64,000 nt of DNA. Source: Halobaculum marinum. Its GTDB lineage: Archaea > Halobacteriota > Halobacteria > Halobacteriales > Haloferacaceae. The stretch covers positions 2,790,001-2,854,000 of the forward strand of contig NZ_CP119989.1 in NCBI RefSeq assembly GCF_029338555.1, in the 5' to 3' direction. Shown in pieces: positions 1 through 64,000 of this stretch. Made by a program: the position numbers and the translations under genes. Below the pieces are notes generated by a model that saw only the letters and a list, made by a program, of their open reading frames with translations, did not search any database and was not told the origin of the DNA. Within the stretch, counting starts at the first letter, position 1, and each line of letters begins with the position of its first letter.

Positions 1-82
1 GCGACCAGCGGCGGTCGGTGACGACCGTCGCCCGCACCACCGTGCGAAACGGGTATGGCCGCGCCGCCGCTACCCGCCTCCA

Positions 83-1054
83 ATGGACTGCGACAGGTGC
101 GGCGCCGACGCCGTGATGCACGCCGCCTACTCCGGGGCTCACCTCTGTGAGTCGCACTTCCGGGAGTCGGTCGAGCGACGCGTGCGGCGACGCGTGCGCG
201 AGGACGACCTCCTCCCCGACGACGCGACGCCCGAGGACCCCGAACGCTGGGTGATCGGCCTGTCGGGCGGGAAAGACAGCGTCGTGCTCGCGACGGTGCT
301 CGACGAGACGTTCGCCGAGGACCCCCGCGTGGAGATGGTCGCGCTCTCGATTCACGAGGGCATCGAGGGGTACCGCGACGCCTCGCTCGACGCCTGCGAG
401 GAACTGGCCGCGGACCTGGAGATGCGCCACGAGGTCGTCAGCTACGAGGACGAACTCGGCGTCCGCATGGACGATGTGGTCGAAGACGACCCCGAGAACA
501 TGGCTGCCTGCGCGTACTGCGGGGTGTTCCGGCGTGACCTGCTGGAGACGTACGCCGAGGAACTCGGGGCCGACAAACTGCTCACCGGCCACAACCTCGA
601 CGACGAGGCCCAGACGGCCCTGATGAACTTTCTCGAAGGCGACACCGCGCAGATGGCGAAGCACTTCGACGCCTCCATCGGCCCGTTCCCGGAGCGCCGC
701 GAGAGCGATCACTTCGTCCCGCGCGCCAAGCCGCTCCGTGACGTGCCCGAGAAGGAGGTCGCGCTGTACTGCCATCTCCGGGACCTCCCCTCACACATGG
801 CCGAGTGCCCCCACGCCAGCGAGGCGTACCGCGGCGAGATCCAGTCGCTGTTGCTGGAGTTGGAGGAGAACCACCCCGGCGTCCGCCACTCGATCATGGC
901 CGGCTACGAGGAGTTGTCCGGCGTGCTCGCCGACGAGTACCGCGGCGACGAGGATGCCGGCCCAGACCTGTCGCCGTGTGAGAACTGCGGGTCGAAGACC
1001 GCGCGCGACGTCTGTCGCAAGTGCGACCTCGTGGCGGCGATCCAGGGCGCGTAA
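83..1054 (+). CDS. ncsA: tRNA 2-thiolation protein NcsA (PP-loop ATPase)
   Basis: Adenylates the wobble uridine of Lys/Glu/Gln tRNAs so that sulfur can be added; in haloarchaea it works with the ubiquitin-like SAMP2 system (family knowledge). Seen here: a PP-loop SGGKDS at residues 61-66, an N-terminal zinc site (CDRC, then CESH), a central CAYC pair typical of the TtuA/Ncs6 group, and a C-terminal zinc finger CENC...CRKC. The 323 aa length fits the family. The ATG has almost no leader, consistent with leaderless transcription. It converges on ftsZ2, an order I recall from Haloferax volcanii. Confidence 0.93.
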   Translation: MDCDRCGADAVMHAAYSGAHLCESHFRESVERRVRRRVREDDLLPDDATPEDPERWVIGLSGGKDSVVLATVLDETFAEDPRVEMVALSIHEGIEGYRDASLDACEELAADLEMRHEVVSYEDELGVRMDDVVEDDPENMAACAYCGVFRRDLLETYAEELGADKLLTGHNLDDEAQTALMNFLEGDTAQMAKHFDASIGPFPERRESDHFVPRAKPLRDVPEKEVALYCHLRDLPSHMAECPHASEAYRGEIQSLLLELEENHPGVRHSIMAGYEELSGVLADEYRGDEDAGPDLSPCENCGSKTARDVCRKCDLVAAIQGA

Positions 1055-1150
1055 CGCCACGCCACTGGCGCGCTCCCACTCGGCGCCGTGGGCTGGCCCC
1101 CGATTCGGCGGCCGGGTCTGTGACGCCGCTGCTCGAAGTGGTGGAAGACG

Positions 1151-1167
1151 GAAAGAGAGAGAGAAAG
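1151..1167 (-). terminator. Pyrimidine-rich tract, probable ftsZ2 terminator
   Basis: Read on the minus strand this is a run of T and C just beyond the ftsZ2 stop. Archaeal termination commonly uses U-rich tracts without a hairpin. It lies in the 162-base gap between two convergent genes. Confidence 0.35.
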
Positions 1168-1216
1168 TCGCGTCGCACCGGTCGTGTCGCCCGTGAGGGC
1201 CGTCTGGTCGAACCGG

Positions 1217-2416
1217 TCAGCGGATGACGTCGAGGCCGTTGGAGCGCTCGCTCGACTGCTCGCGCCCGCCGTCGGACTGCCAGGCCGCCTGCTGGCCGTT
1301 GTTCGACTGCGCGTTCGACTTCGCGTCGAAGTCGACGTCCTGTGCCGCGCCGCCCTCGATGGACGCACGCGACTTGTCGGCCTGCTTCTGCGTGCTCGGG
1401 CCGAGCACCTGCGCGCTCTGGACGCCCGTCATGATCGCCATGACGCGCACCTTGCCCTTGTACTCCTCCTGGATGCGGGCGCCCCAGATCACGTTCGCGC
1501 TCGCCTCGAGGCGCTCGGTGATGTTGTCGGCGATGCCCTCGGCCTCCTTCAGCGTGAGGTCGGGGCCGCCGGTGATGTGGACGAGGCCACCCGACGCGCC
1601 GCGGTAGTCCACGTCCAGCAGCGGGTGGTTCATCGCGTCGTTGACGACCTCTTGGGTCTTGTTCTTGTCCTGGGTCTCGCCGACGAGCATCACCGCGACG
1701 CCGCCCTGGTTCATGATCGTGGACATGTCCGCGTAGTCCAGGTTGATGAGGGACGGCTGCGTGATGGTCTCGGAGATACCCTTGACCGTCTCGGCGATGA
1801 TCTGGTCCATCACCGAGAACGCCTTCCCGATCGGCAGGTTCGGGACGTAGTCGAGGAGTCGGTTGTTGTCGAGGACGATGATGGAGTCTGCCTCGTTGCG
1901 GAGGTTCTCCAGCCCTTCCTCGGCCTTGACGGTGCGGGCGCGCTCGACGTTGAACGGCGTCGACACCATGCCGACGACGATGGCGCCCTGCTCTTTGGCG
2001 ATCTTCGAGACGACCGGCGCCGCGCCAGTGCCCGTGCCGCCGCCCATGCCGGCGGTGACGAACACGAGGTCCGCGTCGCCGAGCACGTCCTTGATCGTGC
2101 CCTGGGCCATCTCGGTGGCGCGCGACCCCATGCTGGGGTCGCCACCGGCGCCGAGACCCTGCGTCAGGGACTTGCCGACGAGGATCTTCGTGTCGGCCTC
2201 GATCATCTTGAGGTGCTGCTTGTCGGTGTTGATCGCCACCGTCTCGGCGCCGTCGACGCCGATGTTGTACAGCCGGTTGATGGTGTTGTTACCCGCGCCG
2301 CCCGCGCCGACGATGACGATCCGGGGCTCCCCGAACTCGTCGTCGCCGTCCATCTCGGCCATGCTGCGTTGCTCCGCCTCCGCGTTCTCGAGCGCGTCCT
2401 GAACGATATCCTGCAT
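1217..2416 (-). CDS. ftsZ2: Cell division protein FtsZ2
   Basis: Tubulin-like GTPase; in haloarchaea FtsZ1 organises the division site and FtsZ2 drives constriction (family knowledge). The sequence has the nucleotide-binding GAGGAGNN motif, the tubulin signature [10 protein letters not shown] and the T7-loop acidic motif in NLDYADM. The N-terminus beginning MQDIVQ and the order ncsA-ftsZ2-RHH identify it as the FtsZ2 paralogue. The roughly 50-residue disordered tail is rich in Q, N and S. It starts 3 bases after the cdrS stop codon and is almost certainly co-transcribed with it. Confidence 0.95.
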
Positions 2417-2419
2417 TGA

Positions 2420-2611
2420 TTACACCTTCGCCCAGCTGCGTTTACTGCGCTCGCCGCGCGCACGCTCGCCGGATGTGTCCGCTTGTTCGTTGAGCATGTC
2501 GCGCACGGCCGACCGAATCGCTTCGCTGCGGTTCGGGAACTCGCCCGTCTCGACCATCTGTTCGACCTCCTCGATCTGCTGTTTCGGGATTCGTAGTGTC
2601 ACACGTTCCAT
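2420..2611 (-). CDS. cdrS: Ribbon-helix-helix regulator CdrS
   Basis: Small 63-residue RHH (CopG-like) DNA-binding protein. The N-terminal strand [10 protein letters not shown] is followed by two helices ([10 protein letters not shown] and [14 protein letters not shown]). CdrS is known in Halobacterium as the regulator co-transcribed with ftsZ2 that controls division genes. I chose the ATG at 2611 rather than an in-frame upstream codon because a G-rich ribosome-binding sequence (GGGGG) lies about 8 bases ahead and the RHH strand starts right there. A leader of roughly 100 bases carries GTAAGAC/GTCTTAC boxes. Confidence 0.9.
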
Positions 2612-2698
2612 TGGTACATTCCCCCGGTAAGACGACAACACGCATACACGTGCCCTCACGGGCCGACGACCGGAGTTTCCCCGCTCCGACCGCGACCT

Positions 2699-2717
2699 GT
2701 AAGACGAGCCGTCTTAC
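2699..2717. promoter_or_regulatory. Perfect palindromic operator of cdrS-ftsZ2
   Basis: GTAAGACG-AGC-CGTCTTAC, a perfect 8+3+8 inverted repeat. On the minus strand it lies about 27 bases after the AT-rich box at 2742-2754, at or just past the expected transcription start, a good place for repression. RHH dimers commonly bind such short inverted repeats. The identity of the binding protein (CdrL or CdrS) is inferred. Confidence 0.7.
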
Positions 2718-2741
2718 GCATCACTACCAATATACCGTTTG

Positions 2742-2754
2742 CATATAAATATAT
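2742..2754 (-). promoter_or_regulatory. TATA region of the cdrS-ftsZ2 promoter
   Basis: AT-only stretch in a 70% GC background (minus strand ATATATTTATATG). It would place transcription start near 2718-2720, directly at the palindromic operator. A second TATA-like element lies at 2729-2736. Confidence 0.6.
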
Positions 2755-2819
2755 CGCCGGTTGTATGACGGATACAGCCGAGTTGTCTTACGCTCCGTAG
2801 CGGTGGTGTACGCGTCTTA

Positions 2820-3452
2820 CTACCGGTCCAGCACGTCGGCGGCGGGGGTCCGTCGCCCACAGCCGGGGCAGAACGCCCAGTCGGAGCGGACCTCGTCGCC
2901 GCAGTCGCAGAACACCCGCCTGCTCGCCTTCTCGCCGCAGTTCGGGCAGAACACGTGGTCGCCGGACACGTCTTCTCCGCACTGGGCGCACGCGGTGGCC
3001 TCGGCCGGCGACACGGCCTCCGCCTCCTCCCTGTCGGCGTCCGAACCGGACCGCTCGCGTCCGTCGGTGGTCGCCGTGTCCGACGCCCCCCCTACGTCGA
3101 CGCCGGCGCCGTCGACGTTCACCGTGAGGTTCACCGGCGGCGCAGCGTCCGGGACGCCGAACGGCCGCGGGGAGGTCGTTCCGTCCCTCGTTTGCGCCCC
3201 GAGTGCCTCGTCGAGGCGTGCGGTCACCAACTCGTCCACGCGCGCTGCGAGCGCGTCGTCGAGCGTGTCTGCCGGTCCGTCGGATGGGTCCGAGTCCGTC
3301 TCGGCCTCGCGCACCGGCGTGGACGCGCTCGGCCGCTCCGCATCGTCGAGGTACTCGCGGAGCGCCTCCCGCATGACCTCGCTCTTCGACCCCTCGAGCT
3401 GTTCGAGGCGGTCGACGAGGTCCGCGTCCGCGCGGAAGGTTATCTTGCTCAT
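2820..3452 (-). CDS. cdrL: RHH regulator with zinc ribbons, CdrL
   Basis: 210 residues. An N-terminal RHH domain (MSKITFRADADL, then helices to about residue 45) is followed by an acidic linker and C-terminal CxxC pairs (CAQC, CPNC, CDC, CPGC) forming a double zinc ribbon. Position beside cdrS-ftsZ2 and this architecture match CdrL, the longer partner of CdrS in haloarchaea. The ATG at 3452 has GGGGGA just ahead; a GTG three codons upstream is possible but less likely. A TATA-like stretch lies at about 3476-3485, and two GTCTTAC boxes lie further upstream. Confidence 0.85.
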   Translation of the reverse strand: MSKITFRADADLVDRLEQLEGSKSEVMREALREYLDDAERPSASTPVREAETDSDPSDGPADTLDDALAARVDELVTARLDEALGAQTRDGTTSPRPFGVPDAAPPVNLTVNVDGAGVDVGGASDTATTDGRERSGSDADREEAEAVSPAEATACAQCGEDVSGDHVFCPNCGEKASRRVFCDCGDEVRSDWAFCPGCGRRTPAADVLDR

Positions 3453-3614
3453 GTCCCCCACCTTACGGCAGGGTGCATATCAAACTATCCCAGCGTCGGA
3501 CGCGCGTCCGTCGCCCGACGCGTCTTACGCGCCGCACGGACCGTTTGCGGATGCTGCTGGTCGCGGCGTCTTACGTGCCCAGGTCGGTCCCACGTCCCTC
3601 CATCGAACCCAGAA

Positions 3615-3628
3615 TTAGAACAGTCTAA
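3615..3628. promoter_or_regulatory. Palindrome upstream of metal transporter operon
   Basis: TTAGA-ACAG-TCTAA, a perfect 5+4+5 inverted repeat 24 bases ahead of the likely TATA element (3652-3655). DtxR-family metal regulators of haloarchaea bind TTAGG-like inverted repeats, so this is a candidate operator for metal control; the regulator is inferred. Confidence 0.45.
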
Positions 3629-3683
3629 ACTCTGCCTTCGGTCGGAACAACTATACCCTTCGAGCGTCCTTCTCGGAGTGAGT

Positions 3684-4763
3684 ATGACCGACACACGTGA
3701 CCCGGCGGGTTCGCCGGGAACGACCAGACGCCGGTACCTCGCCGGCGCGACGAGTCTCGCCGCCGCGGGCCTCGCCGGCTGTCTGGGCGGTGCGGCCGGA
3801 AGTGGTACCGACACCGGCGAGGACGCCGGCAACAGCGACGGCCCGACGGTCGTCGCCTCGTTCTTCAGTTTCTACGACTTCGGCAAGAAGGTCGCGGCGG
3901 ACACCCCGGTGACCGTCGAGAACCTGATCCCCACGGGCCTGCACGGCCACGGGTGGGAGCCGAACGCCAGCATCACGCGGCGCATCGTCGACGCGGACGC
4001 GTTCGTCCACGTCGGGGAGGACTTCCAGCCGTGGGCCGACCGCGCCATCCAGACGCTGAAAGACGACGACGTCGACACCCAGTTGATCAACGTGCGCGAG
4101 GGCGTCGAACTCGTCCCGCTGGCCGACAGCCTCGACCGCGACGAGGAGGGGGTCGGCGAGGGGCGCGGGCGGGACCCCCACTTCTGGCTCGACCCGACGC
4201 GCGCGACGATCGCCGTCGACAACATCACCGAGGGGTTCGTCGAACTCGCACCCGAGTACGAGGACACGTTCCGCGCGAACGCCGAGGCGTACAAGACGGA
4301 CGTGCTCGCACGGATCGACGCCGACTACGAGGCGATCTTCGACGCCGCCGAGCGCGACGTGGTCCAGTTGGCTGCACACAACGCGTTCCAGTACATCGCG
4401 GACCGCTACGGCGTGCAGATGCGCCCGCTCGTCGTCAACCTCGCCGCCAGCGGTGACGTGAAGCCCTCGGACATCACCGAGGCCAAGCGCGTCATCGACG
4501 AGAACGACATCCGCTACATCGGCGCGGGCGTGTTCGAGACGCGCCGCCCCGCCAAACAGCTCATCGCCGAGACCGACGTGGAGGCGTACTATCCCGTCAC
4601 TCCGTACGCGGGCGTGCGCGAGGACTGGGTGGAGAACGAGTGGGGGTACGAGGAGATCGCGTACAACATCAACATGCCCACCTTCGAGGTCGTGCTCGGC
4701 AACACGCCGCCGAGCGAGGCCGGCTACGACGGCTGGGACGCCGAGTGGAGGAACTTCGAATGA
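3684..4763 (+). CDS. Zn/Mn ABC transporter substrate-binding lipoprotein (ZnuA-like)
   Basis: Cluster A-I metal-binding protein of 359 residues. The Tat signal has Arg residues at 15-17 and a lipobox ending in Cys33, so it is anchored outside the membrane. Metal-site features of the ZnuA/TroA family are visible: HGHGWEPNAS, DPHFWLDP, AAHNAFQYIADRYG and the late GVFETRRPAKQL segment. There is no long His-rich loop, so zinc versus manganese cannot be settled. The start with the Tat motif was chosen over long upstream readings; a TATA element at 3652-3655 implies an almost leaderless transcript. First gene of a three-gene operon. Confidence 0.9.
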   Translation: MTDTRDPAGSPGTTRRRYLAGATSLAAAGLAGCLGGAAGSGTDTGEDAGNSDGPTVVASFFSFYDFGKKVAADTPVTVENLIPTGLHGHGWEPNASITRRIVDADAFVHVGEDFQPWADRAIQTLKDDDVDTQLINVREGVELVPLADSLDRDEEGVGEGRGRDPHFWLDPTRATIAVDNITEGFVELAPEYEDTFRANAEAYKTDVLARIDADYEAIFDAAERDVVQLAAHNAFQYIADRYGVQMRPLVVNLAASGDVKPSDITEAKRVIDENDIRYIGAGVFETRRPAKQLIAETDVEAYYPVTPYAGVREDWVENEWGYEEIAYNINMPTFEVVLGNTPPSEAGYDGWDAEWRNFE

Positions 4764-5584
4764 GTCGTGCAGACGCCGCGACCGCCGAGACGGTGACCGA
4801 CGGCGCAGACCCGGCGACCAACGGCGCCGGACGGGCGACGGGCAAGGAGGTCATCTCGCTGTCGGACGTGACGTTCGGCTACACCGCCGCGCCCGTCGTC
4901 GAGGACGTGAGTCTCGACGTCCGCGCCGGCGAGTACCTCGCCGTCGTCGGCCCGAACGGCTCGGGGAAGTCGACGCTGATGAAACTCATGCTCGGCCTGC
5001 TCCGCCCGGACGAGGGCGAGGCGCGCCTGTTCGGCGAACCGGCCCACCGCTTCGACGACGGCCAGCGCGTCGGCTACGTCTCCCAGCACGCCAGCGCGGC
5101 CAAGGAGATGCCGATCACCGTCCGCGAGGTCGTGCGGATGGGCCGGTTCTCGCACGTCGGCTTCGGTCGCCTCGGCGCCGATGACGAGCGGATCGTCGAC
5201 GACGCGCTCGCGACCGTCGGGATGGCCGACTTCGCCGACCGGCGGATCACGAAGCTCTCCGGCGGGCAGCGCCAGCGAGCGTTCATCGCACGCGCGCTCG
5301 CGGGCGAGGCCGACCTGCTCGTGCTCGACGAACCGACCGTCGGCGTCGACGCCGAGTCCGTCGAGGCGTTCTACGACCTGCTCGCCGCGCTCAACGACGA
5401 CGGCATCACCGTGCTCCTCATCGAGCACGACCTCGGCGCCGTCACCGACCACGCCGAGCGCGTCGTCTGCATGAACCGCGAGGTGTACTTCGACGGCCCG
5501 ACCGAGGAGTTCGTCGGCAGCGACGCGCTCGCGCGGGCGTTCGGCACCGCCGTCGGCTTCCTCGGCGGGAGTGAGAAGCGATGA
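4760..5584 (+). CDS. Zn/Mn ABC transporter ATP-binding protein
   Basis: 274-residue ATPase that powers metal import with the neighbouring permease. Walker A GPNGSGKST, signature LSGGQRQR, Walker B LLVLDEP and switch His in IEHDLG are all present. The ATG overlaps the stop of the upstream gene (ATGA), indicating translational coupling. The first 30 residues are an acidic, Ala/Thr-rich extension common in haloarchaea. Confidence 0.92.
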   Translation: MSRADAATAETVTDGADPATNGAGRATGKEVISLSDVTFGYTAAPVVEDVSLDVRAGEYLAVVGPNGSGKSTLMKLMLGLLRPDEGEARLFGEPAHRFDDGQRVGYVSQHASAAKEMPITVREVVRMGRFSHVGFGRLGADDERIVDDALATVGMADFADRRITKLSGGQRQRAFIARALAGEADLLVLDEPTVGVDAESVEAFYDLLAALNDDGITVLLIEHDLGAVTDHAERVVCMNREVYFDGPTEEFVGSDALARAFGTAVGFLGGSEKR

Positions 5585-6636
5585 CGCTCCCGACCGGTGC
5601 CGCGGCCGCCCTCGGAGCAGTCGCCGCCTCCCCGCCCGCGCCGCTGCAGTCGGGGAGCGCGCTCGACCCGGTGCTCGCACCGATCTACTACCTGCTCGAC
5701 CTGTGGTCGCTGTTGATGACCGCGCTCGGGGACGCGACGGGACTGGAACTGCTCCAGTACGGGTTCATGCACCGTGCGATCCTCGTCGGTCTCTGCATCG
5801 GGGTGATGGCGCCGCTCATCGGGACGTTCCTCGTCCACCGCCAACTGGCGCTCATCGGTGACGCGCTCGCCCACACCGCGTTCGCGGGGGTCGCCGTCGG
5901 CCTGTTCCTCAACGGCGTCTTGAGCCTCGGCGTCTCGCCGTACCTCACCGCCGTCGTGGTCGCGGTACTCGCGGCGCTGCTCATCGAGGTCATCTCCGAG
6001 GTGACCGACGCCTACAACGACGTGTCGATGGCCATCGTCCTCTCGACGGGGTTCGCCCTGGGGACGGTGCTGATCAGCCTCAACGCAGGCGGCCTCGCAG
6101 TCGGGATCAACCAGTACCTGTTCGGCAACCTCTCGACCGTCTCGGCTGAGAACGCCGCCATCCTGCTGGTGCTGTTCGCCATCATCGTCGGCACGGTCGC
6201 GCTCACGCGCAACCAACTGCTGTACGTCACCTTCGACGAGACGGCCGCGGAGGTGTCGGGCATCCCCGTGAACTGGTACAACCGCGTGATGGTGATGCTC
6301 ACCGCGCTGGTCGTCGTCGGCGCGATGCAGATCATGGGCGTCATCCTCGTCGCCGCGATGCTCGTGGTCCCGGTCGCCGGCGCCGCGCAGGTGTCGCGTA
6401 GCTTCTCGGAGTCGCTACTCGTCTCCGTCGTCCTCGCAGAACTGGCCGTACTGCTCGGTATCGGCGCCGCCTACTACGGCGAGGCGACCGCCGGGGGCGT
6501 CATCGTCCTCGTCGCCGTCGCCATCTACGCGCTCGCGGTCGTCGTCGGGAAGGTGCGCGAGGCCCGCGGCGACGACGACGCGCCCGAACTCGGGAGCATC
6601 GACGCAGACGAGGACGCGGTCGTGACCTCGGACTGA
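5581..6636 (+). CDS. Zn/Mn ABC transporter permease (ZnuB-like)
   Basis: 351-residue membrane protein of the ABC-3 family with about eight hydrophobic helices. It is coupled by an ATGA overlap to the ATPase gene. The family signature region around IGDALAHTAFAGVAVGL and the loop after it are recognisable. A charged, acidic cytoplasmic tail of about 30 residues ends the protein. Completes the operon begun at 3684. Confidence 0.92.
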   Translation: MTLPTGAAAALGAVAASPPAPLQSGSALDPVLAPIYYLLDLWSLLMTALGDATGLELLQYGFMHRAILVGLCIGVMAPLIGTFLVHRQLALIGDALAHTAFAGVAVGLFLNGVLSLGVSPYLTAVVVAVLAALLIEVISEVTDAYNDVSMAIVLSTGFALGTVLISLNAGGLAVGINQYLFGNLSTVSAENAAILLVLFAIIVGTVALTRNQLLYVTFDETAAEVSGIPVNWYNRVMVMLTALVVVGAMQIMGVILVAAMLVVPVAGAAQVSRSFSESLLVSVVLAELAVLLGIGAAYYGEATAGGVIVLVAVAIYALAVVVGKVREARGDDDAPELGSIDADEDAVVTSD

Positions 6637-6754
6637 GCGACCTGGCGGAGATTTCGTATCGCACTCTACGATTTACCGGCGAGCGACCGCTCGATGGGGC
6701 ACACCCCGCGCCGCTTCCCCGAGGCTTATCCCGCGAGCGGCGAATCCGCACGCA

Positions 6755-7939
6755 ATGGCGACGAGACTCCCCGAATCCGAGTTCGACGCGCGGCTCGCGG
6801 AGGTGCGCGGGCGGCTCGCGGACACCGACGCGGACGCGGCGACGTTCTTCAACGCGACGAGTATCGAGTACGTGTCGGGGTTCCACCACATCCAGACCGA
6901 GCGGCCGGTCGTCCTCGCGGTGACACAGGACGGGATGGAGATCACCGTCCCGCGCCTCGAGGTCGAGCGCGTCGAGCCGAACCCCCGGATCGACACGGTG
7001 CACCACTACTTCGACTACCCCCAGGGCGCACCGCTGCGAACCGCCGTCGAGATGCTCGAAGGCATGGGCGTCGAGTCGGTCGTCTCCGACGCCGACGGCG
7101 CGCCCGGCGTGATGGGGTACGAGGGGCCGAGCCTCTCGGAGTTCGTCGACGTCGAGTCGCAGTCGTGGGTCGACCGCATGCGCTGGGAGAAGACCGACGC
7201 CGAGGTCGACCTCGTGCGCGAGTCCGCCAAGTGGGCGAACCTCGCGCACCGCTACCTCGCCGACTACACGGAAGTCGGCGCCCACCCGGTCACCGTCAGT
7301 CAGCGGGCCACGACCGACGCCTCGCGCGCGATGCTCGACACACTCGGCGACCAGTACGCCGTCCGCACGCGGGGGTCGGGCCCCGTGCACGCGGGGTACA
7401 TCTCGGGGTCGGAGACCGCGCTCCCGCACGGGCACACCCCCAACGAACGGCTCTCTGAGGGCGACGTGCTGGTGACGGGGGCGTCCGCGAACGTCGACGG
7501 CTACCACTCGGAACTGGAGCGGACGATGTTCGTCGGCGAACCGAGCGACGAGCAGGTCCACTACTTTGAGTTGATGGTGGAGGCGCAGGACATCGCCATC
7601 GACGCGCTCGGGCCGGGGCAGTCCATCGCCGGCGTCGACGAAGCGGTCCACGACTACTTCGTCGAGCAAGGCATCGAGGACACCGCCCAGCACCACGTCG
7701 GCCACAACATCGGCATGGGCGGGCACGAACCGCCGTACATCGACCGCGGGTGGGACGACTACGACCACGTCGACGAGGGCGACGCCCGGATGGCGGCGGG
7801 TCAGATCTACACCATCGAACCGGGCATCTACACCGACGACTACGGCTACCGCCACTCCGACACCATCGCGATCACCGAGAACGGCACCGAGTGGCTCACC
7901 TTCTTCCCGCGCGATCTGGAGTCGAACGTCATCCGGTAA
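6755..7939 (+). CDS. M24 family peptidase-like protein with altered metal site
   Basis: 394 residues: a creatinase-type N-terminal domain (about 10-140) and a pita-bread M24 domain (about 150-385). Fold motifs are clear (HHVGHNIGMGGHEPP, IYTIEPGIY). Several of the five metal ligands of Xaa-Pro peptidases are changed: the first Asp (usual DxG) is Thr in VTGAS, the second Asp is Glu in SELERT, and the last Glu appears as Asp in YRHSDT. It may be an atypical peptidase or a metal-independent relative such as a creatinase-like hydrolase. A CTTATC element about 29 bases upstream suggests a leaderless start. Confidence 0.85.
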   Translation: MATRLPESEFDARLAEVRGRLADTDADAATFFNATSIEYVSGFHHIQTERPVVLAVTQDGMEITVPRLEVERVEPNPRIDTVHHYFDYPQGAPLRTAVEMLEGMGVESVVSDADGAPGVMGYEGPSLSEFVDVESQSWVDRMRWEKTDAEVDLVRESAKWANLAHRYLADYTEVGAHPVTVSQRATTDASRAMLDTLGDQYAVRTRGSGPVHAGYISGSETALPHGHTPNERLSEGDVLVTGASANVDGYHSELERTMFVGEPSDEQVHYFELMVEAQDIAIDALGPGQSIAGVDEAVHDYFVEQGIEDTAQHHVGHNIGMGGHEPPYIDRGWDDYDHVDEGDARMAAGQIYTIEPGIYTDDYGYRHSDTIAITENGTEWLTFFPRDLESNVIR

Positions 7940-8226
7940 CGGCGCCGCCGACCCACGACCACCCGTTTTCGTCGCACTCGCACACACACACGCGCTCACA
8001 CCGAGTGGATAGTCTCGGGTCACCCCGCGGCGCTATCGCTGCCCGTTCTCGACCGCCTCGGCACGTGCAGCACCGACTGCTCCACCGTAGGCCCCACCCT
8101 CCTCGCCGCCTGAATAAACTGCGTTGCGCGATATGAAATCGTGTTCGGCCCGGATCGCTCGGGTTGACCGCGACCGCCGCCCGTGGCTCGGAGCGTTCTT
8201 GTGTCCCGGGACGCGAGCGACCGACG

Positions 8227-8826
8227 ATGCCCGCCGTCTCGTTCGGACTGTTCGACACGCTCGTCGAGGCCGACCTGCCCGCCGACCCCGCCGCCGCCGT
8301 CGGCGAGGAACTTCGCGCACGCGGCGTCGCGGTTCCGGCCGACTGGAGCGACGCCTTCCACGAGACGCACGTCGACGCCCCCGCGGGCGCGGAGGTCCCA
8401 CTTCCGGCGCACGTGAGTCGTGCGCTCGCCTCGCGCGGCGTCGCCGCTCCCGGCAACGCGGCGCGACGGGCCGTCGTCGCGGCGTTCGACCCCGAGGTTC
8501 GCACGCGCGAGGGGGCCGCGGCGGCGGTGGCCACCGCTCGCGAGCGCGGACCGGTGGGACTGCTGGCGAACTGCGCGGTGCCGGAGTTGGTCGGTCGCAC
8601 GCTCGTCCGGTCGGACCTGGCGCGCGACGACTTCGACGCGGTCGTGTCGAGCGTCGCCTGCGGGTGGCGCAAACCGGACGCGCGGGCGTTCGAACGCGTC
8701 GCCGATGCGCTCGGTGTGACACCCCCGTCGCTCGTCCACGTGGGAACCGACCCCGACGTCGACGGCGCAGTGACGGGGGTCGGAGGCGAGTTCGTCGACG
8801 CCCGGGAGTCGTTCGATGGCGTGTGA
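8227..8826 (+). CDS. HAD-superfamily protein, probably non-catalytic
   Basis: 199 residues with a HAD-hydrolase layout: an N-terminal motif I region, a helical cap, motif III Lys in GWRKPDARAF and a final HVG segment. Motif I reads SFGLFDTLV where the family norm is FDLFGTL, so the nucleophile Asp and the Gly are exchanged. Motif II has ALA-type residues (LLANC) and motif IV has HVGTDPD instead of HVGDD. Catalysis therefore seems doubtful; the fold assignment is fairly sure. It stands alone between the M24 and transducer genes. Confidence 0.75.
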   Translation: MPAVSFGLFDTLVEADLPADPAAAVGEELRARGVAVPADWSDAFHETHVDAPAGAEVPLPAHVSRALASRGVAAPGNAARRAVVAAFDPEVRTREGAAAAVATARERGPVGLLANCAVPELVGRTLVRSDLARDDFDAVVSSVACGWRKPDARAFERVADALGVTPPSLVHVGTDPDVDGAVTGVGGEFVDARESFDGV

Positions 8827-8951
8827 CGGGCGAGTCACCGATCCGAGTCCGACCAGCGATCCGTCACAGGTAGCGGCAATTTTCCGGCCAACAGTATTGA
8901 GATTAATAACCGCGAGCCAGTGATTTTACAGATAGCAGCAGTCCCCTTGGT

Positions 8952-9890
8952 ATGGCTTCACAGTATGCTGACGACGCTGACATCTCCGAGGTCGACACTG
9001 GGCTGGACACCGACGTGGACATCCAGTCGGAACTCGACGAGGAGATGGCCGACATGGACACAGACACCGTCGACGCGTTGTCCGGGCTGCAGGCCGCGTC
9101 GGAGCAGGTGGCGGGGTCGACCGTAGAGATCGCCGGCCTCGCGCGCGTCCAGTCCGACGACATGCACACGGTGACCAACGAGATGACGAATCTCTCGGCG
9201 GCCATCGAGGAGGTCGCGTCGTCCGCCGAGCAGGTCGCGGTCGCCGCCGAGTCCGCCGAGGAGGCCGCCGAAGAGGGTGAGGAGGCCGCCGAGGAGGCGA
9301 TGGAGGCGATCCGTGCGGTCGCCGACGCCGCCGACTCGATGACCTCCGGCATCGAGCGCATCGGTCGGCGGATCGAGGACATCGACGAGTTCGTCGACGT
9401 GATCGACGGGATCGCCGAGCAGACGAACCTGCTCGCGCTCAACGCCAACATCGAGGCCGCGCGCGCCGGCACCGAGGGCGACGGCTTCGCCGTCGTCGCG
9501 AACGAGGTGAAGGCGCTCGCCGAGGACTCTCAGAACGAGGCAGAGGCGATCGAGAGCACCGTCGACGAGATCAAAGGCGAGATGGCAGAGGTCGTCGACG
9601 AGATCGAAGGGAGCAACGACCGCATCGAGCGCGGCGTCGACAAGACCGAGGCGGCGATGGACCACCTCAGCGAGATTTCCGACACGGTGTCGGAGGCGTC
9701 GGCGGGCGTCAGTGAGGTCGCCCGCGCGACCGACGAGCAGGCCGCCTCCGCCGAGGAGGTGTCCGCGATGGTCGAGGGCGCCGCGGAGGCCGCCGAGGAG
9801 ATCGCCAGCGAGGCAGACGAGATCTCCGAGGCGGTGGAAGAACAGACCAACGAGATCGGCTCGGTCGTCGAGTCCCTCTCAGACGCCTGA
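8952..9890 (+). CDS. Soluble methyl-accepting transducer (Htr-type)
   Basis: 312 residues, almost entirely coiled coil. The signalling hairpin tip EQTNLLALNANIEAARAG is intact, so it should couple to CheA/CheW. No transmembrane segment and no recognisable PAS, GAF or globin sensor precede it; only about 60 acidic residues are available at the N-terminus. Heptad-rich flanks with EE/AE pairs are likely methylation helices. Soluble Htrs occur in haloarchaea, but this one has a minimal input region. An AT-rich promoter (TTAATAA around 8905) lies upstream. Confidence 0.9.
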   Translation: MASQYADDADISEVDTGLDTDVDIQSELDEEMADMDTDTVDALSGLQAASEQVAGSTVEIAGLARVQSDDMHTVTNEMTNLSAAIEEVASSAEQVAVAAESAEEAAEEGEEAAEEAMEAIRAVADAADSMTSGIERIGRRIEDIDEFVDVIDGIAEQTNLLALNANIEAARAGTEGDGFAVVANEVKALAEDSQNEAEAIESTVDEIKGEMAEVVDEIEGSNDRIERGVDKTEAAMDHLSEISDTVSEASAGVSEVARATDEQAASAEEVSAMVEGAAEAAEEIASEADEISEAVEEQTNEIGSVVESLSDA

Positions 9891-9988
9891 GGCTGCCGTC
9901 GGCGGCAACGCCTTCTCGTGACGCCATCGTCGACAGCGGTGCGTCCGGGACGCCCCATCCCGGCGGGCGGTGGAAGGCCCGGACGCGG

Positions 9989-11968
9989 TCACGGACCCGT
10001 GACGAAGAACAGGAGGACGGAGATCGCCAGCGACGCGAGGACGACCGCCGCCGCGAGCGCGCCGCCCATCGAGACGGCGGCGTTGGCGTGGCTGGCGAGC
10101 GACTCGGTCCGGTCGTTCCCGAACACGGTCACCTCGGCGTGCTCGGTCGCCATCCCCGCCTCGACCGGTTCGGCGTCTGTCGTCGCCTCGCGCACCACGT
10201 CGACGACCACGTCGGTCAACTCGTCGTGGTCGACGACGGCGCCGACCTGGTTGTCCGCTTCGACGGTGTTGACGACGTGCGTATCGGTAGTGAGCACCTC
10301 CGCGTCGTCGACGCCGACGCGGTCGACTACGGCCTCGACGAGCACGTCCCGCAGCCCCGGTTCCATGTTGTTGCCGTCGACGAGGACGTAGGCGGTCGTC
10401 TGTGCGGCGTCGGGGTCGGCGTCGTCGGCGTCGCCGGTGTCGACCGCACTCGCGCCCGACTCGGGGTCGGTCGCCACCTCGGTGACCATCGCGCGGATGC
10501 CGAGCGGACCGATCCCCTCTGCCGGCACCCAGTCGGTGGGCTCCCAGGCGACGCCGATCGAGAGGTCGCCGCGGGGCGCGACCGCGAGTCGGTCGCCGGC
10601 CTCGCCGGCGGCCCGGATCATGTCGAACGAGCGGACCGACCCGGGCGTCACGTGGCCCAGGTCCGGGCCGTCGAGTCCGTTGTTGGAGTTGTGCGCGTCC
10701 GCGAGCAGCACGTCGCCGAGGCCGCCGGTGCGCGCCTCCGCGGCGGTCGAGAGCCCTACCGCGTACTCCACGTCGTCGGCGAAGCCCGGTGCGAACGTGG
10801 AGACGAGGAGCGCGTCGTCGCCGAACCCCTGCCCGAGTAGCGACGCCTCGCCGGCGTCGGCCCGGAGGCTCTCGGTGGCGTCGCGCGAGTAGGTGAGGCG
10901 GTCGTACGCCCGGTCGGCGGCGTCGATGACGGTGTCGACTTCGCGTTCGGTGACGAGGTTGAAGTCGTGGCCGGCGGTCGCGTGCGGCGGGAACGCCAGC
11001 CCCTCGGTGGCGTCGGCGACGCGGACCGGGAGGTTGCCGCCGCCAATCTCGCCCATCGGCCCCGGGTGGATCATCGGGAGCACCCAGCGGGCCTTCTCGG
11101 TGTCGTCGGGGGTGCGAAACGAGAGGACGGTGACGGGGACGACGGCCTCCTCGCCCAACTGCTCGAAGAAGTCCTCCAACTCGCGAGTCCCCTCGGCGAT
11201 GTGGCCGATGAACCCGCGGAGGAAGTCGAGCACGCTGACCCCGAGCGTGTTGCGCCACGGGCGGTCGACGACGTAGAGGAACGTCCACACGCCCGCGGCG
11301 TACAGCACCGACGTCAAGCCGAGGACGACGAAGTGGTCGGGGCTGATCGCCGACAGCTCAGCGGGTGCCTCGCCGGGTCGCGCGAGGTACGGCATGAGGA
11401 ACGTGTCGAGCAGGGGGCCGCTCACCTCCAACAGGCTGAGCGTCCCGCTGTAGACGAACAGCAGCACCGCGGCGGTGGCGCTCTGGAGGCTGGCGGGCAC
11501 CGCCGCGACGAGGATGGACGACTGCGACACCGCCATGATGACCAGCAGGCGGATGGCGAACACCGACGCGAGCGCGACGACGAGCACGTCGAAGACGAAC
11601 CGCTGGCCGAGCGGGGTGAGGTACGCGAGCAGCGCGCCCACGGTGAGGAACGCGACGATGATCACCTCACACACCAGCGCCAGCAGCGACGAACGGTTCG
11701 GCGTCAACTTCCCGCCGACGAGTCTGTCCACCCACGCGGTGCCGAGGCCGGCGACGATGGTCGGGATGCCAATGAAGAACACGCCCTCCCAGGCGTCGCG
11801 CCCGACGAACAGCACGCCGCGCCACACCTGCGTGGTCTCGGGGCGCTCGAACGCGCCGATCCCAGCGACTGCGGCGAGGAGGAGGGCGAACGCGACCGAC
11901 GTGTACCACGACGGGGCGCGGAAGATGAACCGCGACAGCCCGGCGAGGTTGCTCTGGGTCGCTGTCAT
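9989..11968 (-). CDS. DUF2070 membrane protein
   Basis: 659 residues. About seven hydrophobic helices lie in the first 270 residues, then a large soluble domain, then a final helix at the C-terminus. The soluble domain contains IHPGPMGEIGGGNLP, LADAHNSNN and PRGDLSIG segments typical of archaeal DUF2070 (COG3356, described as related to the neutral ceramidase superfamily). The enzymatic role is unproven. The ATG at 11968 (MTATQSN) is preferred to an in-frame ATG 48 bases earlier, which adds a basic, non-conserved-looking stretch. Confidence 0.85.
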   Translation of the reverse strand: MTATQSNLAGLSRFIFRAPSWYTSVAFALLLAAVAGIGAFERPETTQVWRGVLFVGRDAWEGVFFIGIPTIVAGLGTAWVDRLVGGKLTPNRSSLLALVCEVIIVAFLTVGALLAYLTPLGQRFVFDVLVVALASVFAIRLLVIMAVSQSSILVAAVPASLQSATAAVLLFVYSGTLSLLEVSGPLLDTFLMPYLARPGEAPAELSAISPDHFVVLGLTSVLYAAGVWTFLYVVDRPWRNTLGVSVLDFLRGFIGHIAEGTRELEDFFEQLGEEAVVPVTVLSFRTPDDTEKARWVLPMIHPGPMGEIGGGNLPVRVADATEGLAFPPHATAGHDFNLVTEREVDTVIDAADRAYDRLTYSRDATESLRADAGEASLLGQGFGDDALLVSTFAPGFADDVEYAVGLSTAAEARTGGLGDVLLADAHNSNNGLDGPDLGHVTPGSVRSFDMIRAAGEAGDRLAVAPRGDLSIGVAWEPTDWVPAEGIGPLGIRAMVTEVATDPESGASAVDTGDADDADPDAAQTTAYVLVDGNNMEPGLRDVLVEAVVDRVGVDDAEVLTTDTHVVNTVEADNQVGAVVDHDELTDVVVDVVREATTDAEPVEAGMATEHAEVTVFGNDRTESLASHANAAVSMGGALAAAVVLASLAISVLLFFVTGP

Positions 11969-12156
11969 ACGCGTTGACGCTGAGGAACGCGGTCCGCCCC
12001 TAAAAAGCAGGCGCACTCGTCGCGTGAACCGTTAGCGACCGTCGGGGGGCTTCCGCGGTCGTGTGCGGACGCGGGTCGTCGGTCGAGCTATCAACACGTG
12101 CAAGCAACACAAAACCGCAAGACTGCACGCCGAATCGGAGCAATCGAACGCCGGAG

Positions 12157-12711
12157 TTACTCGCAGATGGCGACGAAGTTCTCGAAGACCTCCTGGCCGC
12201 GCTCGGTGTGGCTCACTTCGGGGTGCCACTGGACGCCGTACAGGTCGCGCTCGGGGTCGCTCATCGCCTCGACGCCGCAGACGTCGCTGTCGGCGGTGAC
12301 GTGGAACCCCTCGGGCACCTCGACGACCTCGTCGGCGTGGCTCGCCCACGTGCGCGTCTCGGGTGCGAGCGACCCGACGAGCGGGTCGTCCGGGTCGGTG
12401 ATCCGCACGTCCACGTCGGCGTAGCCGCCGTAGTCGCCGGACTCGACGCGCCCACCGAGCTCCTTGGCGATGAACTGCAGGCCCAGACAGATGCCCAGGA
12501 CGGGCACGTCGAGGTCGAGGTACTCCGCACACCGACCGACCCGGTCCATGTCCGGGCCGCCCGAGAGGACGATGCCGTCGGCGTCGATGTCGGCGGGGTC
12601 GGTGTCGTTGTCGAGGATGTCGGTGTCGACGCCCACGTCGCGCAGAGCGCGACCCTCCAGGTGCGTGAACTGTCCGTGGTTGTCGATGACCACGATACGC
12701 GGCTCGCTCAT
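12157..12711 (-). CDS. guaAA: GMP synthase, glutamine amidotransferase subunit
   Basis: Class I glutaminase of 184 residues that releases ammonia for the separate archaeal ATP-pyrophosphatase subunit in the XMP to GMP step. The nucleophile Cys75 is in LGICLGLQF and the catalytic His-x-Glu is in VQWHPEVS. Length matches the archaeal split-subunit form. The synthetase subunit (GuaAB) is not in this window. Confidence 0.93.
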   Translation of the reverse strand: MSEPRIVVIDNHGQFTHLEGRALRDVGVDTDILDNDTDPADIDADGIVLSGGPDMDRVGRCAEYLDLDVPVLGICLGLQFIAKELGGRVESGDYGGYADVDVRITDPDDPLVGSLAPETRTWASHADEVVEVPEGFHVTADSDVCGVEAMSDPERDLYGVQWHPEVSHTERGQEVFENFVAICE

Positions 12712-12807
12712 ACCGTGGGTTGCGCGGACGTGGTGAAAAGCGACCCGCTTCGCGCTCGGGGATGCACGGACGTGCCTACCTCTGCGGTCGAGTCGGGGAC
12801 GGCGGCC

Positions 12808-13368
12808 TCACCCGTCCTCCCCGTAGCGCTCGCCCGCCGTCGAGAACCCCAACTCCCCCAACTCGTCGGTGCGGCGCCCCTCGCGCTCGGCGACGGCCTC
12901 CGGGTCCGGACTCGCGTCGTCGTCGATGCGCGCGAACGACTTGTGGACCTTCGTGTGACACCACCGGCAGAGGCCGACGGTGATCTCGTGTGAGAGGCTC
13001 CGATCCGCGTCGCCGTCGTGCGGTTTGCGTCCGCTACTTGCAGCCCCCTCGCCGTACGAGAGGTGGTGTGCTTCGATCAGGGGCCGCCGCTCGTCGTGGG
13101 CGATGCGCACCTCTTCGAGGCCGCACCGGACACACGCCTTGGCGTCGCTCGTCGACCGGTAGTGGGGGCAGTCGGCCCAGTCCACATCCTCGTCGGCGAC
13201 GACGCAGGCGTAGTCGTCGCGGCGGCGCGCGGCCGCGAACGTCGGGTCGTCGCCCGCCCTGTCGAGCGCGAACCGACACCGACCGTCGTCGGTCAGGTGG
13301 TCACAGCGCCCGGCGTACTCGTACGGGTCGTCGACGCCGACGGGCGTGCCGTCCGGCGTACGCTCCAT
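12808..13368 (-). CDS. HNH-like zinc-binding protein (haloarchaeal family)
   Basis: 186 residues. Cys/His clusters (CDHLTDDGRCRF, CVVADEDVDWADCPHY) precede an HNH-type core: CVRCGLEE, then EAHHLSY, then LCRWCHTKVHKS. That core (paired CxxC and HH/H) resembles HNH endonucleases. It may belong to the haloarchaeal family annotated DUF7097 (from memory). Nuclease activity is not shown, and the N-terminal Cys cluster could make it a general zinc protein. A small zinc-knuckle gene lies just upstream on the same strand. Confidence 0.7.
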   Translation of the reverse strand: MERTPDGTPVGVDDPYEYAGRCDHLTDDGRCRFALDRAGDDPTFAAARRRDDYACVVADEDVDWADCPHYRSTSDAKACVRCGLEEVRIAHDERRPLIEAHHLSYGEGAASSGRKPHDGDADRSLSHEITVGLCRWCHTKVHKSFARIDDDASPDPEAVAEREGRRTDELGELGFSTAGERYGEDG

Positions 13369-13401
13369 GGACGAGCGAGCGTCGCCCTCGGTGAAAAAGC
13401 C

Positions 13402-13545
13402 TCACTCCCGCGGGACGCTGATGTCCTGCAGGTCGCCGCCGCAGTCGCTACAGGTTCCGGGGCTGTGCGACGCCTCGACGCGTGCTGAGCACTCCCGACA
13501 CTCGAACACGCGCACCGATCCGGCTTGGTATGGGTCGGAGCGCAT
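13402..13545 (-). CDS. 47-residue rubrerythrin-like zinc protein
   Basis: Read by hand from the ATG at 13545: the protein has two CxxC pairs (CREC and CSDC) about 20 residues apart, separated by ARVEASHSPGT and followed by GGDLQDISVPRE. This is the small rubredoxin/rubrerythrin-like zinc-knuckle type widespread in haloarchaea (I recall DUF7129). It ends 33 bases before the HNH-like gene and probably shares its transcript. Upstream, TTAATACTGT near 13570 could be the promoter. Confidence 0.8.
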   Translation of the reverse strand: MRSDPYQAGSVRVFECRECSARVEASHSPGTCSDCGGDLQDISVPRE

Positions 13546-13631
13546 GGGCGTGTTAACGTGTCGCACAGTATTAACGTCGTCGGTGAGCCGACAAGACGCT
13601 CCGATCCCCGACGCTGTCTGGCGATTCTCTG

Positions 13632-14747
13632 TCAGGCCTCGCCGCGCTCCATCGCCGCCGCGAGGTCACGCAATCGGGTGACGCGGTCGGCGGCGGGCGG
13701 GTGTGAGCGCGTCTCGACGCGGAAGCCGAACGGGTCGGCGGCGTCGTCTGCGTCGGTGGCGTCGTCCGCGTCGACGGTGCCCGACTCTGCGTCTCGAACG
13801 GAGGCGTCGTCGGGCGCGTCGAAGCCGCCGGGGAGGAAGCAGAGTCCGTGGAGTCCCGCGATTCGCTCGCGGCGTGCCGTCGGCTGTGCAGCGTCGCGGG
13901 CGTCCGCCGTCGGTGCCGCGGTCGCGTCGCCGAGGCGTTCGAGCAGGGTCGCGAGCGTCGCGGGCGACCCGGTGAGGCGGGCGGCGGCGCGGTCGGCGGC
14001 GAACTCCCGCGTGCGCGACAGCGACCGCGCGAGGAACACCACCGGCGTCGCGAGCACGCCCAGGACGACGCCGCCGAGCAGGAGCACCGCGCCCGCGCCG
14101 ACGACGAACGAGCCCAGCGAGGTGGCAGAGAGTGCCGGCCCCGGGAGCGAGGGAGCGGCGAGCGCGTAGAGGGCGACGCCGCCGCCGACGGCGACCAACG
14201 TGCGGGCACCCGGCGCGTCGTCGAGGCCCAGGTCGCGCCACAGCGAGTAGTCGCCGTTGACGAGCGCCGGGAGGAACGCGGCGGCGGTGAGGACCGTCGC
14301 GTCGCGGTTGCGCAGGTGGGCGAGTTCGTGCGCGAGGACGGCGTCGAGTTCGTCGTCCGAACAGGCGTCGAGCAGGCCAGTCGAGACGACGACGGTCCCT
14401 CGTCCGGCGCCGGCTACCGAACAGCTGTTCGGCGTGTCGCTGTCGACGACCGCGAGGCGCGCTGTCGGCGCGTCGAGTCCCTGGGAGAGGCGGTCGAGTC
14501 GGCGGTAGAGGTCGGGGAACGCTTCGCGGTCGACGACGCGGGCACCGGTGCCCGCGAGCAGGTCGTGTCGGACGTATCGGACCTGCACGACGAGCGCGAT
14601 CGCGACGATCGGAATCGCAAGCAGGAACGGCGAAACGGAGAGCCACGGGGCGACCAGCGCGGCCGCGGCGAGCGCGAACGCGCCGGTGAACAGCAGGGTG
14701 GCGAACCCGGTGGCGGCAGTGTGGAGGGCGAGCGAGCGGTCGACCAT
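13632..14747 (-). CDS. M48 family metalloprotease (HtpX-like)
   Basis: 371 residues. Two N-terminal hydrophobic helices are followed by the zinc-protease motif HELAH (in VLAHELAHLRNRD), two more central helices and the downstream Glu ligand region SRTREFAADRAA. These define a membrane-bound M48 peptidase acting on membrane proteins. The ATG at 14747 (MVDRSLAL) fits the TATA spacing. It is divergent from the DUF4129 operon and shares a 58-base intergenic region with it. Confidence 0.88.
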   Translation of the reverse strand: MVDRSLALHTAATGFATLLFTGAFALAAAALVAPWLSVSPFLLAIPIVAIALVVQVRYVRHDLLAGTGARVVDREAFPDLYRRLDRLSQGLDAPTARLAVVDSDTPNSCSVAGAGRGTVVVSTGLLDACSDDELDAVLAHELAHLRNRDATVLTAAAFLPALVNGDYSLWRDLGLDDAPGARTLVAVGGGVALYALAAPSLPGPALSATSLGSFVVGAGAVLLLGGVVLGVLATPVVFLARSLSRTREFAADRAAARLTGSPATLATLLERLGDATAAPTADARDAAQPTARRERIAGLHGLCFLPGGFDAPDDASVRDAESGTVDADDATDADDAADPFGFRVETRSHPPAADRVTRLRDLAAAMERGEA

Positions 14748-14772
14748 GTTCGTCTCCAACAGGTCCCCGAGG

Positions 14773-14784
14773 AAACAAATACTT
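14773..14784. promoter_or_regulatory. AT-rich box shared by two divergent promoters
   Basis: AAACAAATACTT is the only AT-rich stretch in the 58 bases between the M48 start (14747) and the DUF4129 start (14806). It sits about 26-37 bases from one and 22-33 from the other, right for a TATA box on both strands and leaderless transcripts in both directions. Confidence 0.5.
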
Positions 14785-14805
14785 CCGGGAACGACAGATG
14801 CACAG

Positions 14806-15891
14806 ATGGGATACGACCCCGCTCGTGTCGCCCTCGCCCTCCTCGCTGTCGGCGTCGTCGCGGTGTCTGCGACGCTGTTCCCGGCCGCCGGCCTCGGTTC
14901 GTACCCGGCGGCAGACCGGACCGGCGGCGTCTCCGGAACGACCGGCGACGGAGGAGTCGGCGGCACAACGCCCGCATCGGCGACGACCCCCACGGCCACC
15001 CCGGATCCGAGTTCCGGGACCGACGGCGGAACCGCCACACCCACGGCCACCCCGACGCCCACGGCCACGCCGACCCCGGAGCCAGCGGCGAACTACGACA
15101 CCGGCGGCGGCGGGTTCGGCGGCGTCGCGGGGCTGCTGTTCGGACTCCTCTGTGTCCTGCTGGTCGGCAGCGTCGGCGGCGTGCTGGTCCTCTCGGGGCG
15201 CTACGCCGTGAACGCCGACGAGTTGCCGGCGGGACGGCTCCCCCGACTCCGACTCGCGGTGCGTGCGGTCCCCCAGACCACGATGGCGGTGCTGGTCGGC
15301 GCCGGGTCGACCGCCGCGACCGCCGCGGAGACGCTCGGGTCGGTTGCCGGCGCACTCGGCGGGAGTCTCGCTACCGGAACTGGGACCGTCCTGGGTGGGT
15401 TCGGGCGCGCGCTGGCGGCCGTCCCGACCGCACTCGCGGCGCTGTCGCTCCCCTCGCTGTCGCTGTCGGGGCTGTTCTCCGGCATCGGCTCGCCCCCGGG
15501 GAGCACGGGCCGGCGACCGAGCGGTCGGTCGAAGACCGGCGGCGGCGCCTCGACGGCGACCTCGGGTGAACCGACCGAACCGGACCCGCCCGAGACGATA
15601 CGGGAGGCGTGGCGCCGCTTCCGGGCGGCCGTCCCGGGGCGTGACAAGGAGTCGTGGACGCCGGGCGACCTCGCACGGCGCGCGACCGACCGCGGCTACC
15701 CCCGCGACGCCGTCGACGCGCTGACGGAGGCGTTCCGCGGCATCCGGTACGGGAACTGGGCGGTCACCCCCGAACGCCGCGACCGCGCGCTGGACGCCTA
15801 CGACCGGGTCCGGCGCACGCTCGACGGCGGCCCCGGCGACGAAGACGGTGACGCTGGTGACACCGGAGACGCCGGAGGGGACGACCGATGA
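14806..15891 (+). CDS. DUF4129 membrane protein (cluster 1)
   Basis: 361 residues: an N-terminal hydrophobic segment, a Thr/Pro-rich low-complexity linker (ATPT repeats), a second helix at about residues 105-128, and a C-terminal DUF4129 domain (about 262-345) with REAWRRFRAA and LTEAFRGIRYGNWAVTPERR. DUF4129 proteins are often found with transglutaminase, MoxR and DUF58 genes. First gene of a coupled four-gene operon whose order is repeated at 28.5-32 kb. Confidence 0.85.
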   Translation: MGYDPARVALALLAVGVVAVSATLFPAAGLGSYPAADRTGGVSGTTGDGGVGGTTPASATTPTATPDPSSGTDGGTATPTATPTPTATPTPEPAANYDTGGGGFGGVAGLLFGLLCVLLVGSVGGVLVLSGRYAVNADELPAGRLPRLRLAVRAVPQTTMAVLVGAGSTAATAAETLGSVAGALGGSLATGTGTVLGGFGRALAAVPTALAALSLPSLSLSGLFSGIGSPPGSTGRRPSGRSKTGGGASTATSGEPTEPDPPETIREAWRRFRAAVPGRDKESWTPGDLARRATDRGYPRDAVDALTEAFRGIRYGNWAVTPERRDRALDAYDRVRRTLDGGPGDEDGDAGDTGDAGGDDR

Positions 15892-16730
15892 TCCGCGGCT
15901 CGGTCGACGCACGCGACGCGCTCGCGGTGCTGGCGACCGTCGCGGGCGTCGGTGCACTCGCGGTCCTGCTGGTGGTGCCGGTCGAGTGGGTGCCCGCCGG
16001 CGTCGGCGTCCGGCCCGTGCTGTGGCTGTTCGGAGTCGCCGCCGTCTGCGTCGCCGGCTGGCTGGTGCGCGACCTGATCGTTCCGCCGCCGCGCCACGGG
16101 TCGCGGGTCGGCGACGACCCCCGCCGCGAGTGGGACGCTCCGCTCGTCGACGACGACCCGGAGGCGATAGAGCTCGGCGACGACCGACCGCTCGGCGACG
16201 CCATCACCGTCGCCGCCGGCGACGACGACAGGCTGTCGAGCGAACGCGGTCCCCGCCCGGTAGTGGCACGAGCGCGCGCCCGGCGGCACCTCCACGACGC
16301 CGCAATCCACGCGGTCGCGACCGCCGAGAGCGTCGACGAGTCGACCGCCGAGCGCCGCGTCGACCGCGGCGAGTGGACCGACGACGTTCGGGCCGCCGCG
16401 TACCTCTCGGAGACGGCGACGCCGTCTATTCCGCCGACGACGCGACTGCGCGACTGGCTCGCCGGCGAGCGGACCGCCCGGTGCGTCCGCGCGACCGTCC
16501 GAGAACTGGAACGACTCGACCGCCGTGCGCGGCGCGGCCACCGTCCCAACGAGCGAAACAGACGCGCGATAAGCGACGAGCGCACCGACGACGCAGCCAC
16601 AGCGGGTGCGTCTTCGACGGACACCGGGTGGGATAGCGCTGACGACGACAACACCGACGACGACCGCACGACCTACGGCGAGCGGGTGTATCCGAAGCCC
16701 GCGACGGAGGCGACGGAGGTGTCGCGGTGA
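15888..16730 (+). CDS. DUF7269-type membrane protein (cluster 1)
   Basis: 280 residues, ATGA overlap with the DUF4129 gene. Two N-terminal helices are followed by a charged cytoplasmic region with GEWTDDVRAAAYLSE and PPTTRLRDWLAGE. The protein at 30329-30991 has the matching GTWTDDPVAAWF and PPAARLRRLL, so they are paralogues. The family name is from memory. The last 70 residues are acidic and probably disordered. Function unknown; context says membrane partner of DUF58. Confidence 0.75.
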   Translation: MIRGSVDARDALAVLATVAGVGALAVLLVVPVEWVPAGVGVRPVLWLFGVAAVCVAGWLVRDLIVPPPRHGSRVGDDPRREWDAPLVDDDPEAIELGDDRPLGDAITVAAGDDDRLSSERGPRPVVARARARRHLHDAAIHAVATAESVDESTAERRVDRGEWTDDVRAAAYLSETATPSIPPTTRLRDWLAGERTARCVRATVRELERLDRRARRGHRPNERNRRAISDERTDDAATAGASSTDTGWDSADDDNTDDDRTTYGERVYPKPATEATEVSR

Positions 16731-17983
16731 GCGTCCGCACTCGGTCGCGGTGGCTCCCCGGCCTGCTGGCGGCGCTGGCGTGTGCGTTCGGCGGGGTGGC
16801 GTTCGGCGACCCGGTCGTGTTCCTCGCGTCTGGCGTCGGCCTCGCGTACGTCGCCTACGGCGCCGTCGCGGGCGAGCCGTCGCCGGACGCGCTCGTCGTC
16901 GAGCGGCGCGTGAGCGACGACGAACCGCGAGCGGGCGACGAGGTGAGCGTCACCGTGGAGGCGTTCAACGCCAGCGAGGCGCACCTGCCGGACGTGCGCG
17001 TCGTGGACGACACGCCCGAGGGCGTGGCCGTCGTCGACGGTTCGCCGCGCGCGGGCGGGACGCTCGCACCGGGCGAGTCGCTCTCGGTGGAGTACGACCT
17101 CCGCGCGCGCCGCGGCACCCACGAGTTCGGGGAGTGCGTCGCCGTCGCGCGCACGCTCACCGGCGCGAGCGAGGTGCGCGCGACCGCGGGCGCCGGCGAC
17201 ACGCTCGCCGTCCGCTCGGGCGGCGACGCGCTCGCGCTTCGCGAGCAGACCGAGTCCGCGGTCGGTCGCGTCGAGACGGACGACGCCGGGGAGGGAGTCG
17301 CCTTCCACTCCGTGCGCGCGTACCAGCACGGCGACCCCGTCAAGCGCGTCGACTGGCGGCGGTTCGCCCGGACCGGCGAACTGTCGACCGTCGAGTACCG
17401 CGAGGAGCGCGCCGCCACGGTCGTCCTCGTCGTCGACGTGCGCGAGGAGAGCCGGCGGGTGCGGGCGCCCGGCGAGTCCGACACCGGGCGGCTGAGCCGC
17501 GACGCGGCGGTCGAGTTGGCGGGAGAGCTCCTGTCGCGCAACGACGCCGTCGGTGTCGCCGTCTGGGGCGAGGAGGGCGGCTACCTCCCACCCAGCCGGG
17601 ATCGGGAGGTCGCCGCCCACAGCATCGAGCGACTGCTGGCGGAGCCGGCACACGTCCCCGCGGACCTGGATCTGCGGATGCGTGGCCTGTGGCGCCCGGC
17701 GACGCTCGCCCGGCACCTGCCGGGGAGCGCCCAGATCGTCTGCTGTACGCCGCTGGCGGACGACCGACCCGTCGAGGCCGCCGAGACGTGGGTCGCGAAC
17801 GGGCACGCCGTGACGGTCGTGTCGCCAGACCCCACCAGCGACACCCACGGGGGGCGCGTCGCCGCGCTCGACCGGCGCCGCAGGGCGCGCGAACTGCGCG
17901 GGTTCGGCGCGCGGGTGGCCGACTGGTCGCCCGGCGAACCCCTCGCTGCCGCGGTCGAACGCGCGGGGGCGCGGTGGCGATGA
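16727..17983 (+). CDS. DUF58 domain protein (cluster 1)
   Basis: 418 residues, GTG start overlapping the previous stop (GTGA). Two N-terminal helices, a beta-rich CARDB-like segment (SVTVEAFNASEAHLPDVRVV), then the DUF58 hallmark HSVRAYQHGDPVKRVDWRRF followed by a von Willebrand A-like domain beginning VVLVVDVREES. The metal-binding DxSxS motif is not intact there. DUF58 proteins usually work with MoxR ATPases in assembling or maturing surface or metal-containing complexes; the substrate is unknown. Confidence 0.88.
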   Translation: MSVRTRSRWLPGLLAALACAFGGVAFGDPVVFLASGVGLAYVAYGAVAGEPSPDALVVERRVSDDEPRAGDEVSVTVEAFNASEAHLPDVRVVDDTPEGVAVVDGSPRAGGTLAPGESLSVEYDLRARRGTHEFGECVAVARTLTGASEVRATAGAGDTLAVRSGGDALALREQTESAVGRVETDDAGEGVAFHSVRAYQHGDPVKRVDWRRFARTGELSTVEYREERAATVVLVVDVREESRRVRAPGESDTGRLSRDAAVELAGELLSRNDAVGVAVWGEEGGYLPPSRDREVAAHSIERLLAEPAHVPADLDLRMRGLWRPATLARHLPGSAQIVCCTPLADDRPVEAAETWVANGHAVTVVSPDPTSDTHGGRVAALDRRRRARELRGFGARVADWSPGEPLAAAVERAGARWR

Positions 17984-19467
17984 GCCGTCCCGTCTCGCCG
18001 CCGTCGACCGCGCCGTCGCCGACGGGGAGCGGCGTCGCCTTCACAGCCGTGACGCTCGCGGGCGTGCTCGCGGGCGTCTCACTCGGCCTCCCGATCGTCG
18101 GCGGGGTCCTCCTGTCGGCGGTCGGCGGCGGACTCCTGTGGTGGTCACTCCGACGCGCCCCCGCGGGTGGCACCGACGCCGCCGTCGGCGGACTCGGCGT
18201 CGGCCTCGCCGTGTACGCGCTGGCTGCCGGACCCGGCGTCACGGCGGTCGCCGGCGGCGGGACCCCGGGGGTCGTCGTGGCCGCCTGTACCGCCGTCGCG
18301 CTCGCACTCGTCGCCGCGGAAGGGTCGCTCGGACTCGCGGAGGCGACCGCCGTGCTCACCACGCCGTTGGCGGTCGCCGCCGCGGCACCCGTCGCCGCGC
18401 TCGTGTTCATCGCGCCCGCGGTGTCGCTCGGCGGCCCGCTCCTCGACGCCGTCGGAGCGGCCATCCCGCGACTGCTCGGCGGCACCGCGCTCGTCGCGCT
18501 GGTGGCGCTCCAAGTGGTCGGCCTCGCCGCCGCGCTCCTACTCGGGCCGGCGACGCGGACGCTGCGGCGGTTGCTCGGGCCGGACCGCTACCGGCCACCG
18601 CCGGTCGCCGAGGCCGCGGCGCTGCGGGTCCGCGACGTGCCGCGCTGGTACTGGGTCGCGCTGCTCGTGCAGGTCGTCGTCGTCCCCGGCCTGGGCGACC
18701 CGCTCGGGTGGCTCCTCTACCGCGTTCCGGTCGTCGGGCCGGCGAGCAGGCTGCTGCTCGACGGCGGCCTCCTCGCCGGACTGGGACTGCTCGTCGCGCT
18801 CGGCCTCGCGTGCGTGGTCGCGGCCGGTCGGCTACAGTCGCTTGTCGTCGACGTCGCCGGCGAGGACCCCGGTGGCGCACTCGGTGCCGCCGCTCCCGCC
18901 GCGCTCGGGGTCGGCGTGCTGGTCGTCTCCGCCGGCGCCGCCGCCGTCGGTGCCGTCGGTCCGACGGTGCCGGTCGTGGGCGCGCCGGTCGCGTACAGTT
19001 CGTGGCTGTTGGTCGTCGCCGCGCCGGTGAGCGTGTTCGCGCTCGTCCGCGTCACGTCTCTCCTCACCGGCGACCCGGCGTTCGCGGGGATCGTCCCGGA
19101 ACATGGTGCGGGCTTCGCGCTCGCCAGCGGTGCGGTGGTCGCCGGCGCGGTCGCCGCGGGCGTCGGCGGTGCGGCGCCGCCTGCGGTGTTCGCCGGCGTC
19201 GCGCTCGCGCTCGTCACGTGGGGTGCAGGTGAGCACGCGGCGGGACTGGGTGCCCACCTCGGTCGCGACGCCGCCACGGAACCGGTCGAGTACGCCCGGA
19301 CGGTCGGCCTCGTCGCCGTCGGCCTCGTCGCCGTGCTCGTGCTCTCTGCGGTCGCGTACCTCGGCCCGCCAATCGCCGTCGCCCCCGAGCGGGCGGCGGT
19401 GGCGCTGCTGCTGTTGTTGGTGGCACTGCTCGCGCTCACCGTACGCGTCGGACTGGAGACCGAGTAA
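17980..19467 (+). CDS. DUF7519-type polytopic membrane protein (cluster 1, long form)
   Basis: 495 residues with about 13 hydrophobic helices, ATGA overlap with the DUF58 gene. Near the end is WGAGEHAAGLGAHLGRD; the short form at 28495-28989 has WDLGEHAIGLGEQLGRE, so the conserved core is GEHAxGLGxxLGR. The family name is from memory. No transporter signature was recognised. Last gene of the four-gene operon. Confidence 0.75.
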   Translation: MSRPVSPPSTAPSPTGSGVAFTAVTLAGVLAGVSLGLPIVGGVLLSAVGGGLLWWSLRRAPAGGTDAAVGGLGVGLAVYALAAGPGVTAVAGGGTPGVVVAACTAVALALVAAEGSLGLAEATAVLTTPLAVAAAAPVAALVFIAPAVSLGGPLLDAVGAAIPRLLGGTALVALVALQVVGLAAALLLGPATRTLRRLLGPDRYRPPPVAEAAALRVRDVPRWYWVALLVQVVVVPGLGDPLGWLLYRVPVVGPASRLLLDGGLLAGLGLLVALGLACVVAAGRLQSLVVDVAGEDPGGALGAAAPAALGVGVLVVSAGAAAVGAVGPTVPVVGAPVAYSSWLLVVAAPVSVFALVRVTSLLTGDPAFAGIVPEHGAGFALASGAVVAGAVAAGVGGAAPPAVFAGVALALVTWGAGEHAAGLGAHLGRDAATEPVEYARTVGLVAVGLVAVLVLSAVAYLGPPIAVAPERAAVALLLLLVALLALTVRVGLETE

Positions 19468-19597
19468 CGGTGGAGCCAGCGGAGGCGGGAGACACAGAAG
19501 GCGGAGACGACGGCGACGGGCGCCCCAGTGCACGCCCCGCTCCCGCGGCCCGAGATGAAGGGGTACGTTCATACCGCCTGCCCGTCCACGACCCGGC

Positions 19598-19978
19598 GTG
19601 CGACTGATCCACCGCTCGGGCGCCATCCATCCCGAGGAGGGCGACCCGTCGCCCCCCCGCGAGCGCGTCCTCGCGACGGACGTCGACGTCGCGGATACGG
19701 TCGTCTCCCAGACCCGCGGGCTGATGTTCCGCCGCTCGGTGCCCGACGACTACGGGCTCGTCTTCCAGTTCGACGAGGCCGACTCGCGGAGCCTCCACAT
19801 GCTGTTCGTCCCGTTCGCCATCGACGCCGTCTGGCTCGTCGAGGGTGAGGTGACGAAGGTGAAGCGCCTCCGCCCGTGGGTCGGCCTCGGCTGGGGGACC
19901 GCCGACACGATCATCGAGTTGCCCGCCGGCGCCGCCGACGACGTCGAGCCCGGTGACCAGATCGAAGTCGTCGAGTAA
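19598..19978 (+). CDS. DUF192 family protein
   Basis: 126 residues, GTG start. Contains the DUF192 pattern TRGLMFRRSVPDDYGLVFQF, then LHMLFVPFAIDAVWL and a late GTADTIIELPAG. This is the full domain with no signal peptide, so a cytoplasmic form. Role unknown in archaea. Confidence 0.85.
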   Translation: MRLIHRSGAIHPEEGDPSPPRERVLATDVDVADTVVSQTRGLMFRRSVPDDYGLVFQFDEADSRSLHMLFVPFAIDAVWLVEGEVTKVKRLRPWVGLGWGTADTIIELPAGAADDVEPGDQIEVVE

Positions 19979-20044
19979 CGACCCCACACCGAACGGCCCG
20001 CCACGGCGAGTAGCGTTATGTCAGCTGATTCCGTAGCGGCGCGT

Positions 20045-20383
20045 ATGCGTCGAGCGACCCTCGCGGCCGCGTTACTCGCCGGCAAGGGACTCGACGCAGT
20101 CTCGACGGTGGTCGTGCTCCACCTCTCGGACTCCGTGCACGAGTCCGTCCCGCTCTCGCGGGCGCTGATGGCGTGGCTCGGTCCGGTCGGCGGCATGGCC
20201 CTGCTCACGGTGATCACGATGGTCGTCGTCGGCGTCCTCGCCGAGGCGGGGGTGCTCATCGACCGCCTCGTCGACGGCGAGACGCCCGAGTGGTACGTCC
20301 CCGGCCTGCGCGCGACCGTCTACCTCGGCTGTGCGACGTGGTTCGGGCTGATCGGCCTGTGGAACTTCTCGCACCTGTTGTAG
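20045..20383 (+). CDS. Small haloarchaeal membrane protein
   Basis: 112 residues with three hydrophobic stretches (residues about 3-25, 42-70 and 88-110) and no recognised domain. I favour the ATG at 20045 because TTATG at 20016-20020 lies 25-29 bases ahead, the usual leaderless spacing; an in-frame ATG at 20018 would add nine residues. Similar small membrane proteins are common in haloarchaea. Confidence 0.65.
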   Translation: MRRATLAAALLAGKGLDAVSTVVVLHLSDSVHESVPLSRALMAWLGPVGGMALLTVITMVVVGVLAEAGVLIDRLVDGETPEWYVPGLRATVYLGCATWFGLIGLWNFSHLL

Positions 20384-20454
20384 CGCCCGCTCGCGCCGGA
20401 CAGGCAGCGTCGCGTCTCCGGAGGTATTTATCGGATGCCGCCGTAGCGCCCCGC

Positions 20455-20784
20455 GTGAGCTACGTCGTCGAGGTGAAGCCGTCCGCTCGCAAGGCCAACG
20501 CCGCGGTCGGCCACGCCGTGCTCCACGAGGGCGTCCGCCGCGAGTTCGGCGACCGCGCCGCCGCGGAGGCGTGGGCCGACGGGCTCTCGACGGGCGCGGA
20601 CCGCCCGGTCTGGATCCACGCCGCCCACCCCGCAGACCGCAGCGACGTGGACGCGTACCTCGTCTCGCGCCAGCGGCAACTGTTGAACCTCGACGGCGCC
20701 TACGACAAGCGCCGCCGCCGCCTCCGCGGGGGCGACGAGGGGACCCCCGGGACGCTCGGGGCGTACACCGACGGCGGAGAGTAG
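20455..20784 (+). CDS. Conserved hypothetical, basic small protein
   Basis: 109 residues from a GTG at 20455, with TTTAT at 20426-20430 giving leaderless spacing. Features: SYVVEVKPSARKANAAVGHAV, EAWADGLS, WIHAAHPADRSDVDAYLVSR and a basic KRRRRLRGG stretch. No domain recognised. The protein is less acidic than its neighbours, which might suit nucleic-acid binding (inference). Confidence 0.65.
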   Translation: MSYVVEVKPSARKANAAVGHAVLHEGVRREFGDRAAAEAWADGLSTGADRPVWIHAAHPADRSDVDAYLVSRQRQLLNLDGAYDKRRRRLRGGDEGTPGTLGAYTDGGE

Positions 20785-20882
20785 GAGCGAATTCAGCGGC
20801 CAACTGCGTTGTGCGGTCGGGTTCCAGCGATCCGAACAACCGAGGAGCGCTTACAGTCGCACCGACACAACGATCGGCTGTC

Positions 20883-21356
20883 ATGGTAACCACGGGCGAC
20901 GACGCGCCGACGTTCACCGCGACGTACAGAGGGAGCGAGCACGAGTCGTTCGACCTCGCCGAACATCTCGGCGACGGCCCGGTCGTCCTCGCGTTCTTCC
21001 CGGGGGCGTTCACGCCGCCGTGTTCCAACGAGATGGTCGCGCTCCAGGAGCACCACGACCGCTTCGTCGAGGCGGGGGCGACGCTGTTCGGGGTGAGCGC
21101 CGACTCGCCGTTCTCGCAGGGGGCGTTCGCCGACGAGTACGACCTGGCGTTCGACCTCGTCAGCGACATGCCCGGAGACGCCATCGACGCGTACGGCCTC
21201 ACGATGGACATCCCGGACCTGGGGCTGTACGACGTCGCCAACCGGGCGGCGTTCGTCGTCGACTCCGACGGACAGGTCGTGTACGACTGGATCGCCGACG
21301 ACCCGACGAACGAACCCGACTACGAGGAACTGATCGAGGCCGCGGCGTCCACGTAA
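20883..21356 (+). CDS. Peroxiredoxin (AhpC/TSA-like)
   Basis: 157-residue thioredoxin-fold peroxidase. The peroxidatic Cys is in PGAFTPPCSNEM, and GVSADSPFSQGAFADEY and AFVVDSDGQVVYDW are typical. No second conserved Cys is seen, so it may be of the 1-Cys or AhpE type and need an external thiol. Monocistronic. Confidence 0.9.
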   Translation: MVTTGDDAPTFTATYRGSEHESFDLAEHLGDGPVVLAFFPGAFTPPCSNEMVALQEHHDRFVEAGATLFGVSADSPFSQGAFADEYDLAFDLVSDMPGDAIDAYGLTMDIPDLGLYDVANRAAFVVDSDGQVVYDWIADDPTNEPDYEELIEAAAST

Positions 21357-21416
21357 CGCGGTCGCCGAGGCGACCCCGGGCGCAAGACGTTTTTCGGACG
21401 CGAACTGGCAGTCGAT

Positions 21417-21608
21417 GTGTTCCGAAGCGAGACGCGAGTCGCCGCGTTCGCATCCCTCGCGGCCCTTCTGGCGGTTTTCGCGGCGTTGACTGCCCACCGC
21501 GTGGTCGCGATTGGCCTGCCGTCGGGCGTCCAGTCGGCCATCGTGTGGTCGGGCGCGGCGGCGGTCGTCGCGGTCTGTGCGGCTAGAAGGCAGGCAGATA
21601 CGTTCTGA
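21417..21608 (+). CDS. Possible two-helix membrane protein
   Basis: 63 residues from a GTG; two hydrophobic helices (FASLAALLAVFAALTAH and AIVWSGAAAVVAVCAA) with a short basic end. The start is weakly supported. No family recognised. Confidence 0.5.
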   Translation: MFRSETRVAAFASLAALLAVFAALTAHRVVAIGLPSGVQSAIVWSGAAAVVAVCAARRQADTF

Positions 21609-21666
21609 ATCGGTCGGAACTGGCGATGATCGGCGTCGAGACACACCACTCAACGGCGGCGAACGA

Positions 21667-21684
21667 GCCGTGACTAGTCACGGC
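21667..21684. repeat. 18-base perfect palindrome
   Basis: GCCGTGACT followed by its exact reverse complement, with no spacer. It sits 59 bases after the small membrane gene and just ahead of the insertion sequence, at the edge of the accessory island. Confidence 0.6.
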
Positions 21685-21756
21685 GCGGGTGCTGTTGCTT
21701 CAGACCCACCGAAAGTACAACCACAGAACAGCGCCGCTGCTCACGACCGAGCTACC

Positions 21757-23729
21757 ACGAGGACAAACAGGCGTCAGTCGGGAGGGTCCAATCCGTAGAA
21801 CTTCTTCGACACGGTGAGGAACTGGTTTGCGTCAACGCGTGGCGCGTAGTCGGCCTTCTCGCCGTCGATAGCCAACTTCACCAGCAGGTCCACCAGCCGC
21901 CAGACGTTGTACAGTACACACGCGAACGCGAAGTTGAAAAAGCGATAGCCGTGGTCCTTCGACGTAGTGCGCACGCGGAACTTCTTCAGCTTCTTGTAGC
22001 CGTTCTCGATGCCCCAGCGGTACCGATACCGCCTGACGATGGTGTGAACGCCGTCGAGCAGCTCCTTGCCCGTCTCGGCTTCATCGGGCTGGAACGACGG
22101 GTGGTTTGTCTCGAAGAGCGCGTACGCCTGCGCTGCCTCGCTGTCGTCGGGGATGTCCTCCTCTTCGCGAAGGTCATCCACGAGGTCGTCGAACGGTGAG
22201 CCCCCGGCGTCGTCGGCCTCGACGATGTCGGCGAACTCGTCCACCAACTCCTGCCGGTACTCGGCTTCGTCATCGCCAACATCGGCGTCGTCGGTCGCGA
22301 ACAGGTCGTAGTTCGTTGCTGGCAGGTACATCCGCTGACGATCATTGCCCTCCACGACGGTCTTTTGCGTCTTTACGTGGACGCGCTTCCCTGAGTTACG
22401 CATCCGGCGACACGTCGCCTTCTCCGAGGCGTGCTTTCGCGCCGGGTTCAGGTAGTGGACGCCGTGGTTGTCGCACACGTCTTTGATGTCGTCCGAGTCG
22501 AACTCACGGTCCATCATCACGAGGTCGATCCCGCCGACGAGATCGAGTGCGTTCCCGAGGAGTTCGTCCACGATGTCTGCCCGCGAGAAGCCACGGTGGA
22601 CGGGAACGGCGTCGAGGACGAGCGGGATGTCGTGCCCGACTACTTGGATGGTCGCCCACTGGAAGTGCTTCTCGCCGCCCTTGTAGCCGAGTATCCACGG
22701 TTCGGTCAGGTTTCCGTCCTCGTCGCGTTCGCTCTCGCCAGTCCACGGTGCCCCCTTCGTGATGTCGATGGCGACGGTGAGCTTTCCGACCAGTTCGGAG
22801 TCATGGCGAGCGCGGGCTATCAACGCGGCCGTTGTTTCCCGCAGCATCGACCGTATCTCCTCGACAGAGTGTTTCTGAAGCTGGTAGCGGTGGTTCGACG
22901 CACTCGGCGTCAGGTCGCGCTCGCTGTCGATGAAAAACGAGTGCTGCCCAGATTGTGCGAACATATCCTCGCGCATCCCCATGTAGGCATGCTGCTCCCA
23001 GAACGCATTCTCGTGAATGCTGGCGTTCGATCCGCGGTTGAGGTGGAAGTTGTCTGTGACGAACGGCTTTGTCTGCTTCCACACTTCTTTGGTTTTCTCA
23101 GCGAGGAGTTTCTGTTCGCCCGGTTCGCTGTCGATATCACGGTCTTCTACTTTGAACGGGCCTTTCGGCAACGGAAAATTGTGCTCGCAGAGCGTGAGAT
23201 AGACGCTTTGGGCGATCTCCTGACAAAGCTCACGTTCAACGGGACTAAACACTTCATTCCACACTTCCCAGAGCCGTGACTGACTAGGCCGCTTCGGTGT
23301 AAAGCGCCCGAGACCGCCGCCGTCACCGACGAAGCCGAACTTGCGTGTGTACTCGGGATTGTCATGGAACCACCGCGAGAGACGGTCTTCTCCCCAATCT
23401 CTCAGTAGCCGGTACGTGTGGGCGAGTACCCACACGTTCAGTTGTTTCGTGTTACGATGCCACTCAGAGCGCTCGTCTACCCACCCGCCAGAGATGGTCG
23501 GATAATCGCCAGAGACAACATCCATCTCGGCGATAATGTCCGCCACTTCAGGTCGATCGTGACTGTGATAGTGGTATTCAGCATGCCAGAGGAGTTCCTT
23601 TCCTCTGTACTGTTCTGGGTGGTCGTCATCAACCCGGACGTTCAGCCGGCCGCTCTCGTATAAGTAGATGCGGCCCGCGTTGTCCGTCCGGGGTTGTGAG
23701 GGCACAGTCGGCTCTCAATTTGTCCTAGT
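21757..23729. mobile_element. IS4-type insertion sequence (ends tentative)
   Basis: Contains one large transposase gene. The best candidate terminal inverted repeat is ACGAGGACAAA (21757-21767) against the reverse complement of 23719-23729 (ACTAGGACAAA), 10 of 11 matching. No convincing target duplication abuts these ends. A direct repeat AAGTACAA occurs further out at 21713-21720 and 23763-23770, an alternative boundary of about 2.04 kb but without matching inverted ends. Confidence 0.5.
21774..23705 (-). CDS. DDE transposase, IS4 type
   Basis: 643 residues. The IS4 signature Y-x2-R-x3-E-x6-K is exact in YRYRWGIENGYKKLK near the C-terminus, with Asp residues in TVAIDITKGAP and VMMDREFDSDD completing the DDE triad. 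It is longer than most haloarchaeal IS4-group transposases because of an N-terminal region of about 300 residues and an acidic insertion (about 480-540). The frame is intact, so the element could be active. GC content is lower than in host genes. Confidence 0.88.
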   Translation of the reverse strand: MPSQPRTDNAGRIYLYESGRLNVRVDDDHPEQYRGKELLWHAEYHYHSHDRPEVADIIAEMDVVSGDYPTISGGWVDERSEWHRNTKQLNVWVLAHTYRLLRDWGEDRLSRWFHDNPEYTRKFGFVGDGGGLGRFTPKRPSQSRLWEVWNEVFSPVERELCQEIAQSVYLTLCEHNFPLPKGPFKVEDRDIDSEPGEQKLLAEKTKEVWKQTKPFVTDNFHLNRGSNASIHENAFWEQHAYMGMREDMFAQSGQHSFFIDSERDLTPSASNHRYQLQKHSVEEIRSMLRETTAALIARARHDSELVGKLTVAIDITKGAPWTGESERDEDGNLTEPWILGYKGGEKHFQWATIQVVGHDIPLVLDAVPVHRGFSRADIVDELLGNALDLVGGIDLVMMDREFDSDDIKDVCDNHGVHYLNPARKHASEKATCRRMRNSGKRVHVKTQKTVVEGNDRQRMYLPATNYDLFATDDADVGDDEAEYRQELVDEFADIVEADDAGGSPFDDLVDDLREEEDIPDDSEAAQAYALFETNHPSFQPDEAETGKELLDGVHTIVRRYRYRWGIENGYKKLKKFRVRTTSKDHGYRFFNFAFACVLYNVWRLVDLLVKLAIDGEKADYAPRVDANQFLTVSKKFYGLDPPD

Positions 23730-23899
23730 GTATAAGCTAATCGACGGTTGGCATCTAAACCCAAGTACAATGGCGATTCTGCCCTGTTGAATTACTCGAA
23801 GACTACCATTTCTAGGAGTCTGCTCACTGTATACAGATGAACCACTAAACCGCTACGTACAGGTAGACGACTAATCACGGAAGCACGAGAAACGGTCAA

Positions 23900-24415
23900 T
23901 CACAAACTAAGAATTCCCTCTCTGACGAAGTGGCCGAATCCAGCGGCGATGCCTGCCAGAACGGAGAGGACTAGTACGATGATCGTCGTGAGTCCACCCC
24001 CGAGAATGCCGGAAATGACCAGTATCACTACGGTCCCGACGGCACCTTCGAGGGCTAACGGGACGAGAAACACTATCGCGATGAAAAGTACTCCGAGGAG
24101 TGCTGGCACGAGGAGCGACGCAACACCGGCCACGTATCCTCGTATCATCGCTCCTCTTGAATCCCCAGAGTAGAGCCCGCCGGTGACGAATCCACTCACG
24201 AGCAGGCTGGCGAGGAATCCGACGACATTGAACTCCGCGGGAGATATCTCCCTTATCTGGTCTGGGATCCGTGACATGAGCCATGACCATTGCCCGGACT
24301 GACCCATTATCTCTGGAAGATAGACCCACGTGAGGAATCCGAGAAGTGCACCTATAGCGATGATGAGGGCGTCATATTTGTCGAATCTATCCGTGTAGTC
24401 ATGTAGACGTTTCAT
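23900..24415 (-). CDS. Orphan membrane protein of the island
   Basis: 171 residues with about four hydrophobic helices; no family recognised. It lies between the IS and the first intergenic repeat. Lower GC and relaxed codon use compared with the flanks suggest transfer. Confidence 0.65.
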   Translation of the reverse strand: MKRLHDYTDRFDKYDALIIAIGALLGFLTWVYLPEIMGQSGQWSWLMSRIPDQIREISPAEFNVVGFLASLLVSGFVTGGLYSGDSRGAMIRGYVAGVASLLVPALLGVLFIAIVFLVPLALEGAVGTVVILVISGILGGGLTTIIVLVLSVLAGIAAGFGHFVREGILSL

Positions 24416-24721
24416 TTCGGGCGTGGCTAATAGCAGGAGTGATCGTCCAAGAGTCGTGGAGACCGAGGTTCAAGGGTGCATTTGCTCATACATCTGCTTC
24501 AGGTTCAATCCCCGTCAATAGTCGCTTCGTACTCATAGGTTAGTCCGATGATCGATAACTAAGCACACCTACTGATCGGCTGTTTCACACCAAATCTGGT
24601 GGCTTGAACACCCTCGATGTGGTGTGTCTCTTCGGTAAGTACAGGGCACGTAGTTCACATCGCTTCCGATTGACCGATACAGCATGAATAATTATAGCGG
24701 GAAATCGCGTGATCACCAATT
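24416..24721. other. 306-base intergenic region holding repeat copy 1
   Basis: AT-richer than the chromosome average. It contains repeat copy 1 (24560-24647) and, after it, an AATAATTATA promoter-like stretch near 24686-24696 that would serve the next gene at leaderless spacing. No coding potential seen in the remainder. Confidence 0.6.
24560..24647 (+). repeat. Intergenic repeat, copy 1 (88 bases)
   Basis: Starts TAAGCACACCTACTGA, has CGGCTGTTTCACACC in its first third and TTCGGTAAGTACAGGGC at its end. Internal CACACCA and TGGTGTG can pair. It matches copies at 25220-25294 and 25963-26051 in the same orientation. Confidence 0.85.
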
Positions 24722-25186
24722 ATGTCGAAGGGTGAGGTAGATGTACTGCCAGAGGGACCGAAGCGTTCTCGTCGAATTCGACTTCTTCTACACTTGGGTG
24801 AGGGTCTTTTCGGAGGCGTTATTCTCTATGTGGGGGTGTCTTTCGGGTACGAATTCTTTACGGACATTTTGTCCGGGCCTGATTCAGTATTTATCGGACT
24901 CTGGATAGTTGTTCTCTCGCTTATATCATTCAGAGTGGCTATTCTGGTAGCTACACGAAGTGCAAATCTCCAGAGCTCAGATCGATTCACCAATGAATGG
25001 CGCGAAGTTCGCAGTTGGCCCATCGTCGTAAGTGTCGCGCTTGTAGCTGGAACAGTACTGATGCTGGGTGAACTATGGTATTTCAGCAGAGATTATGCAT
25101 CTCCGAGCCCCTTCTTTCTCATCGGCATAACTATTGCGCTCATTCTAATGGGAAGTGCATACTATCTCCGCTCGGAGGATCGATGA
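24722..25186 (+). CDS. Orphan membrane protein between repeats 1 and 2
   Basis: 154 residues with four hydrophobic helices and a basic N-terminal segment (KRSRRIRLLL). No family recognised. Low GC. It is the only gene between repeat copies 1 and 2, the stop being 33 bases before copy 2. Confidence 0.7.
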   Translation: MSKGEVDVLPEGPKRSRRIRLLLHLGEGLFGGVILYVGVSFGYEFFTDILSGPDSVFIGLWIVVLSLISFRVAILVATRSANLQSSDRFTNEWREVRSWPIVVSVALVAGTVLMLGELWYFSRDYASPSPFFLIGITIALILMGSAYYLRSEDR

Positions 25187-25219
25187 CTCAACACGAGACA
25201 TTACGGTAGATACGCAGAT

Positions 25220-25294
25220 CTACTCAGCGGCTGTTTCACACCAAATCAAGTGGTGAGAACTCGCCTCAATGGTGTGTCTCTTCGGTAAGTACAG
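25220..25294 (+). repeat. Intergenic repeat, copy 2 (75 bases)
   Basis: Lacks the first AAGCACAC segment of copies 1 and 3 but shares TACTCAGCGGCTGTTTCAC through TTCGGTAAGTACAG. The CACACCA/TGGTGTG pair is exact. Confidence 0.85.
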
Positions 25295-25332
25295 ACAAAG
25301 CACTTACCGGAGGGGTTTGGAAAGTTCTCGAA

Positions 25333-25947
25333 ATGAAACGCCGCCATGCCCTCCTCGCTGGCAGTAGTTGTATTGGTACGCTATTGAGTGGTTGTTTGGG
25401 TGGCACCTCGGAGCCGTCAACGGGAACAGGATCTCCGTCACCGAATGAGACACAAAGCAATACTTCGACCCAGACAGTAACAGAAACTCCTGTATATGAT
25501 TGTAAGACTACTCACCGACCGCCGGAACCGTCATCCGACGATGACCCGCCGGGCGAGGACGAGCGATACACCTATCCACAGCGCCCGGAGTCCTTGACGG
25601 ATGAATCAACACTTCTCTCCTACGTAAAGGAGTACGAACGCGCGTACCGGCTAAACGATCTATACACCGAATACGGGGACAATCTTGACCATGGGACTAT
25701 TTTCATCTACGAGACATGGACCTACGAGGCTCCGGAAGACGCGGCGATTGCACGTCTGAAGTGTCCGTACAGTCATGGATATACTCAGGGTGACAGCCAA
25801 GTCGAGGCTGATTCACCGACCATCTATGCCTCCTACTACATCGACGACGCTGTGGTACTTCGAGCAAGTAAAACCGGGTACCAAGAGGATGAGTCGAAAC
25901 TGGATCCTGATCCAATCGAATGGGGACTTCCTATGGAGTGTTTCTAA
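25333..25947 (+). CDS. Orphan lipoprotein between repeats 2 and 3
   Basis: 204 residues. Signal MKRRHALLAGS with lipobox LLSGC, modified Cys21, followed by a Ser/Thr-rich linker and an acidic domain with a few Cys (YDCKTTH, RLKCPYSHG, MECF) that could form disulfides outside the cell. No family recognised. Only gene between repeat copies 2 and 3; the stop lies 15 bases before copy 3. Confidence 0.75.
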   Translation: MKRRHALLAGSSCIGTLLSGCLGGTSEPSTGTGSPSPNETQSNTSTQTVTETPVYDCKTTHRPPEPSSDDDPPGEDERYTYPQRPESLTDESTLLSYVKEYERAYRLNDLYTEYGDNLDHGTIFIYETWTYEAPEDAAIARLKCPYSHGYTQGDSQVEADSPTIYASYYIDDAVVLRASKTGYQEDESKLDPDPIEWGLPMECF

Positions 25948-25962
25948 GTTCTTGGCGCTCAA

Positions 25963-26051
25963 TAAGCACACCTACTGAGCGGCTGTTTCACACCAAATCA
26001 GATGGTGAGGGCCCGCCTCGATGTGGTGGATCGCTTCGCTAAGTACAGGGC
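25963..26051 (+). repeat. Intergenic repeat, copy 3 (89 bases)
   Basis: Matches copy 1 from TAAGCACACC to ACAGGGC with scattered substitutions; the TGGTGTG arm has changed to TGGTGGA, so its internal pairing is weaker. Confidence 0.85.
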
Positions 26052-26121
26052 GCTAATTGGTCACCGGGCACGCGTCTGGAGAAAAGCGGTCACGTTGGTA
26101 GAGACAGGTGAGTGGATTGGA

Positions 26122-26676
26122 TCAACCACACCCGTATGAGGCGATGAGATCTCCCGGGGGGGTGGTACGGACAGCCAATTCCAGTCCGACCAACGGTCGT
26201 CCGGCACAGTTCGCGATCGTCAATTCGATCACCCTCCCTCGTTCTGAAAAGCTGATTACTATCGAAGAGCCGATAGTGAAGTTCTCGATTAGAAGTTGCT
26301 CCGTTTCTTTGGGAGACAGTGTGTACTGACCGTGGAGTCGGGAGCGGTTTGGCGGTGGTTCGACCGACGTCACGTACCCGTAATCCCCACCGATTTGGTA
26401 GGTCGAAAGCCCCTCGCCGGGCGATGCGTGATCGACTTCACCGTTCTTCTTGTAAATAGTGATGCTATCGGGGTGAACCTCTCCACTGACTACCCACACG
26501 GTGAATGTGTGAGTCTCGTCTACTGAATTATTGAGTACAACTGTGACTGGACGTTCTTGTTCGGATGGGCCACCGAACGGTAAGGCGGCACACCCTGCAA
26601 TGAGGAGTAGGAGGCACAGACCGAGTAGAGAGAGGTACTGGTTACTCCGAGCGACACCGGTACTAAGACTGCTCAT
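26122..26676 (-). CDS. Orphan lipoprotein
   Basis: 184 residues. Sec-type hydrophobic signal with lipobox LIAGC (Cys29). The rest looks beta-rich (PVTVVLNNSVDETHTF, YTLSPKETEQLLIE), like small immunoglobulin-fold lipoproteins of haloarchaea. No named family recognised. Faces repeat copy 3 from the other side. Confidence 0.7.
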   Translation of the reverse strand: MSSLSTGVARSNQYLSLLGLCLLLLIAGCAALPFGGPSEQERPVTVVLNNSVDETHTFTVWVVSGEVHPDSITIYKKNGEVDHASPGEGLSTYQIGGDYGYVTSVEPPPNRSRLHGQYTLSPKETEQLLIENFTIGSSIVISFSERGRVIELTIANCAGRPLVGLELAVRTTPPGDLIASYGCG

Positions 26677-26823
26677 TCAACGGGATGAAATCTGAGTCCC
26701 GGATTGTTGTTATATGTGAGCTACACGACCGACAGGTTTGCAGATCTTCTTCTCTGTCATTCCACCATATATAATATGTAATTAATACCAGTTCACAGAG
26801 CGATCCAAGCGATTCAGACGTAC

Positions 26824-27075
26824 GTGCCTGTCTTCAGTGCGGCGATTTCATATCGCGGTGGACAGTTTATCATCGGTTGGATCGTCGCCATTGGCCCGGT
26901 ACTCGGGTTCGCGTGGACGCTCCCATTCACGCTCGTAGGCGGCGATCAGCGGCTTTCGGTCTCCGTGTTCGCGTACACGGGGGTCGGTGGTGTGCTGGCG
27001 GCGACTGTGCTCGCGGCCATGGGATTCGCAGCCGGTCGCGTCGCGGCCGACGCGGTCTCGACAGTAGATCGCTGA
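26824..27075 (+). CDS. Possible two-helix membrane protein
   Basis: 83 residues, GTG start. Two hydrophobic helices (IIGWIVAIGPVLGFAWTLPF and GVGGVLAATVLAAMGFAAG). AT-rich sequence (TATATAATATG) about 55-60 bases upstream could be its promoter. GC is closer to host than the island genes before it. Confidence 0.5.
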   Translation: MPVFSAAISYRGGQFIIGWIVAIGPVLGFAWTLPFTLVGGDQRLSVSVFAYTGVGGVLAATVLAAMGFAAGRVAADAVSTVDR

Positions 27076-27138
27076 ATGGAGGCCCCGTCGTGGCCAGGGG
27101 GTGACCACTACGGAAGGCACTCGAAGTGAGGTTCGCGA

Positions 27139-27166
27139 GAGAAGCGCCGAGGGAGAGATTTGAACT
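27139..27166. repeat. Duplicated tRNA-Ser 3' end (attachment-site-like)
   Basis: 28 bases identical to 27295-27322, which cover the T arm to the 3' end of the tRNA-Ser plus 6 flanking bases. The copy cannot form a tRNA. Such a duplication is what integrases leave when an element inserts at a tRNA 3' end. Confidence 0.75.
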
Positions 27167-27300
27167 TCACCGAGACGGTCGCTCGCTCTCTCCGTTCGCT
27201 CGCGCTGCGACTCGTCGGTTCACATCGTCTCACACCGTCGACACCGACGACACGGGATGCGAGCACACGAGGTGCTCGCCGTGTGGTGTCGTCTGAGAAG

Positions 27301-27385
27301 CGCCGAGGGAGAGATTTGAACTCCCGAGTCCGAATGGACAGCAGATTTCGAATCTGCCGCCTTGGCCAGGCTAGGCTACCTCGGC
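27301..27385 (-). tRNA. tRNA-Ser (anticodon CGA)
   Basis: 85 nt, class II. Acceptor GCCGAGG pairs with CCTCGGC, discriminator G; anticodon stem GCAGA/TCTGC around loop TTCGAAA gives CGA; long variable arm TGTCCATTCGGACT; T arm GGGAG-TTCAAAT-CTCTC. CCA is not encoded. It reads UCG codons, frequent in this high-GC genome. Confidence 0.96.
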
Positions 27386-27498
27386 TCACCTCTACGTCCG
27401 GCGGTGAGCCTGTAAACCGTTTCGGTTCAGCGAGGGTGTGCCACGCGGTCCCGTGTCGGAACCCCGAGACTTATTCCGTGTCGGGTGTGGCCTTCGCC

Positions 27499-28473
27499 AT
27501 GGACGTTCCCGACGCGAGCGCGGCCTGTGCGGACGTGCTCGACACCCTCCGCGGCGCGATCGTCGCCGAAGACGCCTTCTTCGAGGACATCCTCCTCGGC
27601 CTGCTCTCCAGAGGCCACGTGCTCATCGAGGACGTGCCCGGCACCGGGAAGACGCTCACCGCGCGGTCGATGGCGACTGCGCTTGGTCTGTCGTTCTCGC
27701 GCGTGCAGTTCACGCCCGACCTCCTCCCCTCCGACGTGACGGGGACGACGGTGTACGACGAGGGCACCGGCGAGTTCGAGTTCTCCCAGGGCCCCATCTT
27801 CGCGAACGTCGTCCTCGCCGACGAGATCAACCGCGCGCCACCGAAGACGCAGGCGGCGCTGCTGGAGGCGATGGAGGAGGAGCAGGTGACCGTCGACGGC
27901 ACCACCTACGAGTTGCCCGACCCGTTCTTCCTCATCGCGACGCAAAATCCCGTCGAGCAGGCGGGCAACTTCCCGCTCCCCGAGGCACAGCTCGACCGCT
28001 TCTCGGTGAAGACCTCGATGGGCTACCCCGACCTCGACGGAGAGATCGAACTGCTCCGCCGGCGCGCCGGGCGCGTCGAGCAGGACCCCAGCGTCGAGAC
28101 GGTGCTGAACGAGGAGCGCGTCGTCGGCGCCCGCGAGGCACCCGAGGCGGTGCGCGTCCACGACGACCTGCTGGAGTACATGGCGGGGATCACCCGCGCG
28201 ACGCGGCAGGACCGCCGCGTCGAGGTCGGCGTCTCCCCGCGCGGCACCCAGCGGCTGTTCGAGGCGACGCGCTCGGCGGCGACGCTGGCGGGCCGGGAGT
28301 TCGTCACCCCCGACGACGTGAAGCGTGTCGCCGCGCCCGTGCTCGCCCACCGCCTCGTCCTGACGCCGGACGCGAAGGTCGACGACGTGGCGAAGACCGA
28401 CGTGTTGCAGGCGGTGCTCGACCGCGTCGAGGTGCCGACCGTGCAGGAGTCCGAAGCCGAGCCCGCGGAGTAG
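27499..28473 (+). CDS. MoxR family AAA ATPase
   Basis: 324 residues. Walker A EDVPGTGKT, Walker B LADEINRAPPKTQ, sensor IATQNPVEQ and the PLPEAQLDRF segment are classic MoxR. These ATPases act as chaperones with DUF58/VWA proteins. The ATG at 27499 follows the island boundary and tRNA. It converges on the second DUF58 operon, 21 bases from the end of its last gene, and is the only MoxR in the window although two DUF58 operons are present. Confidence 0.93.
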   Translation: MDVPDASAACADVLDTLRGAIVAEDAFFEDILLGLLSRGHVLIEDVPGTGKTLTARSMATALGLSFSRVQFTPDLLPSDVTGTTVYDEGTGEFEFSQGPIFANVVLADEINRAPPKTQAALLEAMEEEQVTVDGTTYELPDPFFLIATQNPVEQAGNFPLPEAQLDRFSVKTSMGYPDLDGEIELLRRRAGRVEQDPSVETVLNEERVVGAREAPEAVRVHDDLLEYMAGITRATRQDRRVEVGVSPRGTQRLFEATRSAATLAGREFVTPDDVKRVAAPVLAHRLVLTPDAKVDDVAKTDVLQAVLDRVEVPTVQESEAEPAE

Positions 28474-28494
28474 GCGGTCCGATCCCCGTTCGGG

Positions 28495-28989
28495 CTACCT
28501 GACCGCGCTCACCAGCGCGACCGCCCCCATCAACAGGAACACCAGCGCGACCACGGGCTGTCCGCCCGCCGCCGAGACGTACACGCCGAACGCCACCGCG
28601 CCAGCGACGGCGCCGACCGCGACCGAGGAGGCGGCGTGGGTCGCGAGGTTCCGGCGCACGTCTGTCTCGCGACCCAACTGCTCGCCGAGTCCGATCGCGT
28701 GTTCACCCAGGTCCCACGCCAGCGCCGTCGCCAGCCCGCCGACCAGCATCGGGCCCGGTCCAGCGGTCGAGACGGCACCCGCCACCAGGAGCGCGGCGAC
28801 GAGCGAGACGGCGCCGTAGCCGAGCACCCGGCGCGAGCCGACGAACGTGCCCGCGGCGACGAGCAGGAGGCCCACACCTGCGACCCCGCCGGCGGGCGCC
28901 GAGACGAGACCGAGCGTGGCCGCGCCGACCCCCGCCGCGAGCGACGCGAGCGCGACGCCGAGACGCGGCGGCTTCCGGGTGACCGTCAC
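28495..28989 (-). CDS. DUF7519-type membrane protein (cluster 2, short form)
   Basis: 164 residues from a GTG that overlaps the DUF58 stop (GTGA), about six helices. It corresponds to the C-terminal part of the 495-residue protein at 17980-19467, sharing the GEHAxGLGxxLGR motif. Family name from memory. Confidence 0.75.
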   Translation of the reverse strand: MTVTRKPPRLGVALASLAAGVGAATLGLVSAPAGGVAGVGLLLVAAGTFVGSRRVLGYGAVSLVAALLVAGAVSTAGPGPMLVGGLATALAWDLGEHAIGLGEQLGRETDVRRNLATHAASSVAVGAVAGAVAFGVYVSAAGGQPVVALVFLLMGAVALVSAVR

Positions 28990-30332
28990 CGCGACCACCG
29001 CGCGGCGGCGCGCTCCAACTCCGTCGCCAGCGGTTCGTCGCCCCAGTCGAGCACCCGGATGCCCGCCGCGCGGAGTCGCGAGACGCGGTTCGCCCGCTCG
29101 ACGCGCGCGAGGCGGCGACCCGGTGTGTCGTCGGCGGTCGGGTCCGGCGAGATGACGGTCACGGCGTGGCCGTAGGCGTCCAGCCGCCGGGCGACCGTAA
29201 CGGCGTAGTCGTCCGGCAGCGGCGTGCAGAACAGCACCTGCGCGTCCGCGGGGATCCGGCGCCGGAAGCGACGCACCCACGTCGTCGCGAGGAACCGCTC
29301 GCCGCTGGGCGTCGGCGCCAGCGTCGGGTGCGTCGCAAGCAACTCGCGTGCGCGGACGGCGTGGTCGTCGCCGACGCCCGGCGCGAGCCAGCAGTCGCCG
29401 GGACCGAACGCGGCGACGCCGACGCGGTCACCGCTGTCGAGCAGCGCGGGCACCGCCTGCGAGGCCGCCTCGACGCTCCGCTCGACGGCGTTCGCCGACT
29501 CGTGGTCGGGCGCGAGGTACGCCTCCTCGCGGGCGTCGACGCAGACGACGACCGTGGCGGCGCGCTCCTCGCGGAACTCCAGCGTCGAGAGCGTCCCCGT
29601 CCGCGCGTAGCGCGCCCAGTTCACGCGGTTGGCCGGGTCGCCGTGGCGGTACTCCCGCGTCGAGTGGAACTCCAGGCCCGCGCCGCCGACGTCGGTCGGC
29701 ACCCGCCCGGAGTAGACGGTCGTCAGCCCGCGCAGTGGGAGGGACGACGACGCCTCCAACTCCGGGGTGCACCGCATCGTCGTGGCACCTTCGGCGTCGA
29801 TGCGGGTGTCGCGCTCGCGCGAGCCGCTGGGGTTGCGCGCGAGCACGTGGACCGGGTCCCACTCGTGCATCCCACGCACCGCCGTCACGCGGTAGCGGAG
29901 CGTGGCGGTCCGCCCGGGGCGGAGCGCGGTCCCGAGGCGGGCGGGCGACTCGCTCGCGAGCGCCGCCGGGACGCCGTCGACGACCCGGAGGTCCGGGAGG
30001 ACGCGCTCGCCGTCGTTGCGGACGCGCACGGTGACGGTCACCTCGTCGCCGGGGTCGGGCGTCGGGTCCGACAGCTCTCGCTCCAGCGCCACCGTCACCT
30101 CGGGAGCGCTGTCGCCGCGTGCGTACGCGGCGTAGGCGACGCCGAGCGCGCCCACGAGCACCAGCGGCGGGTGTCGCAGGAGGACGCCCATCCCGACCGG
30201 CACGAGCGCGAGCGCGGCCATCCCCGCCCACCGCCCGGTGGGGACGACGCCCGCCGCCCGGAGGCGGTCGAAGGTGGCGACGTTTCGCCCGTTCGTCGCT
30301 CTCGCGTCGCCGCCGCGGCGCGCGTCGCTCAC
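28986..30332 (-). CDS. DUF58 domain protein (cluster 2)
   Basis: 448 residues, GTG start overlapping the upstream stop. Two N-terminal helices, a beta-rich segment (VTVTVRVRNDGERVLPDLRV), the hallmark HSTREYRHGDPANRVNWARY and a VWA-like domain starting VVVCVDAREEA. As in the paralogue at 16727-17983, the DxSxS metal motif is degraded. Likely client or partner of MoxR at 27499. Confidence 0.9.
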   Translation of the reverse strand: MSDARRGGDARATNGRNVATFDRLRAAGVVPTGRWAGMAALALVPVGMGVLLRHPPLVLVGALGVAYAAYARGDSAPEVTVALERELSDPTPDPGDEVTVTVRVRNDGERVLPDLRVVDGVPAALASESPARLGTALRPGRTATLRYRVTAVRGMHEWDPVHVLARNPSGSRERDTRIDAEGATTMRCTPELEASSSLPLRGLTTVYSGRVPTDVGGAGLEFHSTREYRHGDPANRVNWARYARTGTLSTLEFREERAATVVVCVDAREEAYLAPDHESANAVERSVEAASQAVPALLDSGDRVGVAAFGPGDCWLAPGVGDDHAVRARELLATHPTLAPTPSGERFLATTWVRRFRRRIPADAQVLFCTPLPDDYAVTVARRLDAYGHAVTVISPDPTADDTPGRRLARVERANRVSRLRAAGIRVLDWGDEPLATELERAAARWSR

Positions 30333-30991
30333 CGCCGGCCCTCCGTGAGTGCGTCGCGCGCGGCGTCGAGGCGCTCCAGCCCCACTCGTCGCACGCGGTC
30401 CACGAGCCGTCCCGTTCGCGACTCGGCGGCCACGCTCGACTCGGGCGCGTCACCGACGCGGGCCGCCGCCAGCGCGTCGACGGTGCGAGCCACGCCGAAG
30501 CGGAACTCCACGTCCGACCCGAGCAGTCGTCGCAGGCGCGCCGCGGGGGGGAGGGACACGTCGGCGCCGACGAACCACGCGGCGACCGGGTCGTCGGTCC
30601 AGGTCCCCTCGTCGACGGCGGCCTCGACGGCGTCGCCCGCGTAGTCGCCGCGGGCGCGCAGCGTCTCGACGGCGACGCGCCGGAGGCGGGTGCGGAACTC
30701 GCGGCGGCGCTTGATGCTCGCGCGGGAGAACCCCCGCGTCGACACGAGCGCGTCCGTCTCGTCGCCCGGCGTCGGCACCTCGTAGCGGTCCTCCGGGTCG
30801 CCCGTCTCGACGGCCCGTCGGTCGGCGCCGCGCGCCTCGTTCGCGTACCGGATTCCCTGGACCAGTGCCAGCGCGCCCGCCCCGGTGACGAACACGTACG
30901 TCAGGTCGAACAGTCCCGCCAGGCCGCGCTGGAGGACGACCACGAGGCCGAACAGCACCGCCGCCACGCCCACCACGGCGGAGAGTCTCAC
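30329..30991 (-). CDS. DUF7269-type membrane protein (cluster 2)
   Basis: 220 residues, GTG start overlapping the DUF4129 stop. Two N-terminal helices, then a cytoplasmic region with GTWTDDPVAAWFVGADVSL and PPAARLRRLLGS matching the cluster 1 paralogue. Confidence 0.75.
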   Translation of the reverse strand: MRLSAVVGVAAVLFGLVVVLQRGLAGLFDLTYVFVTGAGALALVQGIRYANEARGADRRAVETGDPEDRYEVPTPGDETDALVSTRGFSRASIKRRREFRTRLRRVAVETLRARGDYAGDAVEAAVDEGTWTDDPVAAWFVGADVSLPPAARLRRLLGSDVEFRFGVARTVDALAAARVGDAPESSVAAESRTGRLVDRVRRVGLERLDAARDALTEGRR

Positions 30992-31989
30992 CGTGCGTCA
31001 CCTCCGTTCGGGTCGGTGTCGCCGCTGCCACCCACGGCCTCGGCGTCGAGGTCGTCGCCCGCGTACGCCGCCTCGATCCGTCGCAGCGCCTCGACCGCCG
31101 CCGTCTCGCGCTCGGGGGTGACCGGCGCGTCTCCGTAGCGGACGGCCTCGAACGCCTCCGTCAGCGCGGCCACGTCCGCGCGGGCCATCCCCGCCTCGAC
31201 GGCGGCGTCGGCGAACTCCTTCGGCGTCGTCGCCCGGGGGTTGTCGACGGCGAGCGCGCCCGTCATCTCCCGCCACGCGCGGTACACCTCGTTCTCCAGG
31301 TCCGCGTCCGACTCCAGCCGGTCTGCCGCCGCGCCGGCCCGCCGGCCCACCTCGGCGCGGCGCTCGGGTGCGGGCGGTTCCGGCGCCGGGTCGGCGACCG
31401 GCGTCTCGTCGTCGCCGGTGGAGACGAACAGCAGGAGGACGCTCCCGGCGATGGCGACGAACAGGAGCAGGCCGACGAGCACCGTCGGCGCCGACAGCGC
31501 CTCGCCGGCGGCGTTCGCGCCCGCCGACCCCCCGCCGCCGGGGAGCAGCGACTCGTTGGGTGCCGCGCCGGCGCCGAGCGCCAGCGCCGTCTCCGTCGGC
31601 GTCGACCCGCACGAGATGAGCGCGAGGTACAGCACGCCGAACGGGAACGACACCGCCGCGACCGAGAACGCGCTGAGGAGCCACGACCGAGTCGTCCGGT
31701 ACATCGCGACGACGAAGCCGCCCACGAGCGCGAGGAGCGCGGCCTGCACGCGCGGGTCGGTGAGGAAGGCGACGCAGACGTTCACCGAGAACTGCGTCTC
31801 GCCGCCGCCGCCGTCGATACCGGCGGGGCCGGACTCGCCGCTGCCGAGGCCGCCCTCGTCGACGTTCGGGCCGGCGCCGAAGCCGCCACTGGCGGTCGTC
31901 GTCGCCGAGTCGAGCGTCGCGGCGGCGACGCCGAGGGCGAGCACCGCGAGGAGGGCCAACGCCGCGGTGGCCACCGTGCGTCGATCCAC
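30988..31989 (-). CDS. DUF4129 membrane protein (cluster 2)
   Basis: 333 residues from the GTG at 31989. Signal-like N-terminal helix, Gly-rich segment, three further helices, and a C-terminal DUF4129 domain with VYRAWREMTGAL and LTEAFEAVRYGDAPVTPERE. First gene of the second DUF4129-DUF7269-DUF58-DUF7519 operon; every junction overlaps by four bases. Confidence 0.83.
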   Translation of the reverse strand: MDRRTVATAALALLAVLALGVAAATLDSATTTASGGFGAGPNVDEGGLGSGESGPAGIDGGGGETQFSVNVCVAFLTDPRVQAALLALVGGFVVAMYRTTRSWLLSAFSVAAVSFPFGVLYLALISCGSTPTETALALGAGAAPNESLLPGGGGSAGANAAGEALSAPTVLVGLLLFVAIAGSVLLLFVSTGDDETPVADPAPEPPAPERRAEVGRRAGAAADRLESDADLENEVYRAWREMTGALAVDNPRATTPKEFADAAVEAGMARADVAALTEAFEAVRYGDAPVTPERETAAVEALRRIEAAYAGDDLDAEAVGGSGDTDPNGGDAR

Positions 31990-32161
31990 GTTGTGACCCG
32001 GTACCGCGGCACCGGGTTCAAACCTTTCGACAACCAGGTGACGAGAGCGGCGACCGGATCGCCCGAATGCGCCGGGATCGACCGCATTGACACGGTGAGT
32101 CGCGGTGGAGCGGCCACCGTTACTCTCAAATGATCCGACTCCCGAGCGGCGCCCGTACCAC

Positions 32162-33355
32162 ATGTCGGAGGGGACACGGAGGGCACGCGAGCGGACCACG
32201 AGCGACGGAGATGGCGGTCACGCCGAAGCACTCCGGCACGTCCACGCCGAAGCGCTCCGACGCCTCCACGCCGCGACGAGACGGATGATGAGCGCGGAGT
32301 CCGCGTCGGCGGTGGCGTCGGTCGCGACCCGGGCCGCGACGGACGTGCTCGGCTTCGAACTCAACAGCGTCCGACTGTTCGAACCGGCGCCGCCGCGCCT
32401 CGTCCCCGTCGCCTACGCGGACGCCGTCGTCGACATCGCCGGGGAGCGACAGGAGTACCGCCGCGGCGAGTGCGTCCACTGGGACGCCCTCGACGCCGGC
32501 GAACCGCGGGTGTACCAGCGGGTGAGCGACATCGACAACGCGCGGGCCACGGACCTCTCCGGCGAGGGGAGCATCCTGGTGTGCCCGCTCGGCGACCGCG
32601 GGGTGATCGCACTCGGGACGCTCGAACCGAACGCCATCGACGAGGAGGACATCGCCCTCGCGGAGGTGCTCGCGGCCAACACGGAGGCGGCGCTGGAGCG
32701 CGCCGAGCGCGAGCGCCAACTCGAACGCAAGACCGAACGGCTCGACCGCTTCGCCGGCGTGGTCGCCCACGAGTTCCGCAACCCCGTCACCATCGCCGCC
32801 GGCCACCTCGAGTACGTCGACGGCACGCCTGGTGACGACCCCCACCTCGCGGCGGCGACGCGGGCCGTCGAACGGATGGACCGGCTCATCGACTGCCTGC
32901 TGGACATGGTTCGCGGCGGCGTGGCCGCCGGCTCCAGCGAATCGGTGTCGGTGTCCGCGGTCGCTCGCGAGGTGGCGGAGGCGGTCGACGAACCGGGCGC
33001 AGTCCGGTGTCCCGCCGACGTAACGGTCGTGGCCGACCCCGACCGACTCCGAACGATTCTCGAGAACGTCCTCGGTAACGCCGTCGCGCACGCCGAGTCG
33101 GGCGTCACCGTCACCGTCGGTTCGCTCGACGACGCCGCGGGCTTCTACGTCGCAGACGACGGCACCGGCTTCGACACGACCGACCCCGACCGCCTGTTCG
33201 AGTACGGCGCCACCGCCGACGCCGAGGCGACGGGACTCGGACTCGCCATCGTCCGCGACCTGGCGGAGGCGCAAGGCTGGCGAGTGAGCGCGTGCACCGG
33301 TGACGACGGCGGCGCCCGCGTCGAGTTCTACACGCGACCCGACATCGACGCCTGA
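32162..33355 (+). CDS. GAF-type sensor histidine kinase
   Basis: 397 residues. A GAF-like sensor domain (about 30-190), then a dimerisation helix with phospho-acceptor His in VVAHEFRNPVTIAAGH, then the ATPase domain with N box ENVLGNAVAH, G1 box VADDGTGFD and G2 box ATGLGLAIV. No transmembrane segment, so it senses a cytoplasmic signal. No receiver gene is adjacent; one with a HalX domain lies 6 kb away. Confidence 0.9.
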   Translation: MSEGTRRARERTTSDGDGGHAEALRHVHAEALRRLHAATRRMMSAESASAVASVATRAATDVLGFELNSVRLFEPAPPRLVPVAYADAVVDIAGERQEYRRGECVHWDALDAGEPRVYQRVSDIDNARATDLSGEGSILVCPLGDRGVIALGTLEPNAIDEEDIALAEVLAANTEAALERAERERQLERKTERLDRFAGVVAHEFRNPVTIAAGHLEYVDGTPGDDPHLAAATRAVERMDRLIDCLLDMVRGGVAAGSSESVSVSAVAREVAEAVDEPGAVRCPADVTVVADPDRLRTILENVLGNAVAHAESGVTVTVGSLDDAAGFYVADDGTGFDTTDPDRLFEYGATADAEATGLGLAIVRDLAEAQGWRVSACTGDDGGARVEFYTRPDIDA

Positions 33356-33377
33356 GCGGCCCCGCCGCAGTCGGGGA

Positions 33378-34436
33378 TCAGTACGTCAACAGCACGCCCA
33401 GTGCCTCCGCCGGGTCCTCGTCGAGCAGTCGGTACGCCTCGGGCGCCTCCCCCACCGGCAGGCGGTGGGTGACGAGTCTGTCGGTGTCGACCTCGCGGAG
33501 GCGGTCCCACGCGGTCGAGAGCCGACGCCCGACGGTCCAGCGTCCCCGTCGCTCGGGCGCGAGCGTGCTCACCTGACTCGCGCGGATCTCGATCCGACTG
33601 CGGTGGAACCGCCCGTCGAGCGACAGTTCGGTCGGCTTGGCGCCGTACCACGACCCGACGACGACGCGCCCCCCGTAGCCCGTGGTCGCGACCGCGTCGT
33701 CGAGCGCCGCGGGGTTCCCGGACAGTTCGTACGTCAGATCCGCCCGGTCGGGGGTGGCACCTTCGTCACGACCCGGGTTCGGGGTCGGTGGGCCAGACGA
33801 CGGGGCGCCGCCGACCGGCGCCTCGTGGTCGAGGTCGTCGGGGTGGACGCTCCGGTCGGCGCCGAACGCCTCGGAGACGCGACGGCGCTCCGGGTGGCAG
33901 TCGGCGGTGACGAGTGCGTCGAGCGGAAACGCCGACAAAAGCGCCGTTGTCAGGAGGCCGACGACGCCCTGACCGAACACGACGGCGCGTTCGCCGATAG
34001 CGGGTTCTCCGTCCATCGCGAGCGTCACCGCCGTCTCGACGTTGGGGAGGAACACCGCCCGCTCGGGCGACACGCCGTCGGGGACGCGGCTCACGGCGTC
34101 GAGCGCGACGGTGAACTCCTCGGCGTGCGGGTGGAACGCCAGCACCGTCTCGCCGTGCCACGCCGCGTCGACGTCCGGACCGACCGCGGTCACGGTGCCG
34201 ACGGTCGCGTAGCCGTACGGGAACGGGTACGTGAGCGACCCGTCCAGCGAGGACAGCGTCTCGTCGGCGGCCGTCTCGGGGTTCATCTCGCCCCGGTACA
34301 ACAGGAGTTCCGTGCCCGGACTGATCGCCGACACCGTCGCGGTCACGGCAACCTCGCCGGGGCCGGGGTCGTCGGCGACCGTCTCGCGCACCTCGACCTC
34401 GCGAGGGCCGGTGAAGAACACCGTCCGTCCGGGCAC
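33378..34436 (-). CDS. Medium-chain dehydrogenase lacking the catalytic zinc site
   Basis: 352 residues, GTG start. GroES-like N-terminal domain and Rossmann domain (VVFGQGVVGLLT). Where zinc alcohol dehydrogenases have GxCxTD, this has ISPGTELLLYRG, and no structural Cys cluster is present. The PGTE signature is seen in the bacteriochlorophyllide-dehydrogenase-like MDR subgroup. Substrate unknown. Confidence 0.8.
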   Translation of the reverse strand: MPGRTVFFTGPREVEVRETVADDPGPGEVAVTATVSAISPGTELLLYRGEMNPETAADETLSSLDGSLTYPFPYGYATVGTVTAVGPDVDAAWHGETVLAFHPHAEEFTVALDAVSRVPDGVSPERAVFLPNVETAVTLAMDGEPAIGERAVVFGQGVVGLLTTALLSAFPLDALVTADCHPERRRVSEAFGADRSVHPDDLDHEAPVGGAPSSGPPTPNPGRDEGATPDRADLTYELSGNPAALDDAVATTGYGGRVVVGSWYGAKPTELSLDGRFHRSRIEIRASQVSTLAPERRGRWTVGRRLSTAWDRLREVDTDRLVTHRLPVGEAPEAYRLLDEDPAEALGVLLTY

Positions 34437-34680
34437 GGGTCAGGCCACCCCCGCCGCCGGGGCGGCGGCGTCCGTCCGAGTCCCGCGCGAGCGCCGGCCG
34501 AGCGGGCGTCGCGGGGGGCAACACGTTGTCATCTTCGGAGCCTAGGGACGGCGTGGTATAACTGCTGGCCCGAACGCCCGACGCGACAGAGATCAGTGCT
34601 CGGTCGCGAACCCGTCCACCTTCGTGTGAGGGCAGGCCGTCCGCCGTCGGACACCTCGCCGCCGGAGGAGCGGTCGCCGT

Positions 34681-35124
34681 TCAGGAGTCCGCGTCGTCCT
34701 CGTCGTCGGCCTGCCTGACCGTCAACACCGGCGTCTCCGACAGTCGGACCACCTTCTCGGTGACGCTCCCGAGCAGGTACCGGTCGAGGCCGGTGCGGCC
34801 GTGGGTGCCCATCACGATCAGGTCGATCCCCTCCTCGTCAGCGTACTCGAGGATCTCACGGTGGGGGACGCCGGTCCGTTGGGCCGTGATCACGGTGACG
34901 TCGGCCGCCTCGCCACGGTCGGCCACCTCCTCGACTGCCTCGTGCGCGTCCGATTCCAGCGTGTCGTAGATCGAGCCGAGCCCCTCGTTGACGGTGTAGA
35001 TCGGTTCGACGACCGCCAGCGCGTGCAGCGTCGCGCCGTACGTCTCGGCGAGGTCGAGCGCGCGGTCGATCGCTCCCTGGACGGCCGTGCTCCCGTCGGT
35101 CGGCACGAGGATGTGCTTGTACAT
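34681..35124 (-). CDS. Universal stress protein (UspA)
   Basis: 147 residues. Starts MYKHILVPTDGS and carries the ATP-binding signature GTHGRTGLDRYLLGSV near the end, so an ATP-binding type. The ATG at 35124 gives the standard N-terminus. Confidence 0.93.
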   Translation of the reverse strand: MYKHILVPTDGSTAVQGAIDRALDLAETYGATLHALAVVEPIYTVNEGLGSIYDTLESDAHEAVEEVADRGEAADVTVITAQRTGVPHREILEYADEEGIDLIVMGTHGRTGLDRYLLGSVTEKVVRLSETPVLTVRQADDEDDADS

Positions 35125-35332
35125 GATTGAACAGAGACGGTCCGCGGACTTGGATCCCGCCGACGGTTCTACGATTGTGGGATCGATGACACCACCGGCG
35201 GTGATGGACCTGATCACGCCCGACGGCGTCACCCAAAGCGACGTATTGGCGTACACGGCGGGCGACCGTGCGACGCTGCCGTTCGTCCCACTCGGGGAGT
35301 ACGCCGGGGAGAAAGCGGCGTCGCGGGCGGCG

Positions 35333-35713
35333 TTACGCCGTCGGCCCGCGGTACGACGCGTCGCCGAAGCCGAGCAGCGGGTAGAACACCGGTCCGAGCA
35401 GCCACAGGCCGATCCCGTAGCCGGCGCCCTTCGCGAACGCCTTCGCGACGTCGATCGAGACCTTCGCGAACACGAGGATGTTCACGAGGGGGATCAACAG
35501 CAGCAGGAGGTACCACCACTCGTTCCCGCCGATCTTGATCAGGAGGTACGTGTTGTAGATCGGGACGATCGCACCCCACGCCGGTTCGCCGGCCTTGGCG
35601 AACACCTTCGCCATGCCGGCGATCATCGCCACGAGGATCACGAGTTGGAACACGAGCACGAGCGCGGCGCCTGCGCCGCCCCCGTCGCCCTGGAGGAGTA
35701 TCGGATCGAGCAT
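35333..35713 (-). CDS. DUF5684-type membrane protein
   Basis: 126 residues, four helices. Contains KAGEPAWGAIVPIYNTYLL and ending GYGIGLWLLGPVFYPLLGFG, the pattern of the DUF5684 family (also seen near signal peptidases in bacteria). Function unknown. Confidence 0.8.
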   Translation of the reverse strand: MLDPILLQGDGGGAGAALVLVFQLVILVAMIAGMAKVFAKAGEPAWGAIVPIYNTYLLIKIGGNEWWYLLLLLIPLVNILVFAKVSIDVAKAFAKGAGYGIGLWLLGPVFYPLLGFGDASYRGPTA

Positions 35714-35788
35714 CAGATCGGGCGACTGAAAGGACTTACAAAATTCTGTTCATTTTCCCGATCTGTGAACTGGCGGACTCGTCGGCGA

Positions 35789-36817
35789 TCACACGACCGT
35801 CCCCAGGTTGAGCAAGAAGGCCGCGTACACGAGGAGGAGGGCGATTCCCTCCCACCGCGTGATCTCGCGGTCCTGCGTGACGAAGTAGTACAACAGCGTC
35901 GCGAGCACCATCACCGGGAGGGCGTAGCCGCGGACGCTCTCTGGGACCGTGATCGGCGCGACGAAACTCGGCACCGACATCACGGCGAAGGTGTTGAACA
36001 CGTTCGAGCCGAGCACGTTGCCGACGGCGATCTCGACGGTGCCACGGCGGACTGCGACGACACTGACGGCGATCTCCGGGAGCGACGTGCCGAGCGCGAG
36101 CGCCGTGATCGCGACGAACTCCGCGCCGATCGACAGCGTGGTCGCGATCCCGAGGATCGCACCGACGAGCGCGTCGGCGGCGACGATCACGACCGCGACG
36201 CTCCCGAGGAGCGCGAGCGCGGTTCGCACCCCGACCGTCGTCTCGGCGACCGCCTCGTCGACGGAGCGCTCGTCGGGCGTCAGGTCGCCCGGCGTCGCCT
36301 CCACAGGCCCGCCGCCGCCGGCGTGTTCGGCGACGATGTCCTCGACGACCTCGTCGAGGCGCTGCTCCTCCGACAGCGAGAAGTGGACGTACACGACCAA
36401 GCCGACCAAGCCGAGCAGTCCCTCGTACCAGACGAACGGCCCGGTCCACACCGCGACGGCGAGGAAGGCGGCGGAGGCGACCAACAGCGGCAGGTCGACC
36501 CGCATCAACTCGCGGTCGATCCGGAGTCGGCGACCGATGACCGCGACCAGCCCCACGATCAGCAGGATGTTCGCGACGTTCGACCCGACGACGCTGCCGA
36601 CGACAATCTCGGTGGCGCCCTCGCGGGCCGCCAGCGTCGACGCGACCAACTCCGGGAGCGACGTGCCGCCCGCGACGACGGTCGCGCCGACGATGAACGG
36701 CGACACGCCGAAGGCGAGGCCGACCCGCTCGGCCGCCGAGACGAACACGTCCGACGCCGCCAGCAACACCGCCAGCGCGAGCAGGAACGTCGCCACCGGA
36801 GCCACGATGTCGGCCAT
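35789..36817 (-). CDS. Sodium/calcium exchanger (CaCA family)
   Basis: 342 residues with about ten helices in two homologous halves. The alpha repeats are visible: GGTSLPELVAS with VGSVVGSNVANIL in the first half and LGTSLPEIAVS with VGNVLGSNVFNTF in the second. A central acidic loop separates them. Similar to the archaeal Na+/Ca2+ exchanger type. Confidence 0.92.
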   Translation of the reverse strand: MADIVAPVATFLLALAVLLAASDVFVSAAERVGLAFGVSPFIVGATVVAGGTSLPELVASTLAAREGATEIVVGSVVGSNVANILLIVGLVAVIGRRLRIDRELMRVDLPLLVASAAFLAVAVWTGPFVWYEGLLGLVGLVVYVHFSLSEEQRLDEVVEDIVAEHAGGGGPVEATPGDLTPDERSVDEAVAETTVGVRTALALLGSVAVVIVAADALVGAILGIATTLSIGAEFVAITALALGTSLPEIAVSVVAVRRGTVEIAVGNVLGSNVFNTFAVMSVPSFVAPITVPESVRGYALPVMVLATLLYYFVTQDREITRWEGIALLLVYAAFLLNLGTVV

Positions 36818-37014
36818 GGGTCGAACCGTCGACAGGTCGGGTCATATAGCTGCGGGACACGCCAGGCGCATCGGGCGCACCGGGTGCACCCGGCGCACCG
36901 GGCGCGCCGCCACACCGACCGAGCCAGCGAGCGCCCGTCGCGTCCGGGCGGCGAGCATCGTGTCGGTATCGTGGCGACTCGATTATTCGACGAGCGCGCG
37001 TCTAGAAGGTCGTT

Positions 37015-37449
37015 ATGGCAATCGCACAGTCCATCGAACAGGAGATCGTCTCGCGAGTGACCGAGTGGCCCGGTGTGTCCGTCGCCGAGAAGCGGACCGG
37101 CGCGACGGAGTTCCGCCTCGGTGAGGAGGACTTCGGCCACATCGACGACGACGGGTCGCTCGACATCCCGCTGTCGACGCCGATGCGCGTCGCGCTTGTC
37201 GACGCTGGCCGCACCGGACCGCACCCCGTGTACGCGAACACCGGGTGGACGACGTTCGACATCGGGAGCGCCGACGACATCGACGAGGCGGAGCGGCTCC
37301 TGCGCCTCTCGTACGTGTTCTACGCGTTCAAGACGGCCCGGCGCACCGGCGACAGTTCCCTGATCGTCGACCTCGACGTCGACGAGGAGTTGACCGCCTG
37401 CCGGGCCGACGAGGCCGTCCGCGAGGCGATGATGCGCGTCGTCGACTGA
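37015..37449 (+). CDS. DUF5519 (luciferase-like domain) protein
   Basis: 144 residues. FRLGEEDFGHIDDDGSLDIP and HPVYANTGWTTFDIGSADD match the DUF5519 family, named after a domain in certain luciferases. No light-producing role is implied. Confidence 0.75.
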   Translation: MAIAQSIEQEIVSRVTEWPGVSVAEKRTGATEFRLGEEDFGHIDDDGSLDIPLSTPMRVALVDAGRTGPHPVYANTGWTTFDIGSADDIDEAERLLRLSYVFYAFKTARRTGDSSLIVDLDVDEELTACRADEAVREAMMRVVD

Positions 37450-37571
37450 CGCCACCGCTCCGAACTCAACCCTCGACACCGAACGTCGACACCCCGTTTC
37501 TCGCGCTCGTCACGACCGCATCGGGTCTCGTCGCCAGCGGTGTTTATCTCTCCCGGGCGCGCTCTGGAGGT

Positions 37572-38408
37572 ATGCACACGGCGACGCGACCGCTCACGCC
37601 GCGGACACTCCGAGCGGTCGCCGCGTCGTATCGCGGCGCGACGCCGTCCCCGAGCACGGGTCGCGTCGACCTCTCGGACCTGTTCGCCGACCCGTACGAG
37701 GACCCCCTCGACGCGGAACACCGCCTCGCGCTCGCCGAGCGGCGACTGTACGAGGCCGACGACCGCCGGGCGGTGTTCCTCACCGTCTACGGCGCCGTGA
37801 CCGCCCGCGTCCGCCGCGACCTGCGGGGCGACCGCTTCGCCGACCCCGAGTGGGTTGGACGCTACCTCACCGCGTTCGCGAACCGCTATCGGCTCGCGTT
37901 GGCCGCCTACGAGCGCGGCGAGCGCGAGCGTGTCCCCCGGGCGTGGCAGTTGGCCTTCGACGCCGCGCTCGCCGGCGAGACGCTCGTCGCGCAGGACGCG
38001 CTCCTCGGCATCAACGCCCACGTTGTCCACGACCTCGCGCTCGCGCTCGCCGACGCGGGAATCGACCCACGCCCTGCTCGGCGACGTGACCACGACGCCG
38101 TCAACGCGGTGCTCGCCGAGTTGGTCGACGTCGAACAGGACTTGCTGGCGACCAGATACGCGCCCGGGCTGGCCGACCTAGACGCCGCGGGCGGTCGCCT
38201 CGACGAGCAGGCCGCCTTCCTCACGCTCGCGGAGGGACGCGACTGGGCGTGGCACTGCGCGGTCGCGCTCGCCGACGGCGGGCCACTGGCGCGGCGAACT
38301 GTCCGGTGGCTGCTCGACCGCGTCGCCGACGGCGCCGGGCGGCTCGTGTTGGCGCCGTCGCGCGCCGCCGGGGTTCGCGAGCGTTTGGCCGCGCTCGAAC
38401 GCGCCTGA
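37572..38408 (+). CDS. DUF5995 family protein
   Basis: 278 residues, all-helical. LFADPYEDPLDAEHRLALAE near the start and HDAVNAVLAELVDVEQDLLA are typical of DUF5995. Conserved His/Asp pairs (INAHVVHDLA, RDHDAVN) hint at a metal site, unproven. Confidence 0.75.
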   Translation: MHTATRPLTPRTLRAVAASYRGATPSPSTGRVDLSDLFADPYEDPLDAEHRLALAERRLYEADDRRAVFLTVYGAVTARVRRDLRGDRFADPEWVGRYLTAFANRYRLALAAYERGERERVPRAWQLAFDAALAGETLVAQDALLGINAHVVHDLALALADAGIDPRPARRRDHDAVNAVLAELVDVEQDLLATRYAPGLADLDAAGGRLDEQAAFLTLAEGRDWAWHCAVALADGGPLARRTVRWLLDRVADGAGRLVLAPSRAAGVRERLAALERA

Positions 38409-38486
38409 CCTCTCTGCCTGATCGCGCCGCCGCTCAGATCGCCTGCTTCCCGCTTCTGTCCGCCGCTTCCCGCCCGCAGCCGTCGC

Positions 38487-38909
38487 CTACGTGCGCAAGA
38501 GCGCCCGGATCGCCGTCGCCGCCTCCCTGAACGCCCGGGAGTCCATCCGATCGGTCGTGAGCAACACGCCGCGGTCGCCCTCGATCACGCGCACGACGAA
38601 GCCGTTCCGGTGGAACCGGACCGTGAAGTCGTACGCCCCGATGTCTGTCGCGGACTCTCCGACCGACAGGGAGGTGCGAACGGGCGCCTCGGCGAAGCCG
38701 ACGCGTTCCAACTCGACGAGCGGTCGCTTCACGGCGCGCACGTCCACGGCCGCGTCGTACAGGTCCGACCGGGCGTACAACACCTCGAACGATCCGGGGG
38801 TGAACACGATGACGCTGCGCAGTTCGTCGCCCAAGCCCGTGCGGGCGGCGGCGACGACCTCCTCACGCGAGAGGGACTCTGGGAACGGGATGTCGAACGG
38901 CTCGTCCAT
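38487..38909 (-). CDS. Conserved haloarchaeal protein
   Basis: 140 residues. Recognisable features: GDELRSVIVFTPGSFEVLYARSD, GAYDFTVRFHRNGFVVRVIE. Possibly the haloarchaeal family annotated DUF7522 (from memory, uncertain). Soluble; no motif points to an activity. Confidence 0.65.
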   Translation of the reverse strand: MDEPFDIPFPESLSREEVVAAARTGLGDELRSVIVFTPGSFEVLYARSDLYDAAVDVRAVKRPLVELERVGFAEAPVRTSLSVGESATDIGAYDFTVRFHRNGFVVRVIEGDRGVLLTTDRMDSRAFREAATAIRALLRT

Positions 38910-39039
38910 GTACGGTAGACGACACGAGCGATATCAACTGTTGCTGTGCGGTGGTGTCCGGATGACGAGGCTCACGACGCGTACGACACCGGCCGCTGGA
39001 GAGGACGGGTGAGGTCCGACCACGCCGCAGCGGGAGTGG

Positions 39040-39585
39040 TCACGAGAGGTCGGAGAACGCCGCCTCCGCACCGACGGCGTCGAGCGTCGTGTCGATCCGG
39101 TCGCGGACAGTGTCGAGTCGCTCGCACAGGTCGTCGTACTCGTCGGTCGTGTGCTCGCCGGCGACCTCCAGCGCCGCCTTCTTCGAGGCGAGCGAGAAGA
39201 AGCGCTGACTCTGCTCGTCGTAGGTGGCCCGCTCCAGCAACACTTCGACGAGACCGACGAGGTCGGACTCGTCGACCGGCTTGATGCAGTAGTCGTCGAA
39301 CGGCATGTCGACGATTGCGGCCGTCGGCTCGACCGCCGTGAGCATCGCCACCCGGCAGTCGATGTCCGCCTCGCGGAGCCCATCGAGCACCTCCTGGCCG
39401 CACATCTGCGGCATCCGCCGGTCGAGGAGGGCGATGTCGACGGCAGGGGTCGCGACTGACAGTGCCTCCTCCCCGCTCGTGGCGGTTCGAACGTCGTAGC
39501 GGTCGCCGAGGTAGTTCTCGTACAGGCGAACCAACGCCTCCTCGTCGTCCACTAACAACACGGTCGCGGAGGCGTCGACGCTCAT
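39040..39585 (-). CDS. Response regulator, receiver plus HalX domain
   Basis: 181 residues. Receiver with acidic pocket DDEE, phospho-acceptor Asp in IALLDRRMPQM and Lys in CIKPVDES, followed by a helical C-terminal HalX domain (SLASKKAALEVA...YDDLCERLDTVR). No DNA-binding domain. The ATG at 39585 (MSVDASATV) is preferred to one 48 bases earlier. Confidence 0.9.
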   Translation of the reverse strand: MSVDASATVLLVDDEEALVRLYENYLGDRYDVRTATSGEEALSVATPAVDIALLDRRMPQMCGQEVLDGLREADIDCRVAMLTAVEPTAAIVDMPFDDYCIKPVDESDLVGLVEVLLERATYDEQSQRFFSLASKKAALEVAGEHTTDEYDDLCERLDTVRDRIDTTLDAVGAEAAFSDLS

Positions 39586-39791
39586 GGCATCGCCCCGGGT
39601 GTCCGTGTGATCATTGTCGTACGTCAACAACACCGCCTGATAAAGGCGCGTCCACGGTTATCAGACGAGAGAACGCTCCTCAGCGGTGATCGAGGAGGCG
39701 CCGCCCCGCGCGGTGACCCGGCGCCGCGGCGGTACAGCGGGACGGGATTCGCAGGAACTGTTATGGTACGTGTTGACAACTGACGGATGTC

Positions 39792-40853
39792 ATGCGAGCA
39801 GCAGTTCTGCGCGAACACGGCGAACCGCTCGACATCACCGAGGTCGACGACCTCACACCCGACGCGAAGGGCGTCGTCGTCGAGGTGGAGGCGTGCGGGA
39901 TCTGTCGGTCCGACTGGCACGGCTGGCAGGGGGACTGGGACTGGCTCGGGATCCAGCCACAGCCGGGACAGATCCTCGGCCACGAGCCGGCAGGACACGT
40001 GATAGCCGTCGGCGACGACGTGACGAACTTCTCTGAGGGCGACCACGTCGCGATCCCGTTCAACCTCGGTGACGGCACCTGCATGCAGTGCCGCACCGGT
40101 CACGGGAACACCTGCGAGGCACCGATGCCACTGGGGTTCCTCGAAGCGGTCCCGGGTGCCTTCGCCGAACAGGTACACGTCCCCGCCGCCGACCACAACC
40201 TCGTCCACCTCCCCGACGGCGTCACCTCCGTCGACATGGCCGGCCTCGGCTGCCGGTTCATGACCGCCTTCCACGGACTCGCCCACCGCGCGCCCGTCGC
40301 GGCGGGCGACTGGGTCGCGGTCCACGGCGTCGGCGGCGTCGGCCTCTCGGCGGTCCACATCGCCGACGCGCTCGGCGCCAACGTCGTCGCGGTTGACCTC
40401 GACGACCAGAAGCTCTCGAAGGCCGAGGAACTCGGCGCCAACGAGACGGTCAACGCCGCCGACACCGACGACGTGCCCGGCGCAGTGCAGGCGCTCGCGG
40501 GTGGCGGCTGCCACGTCTCCGTCGACGCGCTCGGCATCGCCGAGACGTGTCGCAACTCCGTGCTCAGTCTCGGGACGCGCGGGAAGCACATCCAGATCGG
40601 CCTCACCACCTCCGAAGAGCGCGGGATGGTCGACCTCCCGACGGACGTGATGGTGATGAAAGAGATCGAATTCATCGGCTCGCTCGGCCTGCCGCCGACG
40701 CGTTACGACGAGATCTTCCGGATGGTGCAGCACGGGAAACTCGACCCGAGCGCCGTCGTCAGCGAGACGGTGGCGCTGGAGGACGTGAACCAGAAGCTCG
40801 AAGCGATGACGAACTTCGAGACCGAAGGGATCCCGGTGATCGACGAGTTCTGA
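39792..40853 (+). CDS. Zinc-dependent alcohol dehydrogenase
   Basis: 353 residues. Catalytic zinc ligands in ACGICRSDWHG and LGHEPAGHV; the structural zinc lobe has three Cys (CMQC and the Cys of GHGNTC) with a fourth ligand unclear. NAD-binding motif GVGGVGLSA. Monocistronic with TTATGG at about 39762, leaderless spacing. Confidence 0.9.
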   Translation: MRAAVLREHGEPLDITEVDDLTPDAKGVVVEVEACGICRSDWHGWQGDWDWLGIQPQPGQILGHEPAGHVIAVGDDVTNFSEGDHVAIPFNLGDGTCMQCRTGHGNTCEAPMPLGFLEAVPGAFAEQVHVPAADHNLVHLPDGVTSVDMAGLGCRFMTAFHGLAHRAPVAAGDWVAVHGVGGVGLSAVHIADALGANVVAVDLDDQKLSKAEELGANETVNAADTDDVPGAVQALAGGGCHVSVDALGIAETCRNSVLSLGTRGKHIQIGLTTSEERGMVDLPTDVMVMKEIEFIGSLGLPPTRYDEIFRMVQHGKLDPSAVVSETVALEDVNQKLEAMTNFETEGIPVIDEF

Positions 40854-40958
40854 TCCGACCGGCACCGACGAGCGGTCACCGTTTTTCAACCAGGCCGTGC
40901 CGCAACTGCCGGAGCGGTGCGGCCAGATTTCGGGAGGCATATTCTATTCTCAAATTTA

Positions 40959-40977
40959 GTGTTAAAATTTATAACAC
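40959..40977 (+). promoter_or_regulatory. Pilus operon promoter with inverted repeat over TATA
   Basis: GTGTTA-N7-TAACAC, a perfect 6+7+6 inverted repeat enclosing ATTTATAA, the likely TATA box, 25-31 bases before the ATG at 40999. A protein bound here would exclude TBP. Confidence 0.55.
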
Positions 40978-40998
40978 ACAACGCATCAGCGGCACGTA

Positions 40999-43284
40999 AT
41001 GAACGGCGATCCCGACGGCCGGGCAGTAGTCTCGGCACCGGCCCCGCCGGACGCCGCCGACGCGTGGTACGCTCCAAACGTGCGAGCGCAGTACGAGCCG
41101 TACCCGGGCGTCGTGGCGACCGTCCGCGAGCGCGGCGCAGACACCGGCAGCGAGTTCCACTACAAGACGCGCGAACCGAGTCTCGGCCCCGGCGGCGAGC
41201 GCGCCGTCGCCCGCGTCGCCGACCGGTTCGACGCGGGGCAGCACCGCCGACCGCTGACGCGGGCCGGCGCGACCGAGCGAGCGGACGCGGGGTTCGAACC
41301 GAAGTACGAGCGTGCGATCGATCGACTCGTCGACGCGACTCCGGCGCTGCGGCGGCGGGTCGACTACCACACGCTCCGGGAGTTCCGGTTGCTCGGCGCG
41401 GTGACGCCGCTCGCGCTCGACGACCGCGTGGAGGTCGCCGACGTAGACGGCGAGGACGGTCGCGTCGTCGTCCACACGCGCGCGTTCGCCCCGGCGGTCA
41501 CCGACGTTGCCGTCGACGCGGCGTACGTCGAGCGCGTCGCCAGCGAGCGGCTCAGCACCTACGAGGTCCGGTTCGAGGGGTTCGGCGTCGAGGTGGTCGT
41601 GTACCGCGAGCGGCTGCTCGGCGACGACCGGTTCGCGACGAAGTACGCCGTCCGCGAACCGCCGCTGCTCCCTGGTGACGAGGAACTGATCGCCGAGTGT
41701 AAAGAGCGCGTCTGGGGGACCACCGCGGCGGAGGTGATCGACGACCGGACGGCGTTCGTCCGCGAGCACGCCCGGCGCTTCCTGTCGCGCCGGCTCACCG
41801 CTCGCGACACGCGGGCGTGGCTCGACGCCGCCGAGTACCGGGCGCGCTCGGCGCTGGCCGCCTACGGACTGGCGGTCCCGCCGGTCGACTCGCGGTACGC
41901 GCCCGACCGCCTCGCCGACCTCGTCTACTACGTCCTGCGCGACTACGTCGGACAGGGCGTGCTCACGGTCCCGCTCCGGGACCCGAACCTGGAGGACGTG
42001 GAGGCGAACCGCGTCGGCGAGCGCGTGAAGGTGGTTCCACGCGCGGGACTGGGCGCCGACGGGCGCGTCCCGACGAACCTGTCGTTCGACTCGGAGTCGG
42101 AGTTCGTCAACGTCGTCACCCAACTGGCCGCGCTCGACGGGACGGAGTTGACCGCCACCAACCCGAGCGCGAAGGTGAACGTCGACCTCGACGGCGTCCC
42201 CGACACGATCCGGTGTGCAGTCGCGCTCCCGGTCATCTCGACTGACGGTCCCCACCTCTCGGTGCGCAAGCAGTCGGCCGACCCGCTCACGCCCGTCGAC
42301 CTCGTCAACTCGGGCACGCTCCCCACCGAACTCGTGACGCTGCTGTGGCTGTTGTACGAACACAGCGGCGTCGTCCTCTTCTCGGGGCCGACCGGTGCGG
42401 GGAAGACGACGCTGTTGAACGCCCACACCCCGTTCATCCCGTTCGACGACCGCCCGGTCTCCATCGACGAAGGGAGTCGCGAGGTGCACCTCCCCCACGA
42501 GACGGGCATCTCGCTGACGACGCGCGACCACGAGCACGAGTTCAAGCGCGTCACGATGGCGGACCTGATGACCGAGACGAACTACCTCAACCCCGACGTC
42601 GAGGTCATCGCGGAGGTGAACACGCCGGCGTCGTTCGCGACGTTCGGCGAGAGCCTCAACACCGGCCACGGCGTGCTCGGGACGACCCACGCCGAAGACG
42701 TGGACACGCTGGTCAACCGCGTGATCGAACAGGGGCTCCCGCCGTACCTGCTCGGCGAAATCGACCTCGTCGTGTTCCCGTACAACGACGGTGGCGACCG
42801 CTACGTGAGCGAGGTGGTCGAACTCGGCGACGAGAGGGCGTTCGCCGACTGCGCCGGCGCCGGCGGCGTCGTGGAGAAAGACGACACCGCCGTCGGGTGG
42901 AACCGCGTGCTCGACCGCGACCCGGACGGGACGTTCTCGCTGTCGTACGACCACCCCGACCTCGGTGACGCCGTCCGCCGCCTCGACCACCGCGTGTTCC
43001 ACCGGATCGCCGACCGCACCGACCGGACGGTCGAGGCCGTCGAGCAGGAGTTCCACCGGAAACACCGGTACGTCCGCTACCTCGTTCGCGAGGACGTGAC
43101 CGACGTGGACGAGACGTTCGACTTCCTCTCGGCGCTGCGCACCGACGAGGCCGCCACCGTCGAACGCGTCCGACGGCAGACAGCCGACGCGGCGGGCACC
43201 GCCGATGCCGACGGCGACGCCGCCACTGTCGACACCGCGGACACCGCGACCGACGGCGGTTCGGAGGTGAGCCGCGATGAGTGA
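40999..43284 (+). CDS. Type IV pilus-type secretion ATPase (PilB/GspE family)
   Basis: 761 residues. A long N-terminal domain, then the hexameric ATPase core with Walker A SGPTGAGKTTLLN and His box GHGVLGTTHAED. The Walker B/Arg region reads EVIAEVNTP where relatives usually have VGEVRG. First gene of a coupled seven-gene operon; drives assembly of surface pili or a related secretion machine. Acidic tail rich in Ala/Asp. Confidence 0.9.
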   Translation: MNGDPDGRAVVSAPAPPDAADAWYAPNVRAQYEPYPGVVATVRERGADTGSEFHYKTREPSLGPGGERAVARVADRFDAGQHRRPLTRAGATERADAGFEPKYERAIDRLVDATPALRRRVDYHTLREFRLLGAVTPLALDDRVEVADVDGEDGRVVVHTRAFAPAVTDVAVDAAYVERVASERLSTYEVRFEGFGVEVVVYRERLLGDDRFATKYAVREPPLLPGDEELIAECKERVWGTTAAEVIDDRTAFVREHARRFLSRRLTARDTRAWLDAAEYRARSALAAYGLAVPPVDSRYAPDRLADLVYYVLRDYVGQGVLTVPLRDPNLEDVEANRVGERVKVVPRAGLGADGRVPTNLSFDSESEFVNVVTQLAALDGTELTATNPSAKVNVDLDGVPDTIRCAVALPVISTDGPHLSVRKQSADPLTPVDLVNSGTLPTELVTLLWLLYEHSGVVLFSGPTGAGKTTLLNAHTPFIPFDDRPVSIDEGSREVHLPHETGISLTTRDHEHEFKRVTMADLMTETNYLNPDVEVIAEVNTPASFATFGESLNTGHGVLGTTHAEDVDTLVNRVIEQGLPPYLLGEIDLVVFPYNDGGDRYVSEVVELGDERAFADCAGAGGVVEKDDTAVGWNRVLDRDPDGTFSLSYDHPDLGDAVRRLDHRVFHRIADRTDRTVEAVEQEFHRKHRYVRYLVREDVTDVDETFDFLSALRTDEAATVERVRRQTADAAGTADADGDAATVDTADTATDGGSEVSRDE

Positions 43285-45217
43285 CCTGGCGCTCGGCGAA
43301 GATGGGGCGCGCGTCGGTCGGTCGAGCGGGACGAGCGCCGACGCGTCCACGGCGGAGTCGTCGGAGGCGGCGAACGGGCTCTCCGTGCTCGACCGGGCGC
43401 TGTACGCGCTGTTCTCTCGGCACGCCGACAGCCGCCGGCACGCGACCGACCGGAAGCGGTACCGCGGCGCGGCGATGGCGACGAGCTTCGACGTGTACGT
43501 CGCCCGGACGTACGGCCTCTCGTGGGTCGTGTGCCTCGGTGTGCTCGCGTGGACGCTCGTCGTCGGGTCCGCGCTCCCCGCCGCCTCCCTCGACCGCGTC
43601 GTCGCCCCGGCCGTGGCGCTCGGCGTCCCCCTCCCGTCGCCGTCTCGGCTCCACGTCGCCGCGCTCGCCGCTGGGGTCGCCGGCACCGTCGCGAAGTACG
43701 GGACCGTCAGGCTCGCCGGCGCACGCCTGCGCTGGCGGACGGCGGCCCGCCGGAGCGACATCGAGCGAACCCTCCCCGGGGCGGCGCGCTACCTCCACGC
43801 CCTCTCGTCGGGCAGCGACGGACCGCGGGCGATGCTCCGCCGCGTCGCCGACAACGACGCCTACGGCGAGACCGCAGTCTCGGTCCGGACGGCGCTGACG
43901 ACCGCCGCGCTCACGGGGAGTCTCAACGAGGGGATCGGTCGCGTCGCGCGCGACACGCCCTCGCGGGACGCTCTGGCTCCGTTCCTCCTGAAGTTCCGCG
44001 AGCACGCCGCCCAGGGTGGCGACGCGCTGTCGGGGTACCTCAGGCTGGAGTCGCGGATGCTCGGTCGGCGCAGCGAGCAGGCGCGCGAGCGCAACGCCGA
44101 CGTGATGGAGTTGGTCGCCGAACTGTTCGTCGTCCTCCTCGTCCTCCCGGCGCTGTTCGTCATCGTGCTCACGGTGATGAGCGTCCTCGCGCCGGGGCTG
44201 TCCGCCGAGGTCGTCACCCCGTTCGGGACGACGACCAAGCGCGCGGTCGCGGTGTACGGCGCCGCCGCATTCGTCCTCGTCGTCGGCGCGGTCGCTGCGG
44301 TCGTCGTCTCCGACCTCCGACCCGCAGCACAACGAGCCAGCTACGCACTTCCCCGCGACCCGGCGGCGCTCCTCCGGTCGGTCGCGAGCAATCCGGCCAG
44401 CGCCGCGGTCGTCGCGTCTCCGCTCGGCGCCCTCGCGCTCGGTGGACTGCTCGCGGCGGGCGTCGGTCACGCAAACGCCGTGTTGCTGGGCTACGCGGCG
44501 TTCGCCGTCCCGGTAGGCCTCGTCGACCTCCGGCGCGGGCGCATCGACGACGCGAAAGACCGGGAGATATCCGACTTCGTCCACGCGGTCGCCGGCCACG
44601 TCGCGCTCGGGCGACCCCTGTCTGAGGCCGTCGACCGCGTCGCCCGCGACGTCGACCTGGGGCCGCTGTCGGGCGACGTGGCGGATCTGGCGTTCGCGCT
44701 CGGACTCGCGAGTCGACAGGAAGGCGACCTCCGGACCGGCGCGCTCGAACGCTTCGTCGACCGGGTCGGCACGCCGCTGGCGGCCCAGACCGTCGGACTC
44801 GTGTCGGGGGCGCTCGACGCCGGCAGCGACGCCGAAGCCGTGTTCGAGACGCTCCAAGCCGAAGTGGGGCGACTGTACCACGAGAAGCGCGCGCTCAGGG
44901 CGAACATGTTCGTCTACGTCGCGGTCGGCTGGACGACCGCGTTGCTGGTCGTCGGCATCGTCGTCGCGGTGAACCTCACCGTGCTCGACGGGTTCGCGGA
45001 TCTGGCGTCGCTGTCGACCAGCGGAGGGACGCTCGACCCGACCGCCGTGGACCCCGAACGCGACCGCCGGCGCTTCTACGTCGTCGCGCAGGCGACCGTG
45101 TTCGCCTCGGGGCTGTTCGCCGGCGCCGCCGACCGCGGCGGGTACGCGATGCTGCTCCACTCGGGTGCGCTCGTCACCGTCTGCTACACCGTCTTCGCGG
45201 TCGCGGGGTTGCTGTGA
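43277..45217 (+). CDS. Type IV pilus membrane platform protein (PilC/TadC-like)
   Basis: 646 residues, overlapping the ATPase gene by eight bases. Two T2SS-F domains are visible: RYLHALSSGSDGPRAMLRRVA and a second with FVHAVAGHVALGRPLSEAVD, each followed by hydrophobic helices (about eight in all). Platform subunit on which pilins are assembled. Confidence 0.88.
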   Translation: MSDLALGEDGARVGRSSGTSADASTAESSEAANGLSVLDRALYALFSRHADSRRHATDRKRYRGAAMATSFDVYVARTYGLSWVVCLGVLAWTLVVGSALPAASLDRVVAPAVALGVPLPSPSRLHVAALAAGVAGTVAKYGTVRLAGARLRWRTAARRSDIERTLPGAARYLHALSSGSDGPRAMLRRVADNDAYGETAVSVRTALTTAALTGSLNEGIGRVARDTPSRDALAPFLLKFREHAAQGGDALSGYLRLESRMLGRRSEQARERNADVMELVAELFVVLLVLPALFVIVLTVMSVLAPGLSAEVVTPFGTTTKRAVAVYGAAAFVLVVGAVAAVVVSDLRPAAQRASYALPRDPAALLRSVASNPASAAVVASPLGALALGGLLAAGVGHANAVLLGYAAFAVPVGLVDLRRGRIDDAKDREISDFVHAVAGHVALGRPLSEAVDRVARDVDLGPLSGDVADLAFALGLASRQEGDLRTGALERFVDRVGTPLAAQTVGLVSGALDAGSDAEAVFETLQAEVGRLYHEKRALRANMFVYVAVGWTTALLVVGIVVAVNLTVLDGFADLASLSTSGGTLDPTAVDPERDRRRFYVVAQATVFASGLFAGAADRGGYAMLLHSGALVTVCYTVFAVAGLL

Positions 45218-45975
45218 GTCGCAGTCGGCGACGGATCGGCGACCACGCCGACGCCGAGTGCGAATCTCGTTCGACTCGCCGCGCGCAGTCGCACGTCGTC
45301 GGGATCGCACTCCTCCTCGGGATCACCGCCGTCTCGCTGGCAGGGCTCACCGCGACCGTGGGAACGGTCGTGGAGTCGAACACCGCCGGCGTCGACGCCG
45401 AACGGGTCGCCGCCGACCTCGACGACGCGCTCGCGCCGGTCGAGTCGACGGGCTACCACCGCGGCGTCGTCTCCTACACCGACGGGCGACTCCACACGGT
45501 CGAGCGGACGGTCCGAGTGCTGAACGCCAGCGGCGAGGTTCGGGCCGTCGACGCCGGTGGGGTCGTCTGGGAGCACGGCGACCACCGGGTCGCGTTCGTC
45601 GCCGGAGCCGTCGTTCGCGGCCCGCCGGGCAACGCCGTCATGGACGCCGACCCGCCGCTCGCGACCGCGCCGGGAACGGTCGTCGTCGGGGTCGCCGCGC
45701 TCGGCGACGCGACGTTCGCGTACGCGGGCGGCGGGCGCGTCCCGCTGTCGACTCGAACCAGCCACGAACGGACGGCCCACAGCGACGACGAGTGGCGGGT
45801 GGCGGTAGAGACGACCACGCCTCGTCCATGGCACGCGTACTTCGAGTCGCACGGCGCGACCACGACGACGCGAGACTTCGACGGCGACGGCACCGACAGC
45901 GTCGTCGCCGCGTTCCCGGGCGAGCGCACCCTCCACCTCGTGCTCCACCGACTGGACCTGGAGGCGGGACGGTGA
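45214..45975 (+). CDS. Pilin-like surface protein of the pilus operon (1)
   Basis: 253 residues, GTG start in an overlap. RRAQSHVVGIALLLGITAV resembles the cleavage and H-domain region of archaeal type IV pilin-like proteins, followed by a beta-rich outer domain with DFDGDGTDSV. I recall DUF7289 for this position. Likely a minor pilin or exported subunit. Confidence 0.75.
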   Translation: MSRSRRRIGDHADAECESRSTRRAQSHVVGIALLLGITAVSLAGLTATVGTVVESNTAGVDAERVAADLDDALAPVESTGYHRGVVSYTDGRLHTVERTVRVLNASGEVRAVDAGGVVWEHGDHRVAFVAGAVVRGPPGNAVMDADPPLATAPGTVVVGVAALGDATFAYAGGGRVPLSTRTSHERTAHSDDEWRVAVETTTPRPWHAYFESHGATTTTRDFDGDGTDSVVAAFPGERTLHLVLHRLDLEAGR

Positions 45976-46418
45976 GCGACGACCGTGCCGTCACGCCGGT
46001 CGTCTCGAAGACGCTCGAGGTCGGCATCGTGCTGCTGTTCATCGGCGGCCTCTCGGCGGCGCTGTTCGGTGGCGTCGTCCCGGACTACCGCGACGCCGCG
46101 GGCGACCGTGTCGCCGAACGGACGCTCGCCGGCGCCACCACGGAGGTCGAAGACGCGGTACCACCGCCTGCGCGGGCGGTCCGCGTTGAGCGGCGCGTCT
46201 CCCTCCCGGAGACGATCCGCGGCGCCCGCTACCGGGTGGTCGCCGACGACGGGTCGCTCGCGCTCGACCACCCGAACGAGGCCGTCGGCGACCGACTCCG
46301 ACTCGCGCTCCCCGAGCGGGTCGCGACGGTGACGGGCGCGTGGCGCAGCGGCGCGACGACGGTCGTCGTCGTGACCGGTGGCGACGGCGCCGTGACCGTG
46401 GAGTTGGTGAACCGATGA
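45972..46418 (+). CDS. Pilin-like protein of the pilus operon (2)
   Basis: 148 residues from a GTG overlapping the previous stop. N-terminal DRAVTPVVSKTLEVGIVLLF is pilin-like; FGGVVPDYRDAAGDRVAERTL is a family hallmark. Probably the family annotated DUF7266. Confidence 0.75.
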   Translation: MSDDRAVTPVVSKTLEVGIVLLFIGGLSAALFGGVVPDYRDAAGDRVAERTLAGATTEVEDAVPPPARAVRVERRVSLPETIRGARYRVVADDGSLALDHPNEAVGDRLRLALPERVATVTGAWRSGATTVVVVTGGDGAVTVELVNR

Positions 46419-47137
46419 CCGCGAGTGACCCGACCGTCGGGACGGTCGACGTCGACCGCGACCACGACCGCAACCGTGACAGCGGTACCGACCGCGGGCA
46501 GGCAAACCTCGCGGCGTTGGTGGCGGCGCTCGTCGTACTCACCGCCACGACAGGCGTGACGCTGGCGCTCGCCGACGGCGCGCTCGCCGGGGCCGACCGC
46601 CGACCCACCGAGCGGCGGGCCGCCGTGGCGACCACCGACCGACTCACCGCGGCGGACTCGCCGCTGACCCGACGCGCGAACGTGCTGAACGCGAACGCGG
46701 TCGACGCGCTGACCCCAGACGATTTGGTCGAGCACGTGCCGCCGTTGACGAACGCTGCCGTCCGGATCCGTCTCGGCGACCGAGCCGTCGTCGAGCGAGG
46801 TGACCCCGACGACGGGGTCACGTTCCGTCGAATCGTCCTCGTCGCCGCGCCCGAAGAGCGCACGCGAACGGTGGACGCGAACCGCTCGCTCGCGCTCCCG
46901 CGGCGGACGGGGACGCTCCGCCTCGACTTCGGCGACGCCGCCGTCGAGACGGTACACGTGAACGGCCGGGTCGTCCTCCACCGCCCCGGTGGCCTCCGCG
47001 GCGTCGAGACGGTGTCCGCCTCCCGTCGCGAGACGCTCACGGTCGCGTTCGACGAGAACGCGACGGGGCAGGTAGCGGTGACGTACGTGCCCGAGGTGAC
47101 GCACAAGACCACGCTGGAGGTGACCGTCGATGCGTGA
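46415..47137 (+). CDS. Membrane-anchored protein of the pilus operon (3)
   Basis: 240 residues, ATGA overlap. A 29-residue polar start precedes RGQANLAALVAALVVLTATT, one helix, then an outer domain. Probably DUF7263. The pattern RGQ/RAQ plus a single helix is repeated in the next two genes. Confidence 0.75.
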   Translation: MTASDPTVGTVDVDRDHDRNRDSGTDRGQANLAALVAALVVLTATTGVTLALADGALAGADRRPTERRAAVATTDRLTAADSPLTRRANVLNANAVDALTPDDLVEHVPPLTNAAVRIRLGDRAVVERGDPDDGVTFRRIVLVAAPEERTRTVDANRSLALPRRTGTLRLDFGDAAVETVHVNGRVVLHRPGGLRGVETVSASRRETLTVAFDENATGQVAVTYVPEVTHKTTLEVTVDA

Positions 47138-47567
47138 CGCCACACAGGGGAACGGCGCACGCGACGACCGAGCACAACTCTCGCTCCCGGTGGTCGAGGC
47201 GGCGGTGGGCGTCGCGTTCCTGCTGGCGGTCGCCGCGTCGTTCGGCATCGCGCTCCCCGACGCCGGGACCGCGGAGGCGCAACTGGACGCCTACGCCGAC
47301 GACGCGCTCACGGTGCTGGCGGCGGAGCCACCGCGACACGGCGCCGGTGCCCGATTGGCCGAGGTCAGTGCCTCGCCCGCGGCGTTCGACCGTGAGCGCG
47401 ACGCCCTCCGCGACCGGGTCGACCGGATCCTCGGCGACAACCTGCTGTTCCGGGTGGAGACGCCACACGGCGCCGTCGGCTTCGAGCGTCCGACCGGCGT
47501 CCCGACGGGCCGAGCGACCGCGACGACGCCCGGCGGCGAAGTCGTCCTGTGGGTGTGGTACGTATGA
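47130..47567 (+). CDS. Membrane-anchored protein of the pilus operon (4)
   Basis: 145 residues, overlapping by eight bases. RAQLSLPVVEAAVGVAFLLA is the anchor; about 100 residues outside, of mixed alpha/beta character. Probably DUF7262. Confidence 0.75.
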   Translation: MRDATQGNGARDDRAQLSLPVVEAAVGVAFLLAVAASFGIALPDAGTAEAQLDAYADDALTVLAAEPPRHGAGARLAEVSASPAAFDRERDALRDRVDRILGDNLLFRVETPHGAVGFERPTGVPTGRATATTPGGEVVLWVWYV

Positions 47568-48109
47568 CCGGCGGTCGGTCGAACGACGACGGCCACCGCG
47601 ACCGGGCCCAGTTGGTCCTGCTCGCGGCCGCAGTCGTCGCCGCGGCGCTGGTGCCGATGGCACTGGCGTACCTCACGCTCGGCGCCCACCCCGACGTTGC
47701 CGCGAGCACCGACGAGCGCGAGCGTCCCGGCGCGGAGACCCTGCGAGCGCTCGACCGGACGGTCGCGAACGCCTCGACGGCGGTCGGTCGGTACCCGTGG
47801 GACGAGCGCGAGCGCACCGTCGCCGCGTTCGACGCGGTGCTCGCGCCCGACGTGCGCGGCATCGAGACCGCGCGAATCGAGGAGACGGTCGTCGTCACCG
47901 TCGACCGCAACGCGACTGCCGCGACGGCGTGGGCCGACGCGAACTGCCCGCGTGGCCCGAACCGCGCGTTCGGCGACTGCGCGGTCGACCACGGCGTCGT
48001 CGTGCAGGAACGCGCAGGCGAGACGACGCTGCTGGCGGTCGCGTTCGACGTGACCGTCACAGAACCCGAGGGGACGGCACGGCTGACCGTGGTCGTGGAG
48101 ATGCGGTGA
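47564..48109 (+). CDS. Membrane-anchored protein of the pilus operon (5)
   Basis: 181 residues, ATGA overlap. RAQLVLLAAAVVAAALVPMA anchor, then an outer domain with two Cys (NCPRGPNRAFGDC) that may form a disulfide. Probably DUF7261. Last gene of the operon. Confidence 0.75.
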   Translation: MTGGRSNDDGHRDRAQLVLLAAAVVAAALVPMALAYLTLGAHPDVAASTDERERPGAETLRALDRTVANASTAVGRYPWDERERTVAAFDAVLAPDVRGIETARIEETVVVTVDRNATAATAWADANCPRGPNRAFGDCAVDHGVVVQERAGETTLLAVAFDVTVTEPEGTARLTVVVEMR

Positions 48110-48176
48110 CGATGTTGCGGGGCTGCGGTGGTCGTGGAGCGCGTTGTGGTGAGAGACGGGACGGCGCGATGGAGCG

Positions 48177-48674
48177 TCAGCGGCGCCGAACGCGCCGCGC
48201 CGCCGAGACACCGCCGACCGCGACGAACAGCAATCCGATCCCCGCGAACAGGAGCGGCGCATTCGACGTACGGTCCAGGAGGAACGCACTGTCGGGGTCC
48301 GCCGGGTCGACGTGCGCGGACACCGAGTCACCCGACTCGTAGTCGGCCAGCACGTCCCGCGCCGCGGACTCGGTGTCGTAGGTCGGTGAGGTCGTCGACG
48401 GGAACACGTTCGTGCTCGTGTACGACTCACCGTCGTACTCGTAGGTGAACTCGACCGTCGGCCGGTAGTCGGCGCCTGCGCTCCCCGTCGACGTCGCCTC
48501 GACGCCCGTCTCGACGACCACGGCGTCAACGTCAACGGCGTCGGCGACCGCGTCGGACTGCTGAGTGTAGTCGTACGCGCCGAACCCGGTCACCGCAAGA
48601 CCGACGACGAGCATGACGAGCGCGCCGCCGAGCGTGCTCGGACCGTCGACGGAGAGCGAACTGTCGTCACCCAT
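48177..48674 (-). CDS. DUF3592 membrane protein
   Basis: 165 residues: a helix at each end and an outer domain between them with YRPTVEFTYEYDGESYTSTN and VSAHVDPADPDSAFL, the DUF3592 hallmarks. Convergent with the pilus operon. Confidence 0.85.
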   Translation of the reverse strand: MGDDSSLSVDGPSTLGGALVMLVVGLAVTGFGAYDYTQQSDAVADAVDVDAVVVETGVEATSTGSAGADYRPTVEFTYEYDGESYTSTNVFPSTTSPTYDTESAARDVLADYESGDSVSAHVDPADPDSAFLLDRTSNAPLLFAGIGLLFVAVGGVSAARRVRRR

Positions 48675-48895
48675 CTACCTCGGCACCTCTGCCGGGGCGA
48701 GAACCGTCCGAGCGGTGCGAGACGACTGTGACTCCGGAGCGATCTGGGGGGAGGGCACACGACGAGACCCACCGTCCAACCTGTTGATAGTTCTGGTCGA
48801 TCCCGTGTATCTCCCAGCGGCACCTGTGAATCGCCGACGTGGCAGCCAGAACGCGACGCATGTTCATTACCTCTCTCCGCCAACAGAGGGCGACA

Positions 48896-50305
48896 ATGCC
48901 CACGCCATACACCACCGAGCCGGCTGCGAGCGGCGCGCGAGCGACGACGACGCGCCGGACGGTGCTGGCGGCGGGCGCGCTCGCCGTCGGGGGACTCAGC
49001 GGGTGTCTCGGTCGCGTCGCGAGCGCGGTGACCGAGACGGGTGCCTCACCCGCGGCGTTCTACGGCGGCGACCGACGGACGACCGGGGCGGACGGGGGCG
49101 GCGACGCCGACGACACCCACCGGGCGTACCACCCCGGAGAGATGACCGTCCGCCATGTCCCGTCGCGGATCCGTGGGGAGTTCGGCCCACTTTCGGGGCG
49201 GCTGGACCTCGACGGCTGGACGACGAGCGCGGAGACGCGGGCGCAGAACCACAACTCCTCGCGGTCGAATCGGACCGAGCCCGTCGCGTTCGACGACTTC
49301 GACGACGACGACAGCGACGGCGACGGCGTCGGCGACGGCACCGAGGAGGACGTCGAACTGCTGTTCGACTACCTCGGCGACGAGCCGGTGATCGCAGAGC
49401 GGTTCGTCGTCGCCGTCCCCGACGCTCGGCTCCCCGGCGGTGCCGCGCTGGCGGACGAACTGACGCCCGCCCGACTCGTGGCGTACCTCACGGGCGACCC
49501 GGACGACGGCCTGTGTGGGCGTGCGAGGCGCGGCGAGGGCGTCGTCCACCGCGACATCGCCTGTCGGAACGTCCTCTCAGCGCGGCTGGTCGAAGAGACC
49601 GACAAGGGGCGGCTGGTCCGCGTCCGTTCGGGGCCCGACGGCGTCGTCGTGACGGGGACCGACGCCGACGACCCCGAGGGTGCGGCGATGGCGTTCGTCA
49701 CCGAGGACGGAGGAGAGACGAGCGCAGACGCGGACGACTGGGGTCGCGAGGTGACCCCCGGCGCGTCGGGGACGGGGGGCGAGTCGACCGCCGCGGCGAC
49801 CGCGACGCTCGTGTGCCCGGTGTACGCGACGCCGCCTGGCTGCCCGACCCCGATGCCGGCACTGTTGCACCTGCGGCGGTGTCGCCACGACGGGCAACTA
49901 CTGTTCGCCGGCGGGTGGACGATCGACGACGGCGCGCTGTACGCGGACGCGGCGACGCTACTCGGCGGCGGGCGCGCGACAGCGGTCGTCGGCGTGTCCC
50001 CGGCCGATCTCGACCGGGTTCGAGGCGGCGGCGGCGACCTCGACGGCGACGGCTACGGGGACCTGCTCGCACGCAGGACGGGAAACGACCGGGATCGACA
50101 CGGGGCGACGCTGTTCAGCGGCGTCCACGACCCCGACGCGGCGTACCTCACGCGAGCGCTCCGCGAGGGACTCGCGAGCGAGAACCTCCCCGAGACAGGC
50201 GTCGTGGCCGCCCTCGACGCTCCGCTCGTCCACCTCGTCGCCGCCAGCGCCTCGAACGAAGTGAAGTTCAAGGCGGGTGCTGAGCTGTCGGGACAGGTGA
50301 ACTGA
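48896..50305 (+). CDS. Tat lipoprotein with calcium-type Asp repeats
   Basis: 469 residues. Tat signal TTRRTVLAAGALAVGGLSGC, modified Cys37. The outer part has two DxDxDG-type acidic loops (DSDGDGVGDGTEED and GDLDGDGYGDLL) resembling calcium-binding loops. VCPVYATPPGC and LHLRRCRHDG contain further Cys. No family recognised. The ATG at 48896 is preferred; an in-frame ATG at 48860 would add 12 residues. Confidence 0.75.
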   Translation: MPTPYTTEPAASGARATTTRRTVLAAGALAVGGLSGCLGRVASAVTETGASPAAFYGGDRRTTGADGGGDADDTHRAYHPGEMTVRHVPSRIRGEFGPLSGRLDLDGWTTSAETRAQNHNSSRSNRTEPVAFDDFDDDDSDGDGVGDGTEEDVELLFDYLGDEPVIAERFVVAVPDARLPGGAALADELTPARLVAYLTGDPDDGLCGRARRGEGVVHRDIACRNVLSARLVEETDKGRLVRVRSGPDGVVVTGTDADDPEGAAMAFVTEDGGETSADADDWGREVTPGASGTGGESTAAATATLVCPVYATPPGCPTPMPALLHLRRCRHDGQLLFAGGWTIDDGALYADAATLLGGGRATAVVGVSPADLDRVRGGGGDLDGDGYGDLLARRTGNDRDRHGATLFSGVHDPDAAYLTRALREGLASENLPETGVVAALDAPLVHLVAASASNEVKFKAGAELSGQVN

Positions 50306-50623
50306 GGCGCCGAACGCCGCCGCTATCCTCGGCCCACGACGCCCTCGAGACACCGACACCGTCACATTCGACAGGCGGACAGCCGTCGCTCAGGACCTGC
50401 GCGGACGGCGCGGCGACCGGGAGAAATTATCAGAATTCCGGTGCGTTAGGGTGACCGACTCGATCTGTGGAAATATCTTTAGAAAATTCACTCGATCAGG
50501 AATATTGTTTGTGAAACGTACTATGAATACGGCACCTATTGTGTGTTTGACGGAATTTTTGGCCCCTTTTCGACCATGGTCGGTGCCCCCTTTATGCTGG
50601 GTTACCCGAGTGCCATTGGCGTT
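50306..50623. other. 318-base intergenic region, Liv operon promoter
   Basis: No gene seen. The second half is clearly AT-rich (AAATATCTTTAGAAAATTCA near 50470) compared with the genome. TTTATG at 50591-50596 lies 28-33 bases before the ATG of the binding protein, giving a leaderless start. The upstream AT-rich stretch could hold activator sites. Confidence 0.55.
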
Positions 50624-51976
50624 ATGGACTCAGACACACCGAGACAGATTCGTCGTCGGTCCTTCTTGACTGCCGCTGGAGCTGGTGGGATCACCGGACT
50701 CGCCGGGTGCGTTGGCTTCGGAGGCGAAGACGGCGGGAGCGAAAGCGGAGATGGGGAGTCGACTGCCAGCGGCGCGACGGCCGGCGACAGCGGGCCGGAC
50801 TCGATCGTGTTCGGACAGCCCGGCGCGCTGACCGGTGCGTTCGACTTCCTCCAGCCCGGCGTCTCCCAAGCCGCCGACGCCGCCGTCAGCCACATCAACG
50901 AGGCGGGCGGCCCGCTGGGTGCGGAGTTGGAGGTCGTCCGCCGTGACACCGCCGTCGACCCGCAGGAGGCGCGGAGCGTCACGACGCAACTCGTCGAGAA
51001 CGACGACGCCGCGGCGATCGTCGGGCTCTTTTCGAGTGAGATCAACCCGCTGTGGAACTTCCTCCAGGACCTCCAGATGCCGATCGTCACGCCGTGGCCG
51101 GGGTCGACGTTCCTCGACACCCGCGGAGGAGACAAGGCCACGCCCGGCGACATCAGCGACGACGAGTGGGTGTGGCGGACGGTCGTCGGCGACACCGTCC
51201 ACACGGGCGGGAGCGCCGTGTACGCGCTCGAACAGGGGTACGAGACGCTCGGGATCATCAACGGGAACACCGAGGGTGAGCGCAGCTACGTCGACGGGTT
51301 CCTCTCCGTCTACGAGGCGAACGGCGGCAGCGTCGCCGAGCAAGTCGAGGTCGAACTGGGCGCATCGAGCTACCAGTCGGCGCTCAGCCGGCTCTTCGAT
51401 GCGGAGTTCGACGCGTTCCTCGTGAGCATGCCCCAGGAGTCGGCGATCACGGCGCTGAGTGACTGGTCCGACGGCGGCTACGGTCGCCAGCCGATCCTCT
51501 CGGACACGCTCGCACAGCAGGAAGTGATCGACCAGGTCGGCAGTGACCTCCACGGCGCGTGGGTCGCACAGCCCGGGCGGTCGGGGCCGAGCTACGACAC
51601 CTTCGAGGGAATCTACTCGGAGGCGGGCGACGCGGCGATCAACGGCTGGACGCCCCCGTCGTGGGACTCCGTGCAGGTGACGGCGCTGGCCATCGAACGC
51701 GCCGGCGACACGAGCCCCGAAGCGATCCAACAGAACCTCGGGCCGGTCAGTCGCGGCGACGGCACCCCCGTCTCCACGTTCGCCGAGGGGAAGGAGGCCC
51801 TCGCAAACGGTGAGGAGATCACCTACCAGGGTGCGGCGACGCCGACCACGTTCACCCAACACGGCAACGTCTTCGGTGCGGTGTCGATCAACACCGCACA
51901 GGACGGCGCCTTCACGCAGACGACGCAGGTGTCGGCCGAGGACGTCCGCGAGTACGTGACGGAAGGCGAATACTAA
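50624..51976 (+). CDS. ABC transporter substrate-binding lipoprotein (LivK-like)
   Basis: 450 residues. Tat signal IRRRSFLTAAGAGG and lipobox LAGC (Cys29). Periplasmic-binding fold of the Leu/Ile/Val type: GQPGALTGAFDF, SVTTQLVENDDAAAIVGLFSS and AVYALEQGYETLGIINGN. Ligand may be branched-chain amino acids, amides or urea; the sequence does not decide. First gene of a complete five-gene transporter operon. Confidence 0.9.
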   Translation: MDSDTPRQIRRRSFLTAAGAGGITGLAGCVGFGGEDGGSESGDGESTASGATAGDSGPDSIVFGQPGALTGAFDFLQPGVSQAADAAVSHINEAGGPLGAELEVVRRDTAVDPQEARSVTTQLVENDDAAAIVGLFSSEINPLWNFLQDLQMPIVTPWPGSTFLDTRGGDKATPGDISDDEWVWRTVVGDTVHTGGSAVYALEQGYETLGIINGNTEGERSYVDGFLSVYEANGGSVAEQVEVELGASSYQSALSRLFDAEFDAFLVSMPQESAITALSDWSDGGYGRQPILSDTLAQQEVIDQVGSDLHGAWVAQPGRSGPSYDTFEGIYSEAGDAAINGWTPPSWDSVQVTALAIERAGDTSPEAIQQNLGPVSRGDGTPVSTFAEGKEALANGEEITYQGAATPTTFTQHGNVFGAVSINTAQDGAFTQTTQVSAEDVREYVTEGEY

Positions 51977-51981
51977 CAGCG

Positions 51982-52896
51982 ATGGGACTGTCCCAGAACG
52001 TCGTCTTCGGACTGGTCACCGGTTCGTACATCGCCATCGCGGCGATCGGGTTCACCCTGATCTACGGAATCGTGAACATGATCAACTTCGCCTACGGCGA
52101 GTACCTCACGATCGGCGCGTTCCTGGGGCTCCTCGCGGTCACCATGCTTCCGGTGCCGCTCCCGGTCGCCGTCCTCCTCGCGATGGCCGGCGGCGGCCTC
52201 GTCAGCCTCGCGCTCGCCCGTGGGTTCTTCACACCGATCAACCAGACGGGGCCGGTGCCGCTCCTGCTGACGTCGATCGGGCTCGGAATCGCGCTCCGGA
52301 GCGCGATCCGGCTCGTCGCCGGACGCAGTGCTCGCTACTACGACACCGAGACCGTGACGTATCGGTTCGACTCGCTCCCCGATCTCTCGGTCGGGTCGGT
52401 CGACCTGCTCGGCGGGTTCTTCGTCACCTCCGAGCACCTGATCGTGATCGGCACTGCCGTCGCCGTGTTCGTCGTCCTCCACGCCTTACTGACGCGAACC
52501 GACGTCGGGATCGCAATGCGCGCGATGGGTGACGACGAGAGCCTGGCGCGGGTTCGCGGTATCGACACGCAGTTGATCCGCGATAGCGTCTGGGTGCTCG
52601 CCGGCGTCCTCGCCGGACTCGCGGGCGTGCTCATGGCTATCCAGACGAACGTCAGCTCAGACACCGGGTTCAGCCACATCCTGCAGATACTGTCTGCCGC
52701 CATCCTCGGCGGCGCGGGGAGCCCCTACGGAGCGATCCTCGGCGCGTACGTCATCGGACTCGTGCTGGCGCTCTCGACGGCGTTCCTCCCGTCCGGGATG
52801 ACCGGGCTGTCCTCGGCGGTCGCGTTCGTGATCCTCGTGGCGGTGCTGCTGGTCAAACCCAGCGGGATCGCTGGCAAGGAGGTGCGTGAAGCGTGA
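51982..52896 (+). CDS. ABC transporter permease (LivH-like)
   Basis: 304 residues, about eight helices. The N-terminal LIYGIVNMINFAYGEYLTIG and the late LSAAILGGAGSPYGAILGAY are signatures of LivH. Begins six bases after the binding-protein stop. Confidence 0.92.
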   Translation: MGLSQNVVFGLVTGSYIAIAAIGFTLIYGIVNMINFAYGEYLTIGAFLGLLAVTMLPVPLPVAVLLAMAGGGLVSLALARGFFTPINQTGPVPLLLTSIGLGIALRSAIRLVAGRSARYYDTETVTYRFDSLPDLSVGSVDLLGGFFVTSEHLIVIGTAVAVFVVLHALLTRTDVGIAMRAMGDDESLARVRGIDTQLIRDSVWVLAGVLAGLAGVLMAIQTNVSSDTGFSHILQILSAAILGGAGSPYGAILGAYVIGLVLALSTAFLPSGMTGLSSAVAFVILVAVLLVKPSGIAGKEVREA

Positions 52897-53936
52897 GCGT
52901 GCTCGATCGGCTTCCGTCTGACCACGCCACGCAGGCGTTCCTCGCAGGAGCGATCTGTCTGGCCCTCGGCGTGCTGTTTGCGGTCACACCGCTGCGGGCG
53001 CAGCTCCCGAACGCGCTGTACGTGTTCATCGAGGTCGGGACCCTGTTCGTCATCTACGGACTGTTGGTGCTCGGCCTCGACCTGCAGTACGGCCACACCG
53101 GCTTGGTCAACTTCGGCCACGTCGTCTTCTTCGCCGTCGGTGCGTACACGACCGCGATGCTGTCGGCCCAAGAGACGTTCGCGGGGATCGGCTTGGGCTA
53201 CCCGTGGCCACTCGCGCTGGTCGCTGGCGTGATCGTGACCGCGATCGTCGGCGCCGGGGTGGGCGTCACCTCGATCCGGCTCCGCGGCGACTTCCTCGCG
53301 ATCGTCACCCTGGCGACCGCCGAGATCTTCCACTCGCTGTTCGTCAACTTCGAGGACATCTTCGGTGGGAACGTCGGGATCCTCGGCGTTCCCCAGCCGA
53401 TCGCCGAGGTCGCCACCAACGGCGACACCAGGATGGTGGCGACGCTGTTGGTGCTCGGTGGGATCACCCTCGTGACGCTCGCGGGCATCACCCGCCTCAC
53501 AGAGGCGCCGTACGGGCGCGTGCTCCGTGCGATCCGGGCCGACGAACTGGTGACGCGATCGGTCGGCAAGTCCACGCTCACCTACAAGATGCAGTCGTTC
53601 GTCTACGGCGCCGCGCTCGCCGGCCTCGCCGGTGGGCTGTTCGCGCTGTACAACGGCGCGGTCGCGCCCGGCTTCTTCACCATCCAGGTGACGGTGACGA
53701 TCTGGATCGGGATGCTGCTCGGCGGCGCGGCGAACCACCGCGCGGTGCTCGCCGGCCTGGCCATCATCATGGGCCTCCGACTCGCCTCTCGCTTCGCCTT
53801 GGACGCGACGCCGGTGGGCGCCGACGTGTTCGCGTCGCTCCGGCTCATCGTCGTCGGACTGATCTTGGTCGCGGTGATCCGCTATCGCCCCGCCGGGATC
53901 TGGGGGAACGAGCAGGAACTGGGGGTGGACTCGTGA
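52893..53936 (+). CDS. ABC transporter permease (LivM-like)
   Basis: 347 residues, GTG overlap with LivH. LDLQYGHTGLVNFGHVVFFA and LRGDFLAIVTLATAEI are LivM hallmarks. Confidence 0.92.
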   Translation: MSVLDRLPSDHATQAFLAGAICLALGVLFAVTPLRAQLPNALYVFIEVGTLFVIYGLLVLGLDLQYGHTGLVNFGHVVFFAVGAYTTAMLSAQETFAGIGLGYPWPLALVAGVIVTAIVGAGVGVTSIRLRGDFLAIVTLATAEIFHSLFVNFEDIFGGNVGILGVPQPIAEVATNGDTRMVATLLVLGGITLVTLAGITRLTEAPYGRVLRAIRADELVTRSVGKSTLTYKMQSFVYGAALAGLAGGLFALYNGAVAPGFFTIQVTVTIWIGMLLGGAANHRAVLAGLAIIMGLRLASRFALDATPVGADVFASLRLIVVGLILVAVIRYRPAGIWGNEQELGVDS

Positions 53937-54697
53937 GCCTCCTGTCGATCGACGGCCTCGTGAAGGACTTCGGTGGCCTGCGGGCGATCGACGACCTGTC
54001 GGTGTCGGTCGAGGAGGGAGAGATCGTCGGCGTGATGGGCCCCAACGGTGCGGGCAAGTCGACGTTCTTCAACTGCGTCAGCGGCGTCATCACCCCAGAC
54101 GACGGGTCCGTCACCTTCGACGGGACCGACGTGACCGGGGAGGCGCCCGAGACGCTCGCTCGGCGTGGGCTGGTGCGGACCTTCCAGCACACCCGAGAAC
54201 TGGAGACGATGACCGTCCGCGACAACGTCCGGCTCGCGGCGCCGGACCACCCCGGGGAGCGCACGATCCCCGCACTCGTTCGCGGTGAGTCGATGCAGGC
54301 ACACGAGGAGGCCGTCCGAGAGCAAGCAGAAGAGCTGATCGAGCTGTTCGAGCTCGACCACCTCGCCGACGACTACAGTGGAACGCTCTCGGGCGGGCAG
54401 CGAAAACTGCTCGAACTCGCGCGGACACTCATGCTGGAGCCCGATATGCTCCTGCTGGACGAACCGTTCGCGGGCGTCAACCCGACGCTCACCCGCGAAA
54501 TCGCAGACCACATTCGCGATCTCAACGAAGGGGGAATGACCGTCGTCATCATCGAACACGAACTCGAGACGCTGACCGAACTCGTCGACCGACTCGTCGT
54601 GCTCCAGCAGGGGAGCCTCCTCGTCGAGGGCGACCCAGACGCGGTGTTGTCCGACGAGCGCGTCATCGAGGCGTACCTCGGGGGCGAGGTCGAATGA
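53933..54697 (+). CDS. ABC transporter ATP-binding protein (LivG-like)
   Basis: 254 residues, GTG overlap. Walker A GPNGAGKST, LivG-type RRGLVRTFQHTRELETMTV, signature LSGGQRKLLE, Walker B MLLLDEPFAGVNP and switch IEHELE. Confidence 0.93.
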   Translation: MSLLSIDGLVKDFGGLRAIDDLSVSVEEGEIVGVMGPNGAGKSTFFNCVSGVITPDDGSVTFDGTDVTGEAPETLARRGLVRTFQHTRELETMTVRDNVRLAAPDHPGERTIPALVRGESMQAHEEAVREQAEELIELFELDHLADDYSGTLSGGQRKLLELARTLMLEPDMLLLDEPFAGVNPTLTREIADHIRDLNEGGMTVVIIEHELETLTELVDRLVVLQQGSLLVEGDPDAVLSDERVIEAYLGGEVE

Positions 54698-55398
54698 GTC
54701 TCCTCGAGATATCCGACCTCGACGCGGGCTACGGCGACCTCCAGGTGCTCTCTGGGGTCGAACTCTCCGTCGAGGACGGCGAGTACGTCACCATCGTCGG
54801 CCCGAACGGCGCCGGGAAATCCACCGTGATGAAGACCGTCGTCGGGATCGCCTCACACCAGAGCGGGTCGATCAGCTACCGCGGGACGGAGATCGCCGGA
54901 ACCTCTCCCGAGGAGATCGTTCGGGAGGGGATCGGCTACGTTCCGCAGACGGACAACGTCTTCCCGACGCTGACGGTCGCCGAGAATCTGCGCCTCGGCG
55001 CGTACGTGCTCGACGGGGTGCCGGCCGATCGGAAGCGAGACGTGTACGACCGGTTCCCGGCGCTCGCGGAGCGGCCCGACGAGGAAGCCGGTTCGCTCTC
55101 GGGCGGCCAACAGCAGATGCTCGCGATGGGGTGTGCGCTGATGCTCGACCCGGATCTGATCCTGTTGGACGAGCCGTCGGCGGGTCTCTCGCCGGACCTG
55201 GTCGACGAGATGTTCGACCGGGTCGACGAGATCAACGACGCCGGCACGACGGTGCTCATGGTCGAACAGAACGCGAAGGAAGCGCTGCGGCGCTGCGACC
55301 GCGGCTACGTGCTCGCCAACGGCGAGAACCGGTACGAGGACGACGGAGACGCCCTGCTGTCGGACGAGGAGGTCCGGCGGCAGTTCCTCGGCGGGTGA
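54694..55398 (+). CDS. ABC transporter ATP-binding protein (LivF-like)
   Basis: 234 residues, ATGA overlap. Walker A GPNGAGKST, LivF-type GIGYVPQTDNVFPTLTVAEN, signature LSGGQQQMLAMG, Walker B LILLDEPSAGLSP, switch VEQNAKEAL. Closes the operon. Confidence 0.93.
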   Translation: MSLLEISDLDAGYGDLQVLSGVELSVEDGEYVTIVGPNGAGKSTVMKTVVGIASHQSGSISYRGTEIAGTSPEEIVREGIGYVPQTDNVFPTLTVAENLRLGAYVLDGVPADRKRDVYDRFPALAERPDEEAGSLSGGQQQMLAMGCALMLDPDLILLDEPSAGLSPDLVDEMFDRVDEINDAGTTVLMVEQNAKEALRRCDRGYVLANGENRYEDDGDALLSDEEVRRQFLGG

Positions 55399-55411
55399 GC
55401 GACCCGCGTCC

Positions 55412-56251
55412 TCAGTCGGTCGCCTCGGCGATCCCGAGGTAGCGACGGCCGATCGGGTCGGTCACTGGCAGCCAGTCGATCCGGCGGTCGCCGAGCGATC
55501 CTTCGGTACAGTCGTCGAATCGGGTCTCCGCACCAGCGTCGTACGCGAGCACATACGCGACTGGAGCGGGACCGAACTCGTCGACGCGCTCGGCGAACCA
55601 GTCGTCCTCGCTCGGCTGTGCCAGCGCGACTGGCTGGTCGGGGAAGACCGCCACTTCGGCGGCCACCTCCCCGAACTCGCTTCTCGTGGGCGTGGGCAGG
55701 TCGAACGCGTCGGTGAACCGCTGGACTGCGGCGTCGAGATCCGGGACGCCGACGACCACGGTGTCGACCCCGTGGATCGGCGACGAACCCAGGGTACCGG
55801 TGGGCTGGACGCGGCGCTCGCGCGGCGTGCGGTCCTCGATGAGAAACGGCAGCGTCGACCCCGGGTCGCCGTCGCCGAGGTACGTCAGGTCCCACTCGAC
55901 GAGCGTCCCGTCCTCCCGTGTCCGTTCGTACGCGGCGGGGCCGTCGACGCGGACGCCGCGCTCGTCGAGCGTCGCCGTCGCCGCCTCGATGTCGTCGACG
56001 CCGATGGCCCACGCGCACGGCCCGCCGTCTCGACGGATCGCGTCGTCCCACCACGGAGACTCCGTCTCCGACTCGATCGTGGAGATGAGTTCGATGTAGC
56101 TCCCGTCTCGAAACCCCACGATCGCCATGTGGGTCACGCCGTTGGAGTGCGCGCCGCCGTACTCGACCGGGAATCCGGCCGCCTCGAACGCGTCGACGAG
56201 CGACTCCAGGCTCCGCCCTGCGACCGTCACGTGGTCTACCCGTAGGTCCAT
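55412..56251 (-). CDS. VOC (glyoxalase-like) family protein
   Basis: 279 residues with two beta-alpha repeats. The first starts MDLRVDHVTVAGRSLE and contains YIELIS; the second starts HGVDTVVVGVPDLDAA. This is the layout of glyoxalase-like (Glyoxalase_3 type) proteins. Metal ligands His and Glu are present in the first half; the substrate is unknown. Ends 13 bases from the Liv operon on the other strand. Confidence 0.8.
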   Translation of the reverse strand: MDLRVDHVTVAGRSLESLVDAFEAAGFPVEYGGAHSNGVTHMAIVGFRDGSYIELISTIESETESPWWDDAIRRDGGPCAWAIGVDDIEAATATLDERGVRVDGPAAYERTREDGTLVEWDLTYLGDGDPGSTLPFLIEDRTPRERRVQPTGTLGSSPIHGVDTVVVGVPDLDAAVQRFTDAFDLPTPTRSEFGEVAAEVAVFPDQPVALAQPSEDDWFAERVDEFGPAPVAYVLAYDAGAETRFDDCTEGSLGDRRIDWLPVTDPIGRRYLGIAEATD

Positions 56252-56366
56252 ACAGAGACGGCGAATCGAGCGATCATATGCGTTGTGGGGACGGCGAGGG
56301 CTCGACAGACAGCTGGCGCCTGGCCCCGACGCGACGCGCGCGACGGTCGCGTCCTCGACCGCGGCG

Positions 56367-58865
56367 CTAGCGCCCGACGACCACGTCCTCCGACCCACCC
56401 GCTGGCACGTCGACCCCGCCGCGCCCGACGACCTGGTTCCACACCACCAGCACCGACGGCGTGAGGAACACCGCGGTGAGGTACGAGTAGAAGATCGACA
56501 GCGCCGTGAGCACGCCGAACTGCCCGAGCACGGGCGTGATCGCGAACACGAGCACGCCGATCCCGGAGGTGGTGGTGAGCATACTCCCGGCGAGCGCACT
56601 CCCGGTTCCCCGCACCGCGTCGTCTAACGCCTCCTCCAGTCCAGTCGTGTGGCCGTACTCGTCGGCGAACCGGTGGACGATGTGCGCGGAGTAATCGGTG
56701 CCCAGCCCGATCGTGATCGAGAGGATGGTGGCGGTGAGCGCGTTCACCGGGAGGTTCAGTGCCCGCATCGACCCGACGAGGAAGCAGATCGCCACGACGA
56801 TCGGGACGAGGTTGACGACGCCGAGCGAGGGGCGCCCCTCCAACAGCCAGTAGATGGCGACGAGGAACACCGCCGTCGCGCCGAGCGCGACCGCGAGGCT
56901 GGACACCGCCGACGCGAGGATCACGTCCGAGACGGCCTGGAACACGATCGTCTCCCCCGTCGCGGTCGCCTCGAACCGGTAGCGGTCTTCGAGCGTCTGC
57001 CCGGTCTGCGTCACCTCGGCCTGCGACGTGTCGGCCTCGATCTGGTAGACGACACGGGCGGCGCGGCGGTCCTCGGTGACGTACCGGAGCGTCTGGTCGC
57101 GGGCCGGCGAGTCCAACAGCGCGTCGTAGATCTGGTCGAGGTTGTCGTCGGGGATGCCGTCGTCGTTCGCGTCGTTGCGCTCGACGAGGCGGCGGAACGA
57201 CGGCGAGGCCGCCGACCGCGACTCGATCACCCCGAGGATGCTCTGGGTCTCTGCGCTCCGGTTCTCGGCGACCACCACCGCAGGGGGCTCCTCAGACGCC
57301 CGCGCGAACGACTGCAAGGCGTAGTCCTGCTCGAGGTTCCCTTCGACGTAGATGGTCACGGAGTCGCCCTGCGACTGCTCGAAGTTCGCTTCGAGGAAGT
57401 TGATCGTCCCTGTGACGGTGTAGTCGCTCGGGCGGAACGGCTCGGGGAGGTCCTCGAAGACCGCCGGCGTCTCCTCGGGCGGGAGGAAGTCGTCCTGCGA
57501 GAACGACGTGTCGACGCCGAGACCGTAGACGCCAGACGCCGCCGCCATGAGGACGACGAGCGCGAAGAACGCCCGCGGCGCGCGGCGCGCGACGAACAGC
57601 CCACTGGCAGAGATCCGACCGAGGAGCGACCCCTCTGCCCCCAGCGGGCGCTCGCCGAACGTCGGGAGGTTACGGCGTTCGCGGACGCGGTCGGAGAGCA
57701 CCTTCAGCGCGGGGAGGAACACGCCGAAGATGAGGAAGGTGAACGTGATGCCGACGGCGGCGACGATGCCGAACTCCCGGATCGGGGCGAGGTCGCTGGT
57801 GACGTTCGCGGCGAAGCCCAGCGTGGTCGTCCCGGTGACGATGAAGAACGCGACGAGCAACTGCCGGTTCGCCACCGACATGGACGATCGGATGCCGTTG
57901 CCGGCGACGCGCTCCTCGCGGTAGCGGTTGACGCTGTGGATGCCGAAGTCGATGCCGACCGCCAGCAGCAGCGGCGGGACCGCGATGAGGAGTTGGGAGA
58001 ACGGGATGCCCACGAGGCCGAGGAAGCCGAACGTCCAGACGAGCGTGATCCCGAGCGCGACCAGTCCCAACACGAGGTCGACGGGGTCGCGGTAGGCGAC
58101 CACGAGGAACACGAAGATGAGACCGATGGACGCGGGCAACACGAGGATCAGCGAGTCGAAGACGACGTTCGCGAACTCCGCGGAGACGAGGCCACCGCCG
58201 AACACGGTGATGTCGCCGCCGACGGTCCCGACGATGTTCTGGGCGCGCTGTTGGATCGAGGTCAGCGGGCTGTCGGTGCCGGCGCCCGCCGAGCCGCCGG
58301 TGGCGCCGATCGGTTCGTGGACGACGACCGCGACGGTCGCGCTCGCGCGGGCCGCGCTGGGGTTGAAGTCGTCGCTGAGTTGGCTCGTGAACGACTCACG
58401 CTCGGCGGCGGCGCGAACCGCCGCGTCGATCTCACGGGGCGTCGCGGCCTCCACAGCGCGGATCTGCGCGTCGAGCGTCCGCGCGCTCGGGTCGAGCGTG
58501 GTGGCGACCACCGACGCCGCGCTCGACGTGGAGACGACCCGCAGGGCGGGCGTGTCGGCGAGGCGTCGCTGGGCCTCCAGCATCCGCAACAGCGCCGGCT
58601 TCGCGAGCACGTTCGGCCCACGCTGGATCAGTTGGGTGCTGCCGGAGCTCGCCGCGAACGTCGGCGAGAACTCCTCGTCGACCGCCTCGAACGCCCGCTG
58701 CGCCGGGAGGTCCTCGGTGAACTGGCTCGTCCCCGCGTCCGTCGAGACGCCGCCGAGCCCCACCGCGAACCCCGCCGTGAGCACGAGGAACACCGCGACG
58801 ACCACGCCGGGTCGGTCGACGGTCGCACGCGAGACGGCGTCGACGGCGCGCTCGTACGCCCTCAT
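56367..58865 (-). CDS. MMPL/RND superfamily exporter
   Basis: 832 residues with 12 expected helices in two halves, each with one helix, a large outer loop and a helix bundle. Sterol-sensing-like stretches PPLLLAVGIDFGIHSVNRYREE and ITIGLGTDYSAHIVHRFADEYG mark helix 4 of each half. Belongs to the HAE3/MMPL group that moves hydrophobic molecules. The ATG overlaps the stop of the surface protein gene, so the two are translated together. Confidence 0.9.
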   Translation of the reverse strand: MRAYERAVDAVSRATVDRPGVVVAVFLVLTAGFAVGLGGVSTDAGTSQFTEDLPAQRAFEAVDEEFSPTFAASSGSTQLIQRGPNVLAKPALLRMLEAQRRLADTPALRVVSTSSAASVVATTLDPSARTLDAQIRAVEAATPREIDAAVRAAAERESFTSQLSDDFNPSAARASATVAVVVHEPIGATGGSAGAGTDSPLTSIQQRAQNIVGTVGGDITVFGGGLVSAEFANVVFDSLILVLPASIGLIFVFLVVAYRDPVDLVLGLVALGITLVWTFGFLGLVGIPFSQLLIAVPPLLLAVGIDFGIHSVNRYREERVAGNGIRSSMSVANRQLLVAFFIVTGTTTLGFAANVTSDLAPIREFGIVAAVGITFTFLIFGVFLPALKVLSDRVRERRNLPTFGERPLGAEGSLLGRISASGLFVARRAPRAFFALVVLMAAASGVYGLGVDTSFSQDDFLPPEETPAVFEDLPEPFRPSDYTVTGTINFLEANFEQSQGDSVTIYVEGNLEQDYALQSFARASEEPPAVVVAENRSAETQSILGVIESRSAASPSFRRLVERNDANDDGIPDDNLDQIYDALLDSPARDQTLRYVTEDRRAARVVYQIEADTSQAEVTQTGQTLEDRYRFEATATGETIVFQAVSDVILASAVSSLAVALGATAVFLVAIYWLLEGRPSLGVVNLVPIVVAICFLVGSMRALNLPVNALTATILSITIGLGTDYSAHIVHRFADEYGHTTGLEEALDDAVRGTGSALAGSMLTTTSGIGVLVFAITPVLGQFGVLTALSIFYSYLTAVFLTPSVLVVWNQVVGRGGVDVPAGGSEDVVVGR

Positions 58866-61831
58866 CCGTCGGTCCCGGGCGGCCCGTCGTCGCCTCCCTC
58901 GTGTCCAGTCGACGCGTCGTCCGACTGCTGGTCGGGAGTGTGCGCCTCGGAGACGACGGCCCGCTCGAACGCACCCCACGCAGTCTCGCTATCGCCGTCA
59001 GCCTCGGCGACAGTGGCGCGCTCGAACGCACCCCAGCCACCATCGGCAGGGCCACCACCGTCGTGTCTCGCCGACCCCTCGTTGGACTGGCTGTCGGCAG
59101 TGTCGACCTCTGCGACGGCAGCGCGCTCGAACGCACCCCACTCGTCGTCGGCATCGTCTGGTTGGTCGACGCCACCGTCGCCAGCGGTCTCCGAGGCGCC
59201 AACCTCGCCAGTCGCGGCCGGACCCGGGTCGTCGCTCCCGCCGTCTTGTGTCGTGGTGGGGACATCCCCTCTCGGCGCGGGCGAACTCCGACCGCCAAGC
59301 CGGCGCCGGAGGAGGAACGCGGCGACGAGGAGGATGACGAACCCCACGAGCACGGGGACGAGCCAGTCGGGCAGTTGCTGTGGCGCCGGTTGGACGACGC
59401 CCACGCCGACGTTCACGGGGTCGGAGAGTTCGGTGTCGCCGTCCGGCGTCGTGTAGAGGAAGTCCACCGACAGCAGGTACGGCTTCTCGGCGGCGCCGCC
59501 GGCGGCCGACACGGTGAACTGAATCGTGACGGACTCGCCGGGCGCGAGCGACGAGACGAACACCTGGTCGTCGTCCACGGACAGGGGGTCGTCGGCGAAC
59601 GCCTTCGCCCGGATGTCGGTGAGCGGGACGCCGCGGGTGTTTGTCAGCGTGAGTTCGACGACGTCGCTCTCGCCGGCGGTGACGGTGGCCGAGCGGTCGT
59701 CGACGGCGAACGGGTCGCGTGCGGGAGCGATCTCGACGTCGGTCGTGAGCGGGTCGCTCTCGCGCCGGTCGCCGTCGTCGTCCGTGTACGCGACGCGGTA
59801 CGACAACTGCCGGGTTCCGGGCCCGGCGTTCTCTGTGATCTCGATCGGGAGGTCGAAGGTGGCGGTCGCGCCGGGGGCGAGTTCGCCGACGGCGGCCTCG
59901 GTCTCGATGGGGGCAACGTTCTGAGCCTCGGTGACGAGCGTGACGCCGACGGCGCTCACGGCCGTCGGCCCGGTGTTGGTCACGGCGACGCGGACGCGGC
60001 CCTCCTCGCCGACCCGCAGCGTACTCTCGACGGTCCGAGCGTCGAACGTCTGCTCGGAGACAGGCGTGGCCCCGAACGCGAGCGCGTCGGAGCGCCGCTG
60101 CTGTCCGTCCTCGTCCTCGAACGCGACCGACGCCTCGAACGCGTACGTCTGGCCGGCGGTGTCCTCGCCGGCGCGGACGCGGTAGGTGACGATCCGGCGC
60201 TCGCCCGGCTCCCACCGACCGACGAACCGGGTGTCGTTGAGGCCGTCGCCGACGAGGAGCCCCGAACTCCGCGACGCCAGCGAGACGGTGGCGTCGGTGA
60301 GCGTCTCGTCGCCCCGGTTGACGACGGTGAGCACGAGCGGGCCGTCGTCACCCGCCTGGAGGCGCGCGTCGACCGCCGTGAGTTCGAAGCGCGCCGTCTC
60401 GCTGGACACGTCGACGATCAGGTCGATCGGGTCGCTCTCGCGCCGGTCGCCCGCGGGCGTGACGTACTCGACGACGACGGTGACGCGCCGCTCACCGGGC
60501 TGTGCGGTGTCGAGCACCGACACCGGGAGCGAGAAGTCGGCGTCGTCGTCCTCCTCCACGTCGCCGAGCACGGTGACCGGGTCGCGCACCCTGACGTTTT
60601 CGTCCGTCTCGACGACGCGTATCACCGCCGCCTCGACGTCGCGCGGCCCCTCGTTCTCGACGGTGCCTGTCACGCGGCCCTCCTCGCCGACGCGGAGCGT
60701 GCTCTCCACGTCCGTGACGGTGAACGACTGCTCGCCGTCGGGTTCGACGGAGGCGACGAGCACGGTGGAGGTCTGTCGGTCTCCGTTCTCGTCGGTGTAC
60801 GACACCGTCACTTCCAGCGGGTACTGCTGGCTGGCGGCGTCTGCCGACAGCGTCGCGTCGACCGTGACCGTCTCGCGGTCGCCGTCGTCCCAGTCGCCGA
60901 CCGCGCGCGTCGCCTCGCCGTCGCCGCCGAGTCGGAGGTCGTCGTTCGGCGACCGCACCGTCACGGTCGCGTCGCGCAGGTCCTCTTCGCCGACGTTCCG
61001 CAGTTCGATATCGACCGGCCCCGTCTCCCCGACCTGCAGGTCCGAGTCCACGTCGGTCACCCTGAAGCGACCATCCTCGGTCACCACCAACTCCACGTCG
61101 AACGTGTCGCGCTCGAACTCGCGGTCGCTGTCGTCGTCGGTGATCTCTTCGGTGTAGTCGTACTCGACGGTCACCTCCAGGTCGTACACACCCGGATCGG
61201 CGTCTTCGTCGACCTGGATGGCGAAGCCCGCCTCCGCGACCGACCCGGCGGGGAGGTCACCAAGCGCCGTCTCGGCGGTGTTCACCGTGACTGGTGCGTC
61301 ACCGTCGTCCAGTTCGACGCGGACGTTCCGCGCCGTCGTCACCGCCTCTTGGCCCGTCGGTGGCGTGTCCAGCCCCTCGTCGTCGACGGTGCCGCCGTTG
61401 GCGATTTGGACGGTGAGGCGCCGCTCCTCGCCCGGCGCGACGGTGTTGTCCGGGAGGAACACGTCGACGTCGGGTTCCCCCTCGACGGTCACGGGCGTCG
61501 GCGTCGCTGTCGGCGTCGCTGTCGACTCGCCGTCGTCGCTGTCGGAGCCGTCGCCGTCGGAGCCGTCGGTCCCGTCGCTTTCGGAGCCGTCGCCGTCGGA
61601 GCCGTCGGTCCCGTCGCTTTCGGAGCCGTCGCCGTCGGAGCCGTCGGTCCCGTCGGAGCCGTCGTCTGTGGTGTCGTCGTCACACGAGTGGCTCGACTCC
61701 TCGGTCATCGTCGAGTCGGTGCAGTCGCCACCCGCGGCGACGGTGGGCACGCCCGGCACGACCACGGCGACCGCTCCGGTGACGAGCAGCAGCGTGACGA
61801 GGAGGACGCGGCCGCGGCGCTGGCGACTCAT
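58862..61831 (-). CDS. COG1361-like surface protein with C-terminal anchor and repeated tail motif
   Basis: 989 residues. Signal peptide; a Ser/Asp/Gly tandem repeat (about residues 57-97); six or seven beta-sandwich NEW3/CARDB-like domains with recurring VESTLRVGEEGRV and TLTNTRGVPLTDIRA elements; a transmembrane helix LVPVLVGFVILLVAAFLL; and a cytoplasmic tail of about 130 residues with three WGAFERA motifs. COG1361-type proteins are known next to RND exporters in archaea and may form their outer part. Confidence 0.85.
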   Translation of the reverse strand: MSRQRRGRVLLVTLLLVTGAVAVVVPGVPTVAAGGDCTDSTMTEESSHSCDDDTTDDGSDGTDGSDGDGSESDGTDGSDGDGSESDGTDGSDGDGSDSDDGESTATPTATPTPVTVEGEPDVDVFLPDNTVAPGEERRLTVQIANGGTVDDEGLDTPPTGQEAVTTARNVRVELDDGDAPVTVNTAETALGDLPAGSVAEAGFAIQVDEDADPGVYDLEVTVEYDYTEEITDDDSDREFERDTFDVELVVTEDGRFRVTDVDSDLQVGETGPVDIELRNVGEEDLRDATVTVRSPNDDLRLGGDGEATRAVGDWDDGDRETVTVDATLSADAASQQYPLEVTVSYTDENGDRQTSTVLVASVEPDGEQSFTVTDVESTLRVGEEGRVTGTVENEGPRDVEAAVIRVVETDENVRVRDPVTVLGDVEEDDDADFSLPVSVLDTAQPGERRVTVVVEYVTPAGDRRESDPIDLIVDVSSETARFELTAVDARLQAGDDGPLVLTVVNRGDETLTDATVSLASRSSGLLVGDGLNDTRFVGRWEPGERRIVTYRVRAGEDTAGQTYAFEASVAFEDEDGQQRRSDALAFGATPVSEQTFDARTVESTLRVGEEGRVRVAVTNTGPTAVSAVGVTLVTEAQNVAPIETEAAVGELAPGATATFDLPIEITENAGPGTRQLSYRVAYTDDDGDRRESDPLTTDVEIAPARDPFAVDDRSATVTAGESDVVELTLTNTRGVPLTDIRAKAFADDPLSVDDDQVFVSSLAPGESVTIQFTVSAAGGAAEKPYLLSVDFLYTTPDGDTELSDPVNVGVGVVQPAPQQLPDWLVPVLVGFVILLVAAFLLRRRLGGRSSPAPRGDVPTTTQDGGSDDPGPAATGEVGASETAGDGGVDQPDDADDEWGAFERAAVAEVDTADSQSNEGSARHDGGGPADGGWGAFERATVAEADGDSETAWGAFERAVVSEAHTPDQQSDDASTGHEGGDDGPPGTDG
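61541..61660 (-). repeat. 39-base tandem repeat, about three copies
   Basis: Encodes SDGTDGSDGDGSE units in the N-terminal linker of the surface protein. The period is a multiple of three, so copy number can change without a frameshift. Confidence 0.75.
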
Positions 61832-62041
61832 CGTCTACACCACGTCCGCGAGTCGGTCTGCCGACACGGCTCACGGTCCGCTTGCCCGCGATTCACGACG
61901 CGTGTTCGCTCCGCCGCTCGCTTTGTAGTACGCCGGCTTACCCGGCACGAGTGTGGATAACCCGGGAGTAAGTCGGTCGTAACCAGCGGTCGGGGCGCGA
62001 CGGACCGCAGGCTGTTTCAGCCGCCGTCCGATCGGTCGACT

Positions 62042-63319
62042 GTGCGCCCTCCATCGGTTCCACGCTCTGGACTCCTCGCGGTCCTCGCGTCGACGCTCGT
62101 CACACCCGTCGGCGTGCTCGCGCTCGGCTGGTCGACGACGGTGTTGCTCGGCGTGTTCGTCGTCGAGGTGATCGCCGTCGTCTGGTGGTCGGTCGCGAAG
62201 ATCCCGTTCGCCGCGAAGCGACCGAACGCCGCCGTCGACGACGACCGGCTGTTCGGCCCGTTCCAGGCGAAACGCGGCGAGATCGACCTCCCCGGACCGC
62301 TCCCGCCCGTGTACCCGCGGAACCTCCCGACGCTGGTCGTGGTCGTCTGTTTCCTCGCGCCGCTGGAGACGATGGTGGCGCTGGCGGTGTTCGGCGTCGC
62401 CGCGCCGCCGGCCACCGAGGCGGCGGCCGGACAGTTGGCGGTCGGTGGGCTGGCGGTCGTCGTCGGGCGCGGGTACGAGACGTGGCGCGACTACTTCCAC
62501 GACGGCGGGTATCGCGACCACTCGGCGCGATCGGTGTTGATCCTCCCACTCGTCCACCTGCTGGGCGTCGGCGCCTTGTTGTTCCTCGCCGCGCTGGTAG
62601 ACGGGTCGGGCGTCGCGGGTGACGTCGTGCTCTGGGCGATGATCGTCGGGAAGCTCGCGTTCGACGTCCGGTCGCTCCAGGTCGAGCGCGACCCCGACGA
62701 CCACGGCTGGCTGTACCGCGTGTTCGGCAGCGAGGCGACCGAAATCGAGCCAGAGCCGGTCGCCGTCCCCGACGACGACCCCACCGTCACCGCCCGCCCG
62801 CCACGGCTGGTCGGCGTCGTCGACGCCGTCGCCCGCGGCGTGACGTACTCGCTGTCGAGTGCCGCCCTCGCTGCGTGGGTGCTCGCCGCCGTGTTGGTCG
62901 GTGTCGGCGCCGCGTCGCTCGCAGTGTGGCCGCTGCTCGCGGCGGTTGGGGTCGGCGCGTTCCGCACACTCGGTCGTTACCTCGCGTACGGGAGCGTCGA
63001 GTACCGCGTGTACGACGACGTCCTCGTGGTGTATGACCGACTGATCGGCGAGCCACAGGCCCGCGTAGAGCGTACCGGCGTCACCGACGCCGCGGTCGTG
63101 CGCGACCCGCTAGACCGGCTGTTCGGAACGCACACGCTGACGATCGCCGGGGCCGACGACGGCGACGAGCGCCCGCCGCGGTCGAGCCTGCTCCCGGCGG
63201 ATCCCGACGCGGTCACCGACGACGCCGCGAACGCGAATCGCTCCGTGCGAGTGGCCCACGTCATCGAGCCCACGGCGCTCGCGGGCGCGCTCGGGGTGTC
63301 GTGGCTCCTGGAGCGGTGA
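62042..63319 (+). CDS. DUF6498 membrane protein
   Basis: 425 residues, GTG start. About six to eight helices; hallmarks WWSVAKIPFAAKRP, GYETWRDYFHDGGYRDHSA and MIVGKLAFDVRSLQVE. The C-terminal part (VEYRVYDDVLVVYDRLIG to LFGTHTLTI) looks like a bacterial PH (bPH2) domain. Function unknown. Confidence 0.82.
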   Translation: MRPPSVPRSGLLAVLASTLVTPVGVLALGWSTTVLLGVFVVEVIAVVWWSVAKIPFAAKRPNAAVDDDRLFGPFQAKRGEIDLPGPLPPVYPRNLPTLVVVVCFLAPLETMVALAVFGVAAPPATEAAAGQLAVGGLAVVVGRGYETWRDYFHDGGYRDHSARSVLILPLVHLLGVGALLFLAALVDGSGVAGDVVLWAMIVGKLAFDVRSLQVERDPDDHGWLYRVFGSEATEIEPEPVAVPDDDPTVTARPPRLVGVVDAVARGVTYSLSSAALAAWVLAAVLVGVGAASLAVWPLLAAVGVGAFRTLGRYLAYGSVEYRVYDDVLVVYDRLIGEPQARVERTGVTDAAVVRDPLDRLFGTHTLTIAGADDGDERPPRSSLLPADPDAVTDDAANANRSVRVAHVIEPTALAGALGVSWLLER

Positions 63320-63361
63320 GTCGCGGACGGCGGGGCGGACCTGCCGACCCGGGTCGGAGGC

Positions 63362-64000
63362 TCAGTCAGCGGCGGGCGACGCGCCGCCGGTGGACTCGCC
63401 GGCGGCGGCGACGGTCCCCTCGTTGTCGGCGACCCACCGGAGCAGGAGGTACGCAAACACGTACTTCGCGACCACGTCGAGCCCGGAGTACGCCCACGAG
63501 GTAACGCCGACCGACTGCACCAGCGCGAGGCCCTCGACGCCGAGCGCCCACACGATCGGGTAGCCGAGCCAGAGGACGACCGTGAGCGCGCGGAGCGTGT
63601 CGAATATCTCGCCGGCCCCGGCAGCCGTCGCGGCGTCGGCCCACTCGGTGAGCAGTGCGTACAGCACGACCGCGAAGAACGCACAGCTGATCAGGTAGAA
63701 CACCCACCGGAGGAGGTACGAGGAGGTGATCAGCGCCGCCGCCAGCCCCGTGACGCACATCGCGATGTCGGCGACAATGACGGTGAACAGGCTCCCTCGG
63801 TCGACATCGGCGAGCAACCCGAGCGCGAGGAGGATCATCGGCGTCGACAGCGCCCACGTGAGGTACCGTCCCCACTGGCTGAGCACCTCCTGTCCGCCGA
63901 GCGGGTGGCCCGCGGGCATCTCGATCAGGCCGACGGTCAGCCCTGAGACCAGCGCCGTGTAACTCGACAACGAGATCAGCGGGATCATGAGCGTCGCCGC
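63362..64000 (-). CDS. hop: Halorhodopsin, light-driven chloride pump (5' end outside window)
   Basis: The last 212 residues of a microbial rhodopsin, from within helix B to the stop. Helix C reads RYLTWALSTPMILLALG: Thr, Ser and Ala replace the Asp, Thr and Asp of proton pumps, the TSA pattern of chloride-pumping halorhodopsin. The retinal-binding Lys is in YSGLDVVAKYVFAYLL (helix G). The frame continues past an internal Met to the window edge, so helix A and the start are missing here. Confidence 0.93.
   Translation of the reverse strand, partial: AATLMIPLISLSSYTALVSGLTVGLIEMPAGHPLGGQEVLSQWGRYLTWALSTPMILLALGLLADVDRGSLFTVIVADIAMCVTGLAAALITSSYLLRWVFYLISCAFFAVVLYALLTEWADAATAAGAGEIFDTLRALTVVLWLGYPIVWALGVEGLALVQSVGVTSWAYSGLDVVAKYVFAYLLLRWVADNEGTVAAAGESTGGASPAAD

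Follow-up and report, generated by a model that had tools for sequence, protein, structure and literature searches.

A gene-cassette array carried by a transposon of Halobaculum marinum and its counterparts in Halobacteriales

Cassette arrays are known above all from integrons, their textbook example. In the genome of Halobaculum marinum, a direct repeat of 81-83 nt alternates with single genes. A preliminary description compared this arrangement to integron cassettes with attC-like folded sites, and named a MITE family that prefers gene ends as an alternative. The question raised by this locus is which kind of element frames these genes, and how the genes came to be assembled. The window, that is, the whole stretch of DNA analyzed, comprises 64,000 nt (GCF_029338555.1, NZ_CP119989.1, positions 2,790,001-2,854,000), and all coordinates given below are relative to it.

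The window array and its transposon

A profile search placed three copies of the repeat, hereafter called the joint, on the plus strand at 24563..24644 (82 nt), 25214..25294 (81 nt), and 25966..26048 (83 nt), with E-values between 2e-25 and 1e-21 when a stretch of 12 kb was searched. A search of the whole 3.5-Mb genome returned no copy beyond these three. The direct repeats of the preliminary description are therefore real; the second begins at 25214, 6 nt to the left of the 25220 given there. In this genome, the copies were neither scattered at random nor matched to both ends of a known insertion sequence, the two outcomes that the description had named as speaking against an array. The two framed genes, described as a membrane protein and a lipoprotein, correspond to cassette genes 2 (24722..25186, plus strand, 154-aa membrane protein) and 3 (25333..25947, plus strand, 204-aa lipoprotein, Tat-type). 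Each is closely followed by a repeat, as had been reported, with the joints starting 27 and 18 nt downstream of the respective stop.

Several features had been overlooked: two further cargo genes, a transposase, inverted repeats, a target duplication, and a split host gene, and with them the fact that a transposon, for which congeners have an empty site, carries the array as its cargo. The additional genes encode a 171-aa membrane protein (cassette 1, 23900..24415, minus strand) and a 184-aa lipoprotein-like protein (cassette 4, 26122..26676, minus strand). The cargo thus consists of four membrane protein or lipoprotein genes and three joints. No transposition domain was found in any of the four cargo genes.

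The whole element spans 5,253 bp (21584..26836). It is flanked by two copies of the 7-bp duplication GTGCGGC (21577..21583 and 26837..26843) and bordered by terminal inverted repeats of about 33 bp, the left one (TAGAAGGCAGGCAGATACGTTCTGAATCGGTCGGA) at 21584..21618 on the plus strand and the right one (reverse complement TGAAGACAGGCACGTACGTCTGAATCGCTTGGA) at 26804..26836 on the minus strand. The insertion splits a host membrane-protein gene into a 5' part (21417..21608, plus strand), the reading frame of which runs on into the transposon, and a 3' part (26837..27075, plus strand). In congeners, the sequences to the left of approximately 21.57 kb and to the right of approximately 26.85 kb lie near each other. 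They are contiguous in the congener G004, in which the host gene is unbroken and forms a single, uninterrupted 135-codon ORF (L177:1032-1439). Judged by these borders, the element is a transposon with its own transposase, inverted repeats, a 7-bp duplication, and an empty site in a congener.

The transposase is a DDE enzyme of 643 aa (21774..23705, minus strand; DDE_Tnp_1, PF01609, E = 1.2e-10) with a weak likeness to ISH3. Assignment to the ISH3 family was rejected, as the NCBIfam ISH3 model scored 80 bits against a cut-off of 225. The cassette region starts with a left inner end at 23781..23837 (plus strand), which has a degenerate core (...CACTGTATACAG); its profile score is weak (E = 0.009) and its position agrees with that in relatives. 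The candidate right inner end (26760..26801, plus strand) is very degenerate and uncertain, with a weak profile E-value of 0.5.

Homologous transposons were identified at loci L187-L193, with transposases 58-62% identical to that of the window and inverted repeats of the same family. Their target duplications are 7-8 bp long; that of L187 (ACCCAAG, 7 bp) is exact, and others have one mismatch. Most of these relatives hold one to three small genes, chiefly for membrane proteins or lipoproteins, and lack the joint. As the homologues share inverted repeats and small cargo, the window element is a multi-cassette member of a cargo-bearing transposon family. Within the wider group of long transposases, terminal repeats were detected only for close homologues of the window's transposase.

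Outside the transposon, an exact 28-nt direct repeat occurs at 27139-27166 and 27295-27322. A tRNA gene (27301-27385, minus strand) has the right copy at its edge, and the left copy, 156 bp off, resembles a partial copy of the tRNA 3' end. The pair looks like what a past integration event leaves behind.

Joint family and arrays in Halobacteriales

The profile search detected the joint in 62 of 392 Halobacteriales genomes, representing 28 of 95 genera, and a search with one sequence detected it in 60 of the 392. Among plasmids, 29 records contained joints, pNRC100 and pNRC200 of Halobacterium salinarum being two of them. A phage collection contained no match, Rfam none either, and an exact 19-mer scan of genome contigs yielded five chance-like bacterial matches and nothing else. 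The consensus reads GCACACCTACTGAGCGGCTGTTTCACTCCAAATCAGCTGGTGAGAACCCGCCTCGATGTGGTGAGTcGCTTCGGTAAGTACAG, with the conserved core CGGTMAGTACAG, a middle part (GAGAACCC) that is conserved across genera, and a terminal core CGGTMAGTAC followed by AG. The imperfect dyad symmetry noticed earlier is genuine: alignment of more than 100 copies revealed that the conserved stretch continues beyond the joint on both sides, with the inverted pair CGATAAAT (left) and ATTTATCG (right).

A joint-bearing stretch of at least 1.6 kb was more than 99% identical among L042 (pNRC100), L075, L092, L106, and L107, which belong to three families (f12, f17, f7); identity at this level across families implies either very recent transfer or contamination. 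Separately, identical joint surroundings (L161/L162) lie near both ends (~41.8 kb and 260.2 kb) of the 265-kb contig G004:C2, and the pattern is repeated in G108:C2 (99.7%). A duplication could account for these twin surroundings, as could an unresolved circular overlap.

Joints frequently occur in tandem, with up to eight sites in one array (L066) and six, four, and three in others (L069, L067, and L070, respectively). Spacing within arrays is typically 230-1300 bp, usually with one gene in between. Among pairs of neighboring joints less than 1.5 kb apart, 39 of 42 share the same orientation. The upstream gene lies on the same strand as the joint in 79 cases and on the opposite strand in 64, so that a common orientation of gene and repeat, as seen in the two genes first described, does not hold as a rule over all copies.

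The cargo has a distinct character. Between like-oriented neighboring joints, 32 of 37 genes encode predicted lipoproteins or membrane proteins, vs. 148 of the 469 genes that these loci hold elsewhere (p = 4e-11; genes called with a simple composition-based caller, in a locus set that includes near-identical copies). Pfam and PADLOC searches of the cargo returned almost no assignments; one cassette outside the window encodes a pyridoxamine-phosphate oxidase-like protein. Several same-strand genes begin 35-39 nt after a joint, just downstream of a purine-rich stretch plus ATTTATCG that resembles an archaeal promoter (BRE/TATA), and we infer from this motif that each cassette brings its own promoter.

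Cassette exchange and the nature of the joint

Homologous cassette bodies recur beside different neighbors and in different contexts. Their left breakpoints are in most cases inside TTCGGTAAGTACAG, at -2 to -13 nt as counted from where the upstream joint ends. Pairs that are identical to the right of the break (L075 vs. L107, L106, and L092) break at -2, at GTAC/AG. A few left boundaries lie at +4 to +9, where other insertion sequences are involved. The right breakpoints are varied: some coincide with the start of the joint, some lie within it, and others just past its end. A unit of 223 bp without a gene, made up of 143 nt and a joint, is present at two chromosomal places in G271; its left border is GGTCAGTAC/AG or GGTCAATAC/AG (GGTCARTAC/AG) and its right end is its own core. 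No empty site for this unit was found, nor a congener with both flanks.

Two Halobacterium loci, L066 and L103, share their chromosomal flanks (93.6% identity over 4.1 kb and 92.8% over 2.9 kb) and carry different cassettes between them. Two cassettes that adjoin in L103 are separated in L066 by 954 bp and two sites. The two arrays differ by several cassettes, and near-identical arrays differing by exactly one were not found. The recurring cassettes, the G271 unit, and the comparison of L066 with L103 are hallmarks of a cassette array whose content can be exchanged. Together with the like orientation of the joints, they bear out the earlier suggestion of a cassette-like array whose genes differ between genomes. 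At the level of sequence comparison, arrays, cassette exchange, and transposition of an array as cargo are demonstrated. So is the spread of this array type and its joint through Halobacteriales: such arrays ride on the window's type of transposon and on others, reside on plasmids, and occupy fixed positions in chromosomes, and they have exchanged cassettes with one another.

These findings bear on two simpler readings. The repeat might be a MITE-like mobile element that inserts after gene ends, the genes between the copies being bystanders; its imperfect inverted repeats, intergenic position, length of 81-84 nt, and wide distribution would suit such an element. A solitary MITE is disfavored because gene bodies move, recurring with different joints and flanks, and because joints within an array are like-oriented (39:3 among neighbors). 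Moreover, the window genome holds three copies only, all in one array, and of the duplicated gene-less unit of G271, 143 nt lie outside the repeat. A precise empty site was not found for any single joint, the flanks of which show the conserved CGATAAAT/ATTTATCG dyad. We consider the MITE reading very improbable. Still less credible is a purely regulatory repeat, a divergent promoter, operator, or terminator copied along with its neighbors and only incidentally mobile. The promoter-like motif and the several same-strand genes that start at a similar distance after the joint agree with such a role, which would nevertheless leave unexplained both the cassette bodies that swap end types at the core and the duplicated G271 unit.

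Tandem one-gene cassettes, like-oriented sites, and variable content are integron-like traits. On this basis, the joints could be attC sites of a cluster without an integrase (CALIN), given also the dyad site after each cassette, the breakpoints at the 3' core, and the variable content at a fixed place. Folding does not agree with this. In 97 joints, native sequences reached -12.17 kcal/mol vs. -12.07 kcal/mol for chimeras of halves from different joints (p = 0.41 for the top strand, 0.32 for the bottom strand), so that no selection for folding is apparent and the attC-like folding proposed at first is not borne out. No covarying column pairs were detected in the 97 joints. RNAalifold found no pairs in the joint alignment, and the covariance model was therefore sequence-only. 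Unlike in attC, the primary sequence is conserved. By inspection, the GTTRRRY and RYYYAAC boxes are missing from the joint consensus, and no match to the integrase family PF00589 was obtained near the window array, as the preliminary description had noted. Since folding is not conserved and no integrase lies beside the window array, it is not an integron, and a true integron appears to us the least probable explanation.

The preliminary description had advised looking for a tyrosine recombinase in joint-bearing genomes. Those near arrays in relatives are scattered without consistent linkage, and most arrays have no linked recombinase. The pNRC100 integrase family was rejected as a fixed partner, as it is widespread and not tied to arrays. 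Members of the long DDE transposase family lie upstream of arrays pointing away from them in 12 cases and toward them in none (about nine independent), and downstream of arrays in six cases. On plasmids of at least six genera, eight of eight loci (L169-L176) have a long DDE transposase of ~557 aa followed by a same-strand gene for a SAM-like tyrosine recombinase, usually with small genes in between, often HTH and small hypothetical ones. This transposase and recombinase possibly form a conserved module.

Joints also have a second carrier, an IS5-type element that has GGCTCTGTTGAAATCC inverted repeats and makes perfect 8-bp duplications. In L105, L139, and L159, a joint lies within such an element. 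The joints were not seen to follow the presence of an IS5-type transposase, and the window genome has none at E <= 1e-80. An autonomous member of the IS5 family (L072:1667-2970) has the 8-bp duplication AGAATGAC and a gene for a 90-aa membrane protein downstream of the transposase. The inner ends of IS5-type elements recognizably match the two halves of the joint, and the joint thus resembles the fusion product of one right and one left inner end. The left type of IS5 inner end (GGCTCTGTTGAAA... to GGTCGGTAAGTACAG) was also observed away from complete joints (L068:15574-, L074:7665+), and single-cassette elements may therefore far outnumber the arrays counted here. Half-joints with a cassette are further located near tRNA-Thr(GGT) in five genomes (L140, L148, L160, L164, and L165), around locus position 6000 and, in L165, also at 8488. 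Ribbon-helix-helix toxin-antitoxin-like genes adjoin these half-joints in several of the five genomes, and some half-sites lie in islands with tRNA-Thr at their borders. A second copy of the tRNA 3' end after the cassette in L140 and L160 suggests small integrative islands.

The match of the inner ends gives rise to the strongest competing explanation, in which the joint is a pair of fused transposon ends, the right inner end of one element and the left inner end of the next. Arrays would then grow by tandem or nested transposition and be reshuffled by homologous recombination between conserved ends, with no dedicated cassette recombinase. Joint halves do occur apart, as inner ends of elements with 8-bp duplications; the joint middle GAGAACCC has the length of such a duplication (8 nt); some isolated half-sites abut GAGAACCC-like flanks; and right breakpoints are often at the joint start. 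The spread of the right breakpoints also fits homologous recombination or gene conversion between joints. However, the middle, being conserved across genera, is no random target duplication, and the left breakpoints fall in a core of ~13 nt common to otherwise unlike left ends, which is too short for ordinary recombination. We regard fused ends as an unlikely, though serious, explanation.

The reading that we favor, and hold to be reasonably likely, is that a 5.25-kb DDE transposon carries the three repeats as joints within its cargo and that cassettes are exchanged by double-stranded site-specific recombination at the core. The joint itself is probably a double-stranded site that recombines site-specifically. 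A cassette would begin at the AG after the CGGTMAGTAC core of one joint, include the gene, and finish with the core of the joint that belongs to it. Conservative site-specific recombination of double-stranded DNA at this core would bring the cassette in or release it, next to another core in an array or at a transposon inner end, and the transposase would then move the finished array as one unit. Candidate recombinases are the tyrosine recombinases beside the related long transposase in relatives or, alternatively, the transposase acting on its subterminal motifs. A broader version of this scheme is put forward more tentatively, as a possibility somewhat short of an even chance: haloarchaea may own an integron-independent gene-cassette system with a double-stranded attachment site of ~83 nt (~107 nt with the outer dyad) and a dedicated recombinase, in which self-promoted envelope-protein cassettes are inserted at GTMAGTAC/AG and several unrelated transposon families use the cores as cargo docks.

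Relation to known systems and significance

The system resembles integron arrays (attC/IntI) and CALINs in its tandem single-gene cassettes with a dyad site, its variable content at a fixed place, a crossover that appears to lie close to the site's 3' end, and the ability to ride on transposons. It differs in that the joint is conserved in sequence and not in fold, and in that IntI, attI, and the GTTRRRY core are lacking. Furthermore, joint cassettes seem to carry promoters, and their cargo is mostly lipoproteins and membrane proteins.

Insertion sequences that carry passenger genes are called transporter IS, and the ISfinder nomenclature also has the term mobile insertion cassettes (PMC3129680). 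The window element shares with transporter IS a DDE transposon, inverted repeats, a target duplication, and cargo unrelated to transposition, but its cargo consists of several genes in an array that has a conserved joint of its own, and the cassettes are common to unrelated transposon types. The haloarchaeal IS5-family elements (NCBIfam transpos_IS5_2, GGCTCTGTTGAAATCC inverted repeats) have inner ends homologous to the joint halves, 8-bp duplications and, in several cases, a single membrane-protein cargo gene, whereas the window transposon belongs to a different DDE type, has other inverted repeats, and is flanked by a 7-bp duplication. In Halobacterium salinarum, the MITEs MITEHsal1 and MITEHsal2 (~413 bp, 8-bp duplication) have been described (PMC10264941). 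Like the elements discussed here, these are small, non-autonomous, and haloarchaeal, and MITEHsal2, compared by its description in the accessible part of that report, is close in size to L075:14033-14449; the same part describes no cassette arrays for either (PMC10264941).

A published description of a cassette array with this joint was not found in the open-access literature. The best reading is to class the system with cargo-bearing transposons, with exchangeable cassette arrays that are new to the open-access literature searched. A separate cassette recombinase, if true, would make it a new kind of system.

Archaeal integrons have been described in metagenome-assembled genomes of nine phyla and, according to the accessible part of the survey, only in such genomes; Halobacteria or halophiles are not mentioned in that part (PMC9668308). 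A cassette system distributed over Halobacteriales, among them genera that can be cultured, and carried by pNRC100/pNRC200 of the model strain Halobacterium salinarum NRC-1, would mean that archaea have a way comparable to integrons of exchanging genes among plasmids, chromosomes, and families. The predominance of small membrane proteins and lipoproteins in the cargo suggests a fast turnover of the cell envelope, which, speculatively, may be tied to interactions with viruses or halocins.
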